Shown: piece by piece, positions 1-13,275 of the stretch | How the letters are laid out: each line of letters begins with the position of its first letter | How positions within the stretch are numbered: position 1 is the stretch's first letter | NCBI GenBank assembly: GCA_900557355.1 | Contig: USSR01000121.1 | Location: 1 to 13,275 of the forward strand | Origin: an uncultured Bacteroides sp. | GTDB lineage: Bacteria; Bacteroidota; Bacteroidia; Bacteroidales; Bacteroidaceae | DNA length: 13,275 nt | Direction of reading: 5' to 3' | Position numbers and translations under genes: made by a program | The notes under the pieces: model-generated | Told to the model about the DNA's origin: nothing | Seen by the model: only the letters and a program-made list of their open reading frames with translations | Databases searched by the model: none

Positions 1-258
1 GGCTACAATATTTGCTAAAGCATACCATTTGAGCATTTTCTCAATGTTGAGCAATTCTGTGAAGTTGTATTCCGGAGTGTCTGTGACAATTGTCAGCCAT
101 CCGATATTTTCCCATGAAAACATAATACCGATGCCGGTTGCTATAATTCCCCAATATAATTTCGGATAATTGTCTTTAGCACGTATAATAAGGATGATTC
201 CTATAATTAACGCAATCAGATCAAGTGTAAGCTCAATAGATAGATGTGTAATTCCCAT
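1..258 (-). CDS. Membrane protein of unknown function, N-terminal part (cut by window edge)
   Basis: An open frame of 86 codons begins with ATG at 258-256 and runs off the left edge. The first residues are MGITHLSIEL, followed by a strongly hydrophobic stretch at about residues 8-24. A short basic segment (RAKDNYPK) and a second hydrophobic stretch at about residues 34-46 come next, so at least two membrane segments are present. A Bacteroidetes-type promoter lies 54 bp upstream, which supports this start. I do not recognise the family. It lies in the chromosomal flank and is separated from the DUF1622 gene by about 130 bp. The frame is clean and the gene looks intact as far as it is visible. 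Confidence 0.7.
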   Translation of the reverse strand, partial: MGITHLSIELTLDLIALIIGIILIIRAKDNYPKLYWGIIATGIGIMFSWENIGWLTIVTDTPEYNFTELLNIEKMLKWYALANIVA

Positions 259-311
259 TTTTTTTGACGTGTTTCTATTCCTTGCCAGTCAGTGTGTAAA
301 TCTTTCCCGTA

Positions 312-343
312 CAAAGGTAGGTAAAATAGAAATATCAGGCAAT
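312..343 (-). promoter_or_regulatory. Bacteroidetes-type promoter for the left-edge membrane gene
   Basis: On the minus strand the -7 element TACCTTTG (312-319) matches TAnnTTTG exactly. A -33 element ATTG (340-343) stands 20 bp further upstream. The promoter reads leftward toward the ATG at 258. Confidence 0.6.
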
Positions 344-387
344 AAAAAAGATATGGCTTTGGAGAAACTTAGTTGTGCGGCGATATG

Positions 388-741
388 CTATATTTCTTTC
401 GCTGAATCATTTTCGGCCAATTCTTTGATCTCTTTATTCAAAAATACAGAAAGCACAGTTCTTACTACAACCACTCCACCCAGGATTGCCAATTCGTCCA
501 ACGTTGGATCAACCACAGTTTTTAGTATGTCGGAAGCAATTAGAAATTCCAATCCAAGCAAAAGGTAAGTGCCAAAATCCGCCCTCAACTGCCGTATATT
601 GTTAACCGTATATGTTCCGTTGAATCGTTTTATTTCATTGCGTAAAAAGGCGATGAAGCAGACTAATACTCCGTAAGTGACAATTAGCAGACTAATAACA
701 CTGATAATAGTGGCAAGTGTATTTAAGAATGTGAGTAGCAT
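388..741 (-). CDS. DUF1622 family membrane protein
   Basis: The 117-aa protein has a first membrane segment at about residues 5-33. A short basic loop (FLRNEIKRF) follows, then the conserved core RADFGTYLLLGLEFLIASD with the KTVVDPT motif, and a last hydrophobic segment ending in RTVLSVFLNKEI. This order (RxxFG, GLEFLIAxDI, KTVxxPT, RTVLSxFLxxEI) is typical of DUF1622, a small integral membrane family with no established biochemical role. Length is normal for the family and the ATG at 741 is the natural start. It is a single gene in the chromosomal flank, reading the same way as the neighbouring GGGtGRT remnant. Confidence 0.85.
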   Translation of the reverse strand: MLLTFLNTLATIISVISLLIVTYGVLVCFIAFLRNEIKRFNGTYTVNNIRQLRADFGTYLLLGLEFLIASDILKTVVDPTLDELAILGGVVVVRTVLSVFLNKEIKELAENDSAKEI

Positions 742-1022
742 TGTTGTATAATGTTTTAGTATCTGTTATGTAAACAGGCGAAGTCATACAAAAGTTCTCG
801 AATTAGCTACATTATTTGCTCTTACAGGTTTATATTTGTATATTCAAGTTAAAAGCTACCTATTTGTCCAGTTTAAATAGTGTCTGGAGGGTATTCAAAG
901 TGGGTTGAAAGTGGATGTAAATCAAACACTGATTGGTACAAAGGAGAAAGAAAAGATGATATGGTTTATATGAAGTAATACATTTCTGAATAAATTTATC
1001 CATATCAAATTATTACAAATAA
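742..1022. other. Non-coding chromosomal stretch
   Basis: I see no gene of credible length here. On the minus strand AACTTTTG (789-796) is one mismatch from the -7 consensus and could serve the DUF1622 gene. A short plus-strand run at about 925-980, ending MVYMK and a stop, reads like protein, but a stop codon lies directly upstream and no start is available. It may be a gene relic. Confidence 0.4.
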
Positions 1023-1061
1023 AAAGAACTCCTGTAATCGTTAAGATTACAGGAATTCTTT
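1023..1061 (-). terminator. Rho-independent terminator after the GGGtGRT gene
   Basis: A hairpin with arms TCCTGTAATC and GATTACAGGA and a 5-nt loop is extended by AAAGAA and TTCTTT across one mismatch. It begins 22 bp beyond the stop codon of the GGGtGRT remnant. The flanking A and T runs make it usable from both sides. Confidence 0.8.
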
Positions 1062-1082
1062 ATCTATATAAAGTAACCTGAA

Positions 1083-1287
1083 TTACTTACCTAAAGCCTG
1101 AGCAACATCAACCGCACAAGCTACTGTACAACCTACCATCGGGTTGTTACCAATTCCCAGGAATCCCATCATTTCTACGTGAGCAGGAACTGATGAAGAA
1201 CCAGCGAACTGAGCGTCTGAGTGCATACGACCCATTGTATCTGTCATACCATAAGAAGCAGCGACACAGCATCCCTGTAAACCAATC
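1083..1287 (-). pseudogene. 3' remnant of a GGGtGRT-family protein gene, split by element insertion
   Basis: Reading leftward from the junction, the frame encodes about 68 residues and stops at 1085-1083. The hallmark segment YGMTDTMGRMHSDAQFAG is followed by SSSVPAHVEMMG and GNNPMVG near the C-terminus, which is the conserved end of GGGtGRT proteins. Full proteins of this family are about 330 residues, so only the last fifth is here. No start codon is usable: going upstream, the frame hits a stop inside the dyad at about 1313. Identity with the family is clear from about 1083 to 1256. The residues just upstream (LLLIGLQGCC) may be host or element sequence. The 5' part of the gene should lie beyond the right end of the element. 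The family's function is unknown. Confidence 0.82.
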
Positions 1288-1316
1288 AGAAGTAATCGTA
1301 AGCGATTGCTTTACAG
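1275..1316. other. Probable attachment-site junction (left end of the integrated element)
   Basis: Arms CTGTAAACCAATC (1275-1287) and GATTGCTTTACAG (1304-1316) are inverted repeats with 12 of 13 positions matching, separated by 16 bp. This layout fits the core site of a tyrosine recombinase. The host GGGtGRT reading frame ends here and AT-rich element sequence begins. The exact crossover cannot be set without the other end or an empty site. Confidence 0.6.
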
Positions 1317-1429
1317 TATAATATAAAATGTTTTAAAGAACGCTCCAGATTGCATCTCTCTGTGTTTTGAATAGGTGGTCGTGAATAAGTCACAAAAGAC
1401 TGTTTTAGTACCCCTTTATCCTTCATGTA

Positions 1430-1437
1430 CAAAGGTA
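1430..1437 (-). promoter_or_regulatory. Isolated -7-like box pointing out of the element
   Basis: TACCTTTG on the minus strand is an exact -7 match and would read leftward across the junction into the GGGtGRT remnant. No TTTG-like -33 element is found at the right distance, so promoter activity is doubtful. Confidence 0.25.
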
Positions 1438-1494
1438 ATGAATTTATTTTTCTTAGCCTTATATGTGTGCTAATAAGTGAGAGATTATGTAGGA

Positions 1495-2094
1495 TTATGA
1501 CCTTAACTTCTCAAATGCTTCTGCAAAGAATTGATTGAACCAACTATAGGAACGTTTTGTAACTTCATGCTTTGCAGACTTCTTAATATAGATAGCAACA
1601 ACTTCTCCAAAGTTTGTATTTCCATCTATGAAAGTGATATTATCAAATAGATGTAGATTTTGCTGCATTCGCTTTATTCCTTCATAGAAATTGTATTCTA
1701 TTATTTCGTCTGCAACATCATGCCCTCCAAACATCTTCCTCTGCATTACTCTGTAAGTACTGTCATCCAGTGAAGCTAATCCAAAGTAAAAGAGTGTAAT
1801 CTTATATCCTGCTTCCTTGAATTCATTAATCATATTAAGAATAAGGTCATTGGAGAAGTTGGTTTCAAATGCGAAGTCTTTCTGTAGTGTGATTGCATTA
1901 TCTTTCTGTTTCTGCAATTCACCTGCTACTGTTCCACCTATCCAACGTTCTTCCCACTCTGGATGTTCTTTGCGTAGATTAAGCGCAAGTAAATCACCAT
2001 CGAAAGAATCGCAATGAATATAATAGGAGCATAATCTACTTTTACCTGCTCCATTTGGACCTGCTATGACTGTGAATTCTGGACGTGCTTCCAT
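1495..2094 (-). CDS. Zeta-type toxin / P-loop kinase-like protein
   Basis: The 199-aa protein opens with the Walker A motif GPNGAGKS at residues 12-19. The zeta-family signature ETNFS follows at 77-81, then YRVMQRKMFGGHDVADE at 114-130. Zeta toxins are kinases; the characterised ones phosphorylate UDP-N-acetylglucosamine and so block cell-wall synthesis. In classical zeta proteins the GGHxVP segment is followed by an arginine pair. Here the equivalent stretch reads EIIEYNF with no arginine, so nucleotide handling may differ. The gene starts 3 bp after the stop of its small upstream neighbour, so the two are co-transcribed and probably form a toxin-antitoxin pair. It is the last element gene before the left junction, a suitable place for a stabilising module. 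Catalytic activity is inferred from motifs only. Confidence 0.8.
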   Translation of the reverse strand: MEARPEFTVIAGPNGAGKSRLCSYYIHCDSFDGDLLALNLRKEHPEWEERWIGGTVAGELQKQKDNAITLQKDFAFETNFSNDLILNMINEFKEAGYKITLFYFGLASLDDSTYRVMQRKMFGGHDVADEIIEYNFYEGIKRMQQNLHLFDNITFIDGNTNFGEVVAIYIKKSAKHEVTKRSYSWFNQFFAEAFEKLRS

Positions 2095-2097
2095 GCT

Positions 2098-2379
2098 CTA
2101 CCTGTTTAGTAAGTAAGCATATTTACCTTGTCCTTTGTCTGCAACACGTGACAAAACTTTGTAGCTTCTTTCTTTACGATTGAACTCTACCAAGTCTTCG
2201 CCTCCATCTGGATTAGCTAAATGGATATTCCCTTTGTTGTCTCTATAAGGTATAGCAATCCCTTTACTCCATCCTTCTAAGTAAATGCGTTCTACTTCCT
2301 TGCTTACTTCTTCATTTACCTGTTTGATGGTCTTACCATTAGATAGTTTGATATTCTCTATTTCAGCGTATTCACACAT
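2098..2379 (-). CDS. Small partner of the zeta-type protein, probable antitoxin
   Basis: This is a 93-aa protein with a helical N-terminal half (NGKTIKQVNEEVSKEVERIY) and a C-terminal half rich in charged and polar residues. I recognise no named domain. Its role is inferred from position: it lies directly upstream of the zeta-type gene, with 3 bp between stop and start and a shared promoter, as antitoxins of such pairs usually do. The ATG at 2379 sits at a sensible distance below a matching promoter. It contains no obvious DNA-binding motif, so autoregulation cannot be claimed. It could also be an accessory protein rather than an antitoxin. Confidence 0.65.
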   Translation of the reverse strand: MCEYAEIENIKLSNGKTIKQVNEEVSKEVERIYLEGWSKGIAIPYRDNKGNIHLANPDGGEDLVEFNRKERSYKVLSRVADKGQGKYAYLLNR

Positions 2380-2432
2380 AAGCTATTGTACATTTAGTTA
2401 GATTATTCAATAAGAGTTTATTATGCGTAATG

Positions 2433-2464
2433 CAAATGTAGCTAATTTCTAAGTATAGAACAAT
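2433..2464 (-). promoter_or_regulatory. Promoter of the zeta toxin-antitoxin pair
   Basis: The -7 element TACATTTG (2433-2440, minus strand) matches TAnnTTTG. ATTG at 2461-2464 is a 20-bp-spaced -33 element. Transcription would begin near 2426, leaving about 45 nt before the ATG at 2379. Confidence 0.6.
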
Positions 2465-2484
2465 ATCGCAATAGATAAGTTGCT

Positions 2485-2790
2485 TTAAATAGCATGGTAG
2501 ATTAATGTTTTAGTAGAATCTACATTCTTCTTTAGGTATTGATTCTTAATCGTCTGTTCCTCCAGTAAGTCAATTTCTCTACCTAATATATCTTCTAAGG
2601 AGTACTTAAAATCAAAATAGTTATCGAAGTAGTCGTTCACTTCTGCTTTATCGAAATCAACAACTAAATCAATGTCACTTTTGTCACTAAAGTGATTAGT
2701 GAGGATAGAACCAAAGACAAACAACTTATGTACCTTATGCTTTTTGCATAGGTCTATAATCTTCTGGATGTTGTTCTCTATTAGTTTCAT
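2485..2790 (-). CDS. MNT-type minimal nucleotidyltransferase, without a HEPN partner
   Basis: The 101-aa protein has the nucleotidyltransferase signature G27-S28, then D39 and D41 in SDIDLVVDF, and a third acidic residue D74 in REIDLLEE. This is the minimal pol-beta-like fold of the MNT group. In characterised type VII toxin-antitoxin pairs, MNT proteins add AMP to a HEPN ribonuclease partner. No HEPN-like gene is next to it: the zeta antitoxin lies downstream at about 105 bp and an unrelated gene upstream. It is therefore either a solo enzyme, the survivor of a decayed pair, or a protein acting on another partner. No convincing promoter is visible in the 118 bp upstream. Confidence 0.8.
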   Translation of the reverse strand: MKLIENNIQKIIDLCKKHKVHKLFVFGSILTNHFSDKSDIDLVVDFDKAEVNDYFDNYFDFKYSLEDILGREIDLLEEQTIKNQYLKKNVDSTKTLIYHAI

Positions 2791-2855
2791 GTTTTCTACA
2801 TGTTGTCATTGTAGATGTAACTAATTGATTTATATTGAATGTCTTTAGTTAATAA

Positions 2856-2897
2856 AGTACAAGCGCCTTGATAGGATTTATCCACAAGGCTTGTACT
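2856..2897 (-). terminator. Hairpin terminator after the 168-codon ORF
   Basis: Arms AGTACAAGCGCCTTG and CAAGGCTTGTACT pair with a small bulge around a 14-nt loop. The hairpin lies just downstream of the stop at 2908. It has no long T run, so its strength is uncertain. Confidence 0.55.
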
Positions 2898-2907
2898 ATA
2901 GGATTAC

Positions 2908-3354
2908 TTATTTACATTCAGAGCCTATCTTATTCCAGATAATAGAATAGAATTTGGATTCTTCACCTTTGTACTCACCTGTTACTAATTCGCACTTCTT
3001 TACGTGGATTAAGTCTTTTACTTCTATTGGATAATCTTGAAATGTGGGTGATTGTATTGTGTTATAATATGAATTCTGTTTATAAAATCTACTTCTGTCG
3101 ATTCTTTGGCTAATACCATTTGCTAAATCTCCTGTTTCGCTGTAAATTGCATTTATAAGAGTAGCGTTTGTGCCAAAGGGTTTTATACTTATAATATAAT
3201 AATAACCTGCTTGTATAGCATCAAAAGGTACTGCTGGCTTTGCTAAAGCCTTTTCACGTTCTTTTTGGAGTTCTCTCTTCTCTGATTCAGTTAGCTTATC
3301 ATATCTTTGCTTTTCTTCTCTTTGTTCTTTCTCTATAAGTTCAGCGTATGTCAT
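2908..3354 (-). CDS. Unrecognised protein with a charged N-terminal helix
   Basis: I do not recognise the family. From the ATG at 3354 the protein is 148 aa. Residues 1-38 (MTYAELIEKEQREEKQRYDK onward) are very rich in E, K and R and probably form one long helix or coiled coil. A mixed, likely beta-rich domain follows, with YYYIISIKPFG and a C-terminal FYSIIWNKIGSECK. An upstream ATG at 3414 keeps the frame open, but an exact -7 promoter element sits at 3384-3391 inside that extension. The start at 3354 is therefore preferred. No signal peptide or membrane segment is seen. The gene stands alone between a hairpin terminator and an upstream membrane gene. Confidence 0.6.
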   Translation of the reverse strand: MTYAELIEKEQREEKQRYDKLTESEKRELQKEREKALAKPAVPFDAIQAGYYYIISIKPFGTNATLINAIYSETGDLANGISQRIDRSRFYKQNSYYNTIQSPTFQDYPIEVKDLIHVKKCELVTGEYKGEESKFYSIIWNKIGSECK

Positions 3355-3383
3355 GATTTCATTGTTTAAAAAGTTATTATAAG

Positions 3384-3391
3384 CAAAGGTA
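3384..3391 (-). promoter_or_regulatory. -7 promoter element deciding the start of the downstream gene
   Basis: TACCTTTG on the minus strand lies 30 bp before the ATG at 3354. No good TTTG-like -33 element is visible. It argues against the in-frame ATG at 3414. Confidence 0.45.
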
Positions 3392-3481
3392 AGCAATATT
3401 CTATTACATTGCATGCTGAGAAGACACTTTTTTAATAGTAAAATGTTAATCTCGACTATATTGAGAGGGTAAATGTGAATA

Positions 3482-3952
3482 CTATACTAATGGTAGTATG
3501 AATTTGAATATTCCACAAACGAATCCCCATATTCCTGTTAAAGCTACACAAGCTAAGGTTATTCCAAATGCTACAATCCCTATTACTAATATTATCATCA
3601 GAATATTAAACCATGTACTCTTAGATAGTTGTTCTGCGTTTCTCTCCATATAATAGCGTTCTGGTATAAGAGGTTGCACCTTGCCTAATAATATATCGTT
3701 CAATGCATCTTTCTTAGCCTGTGACATCTTATCAACTATCCTTTGTGCTTCATCTAAGGTCATATCGCTAATATCTGTCTTTCTTAACAAATCCTTTAGG
3801 TGGTGGATATTCGCATTATCTAAATCTTGGTTACATAGTATGGTCTTGATTGCCTTACATTGCTTCATGCTAAAACAGATATTCATAATAATAGAATTTG
3901 AATTTTGTATTGGTAATCTGGTTGTAGAAGTATCTGAATACAGTCCTATCAT
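3482..3952 (-). CDS. Tail-anchored-like membrane protein of unknown function
   Basis: The 156-aa protein has a soluble N-terminal part of about 110 residues. It contains KDLLRKTDISDMTLDEAQRI, followed by KKDALNDILLGKVQPLIPER. The last 45 residues are almost wholly hydrophobic, with one or two membrane segments between about 115 and 155, so the soluble part would face the cytoplasm or periplasm from a C-terminal anchor. A second ATG 22 codons in (3886) is an alternative start. I do not recognise a family. The gene follows the lipoprotein operon terminator and has its own upstream region with a small dyad at 4028-4043. Confidence 0.6.
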   Translation of the reverse strand: MIGLYSDTSTTRLPIQNSNSIIMNICFSMKQCKAIKTILCNQDLDNANIHHLKDLLRKTDISDMTLDEAQRIVDKMSQAKKDALNDILLGKVQPLIPERYYMERNAEQLSKSTWFNILMIILVIGIVAFGITLACVALTGIWGFVCGIFKFILPLV

Positions 3953-4027
3953 ACTTTTGTCGCGAAAATGTTATTTCAACTGATAATTGCTATCATGTGA
4001 GTTGAGGTCTTGGATGAAAGTCTCCCA

Positions 4028-4043
4028 TACTCTTATAAGGGTA
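4028..4043. promoter_or_regulatory. Small dyad, possible operator
   Basis: A palindromic core CTTATAAG (4032-4039) is extended by TAC and GTA across one G-T position. It lies about 80 bp upstream of the membrane gene starting at 3952. A role as operator is only a suggestion. Confidence 0.25.
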
Positions 4044-4097
4044 CTATGTTTTAAATGTATCTGTTGGGTAGTAATCTCTGATTAGCTAAGGTTACAA

Positions 4098-4140
4098 GAA
4101 AAAAACAGCAAATGAGTTAATTCTCAAATGCTGTTCTTCT
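4098..4140 (-). terminator. Terminator of the lipoprotein operon
   Basis: Arms ACAGCAAATGAG and CTCAAATGCTGT form a stem with a two-base mismatch and a 6-nt loop. A run of A residues on the plus strand gives a T run on the transcribed side. It lies 19 bp after the stop at 4159. Confidence 0.75.
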
Positions 4141-4158
4141 TAGTTATTGATGAATGAG

Positions 4159-5388
4159 TTATCTTCTTTTCATTTCGTAGTTTTCTTCTGAAACCTTATC
4201 AGTTGCAGTAATATGTAATTCTGTACTGGTTAATTTAGTAATAGTTACGTCTTTCCCTTCTAACCAATCAGAGTTTCTAAGCACAAGTTTGTCACCATTA
4301 ATAGAGCTTGCAAAATAGTAGGTTTTGTAGCCATCGTTGTACCCACCATTACCATCTACATCTTCAAAGAATATATATTCACCTTTTACATCTTCTTCCC
4401 AATCCTCTTTAACTCCTTTGTCGTTATACTCCCAACCATAGCATTTTGTCATATCCCATGTGCCTTTAAGATTGGCTAAAGTAATTGGCTGCTCGTCCCC
4501 AATAAGTACACCTGTTTCAATATTAATTGCAAAGGTGTAATTCTTCTTTGTGCCATCATAGTGAATAATATCAGCTTTGTATTTCCATATTTTAGTTGAA
4601 TTGTCTATAATGCTGACTGTCACTTTAGCATTAGCTGGTTCATTACTTAGCTCTATTACCTCTACTCTCCACGTATTCTCGCCCAATTCATGATTTCGCT
4701 TAGCAATATAGAAGGCTTTAATGTCTTTGTATGCACAAATATCCTCTCTATATGAAATCTGATTTGCAAGATATAGCCCTTCATTGTAACTAAAGCCCTT
4801 CTTAGCAACAAAAATTGTATCTCCTGCCATTGTATAACAGCATTTTCCAATTGCTATAGACTCTTTATACCATCCATAAATATAGTCGTTAAGCCCTTTT
4901 AATTCTTTAACGCTTGTGGGTGTTTTAAATATATGTAAGTTCTCCCTATAATCATCACCATATAGTTGAACAAGTGCTACAAAACTATTAGCCTTTGAAT
5001 AGGTTTGGCATAAAGCTATGCCAGAGATTGTAACATCTTTGTACTCTCCATATCCCAAATTTACTCTTCGTGTCCTATTAAATTCTTTAGTGTCAGTCCA
5101 TTCAGCCAACTTCTGTTTAGATTCTCTATCAAATGAAGCTATCCATAGATGGTTCTTCCTTAATCCTGCAAAGTTAGCTTGTCCCCATCTGTAGTAGCTT
5201 GTATTATCATCAATTCCACTACAAGAACGCATCTCAATATCTTTATAATCTGTTATACCATATTGGGAGAATGTCTCGTCTACTCCTCCAATTGAGTATG
5301 TTTCCTTGTCTAAATCTTTCTCACAAGAATAAAATCCTGTACATAATGTAACCAGTAATAAGGTCACTAATAATCTTGATGTTTTCAT
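4159..5388 (-). CDS. Surface-type lipoprotein with a C-terminal lipocalin-like domain
   Basis: The 409-aa protein begins with a lipoprotein signal peptide: K2, R5, a hydrophobic core, and Cys22 in FYSC as the lipidation site. The residues after the cysteine (EKDLDKE) are acidic, like the signals that send Bacteroides lipoproteins to the cell surface. Residues 304-409 start with LKGTW and end with strands containing NGDKLVL and ITKLTSTELHI, a pattern typical of the lipocalin-like domains common in Bacteroides lipoproteins. The middle part (about 30-300) has many aromatic residues and I do not recognise it. The gene is the last of a four-gene operon, 21 bp after its upstream neighbour, and is followed by a terminator. 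A ligand or partner cannot be deduced. Confidence 0.75.
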   Translation of the reverse strand: MKTSRLLVTLLLVTLCTGFYSCEKDLDKETYSIGGVDETFSQYGITDYKDIEMRSCSGIDDNTSYYRWGQANFAGLRKNHLWIASFDRESKQKLAEWTDTKEFNRTRRVNLGYGEYKDVTISGIALCQTYSKANSFVALVQLYGDDYRENLHIFKTPTSVKELKGLNDYIYGWYKESIAIGKCCYTMAGDTIFVAKKGFSYNEGLYLANQISYREDICAYKDIKAFYIAKRNHELGENTWRVEVIELSNEPANAKVTVSIIDNSTKIWKYKADIIHYDGTKKNYTFAINIETGVLIGDEQPITLANLKGTWDMTKCYGWEYNDKGVKEDWEEDVKGEYIFFEDVDGNGGYNDGYKTYYFASSINGDKLVLRNSDWLEGKDVTITKLTSTELHITATDKVSEENYEMKRR

Positions 5389-5409
5389 GCGAATTAATAA
5401 TTATAGTTG

Positions 5410-5757
5410 TCAATAATGGCTATTTAAGCACTCTTTGATATTGTTGGTAAGGCGAGTATATATCTGCTCAAAACCAGACTTCCATTCATACAATGGTATC
5501 TTTTGTGAATACCAAGTTTCCACATACTCTGTTTCTATTGCAAATGATTTGTATTCTGCTATCTTGTCAAGCTCCAAGTGCATTCTTCCATAAGCCAAAT
5601 AGCACATTTCTAACAAGGGTTTAATTTTTGCTGCTTTGTAATACTGGTCTGCATTCAAGTCGCAAATATCACCTACTTGTGTCATGTATGAATTTATATC
5701 TGATACTTCTTTCATGACCTTATTAATCACTTCTTTATCTTCTTTTGAGTATTCCAT
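5410..5757 (-). CDS. Unrecognised small protein in the lipoprotein operon
   Basis: The 115-aa protein has no signal peptide and no membrane segment. It appears mainly helical, with an N-terminal stretch EDKEVINKVMKEVSDINSYM, a central LEMCYLAYGRMHLELDKIAEYK, and an aromatic patch VETWYSQKIPLYEWKSGFE. No known motif is seen. It lies 21 bp upstream of the lipoprotein gene and 23 bp downstream of the 136-aa gene, which indicates one transcript. It is presumably cytoplasmic and works with its operon partners. Confidence 0.65.
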   Translation of the reverse strand: MEYSKEDKEVINKVMKEVSDINSYMTQVGDICDLNADQYYKAAKIKPLLEMCYLAYGRMHLELDKIAEYKSFAIETEYVETWYSQKIPLYEWKSGFEQIYTRLTNNIKECLNSHY

Positions 5758-5780
5758 ATTATCTAAGTTTTATTAGTGTA

Positions 5781-6191
5781 TTATTTTAATGTAACATCAA
5801 TATGATTGTCTATGTAATCATTTAGCATACCTGTAATAACAAAGTCTTTGACTTCATTTCTAATATGCAGAGCAAGAGTGTTAAGAATATCCTTGCAATA
5901 ACTGTTTTGTCTGGAACTTGATAACGCATTTCTAAGCATTCTTAATATGTTATCATTATTGGTTGATAAGTTAGTTACTCTTTCAGTAGCTTCACTAACA
6001 TTACTATCTGTGAATTTAATCTCTTCTTTTACCTTTTGCAAATAAGTAAAGACATACGAACTGGATTTACAACCATGTGGTATTGTAAACTTCTGAATCA
6101 TAAAGTTCATTTGCGCTATTAATAGCACTTTAGCATCAAGGCTCAAATTGGGAGCAAAGAACCATGGAGTTCCTGTTTCTTTAATTGGCAT
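5781..6191 (-). CDS. Unrecognised 136-aa protein in the lipoprotein operon
   Basis: The protein starts MPIKETGTPWFFAPNLSLDA and looks soluble and largely helical, with no signal peptide or membrane segment. Its C-terminal half contains LRNALSSSRQNSYCKDILNT and ends in a charged region. No motif of a known family is visible. It is the second gene of the operon, 32 bp after the small membrane protein and 23 bp before the 115-aa gene. Its start is the only ATG near the preceding stop, so it is well supported. Confidence 0.62.
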   Translation of the reverse strand: MPIKETGTPWFFAPNLSLDAKVLLIAQMNFMIQKFTIPHGCKSSSYVFTYLQKVKEEIKFTDSNVSEATERVTNLSTNNDNILRMLRNALSSSRQNSYCKDILNTLALHIRNEVKDFVITGMLNDYIDNHIDVTLK

Positions 6192-6223
6192 AACATTTGA
6201 ATTTAGAGGTGATTAATAAGAAA

Positions 6224-6367
6224 TCAACTAATACATTTGACTAAGCAAATGATAAGGATTATAATGATTATCCATGTGACGATATTACCCTTCACATTTC
6301 CATATTTGGCAGATTTGAAGCCATAGATAACTAATAAGGCAATGATAATACTAACAAACCATTCCAT
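6224..6367 (-). CDS. Small two-segment membrane protein, first gene of the lipoprotein operon
   Basis: From the ATG at 6367 the protein has 47 residues: MEWFVSIIIALLVIYGF as the first membrane segment, a short basic loop KSAKYGNVKGN, and a second hydrophobic segment ending VKCIS. An in-frame ATG at 6445 would give 73 aa. However, that extension runs through the arm of a hairpin and the T run of a predicted terminator (6413-6429), so translation from 6367 is preferred. It is separated by 32 bp from the 136-aa gene. A short inverted repeat (GTTTACC at 6383-6389, GGTAAAC at 6400-6406) lies just upstream and may shape the ribosome-binding region. No family is recognised. Confidence 0.5.
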   Translation of the reverse strand: MEWFVSIIIALLVIYGFKSAKYGNVKGNIVTWIIIIILIICLVKCIS

Positions 6368-6412
6368 AAGTCTATAAATTGTGTTTACCTGTCCCCTTTG
6401 GTAAACGAACAT

Positions 6413-6500
6413 AAAAAAGGCATGGGAACTAATTGCATATCTCATTCATCAGGTTCTTGCAAAACCTACCATACAAGATATAACAACAGTTGCCCATGCC
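6413..6500 (-). terminator. Segment 3:4 hairpin, predicted conditional terminator in the operon leader
   Basis: On the minus strand GGCATGGGCAAC (6500-6489) pairs with GTTCCCATGCC (6429-6419), giving eleven pairs and one bulged C. TTTTTT (6418-6413) follows directly. The loop holds two further stems: ATATCT with AGATAT, and AGGTT with AACCT. Segment 3 can instead pair with segment 2, which would prevent this terminator. Confidence 0.65.
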
Positions 6501-6560
6501 TAAACGATATATAGACTATTTTGTTAGAATAGGTATATAACATAAGCATGGGCGTTGTTG

Positions 6561-6647
6561 TTATCGTCTCTGTATGGTTTTCAAATTTGCAAGATTCGAT
6601 GAATAGAGACAATAACAAAACGCCTTTTCGTAAATATGTCCTTCCAT
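6561..6647 (-). CDS. Candidate 28-codon leader peptide of the attenuator
   Basis: The ORF starts with ATG at 6647, about 9 nt after the predicted transcript start, and begins MEGHIYEKAFCYCLYSS. It crosses all of RNA segment 1 and its TAA (6563-6561) lies inside segment 2. This is where a leader ORF would need to be for ribosome position to choose between the alternative hairpins. A ribosome paused early in segment 1 would leave segment 2 free to pair with 3 and spare the operon from termination. A ribosome reaching the stop would cover segment 2 and allow the 3:4 terminator. Tyrosine and cysteine codons are concentrated at residues 11-15. It could be a chance ORF: the 5' leader is very short and no ribosome-binding signal is evident. 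Confidence 0.4.
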   Translation of the reverse strand: MEGHIYEKAFCYCLYSSNLANLKTIQRR

Positions 6648-6661
6648 AGCTGGAATTGGGA

Positions 6662-6692
6662 CAAAGATACTTAAAGCGTTTGTATTAACAAA
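6662..6692 (-). promoter_or_regulatory. Strong Bacteroidetes promoter of the leader RNA and lipoprotein operon
   Basis: On the minus strand the -33 element TTTG (6689-6692) and the -7 element TATCTTTG (6662-6669) both match consensus, with 19 bp between them. It is the best promoter in the window. It lies in the gap after the recombinase stop at 6704. Confidence 0.8.
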
Positions 6693-6703
6693 TAAGTTGT
6701 GCG

Positions 6704-7291
6704 CTAAAATGTTAGGCAATCATAGGTCTGTAGTAGTTCTTCCTGTCTTAATCCTAAGTAGCGTTTGGTTATGGCTATGTTGGAATGATTGAACAACTCC
6801 ATTAATTTGACTAAAGCAAGTTCAGCGTTATCTGCATTCTGATTATAAACTTGTCTGCCAAATGTTTTTCTTAGACTATGGCAACTAAAGTTCTTAATTG
6901 ATAGCTTGTACTCTGCTTTAATCTCCTTTAGAATAATGTTAATCCTTTGGATTGTGTACACTGTTCCCTTTTGACTGACTAAAACAGGTGCATTAATTCC
7001 AATGGGATTAATTTGCTTGTAACAGTCTGCAATATGTCGCTTTAGTTGGGAATTAATTCTAATGGTACGTTGTTTCCCTGTCTTGTGTTCAATAATAGAA
7101 AATTCGTCTACATTCAGAATATCATTCCACCTTAAAGAAAGAATGTCACTAATACGCAATCCCCAAAAGCAACCCAAACTAATAAGTAAGCTCATTTTGT
7201 AGTTAGCATCTTTATAGAGTAAACGTATTAGTTTCATTGCTTCATCCCATTGCAAAAAATCGCTTGTGGTTTGGCTGTACTTTAAATGCAT
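6704..7291 (-). CDS. Short tyrosine recombinase lacking the N-terminal core-binding domain
   Basis: From the ATG at 7291 the protein is 195 aa and consists of the catalytic domain only. All active-site residues are present: R46 in GLRISD, the beta-hairpin K70 in EHKTGK, H138 and R141 in HSLRKTFG, H169 in FNHSN, and the nucleophile Y178 in KRYLG. Full-size integrases are roughly 300-400 aa. Catalytic-domain-sized recombinases such as FimB and FimE (about 200 aa) invert DNA. A GTG at 7342 would add 17 residues overlapping a palindrome, so ATG is preferred. The gene lies far from the likely element end and a second integrase is present at the right, so its job is probably not integration of this element. 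Dyads at 7320-7394 suggest its own sites or operator. Confidence 0.82.
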   Translation of the reverse strand: MHLKYSQTTSDFLQWDEAMKLIRLLYKDANYKMSLLISLGCFWGLRISDILSLRWNDILNVDEFSIIEHKTGKQRTIRINSQLKRHIADCYKQINPIGINAPVLVSQKGTVYTIQRINIILKEIKAEYKLSIKNFSCHSLRKTFGRQVYNQNADNAELALVKLMELFNHSNIAITKRYLGLRQEELLQTYDCLTF

Positions 7292-7319
7292 AATGTTCAG
7301 TTTTAATAGTAGGTGAATG

Positions 7320-7394
7320 AAAGTGAACATTCCATGTAGCACCCAAATGTTAGATGTAATCTAACTACTTGAATGATAACAGAATGTTCACTTT
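7320..7394. promoter_or_regulatory. Two nested dyads sharing one centre, upstream of the recombinase
   Basis: The outer arms AAAGTGAACATTC (7320-7332) and GAATGTTCACTTT (7382-7394) are perfect 13-bp inverted repeats. The inner arms GTTAGAT (7349-7355) and ATCTAAC (7359-7365) are perfect 7-bp repeats. Both pairs are centred on 7357. A further half-site AATGTTCA (7292-7299) touches the recombinase start codon. This could be the recombinase's binding site or an operator. Confidence 0.6.
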
Positions 7395-7454
7395 GTAGAG
7401 AAGTGAATGTTTTAGTAATGGTAAATTGAGAATACTGAATACTCCCAAATACCA

Positions 7455-8465
7455 CTAATCTAAAAACCACTTGTATTTCTCATCCCCATGTAAGGCTGAA
7501 TTTATGCCTACTGCCATTTCTGTAGCATTTAACGACCTGTCTAAGAAACTATCAATATAGGAACTCTTATTTGCACCTGTCAGCAAATTGTAGAATTTCC
7601 ACATATTAATATCACTGCCTAAACTACCAAAGTTTTCATCCTGTATGTATGCTTTAGATACACTATTAATTTGTGTATCAGTAAGCAACATTCTTGGAAT
7701 GTCCTTTTGATAGCCTTGTGGCAATGATTGATAAAGTCTCATTCTTCCTAATAGTTGGCAAAACTGGTGTTCAGTAAGATAAGAATCAGTAAGCGTTTGC
7801 ATCAAATGTATGTGTTTGGCTGGATTGTAGTTGTTGAACATTTCCAATACGACACGATATAACTCGTTAGTATTAGAAACTTCCAAACAGCTATTCAGCC
7901 CATCAGTAAACACACATAAGTTACAACATACTTGATTCTTAAACCCTATAAAGACCTTGAATTTCTCTATTCCCTTTTTGGAATATAGATTCATGTGATT
8001 ATAGGCACGAACGCCACCAATAGATAAGGTAAGTTTGTTCCCTTCAATCGTTTCATAGATAGTTGGCACTTCAAAACAGAACATCATTCTCTCATAGTAT
8101 TGTGTCTTGTCAGATTCTAAAAGTTGGTTCACTGGTTTGTGTATAGCTTCTGGAATACGACCTTTAACAATGTGTGATACTCTAATGTCTGGTTTGTCAA
8201 TTCGTTCACCACTAAAGAATGAGTTTGCAGCATCCCAAACAGTTTCAATAAAGTTAGGGTGTGAGATTGTAAGTTCATTGTCCTTAGAAAAGACTGGCAC
8301 AATACAATCTGTCTTTAAATGCTGTAAATCAACTTCTTTTGTGTTAGCTTCAATGAAGTGTAGATTATCCTTTTTAGGTTGTTCCACTACTTCCATGTAA
8401 TCAACTGTTTCAGCGATTTCTTGTAAATCACTTCTTCTCTTAGGTAGTAAGTCTAATGCTTCCAT
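7455..8465 (-). CDS. DUF3871 family protein
   Basis: The 336-aa protein carries the hallmarks of DUF3871: the segment ELTISHPNFIETVWDAANSF, then PDIRVSHIVKGRIPEA and the region SIGGVRAYNHMNLYSKKG. The C-terminal part contains the glutamine- and leucine-rich stretch HQFCQLLGRMRLYQSLPQ and ends MWKFYNLLTGANKSSYIDSF. This family is common on Bacteroidetes mobile elements and has no established activity. Length is normal and the frame is intact. The start is 3 bp after the stop of the small membrane protein upstream, so the two are co-transcribed. It is downstream of the candidate origin region and upstream of the recombinase, suggesting a role in the element's replication or maintenance module; this is inference. 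Confidence 0.85.
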   Translation of the reverse strand: MEALDLLPKRRSDLQEIAETVDYMEVVEQPKKDNLHFIEANTKEVDLQHLKTDCIVPVFSKDNELTISHPNFIETVWDAANSFFSGERIDKPDIRVSHIVKGRIPEAIHKPVNQLLESDKTQYYERMMFCFEVPTIYETIEGNKLTLSIGGVRAYNHMNLYSKKGIEKFKVFIGFKNQVCCNLCVFTDGLNSCLEVSNTNELYRVVLEMFNNYNPAKHIHLMQTLTDSYLTEHQFCQLLGRMRLYQSLPQGYQKDIPRMLLTDTQINSVSKAYIQDENFGSLGSDINMWKFYNLLTGANKSSYIDSFLDRSLNATEMAVGINSALHGDEKYKWFLD

Positions 8466-8468
8466 AAT

Positions 8469-8705
8469 CTATTTTTTAGTGTTCTTGTTCCTCTCTAATT
8501 CCTTTGCTATTCTTGCATCCCTTTTGCCTTGTATAACATCTCTGTAATACTTTGCATTGCTCTTGTTTTCAGCTTCTTGCTTTTTAACACTGCCACGCAT
8601 GAATAGAAAGAAAACAAATGCAATAGCGATTACTGGATTAATGATTAACCCAACTACCACCAACACAATAAGAACTACCACTAATAGATAATCTCCTGTT
8701 TCCAT
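8469..8705 (-). CDS. Small membrane protein co-transcribed with DUF3871
   Basis: The 78-aa protein has a continuous hydrophobic N-terminal half (about residues 6-37: YLLVVVLIVLVVVGLIIN, then AIAFVFFLFM), fitting two short or one long membrane segment. The C-terminal half is highly charged (KKQEAENKSNAKYYRDVIQG and on) and probably cytoplasmic. It has no lipobox. No family is recognised. The ATG at 8705 is the first in frame, and the stop is 3 bp before the DUF3871 start. No convincing promoter box is seen upstream. Confidence 0.65.
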   Translation of the reverse strand: METGDYLLVVVLIVLVVVGLIINPVIAIAFVFFLFMRGSVKKQEAENKSNAKYYRDVIQGKRDARIAKELERNKNTKK

Positions 8706-9111
8706 AAGCCCAATTTTAATAATGAGTACTTTGTAAATTTTGAGTAAATGCGAATGTGAAAATGAAAGCTCACAAATCAGACTGAAATGTGTGTATCACT
8801 ATATAAGCCTTTAGACTGGATATGTCGAAAGGTTTAAAATAGGTACTACTTTTTGAGTTTGAGGCTGTGAACTTTCACGCATATTATAATTTATCTCAAA
8901 TCTTGGTGGGGGGCATTATTGGTTACAGTGGGGGTGTTTAAATCGCTCTACATATTTATGAATTTGAAATTTTAGATATGTAGCTATTCTAAATAGAGAT
9001 AACTTTACATAAAGTAACCTTCAATTTAAAAAGGTAGGGGGGCTTATTTAGAGGGGTAGTTTATATGCTGCATCGTTTGAGTAGTATGTAATGGTGCTAC
9101 TTTATCTATGA
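8706..9111. other. 406-bp non-coding region with G runs and dyads, candidate replication origin
   Basis: No gene is visible. The plus strand carries G runs at 8908-8913, 8930-8934, 9037-9042 and 9053-9056 in otherwise AT-rich DNA. Two of them lie in a repeated context, GGT(A)GGGGGGC followed by TTATT one or two bases on. Inverted repeats include CTACATAT/ATATGTAG (8948-8955 and 8976-8983) and ACTTTA/TAAAGT (9002-9015). It sits directly after the winged-helix gene. Origin function is an inference from position and structure. Confidence 0.35.
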
Positions 9112-9921
9112 TTACATTATAATATCAGTTACTACTTTTTCTTTTGTCTTGGTTTTCCTGCCAATAGTACCATTAACGAGCTTTTTCATTAATGCGTACA
9201 TATTCCTTATGTCTTTAAAATCATTCTCTTTATATTTCTTGTAAATCATACATTCTCTGGATAATGGAATATTGTTACTCTCATTAACCATAATCATGTG
9301 CTCAAACATAGCTTTCATTTCTTCTACATAACTATCTTTGGGGATGTCTATTCTCAATCCTTTAACTTTTAGCACTTTGTAATCTCCTATTTCTTCTAAC
9401 AAATCCAAATCCTTTAATATCTTAATTTGCGAATTGATAGTATCATGTCCCATGTGGATGAGCTTCTTTAATTCCCTCATGGACGATTTTATAATGTAAC
9501 TATGTGGTTCTGTCACACTGAACAGTTTTAAAATGAATCCTCTTAGTTTTAAATCAAGAGTATTATAGTTATCGTAGAACTCTCTGCCAATTCTCTTATA
9601 ATGCCCTTTCATTACTGGGAGAAATGTGTAATCAGTCCAATGTCTGTCTGTACATCCACTATCTTTATCTGTAATGGAAACCTCACCAGTTTCCCTCAAT
9701 TTGTCATTGAATGATTTAGAAGTCTTTCCCTTTTTGTAATTACTCTCTTCATCTCCAACAAATACTGCTAATTGCCCTAAGGTAGTATCAGTTCTCAGCA
9801 TTTCTTTATCTGCTGTAAGTAGTAATACATAGGTTCTGTAAACGTCAGAACAACCTAAGTTCTGCATCAGATTATTGCTCATTACTGTATAATCCTTGAA
9901 TGGTAGTATTTCGTAACTCAT
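9112..9921 (-). CDS. Winged-helix DNA-binding protein, replication-initiator-like
   Basis: From ATG at 9921 the protein is 269 aa; a TTG five codons earlier is a weaker start and ATG at 9879 is also possible. Residues about 145-195 look like a winged helix: SSMRELKKLIHMGHDTINSQ as a helix-turn-helix, then IKILKDLDLLEEIGDYKVLK as recognition helix, turn and wing strands. The N-terminal part contains TLGQLAVFVGDEESNYKKG, which resembles another small helical DNA-binding unit. Two winged-helix-like units in about 270 aa is the layout of many plasmid replication initiators, but I cannot assign a Rep family. Its neighbours (helicase, DUF3871, a G-run region and 9-bp direct repeats upstream) fit a replication module. 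A transcription regulator is the alternative. Confidence 0.6.
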   Translation of the reverse strand: MSYEILPFKDYTVMSNNLMQNLGCSDVYRTYVLLLTADKEMLRTDTTLGQLAVFVGDEESNYKKGKTSKSFNDKLRETGEVSITDKDSGCTDRHWTDYTFLPVMKGHYKRIGREFYDNYNTLDLKLRGFILKLFSVTEPHSYIIKSSMRELKKLIHMGHDTINSQIKILKDLDLLEEIGDYKVLKVKGLRIDIPKDSYVEEMKAMFEHMIMVNESNNIPLSRECMIYKKYKENDFKDIRNMYALMKKLVNGTIGRKTKTKEKVVTDIIM

Positions 9922-10057
9922 AAGGCAAACGCTCAATATGTTGTATCAATATGACTTGATTGGTCTTTAATAAGAATCTTAATTTAGTAGAGCTTAATCT
10001 GTTTCTTTTTCTCAATTCGCTTAGTTTCTCATAGAAATTATTATTGTAATACCACAT
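9872..10057 (-). CDS. Small basic ORF overlapping the winged-helix gene start
   Basis: The 61-codon ORF begins MWYYNNNFYEKLSELRKRNR and is rich in basic and aromatic residues. Its last 50 bp overlap the beginning of the winged-helix gene in another frame, which would allow translational coupling. No family is recognised. It could be a genuine small regulator, or chance. An ancestral fusion with the next gene broken by a frameshift is possible but nothing in the sequence proves it. It lies just below a strong hairpin at 10084-10126. Confidence 0.35.
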   Translation of the reverse strand: MWYYNNNFYEKLSELRKRNRLSSTKLRFLLKTNQVILIQHIERLPYELRNTTIQGLYSNEQ

Positions 10058-10083
10058 ATTAATTGATTTGTGTATTATTACTT

Positions 10084-10126
10084 AGCTCACCTACTAAAAA
10101 GTTCGCAAGAACTTTGCAGGTAGGCT
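10084..10126. promoter_or_regulatory. Strong hairpin upstream of the winged-helix operon
   Basis: AAAGTTC (10098-10104) and GAACTTT (10109-10115) are perfect arms around the loop GCAA. After a small internal loop, CCTAC (10090-10094) pairs with GTAGG (10120-10124). It lies about 30 bp before the ATG at 10057. It could be a leader structure, an operator or a weak terminator of the gene upstream. Confidence 0.45.
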
Positions 10127-10130
10127 ATAT

Positions 10131-10153
10131 GGAATGTAGTATCTGGAATGTAG
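10131..10153 (+). repeat. Two 9-bp direct repeats, iteron-like
   Basis: GGAATGTAG occurs at 10131-10139 and 10145-10153, a 14-bp period. The pair lies upstream of the winged-helix gene and is followed by a G run at 10156. Only two copies are present, so an iteron role is tentative. Confidence 0.35.
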
Positions 10154-10243
10154 ACAGGGGGTGAAAGAGCACGCTTCAAAAAGTGAATAAGCACACCCTT
10201 ATAATCTTATAAAATTAACTCTTTATCTCAGATTATTATGTTT

Positions 10244-10417
10244 TTAGTAAGCCAACATCTGTAACAGTACATAAGTGGTAAATCTCTTACCTTGTTTCAT
10301 TCTCCTACATCTCATGTAATTGTTAAGGGTAGCCCACAGGCTTACGTGTCGTTTGGTATCTGGTACTCCCTGTTTTAGTGCTTTTTCTCTAATTTGCTCA
10401 TAGGTAAATTCTTCCAT
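10244..10417 (-). CDS. Small basic protein of unknown function
   Basis: From the ATG at 10417 the protein has 57 residues and is strongly basic. It has an N-terminal helix EEFTYEQIREKALKQGVPDT, then KRHVSLWATLNNYMRCRRMKQG and KRFTTYVLLQMLAY. A TTG at 10456 would add 13 residues but is a less likely start. The composition suggests nucleic-acid binding, though no motif is definite. An exact -7 element lies about 85 bp upstream at 10503-10510. It is transcribed alone, between the helicase terminator region and the winged-helix gene. No family is recognised. Confidence 0.5.
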   Translation of the reverse strand: MEEFTYEQIREKALKQGVPDTKRHVSLWATLNNYMRCRRMKQGKRFTTYVLLQMLAY

Positions 10418-10502
10418 TGTGGTAAACTTGACTTTAGATAGGTTATTTGTCGTCAATCTTGGTAAGTTGGAAGTGTCTGTATTTCATTTACTTGAAGTAA
10501 TA

Positions 10503-10510
10503 CAAAGATA
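10503..10510 (-). promoter_or_regulatory. -7 element for the 57-aa basic protein
   Basis: TATCTTTG on the minus strand matches TAnnTTTG. The -33 region at the expected distance (TTAG) is weak. The rest of 10511-10680 holds no gene, only a loose inverted repeat TTCAG/CTGAA. Confidence 0.4.
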
Positions 10511-10681
10511 CTGAACTTCTGGTAAGTGTCCTAATGAAAAGACCACAACTTTGAATAGTCATATTTAAGTAATGATGATACCCAATAATTCAGATTGTCG
10601 ATAACTGAACTATTAGATATGATATTTTAGATGTTATTGATAATTGTGAATTGATTTCAAACATTCAACTTTTTTTTAAGG

Positions 10682-10726
10682 GGGGCTATAAAAACCTTCT
10701 TCCTCAAAAAAAGTAGTGGTAGCCCC
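10682..10726 (-). terminator. Hairpin after the helicase gene
   Basis: GGGGCTA (10682-10688) and TAGCCCC (10720-10726) form the base of a hairpin, with CC/GG pairs (10695-10696 and 10718-10719) further in. It lies 9 bp after the helicase stop. The downstream tract is A-rich rather than T-rich on the transcribed strand, so termination is only probable. Confidence 0.45.
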
Positions 10727-10734
10727 AACTCTTC

Positions 10735-12555
10735 TTAAACTCTTTCGCTGATAATCAGTTTAGCCTTATCCTTACCAATCCAAGAATCGTCTGTATGAAA
10801 GAACTCATCAATAGTTCTGCTTGTAATAGCTTTATGGGCAGGAACTTCCATTAATTCATAGATGCGTTTGATTTCTTTCTTAATGTAATCTAACTTGTAC
10901 TTTTGTCCTACCTTAAATGAGTTCTTAATTAGTAAGATGGTTTCCCCTCCTTGACTTTTACCTTTATACTGTTTTAAAATTATAGCTTCCTTTATTTTGG
11001 GTTGAGAATAATTCAAACGTTCTATTTCTTCTTTTCCTAAACAGTCGTATGCTTCCACTATAAAAGCATCAGTCCAGATAAGCTCTTTCTTAAACTCTAT
11101 ATCCATTTCTGTAATACACTCACCCAACATATCCAGTTGCGCAACTACTACTTTTCGTTTCTCCTTGATTGATATGGATTTATTTTCTCGCTTAAGTCGC
11201 TCTGTATCTCCTAATGGATAGTAGAAGTTCATCATTTCAACATGGAAAGTATCTACATTCTTATAAGCATTAATGAGTGAATTCTTATCGTGATAATATC
11301 CTTTTAAGGTTTCTTCGTTGATATAATTGTCGATGGCAAACCAGTTCTTGTTATTATTCTTATCAAGTAATCTGTTATATGGTAGGCTGTCAAGTGCTGA
11401 ACGATATGCGTCTCTTGCTTCCTTAGTCGTGGCTGTGTTATAGTAACTGGTTAGGGTGTTGTAAATGGCTTCACTACTATTGATGAATTGCTTAATTTCT
11501 TCTGGGCTTCGTTGAGGTAAGTCCTGTTTTGTATTGGTAATATGAATAATATTGGAAACTCCATTCCTAAATCTTCCTATTATCTGGATAACATCACTGT
11601 AAGGGTCTGTCATAGTTTGCTCTGCAAAGAAAATATCAGTTATGATAATAACGTCTGGCTTTTCTTCCAATTCAATATCCAATGCGTTATAGTATCTGGA
11701 AGTAAAGAAGTTGTGTTGTTTCATGTGTTCTTTACTCCATTTGGGATATGCGTTCTTGAACTTCTGTTGCTTTAACTTATCCACACTTTTTGGAGCGCAA
11801 AAGACTGCTGAATTGTCCAAAATATTCATTTGCGTCATTAGTGAATAGATAACATCTGCTGAATTTATAAAGAAGCAATTACACTGATTATTGTCATTGT
11901 TATTCTTGCCTCTAATTAATGAAAGAACGTCTTTTGTATCTTTTAATATATTATTGGTATGGCTAATCAGTATAGTTTTGGTATAGTCGAATGTAGGTTT
12001 AATTTCTATAATTTGAAAATTCTGTTTACCAAAGCGAGGGTCTGTTAATTCTATAGGTGTAGCTGATACGAGGGCTTTTTGTTCAAATTCAAAGAAATCA
12101 TCAAGGGGTAATGTTATATCACCTCTGTAATCAATATCCTTAACAACTTTATGGCATTCGTCGAATAATAGAAAACATTTGAAACGTATATCCATATCCA
12201 TTGCTTCAAAAGCATCTTTTACTTTCTTAAAACTCTCTGGGGTAGTAAGTATCTTGTAATACTTGTGCTTACTCTTTTCCAGATATTTAATTATATCGTC
12301 TGTATAGATACCTTCATATACTCCAAACAGGTTGTCTTCCTTATGTTTGCTATCATTGCATTTACCTATAATAACAGGAACATTAGGCTCTACAATGATA
12401 GAATTCCTGTTAGCTTTGATTTCACCATAGGTAGCACCAAGTCCAGTGAGTTTTTTATAAAGTATGGTATTAGTAGGGATTTCTGGTAGTACCTCTGTCA
12501 GATACTGAATCTTTTTGTTGGTAGTATCTCTTATCTCTATATGCTTGATTATCAT
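10735..12555 (-). CDS. DEAD/DEAH-type (DECH-box) helicase with a degenerate P-loop
   Basis: The 606-aa protein has superfamily 2 helicase motifs in the right order. A motif I position reads TGLGATYGE (37-45), motif II is DECH (132-135), motif III is SATP (164-167) and motif VI is QIIGRFRNG (324-332). The motif I segment lacks the usual GKT/GKS lysine, having GATY instead. This variant is, as far as I recall, seen in helicases of Bacteroidetes phages and mobile elements, so it need not mean loss of activity. The C-terminal half (about 345-606) is unassigned and may bind DNA or a partner. It would unwind DNA during replication of the element or act on its DNA during transfer. It lies 54 bp after the 151-aa gene and both are probably on one transcript. 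Confidence 0.8.
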   Translation of the reverse strand: MIIKHIEIRDTTNKKIQYLTEVLPEIPTNTILYKKLTGLGATYGEIKANRNSIIVEPNVPVIIGKCNDSKHKEDNLFGVYEGIYTDDIIKYLEKSKHKYYKILTTPESFKKVKDAFEAMDMDIRFKCFLLFDECHKVVKDIDYRGDITLPLDDFFEFEQKALVSATPIELTDPRFGKQNFQIIEIKPTFDYTKTILISHTNNILKDTKDVLSLIRGKNNNDNNQCNCFFINSADVIYSLMTQMNILDNSAVFCAPKSVDKLKQQKFKNAYPKWSKEHMKQHNFFTSRYYNALDIELEEKPDVIIITDIFFAEQTMTDPYSDVIQIIGRFRNGVSNIIHITNTKQDLPQRSPEEIKQFINSSEAIYNTLTSYYNTATTKEARDAYRSALDSLPYNRLLDKNNNKNWFAIDNYINEETLKGYYHDKNSLINAYKNVDTFHVEMMNFYYPLGDTERLKRENKSISIKEKRKVVVAQLDMLGECITEMDIEFKKELIWTDAFIVEAYDCLGKEEIERLNYSQPKIKEAIILKQYKGKSQGGETILLIKNSFKVGQKYKLDYIKKEIKRIYELMEVPAHKAITSRTIDEFFHTDDSWIGKDKAKLIISERV

Positions 12556-12609
12556 TGTACTTCTCTGATTGGTAGGGTATGAATAACTTCTCTTATGTAG
12601 GTCGTTAAG

Positions 12610-13065
12610 CTAAATTGCAAACCCTTTTTCTCTTAGGTAATCTATTAATTCTTCTGTACGCCTAACTTTAAACAATACTTTACCATTTGCAAATGAAGCC
12701 AAAGCACTAATGTAGCCATTTACTTCTCTAAATAGAGGGGTGCAATGTACATGAAACTCGCAATCAATAAACGCATGTAGCATTGCTAATTGGAAATCAC
12801 CACCAATATTTTCTTCTGGAGTAACTTGGGATGGCTTTACACCATAGTCTTCTGTCTCTCCTTTCTGCATGTATCTGAGTAACCAGAAGAAACCTTCTTC
12901 TGATAATTGATATTTAAACTTTGCTTCTGTTTTGGATTCTAACCAAGCACAGTCATATCCTCCTTTATCCATGCCTAATTGCATGCTGATGCGTTCCTTT
13001 TTTAACATTATGGATTTAATGGCATTGTGTGCTCCAACATTATCGTAGGCATTAATCTGTTCCAT
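12610..13065 (-). CDS. Unrecognised protein upstream of the helicase
   Basis: The 151-aa soluble protein opens MEQINAYDNVGAHNAIKSIM. It has a central aromatic and charged region (EEGFFWLLRYMQKGETEDYG) and ends RRTEELIDYLREKGFAI. A histidine pair in CEFHVHCTPLF (about residues 101-111) is notable but no metal-site family is evident. I do not recognise it. It is the first gene after the integrase terminator and lies 54 bp before the helicase, so it is likely a helicase partner or an early regulator. A possible -7 element TAACTTTA (13090-13097) is one mismatch from consensus. Confidence 0.62.
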   Translation of the reverse strand: MEQINAYDNVGAHNAIKSIMLKKERISMQLGMDKGGYDCAWLESKTEAKFKYQLSEEGFFWLLRYMQKGETEDYGVKPSQVTPEENIGGDFQLAMLHAFIDCEFHVHCTPLFREVNGYISALASFANGKVLFKVRRTEELIDYLREKGFAI

Positions 13066-13104
13066 TCATATATTAATTAAATTCTGGTGTAAAGTTAAAA
13101 AGAA

Positions 13105-13138
13105 AATCCCACCTACATTGCTTACTGTAAGTGGGATT
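13105..13138 (-). terminator. Terminator of the integrase gene
   Basis: AATCCCAC (13105-13112) and GTGGGATT (13131-13138) are perfect 8-bp arms with an 18-nt loop. T-rich sequence follows on the transcribed side. It lies 20 bp after the integrase stop at 13158. Confidence 0.75.
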
Positions 13139-13157
13139 GATTGGATTTTAACTAACC

Positions 13158-13275
13158 TTAATCGTTACCTTCTTCTCCAAATGTGTCCATTAACTTGTCC
13201 ATTTGTTCACCTATACACCTGTCTATTAACTTGGCATAATGGGTTGTCATTCTGGTATTTGTATGCCCTAACAAA
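13158..13275 (-). CDS. Tyrosine recombinase (integrase), C-terminal fragment at window edge
   Basis: Thirty-eight residues and the stop are visible, and the rest lies beyond the right edge. The sequence starts LLGHTNTRMTTHYAKLI. H4 is the second conserved histidine of the LGH box and Y13 is the catalytic tyrosine, spaced as in Bacteroidetes integrases. The tail after the tyrosine is acidic and ends GEEGND. Its position beside the module of replication genes, opposite the junction at 1275-1316, makes it the best candidate for the enzyme that inserted the element. The first catalytic residues cannot be checked here. Confidence 0.85.
   Translation of the reverse strand, partial: LLGHTNTRMTTHYAKLIDRCIGEQMDKLMDTFGEEGND

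Follow-up and report, generated by a model that had tools for sequence, protein, structure and literature searches.

Between a tyrosine recombinase gene and a series of mostly short genes on the same strand, a 13,275-nt stretch of DNA from an uncultured Bacteroides sp. (called here, at its full length, the window) encodes a putative leader RNA with four segments that can pair in alternation. What such an RNA might do, and what would make it choose among its pairings, is the question that this locus raises. The initial annotation answered it with ribosome-mediated attenuation, in which translation of a 28-codon ORF, possibly in response to ribosome stress, would decide between an antiterminator and a terminator. 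Comparison with related loci points elsewhere. We regard it as probable that the element belongs to an uncatalogued family of leader RNAs that lie 5' of genes across the Bacteroidota and act in cis as two-state switches, and the comparative evidence indicates that a conserved leader peptide is not their common trigger.

Results

Two alternative folds of the window leader

The element opens with a promoter that had been called near-perfect; it is of the Bacteroides type, with TTTG and TATCTTTG against the consensus TTTG / TAnnTTTG given in PMC7366714 (Table 1). Four alternately pairing segments on the minus strand (6692-6412) were recovered both by reading the sequence and by folding, and can be arranged as state I, with the 1:2 and 3:4 pairings, or as state II, with 2:3. 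The 1:2 stem does carry the one bulge described, with 20 pairs in the constrained fold instead of the 19 claimed, and the 2:3 pairing with its long flanks forms part of the minimum free energy fold. The 3:4 pairing is followed by six T (6418-6413) as reported, but the count of eleven pairs does not stand, since the inner part pairs further.

At -84.9 kcal/mol, the minimum free energy of the window leader lies far below that of shuffled sequences (-46.95 ± 4.38 kcal/mol; z -8.66; 0 of 200 shuffles as low) and corresponds to state II; forcing state I yields -75.4 kcal/mol, a cost of 9.5 kcal/mol. With state II some 10 kcal/mol more stable, state I would need kinetics or a factor in order to matter. 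Folding in windows that mimic transcription had been proposed as a check; prefix folds give 1:2 first, and 2:3 replaces it after segment 3 and the next loop have been made. The U-tract is itself paired in the state II fold of the window, with A residues ahead of segment 1, and state II might therefore also end transcription. Over a set of 98 loci (97 distinct, as L078 and L121 are the same element), the whole fold is better than a split fold by 10.6 ± 4.1 kcal/mol, against a gain of just 0.8 ± 1.4 kcal/mol in 150 chimeras.

Table 1. Features of the window leader and its neighbours, in the order of transcription
Feature	Position	Strand	Remarks
Tyrosine recombinase, 195 aa	6704..7291	-	upstream of the leader; PF00589, E 2.9e-19 on the slightly longer ORF 6704-7342
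Promoter	6662..6692	-	TTTG 6692-6689, spacer 19 nt, TATCTTTG 6669-6662
28-codon ORF	6561..6647	-	ATG 6647, TAA 6563-6561; not conserved in the family
Segment 1 (GGCGTT...GTCTCT)	6605..6624	-	5' strand of hairpin A
Address word x (ATTCATC)	6598..6604	-	complement of x' at 6450-6444
Loop A core (CTTGCAAA)	6586..6593	-	complement of 6463-6456
Address word y (ACCATAC)	6572..6578	-	complement of y' at 6474-6468
Segment 2	6546..6571	-	partner: 1 in state I, 3 in state II
Hairpin C, AU-rich	6501..6545	-	between segments 2 and 3; few bases only in short-form relatives
Segment 3	6476..6500	-	partner: 2 in state II, 4 in state I
Address word y' (GTATGGT)	6468..6474	-	
Loop B core (TTTGCAAG)	6456..6463	-	
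Address word x' (GATGAAT)	6444..6450	-	
Segment 4	6419..6443	-	GTTCCC at 6429-6424; partner: 3 or segment 5
U-tract, six T	6413..6418	-	after segment 4
Hairpin 5	6383..6406	-	stem GTTTACC/GGTAAAC, loop AAAGGGGACA; read from sequence
Segment 5 (GGGGAC)	6396-6391	-	complement of segment 4 GTTCCC, one G-U
Likely first array gene, 47 aa	6224..6367	-	small membrane protein, MEWFVSII start; ATG 45 nt after element
Co-oriented, mostly short low-GC genes (rAID-like)	1495..6191	-	after the leader

Compensatory change in both folds

Compensatory changes in aligned homologous leaders had been put forward as a test of the pairings, and they were found for 1:2 and 3:4 as well as for 2:3. The alignment (A1) holds 51 of 53 elements, L002 and L041, with an extra hairpin in loop B, being excluded; L006, on the same contig as L005, was excluded throughout. 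For state I, covariation reaches 0.218 as against 0.130 in shuffles (0 of 500 reach it), 88.6% of cells are paired (83.3 in shuffles) and 29 pairs show two-sided change (18.9 in shuffles). State II covariation is 0.419 against 0.181, again with 0 of 500 shuffles reaching it and slid controls at 0.084-0.102, while 86.4% of cells are paired (72.3%) and 419 cells are changed on both sides (141.7). Two of five measures are weaker for this fold: pairs with two-sided change (36 vs 30.7, reached by 6 of 500 shuffles) and further types (111 vs 104.8, reached by 26 of 500). Short apical stems in each hairpin also covary (GAAAT/ATTTC, GGAAT/ATTCC, GTAAT/ATTAC), and hence hairpins A and B look like structures in their own right and not just like the arms of one long hairpin. 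Sequence comparison thus supports mutually exclusive pairings that are kept by compensatory change.

A leader family in the Bacteroidota

In a distant DNA search, two plasmid records of Bacteroides finegoldii came up whose matching part is non-coding and follows a recombinase gene, and a strict 3:4 pattern found 48 stretches in the genome collection, 47 of them named Bacteroidota and one labelled Clostridium. A contig labelled uncultured Clostridium (L008) carries a Bacteroides-type element and recombinase and is probably misbinned. The covariance model R1, built from 51 elements and holding state I pairs only, has matches in 100 of 295 sampled Bacteroidales genomes and in 31 of 395 sampled genomes of the phylum; copy numbers are lower bounds, at most eight candidates having been scored per genome of the order and at most six per genome of the phylum. 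Many matches are of a short form, about 150-175 nt long, with hairpin C reduced to a few bases. Two further arrangements were observed: a pair of tandem elements 48 nt apart before one gene (L106, 8997-9370, minus strand), and an element match at 15056-15297 of MT835917.1, near the end of this unannotated 15 kb faecal phage record.

No Rfam 15 family covers the element at gathering score in the window and the sources of 30 loci, and none attains its cut-off in relaxed scans (window to E 10, 20 loci to E 0.1). Sub-threshold matches of the window to eukaryotic RNAs, of which the best is MIR1435 (34.2 bits against a cut-off of 94), were put down to chance matching by a long hairpin. Beyond Rfam 15, literature searches by words and by sequence words, at the level of titles, returned no description of this leader RNA, and the motif is absent from the portion of PMC10470768 that was consulted.

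A fifth segment before the start codon

At least five T occur in the last 8 nt of the element in 92 of the 98 loci. Past this U-tract stands a small hairpin with a loop, segment 5, that is the complement of segment 4 GTTCCC, at a median distance of 19 nt among exact matches. The 6-nt test scored 89 of the 98 loci and gave an exact match between segments 4 and 5 in 31, where 1.6 are expected. The two segments covary: eight pair types occur, seven of them besides GTTCCC/GGGAAC (e.g. GCTTCC/GGAAGC, AGTCCC/GGGACT), although some of the rare ones come from a single locus whose stem is poor (L113, L122). A 5-nt match is present in 67 of the 89 (a raw count), leaving 22 scored loci without even that; the stem test, which took just these 67, found at least five pairs around segment 5 in 64%, against 29% in shuffles. 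The window itself, with GTTTACC-AAAGGGGACA-GGTAAAC at 6406-6383, has one G-U to segment 4 and is for this reason not counted under exact-match rules.

In 53 of the 98 loci, the element is followed at 35-70 nt by an ATG that opens 60 codons or more, as compared with 0 of 98 for the upstream antisense control and a mean of 7.3 (maximum 18, 200 rounds) for random anchors, and the comparison makes a position ahead of start codons the usual one for the family. The window falls outside the 53 because 60 codons are required and an ATG inside the element end was taken; its first gene is likely the one encoding the 47-aa protein, not the longer ORF starting inside the element. Placed past the U-tract and ahead of the start codon, segment 5 could be under selection only in transcripts that run on beyond the U-tract. 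To judge from this location, segment 5 implies that transcripts would often pass 6413, and it argues against reading the 3:4 hairpin as a strict terminator.

Variable address words in the hairpin loops

What had been noted as long flanking pairing proved to be complementarity between the loops of hairpins 1:2 and 3:4, in three blocks (x:x', core and y:y'). Among the 51 of 53 elements kept after removing identical halves, the loop duplex of an element with its own partner has -37.2 ± 2.7 kcal/mol and cross duplexes -18.9 ± 5.9 kcal/mol; the own partner is best in 35 of the 51, the rest being mostly beaten by copies with common words. Because R1 was built without loop-loop pairs, its hits outside the training set constitute an independent test. 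Own and cross duplexes average -36.7 and -15.5 kcal/mol in 28 hits from the order, with 26 ranking their own partner first, and -33.7 and -17.3 kcal/mol in 28 hits from the phylum, with 24 doing so. Copy by copy, the compared elements match x to x' and y to y'.

Between relatives, the words vary more than most of their surroundings, as loci with 83-95% alike flanks illustrate. In seven loci with upstream flanks 83% identical, x, y, y' and x' are 51, 45, 35 and 56% identical, segment 1 is at 88%, segments 2, 3 and 4 are at 94-98% and hairpin C at 75%. Five loci with 95% flanks, three of which have one address, show 62, 41, 59 and 79% for the same words, 79% for segment 1 and 93-100% for the rest, and three loci with 95% flanks show 33, 48, 29 and 50%, with 69% in apical loop B. 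In three Prevotella-type loci (flanks 74% upstream, 99% downstream) the words are at 56, 48, 60 and 38%; apical loop B (51%) and segment 1 (70%) are also low. Words are shared nonetheless: among the 35 elements, the only ones that could be segmented, x is common to 17 element pairs against 2.1 expected and y to 3 against 0.22, with 31 distinct x/y combinations. Such words in new combinations may reflect recombination, descent or a limited vocabulary.

Neither of the two addresses that were searched has a third copy in its home genome, and the idea of a trans partner elsewhere in that genome was rejected for both. Other genomes gave five further address matches, in four genomes, and these are taken as random, since the core between the words is absent and a reversed control pattern gave three. 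A loose pattern of the window address has 44 matches in viral contigs.

Recombinases and genes around the element

Ross et al. 2019 is reportedly the source of rAID. The operational definition of a rAID in PMC12247911 asks for a tyrosine recombinase, homologous to BF9343_RS08045, that lies ahead of two or more genes in the same orientation with less than 41% GC. Of these marks, the window shows a tyrosine recombinase and a co-oriented array with 31-38% GC, which gives it the look of a recombinase-associated (rAID-like) array of genes. Its recombinase is 94% identical to a B. fragilis protein named site-specific integrase; a tblastn search against plasmids gave 883 records, all below 60% identity and 554 of them from Enterococcus. 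A rAID array would be expected to hold orphan immunity genes; among the array and edge genes scanned in the window, Pfam names just a nucleotidyltransferase, a weak Zeta_toxin and DUF1622. The small nucleotidyltransferase (2485-2790, minus) matches the PADLOC candidate PDC-S09 (E 9.9e-31), and the weak Zeta_toxin match (199 aa) comes right after a 93-aa ORF, the two standing in a toxin-antitoxin-like order at 1495-2379 (minus). Past the far end of the array, a C-terminal fragment of a GGGtGRT protein (1082-1262, minus; PF14057, profile 272-327 of 327) may show where the island was inserted.

A related recombinase gene ends at most 1.2 kb upstream of the element in 15 of 53 loci, a lower bound because several loci have incomplete upstream sequence. 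With two references used, ten of the 15 are of the window tyrosine type (one a fragment) and five of a serine type, the latter assigned by Pfam for L001 and L002 and by similarity to L001 for the other three. In the remaining 38 no related recombinase was seen within 1.2 kb upstream, six of them holding less than 1.2 kb; in L045, one of the six, the tyrosine type is present in its genome (G008) farther out. The same site upstream of the leader is occupied by two unrelated recombinase families (L001, L002, L022, L026 and L046 as against the window, L003, L005, L015 and L048). Several of these islands share a DUF3871 gene ahead of the recombinase, be this of the tyrosine or the serine type: at 7455-8465 (minus) in the window, at 12453-13475 in L001, and in L003, L005, L015, L022, L026, L039 and L048. 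Downstream, the cargo scan covered 76 of the 92 first genes found, and these are unrelated (LRR_5 in 6, Lipocalin_4 in 6, DUF5640 in 4 and TerB in 3 of the 76, the rest scattered). A shared function of the downstream genes was rejected, given the scatter of Pfam matches over the 76.

Discussion

The two-state cis switch that we favour would operate as follows. State I would consist of hairpin A (1:2) and hairpin B (3:4, U-tract included), the latter terminator-like, with segment 5 left free. We infer that passage to state II would start when the complementary cores of both hairpin loops meet, a kissing step assumed by analogy with the antisense RNAs of pT181/ColE1-type plasmids, after which strand exchange would proceed outward via x:x' and y:y' to yield one long 2:3 hairpin. 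Segment 4, freed from segment 3, could then pair with hairpin 5 beside the start codon. The state adopted would set downstream expression, presumably through readthrough at the U-tract and possibly through translation, on which segment 5 could act.

Leader-peptide attenuation, in which the choice between 2:3 and 3:4 would follow from translating the 28-codon ORF, was the initial proposal. The window does contain this ORF, which ends in segment 2 and overlaps segment 1 as in trp-type leaders, and six other loci have an ATG ORF in a comparable place. Nonetheless, this makes seven of 98 loci in total, or 18 of 98 when GTG and TTG are admitted (raw counts); the frame that opens the window ORF (GGACAT ATT) hits a stop just before segment 1 in L001 and L003, and the window ORF has no run of a single amino acid. 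The refuting condition set initially, that homologous loci keep the genes but not the pairings or the ORF, has a mixed outcome: the pairings persist in relatives and the ORF does not. Since the ORF is not kept, ribosome stalling or ribosome stress as the signal is without comparative support, and we consider this mechanism highly improbable. The suggestion that the element works as DNA, a large inverted repeat serving as a recombination or cassette site (attC-like, or a MITE), can point to a near-palindrome of about 150-225 bp, to the related recombinase within 1.2 kb upstream in the 15 loci and in the genome of L045, and to the multiple copies in a genome, of which some lie close to the ends of contigs. 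It seems very unlikely to us all the same, in view of the 38 loci where that recombinase was not seen (six with less than 1.2 kb upstream, among them L045, which does have it), of the bias in orientation and start-codon distance, of apical stems that covary separately and differ between the arms, which a DNA-paired repeat does not need, and of an integron integrase model (TIGR02249) scoring 28.2 bits against a cut-off of 265. A guide of the bridge-RNA type, whose internal loops x|y and y'|x' would address DNA, is hardly credible: two hairpins with variable internal-loop words do resemble the two loops of such an RNA, but the x and y words pair with each other, the IS110 transposase model is absent from the scanned proteins of the window, L001 and L002, and the word pair is absent elsewhere in the home genome for the two types searched. 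The idea that x and y have targets in nearby DNA was rejected as well, the words giving 25 hits in the surrounding DNA against 27.6 expected (machine-cut words, some of them mis-cut).

The behaviour of the words bears on whether the leader acts in cis alone. The pace at which both x and y change seems higher than a switch working purely in cis would call for, a point against the explanation that we favour; rapid change would be expected where pairing between copies has to be avoided. A released leader acting also in trans would pair with nascent leaders of the same address, giving control of like against like, as in antisense-controlled plasmids, with x and y as compatibility types. Several observations suit it: among loci with related flanks, conservation is lowest in x and y for sets T and F and among the lowest there for sets S and P, the words recur in new combinations beyond expectation for both x and y, and genomes hold several differently addressed copies (five in G001). 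On the other side, the two searched addresses have no third copy in their own genome, a short leader RNA would have to accumulate, and word sharing may be no more than descent or recombination; we find the trans reading unlikely. Within the cis switch, we infer that x and y vary so as to avoid pairing between copies. A bolder form of the cis switch, entertained here as a tentative and rather doubtful proposal, sees self-addressed switches across the phylum, each with a private two-word code and a kissing-initiated flip. The code would be present twice, in complementary form, and let the two hairpins of a leader recognise only each other; codes would diversify from locus to locus lest a released leader flip related ones in trans, and would act as compatibility types among mobile arrays.

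Should the cis switch be confirmed, about a third of sampled Bacteroidales genomes (100/295), many of them with multiple copies, would carry a switch that is absent from Rfam 15. It would precede surface lipoproteins, BspA-like proteins, small unknown proteins and mobile gene arrays, providing a common layer of control for seemingly unrelated genes, and its loops would amount to a natural set of candidate orthogonal loop-loop pairs.

Among described systems, the rAID clusters of Bacteroidales are credited in PMC12247911 with 'conserved intergenic sequence motifs', and the window resembles them in its tyrosine recombinase and its co-oriented, mostly short genes of low GC. The RNA family, in contrast, is found also after serine recombinases and where no recombinase is seen. 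DUF805 RNA (RF03081), a cis element that shares these leaders, trails the element by about 40 nt in L089 (1700-1765), L092 (1390-1458) and L096 (704-773) but is a separate motif: a second copy in L089 (2664-2732) stands before the next gene with no element ahead of it. Transcription attenuators of the trp type are four-segment leaders, and the family shares with them the promoter, segments 1-4 with exclusive 1:2, 2:3 and 3:4 pairings, and the U-tract. It works like an alternating leader of this kind, but it fails the leader-peptide test, and it differs further in the mutually complementary loops of 1:2 and 3:4, in the addition of a fifth segment and in the placement of one leader type before unrelated genes. 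To our knowledge, neither mutually complementary loops with a fast-changing code nor a fifth pairing segment is known from any attenuator. The closest parallel to the loops themselves is offered by the antisense-RNA attenuators of pT181/ColE1-type plasmids, in which hypervariable loops keep their complementarity. Here, however, both partners reside at separate sites of one RNA, and each change of address would hence need two coordinated changes.
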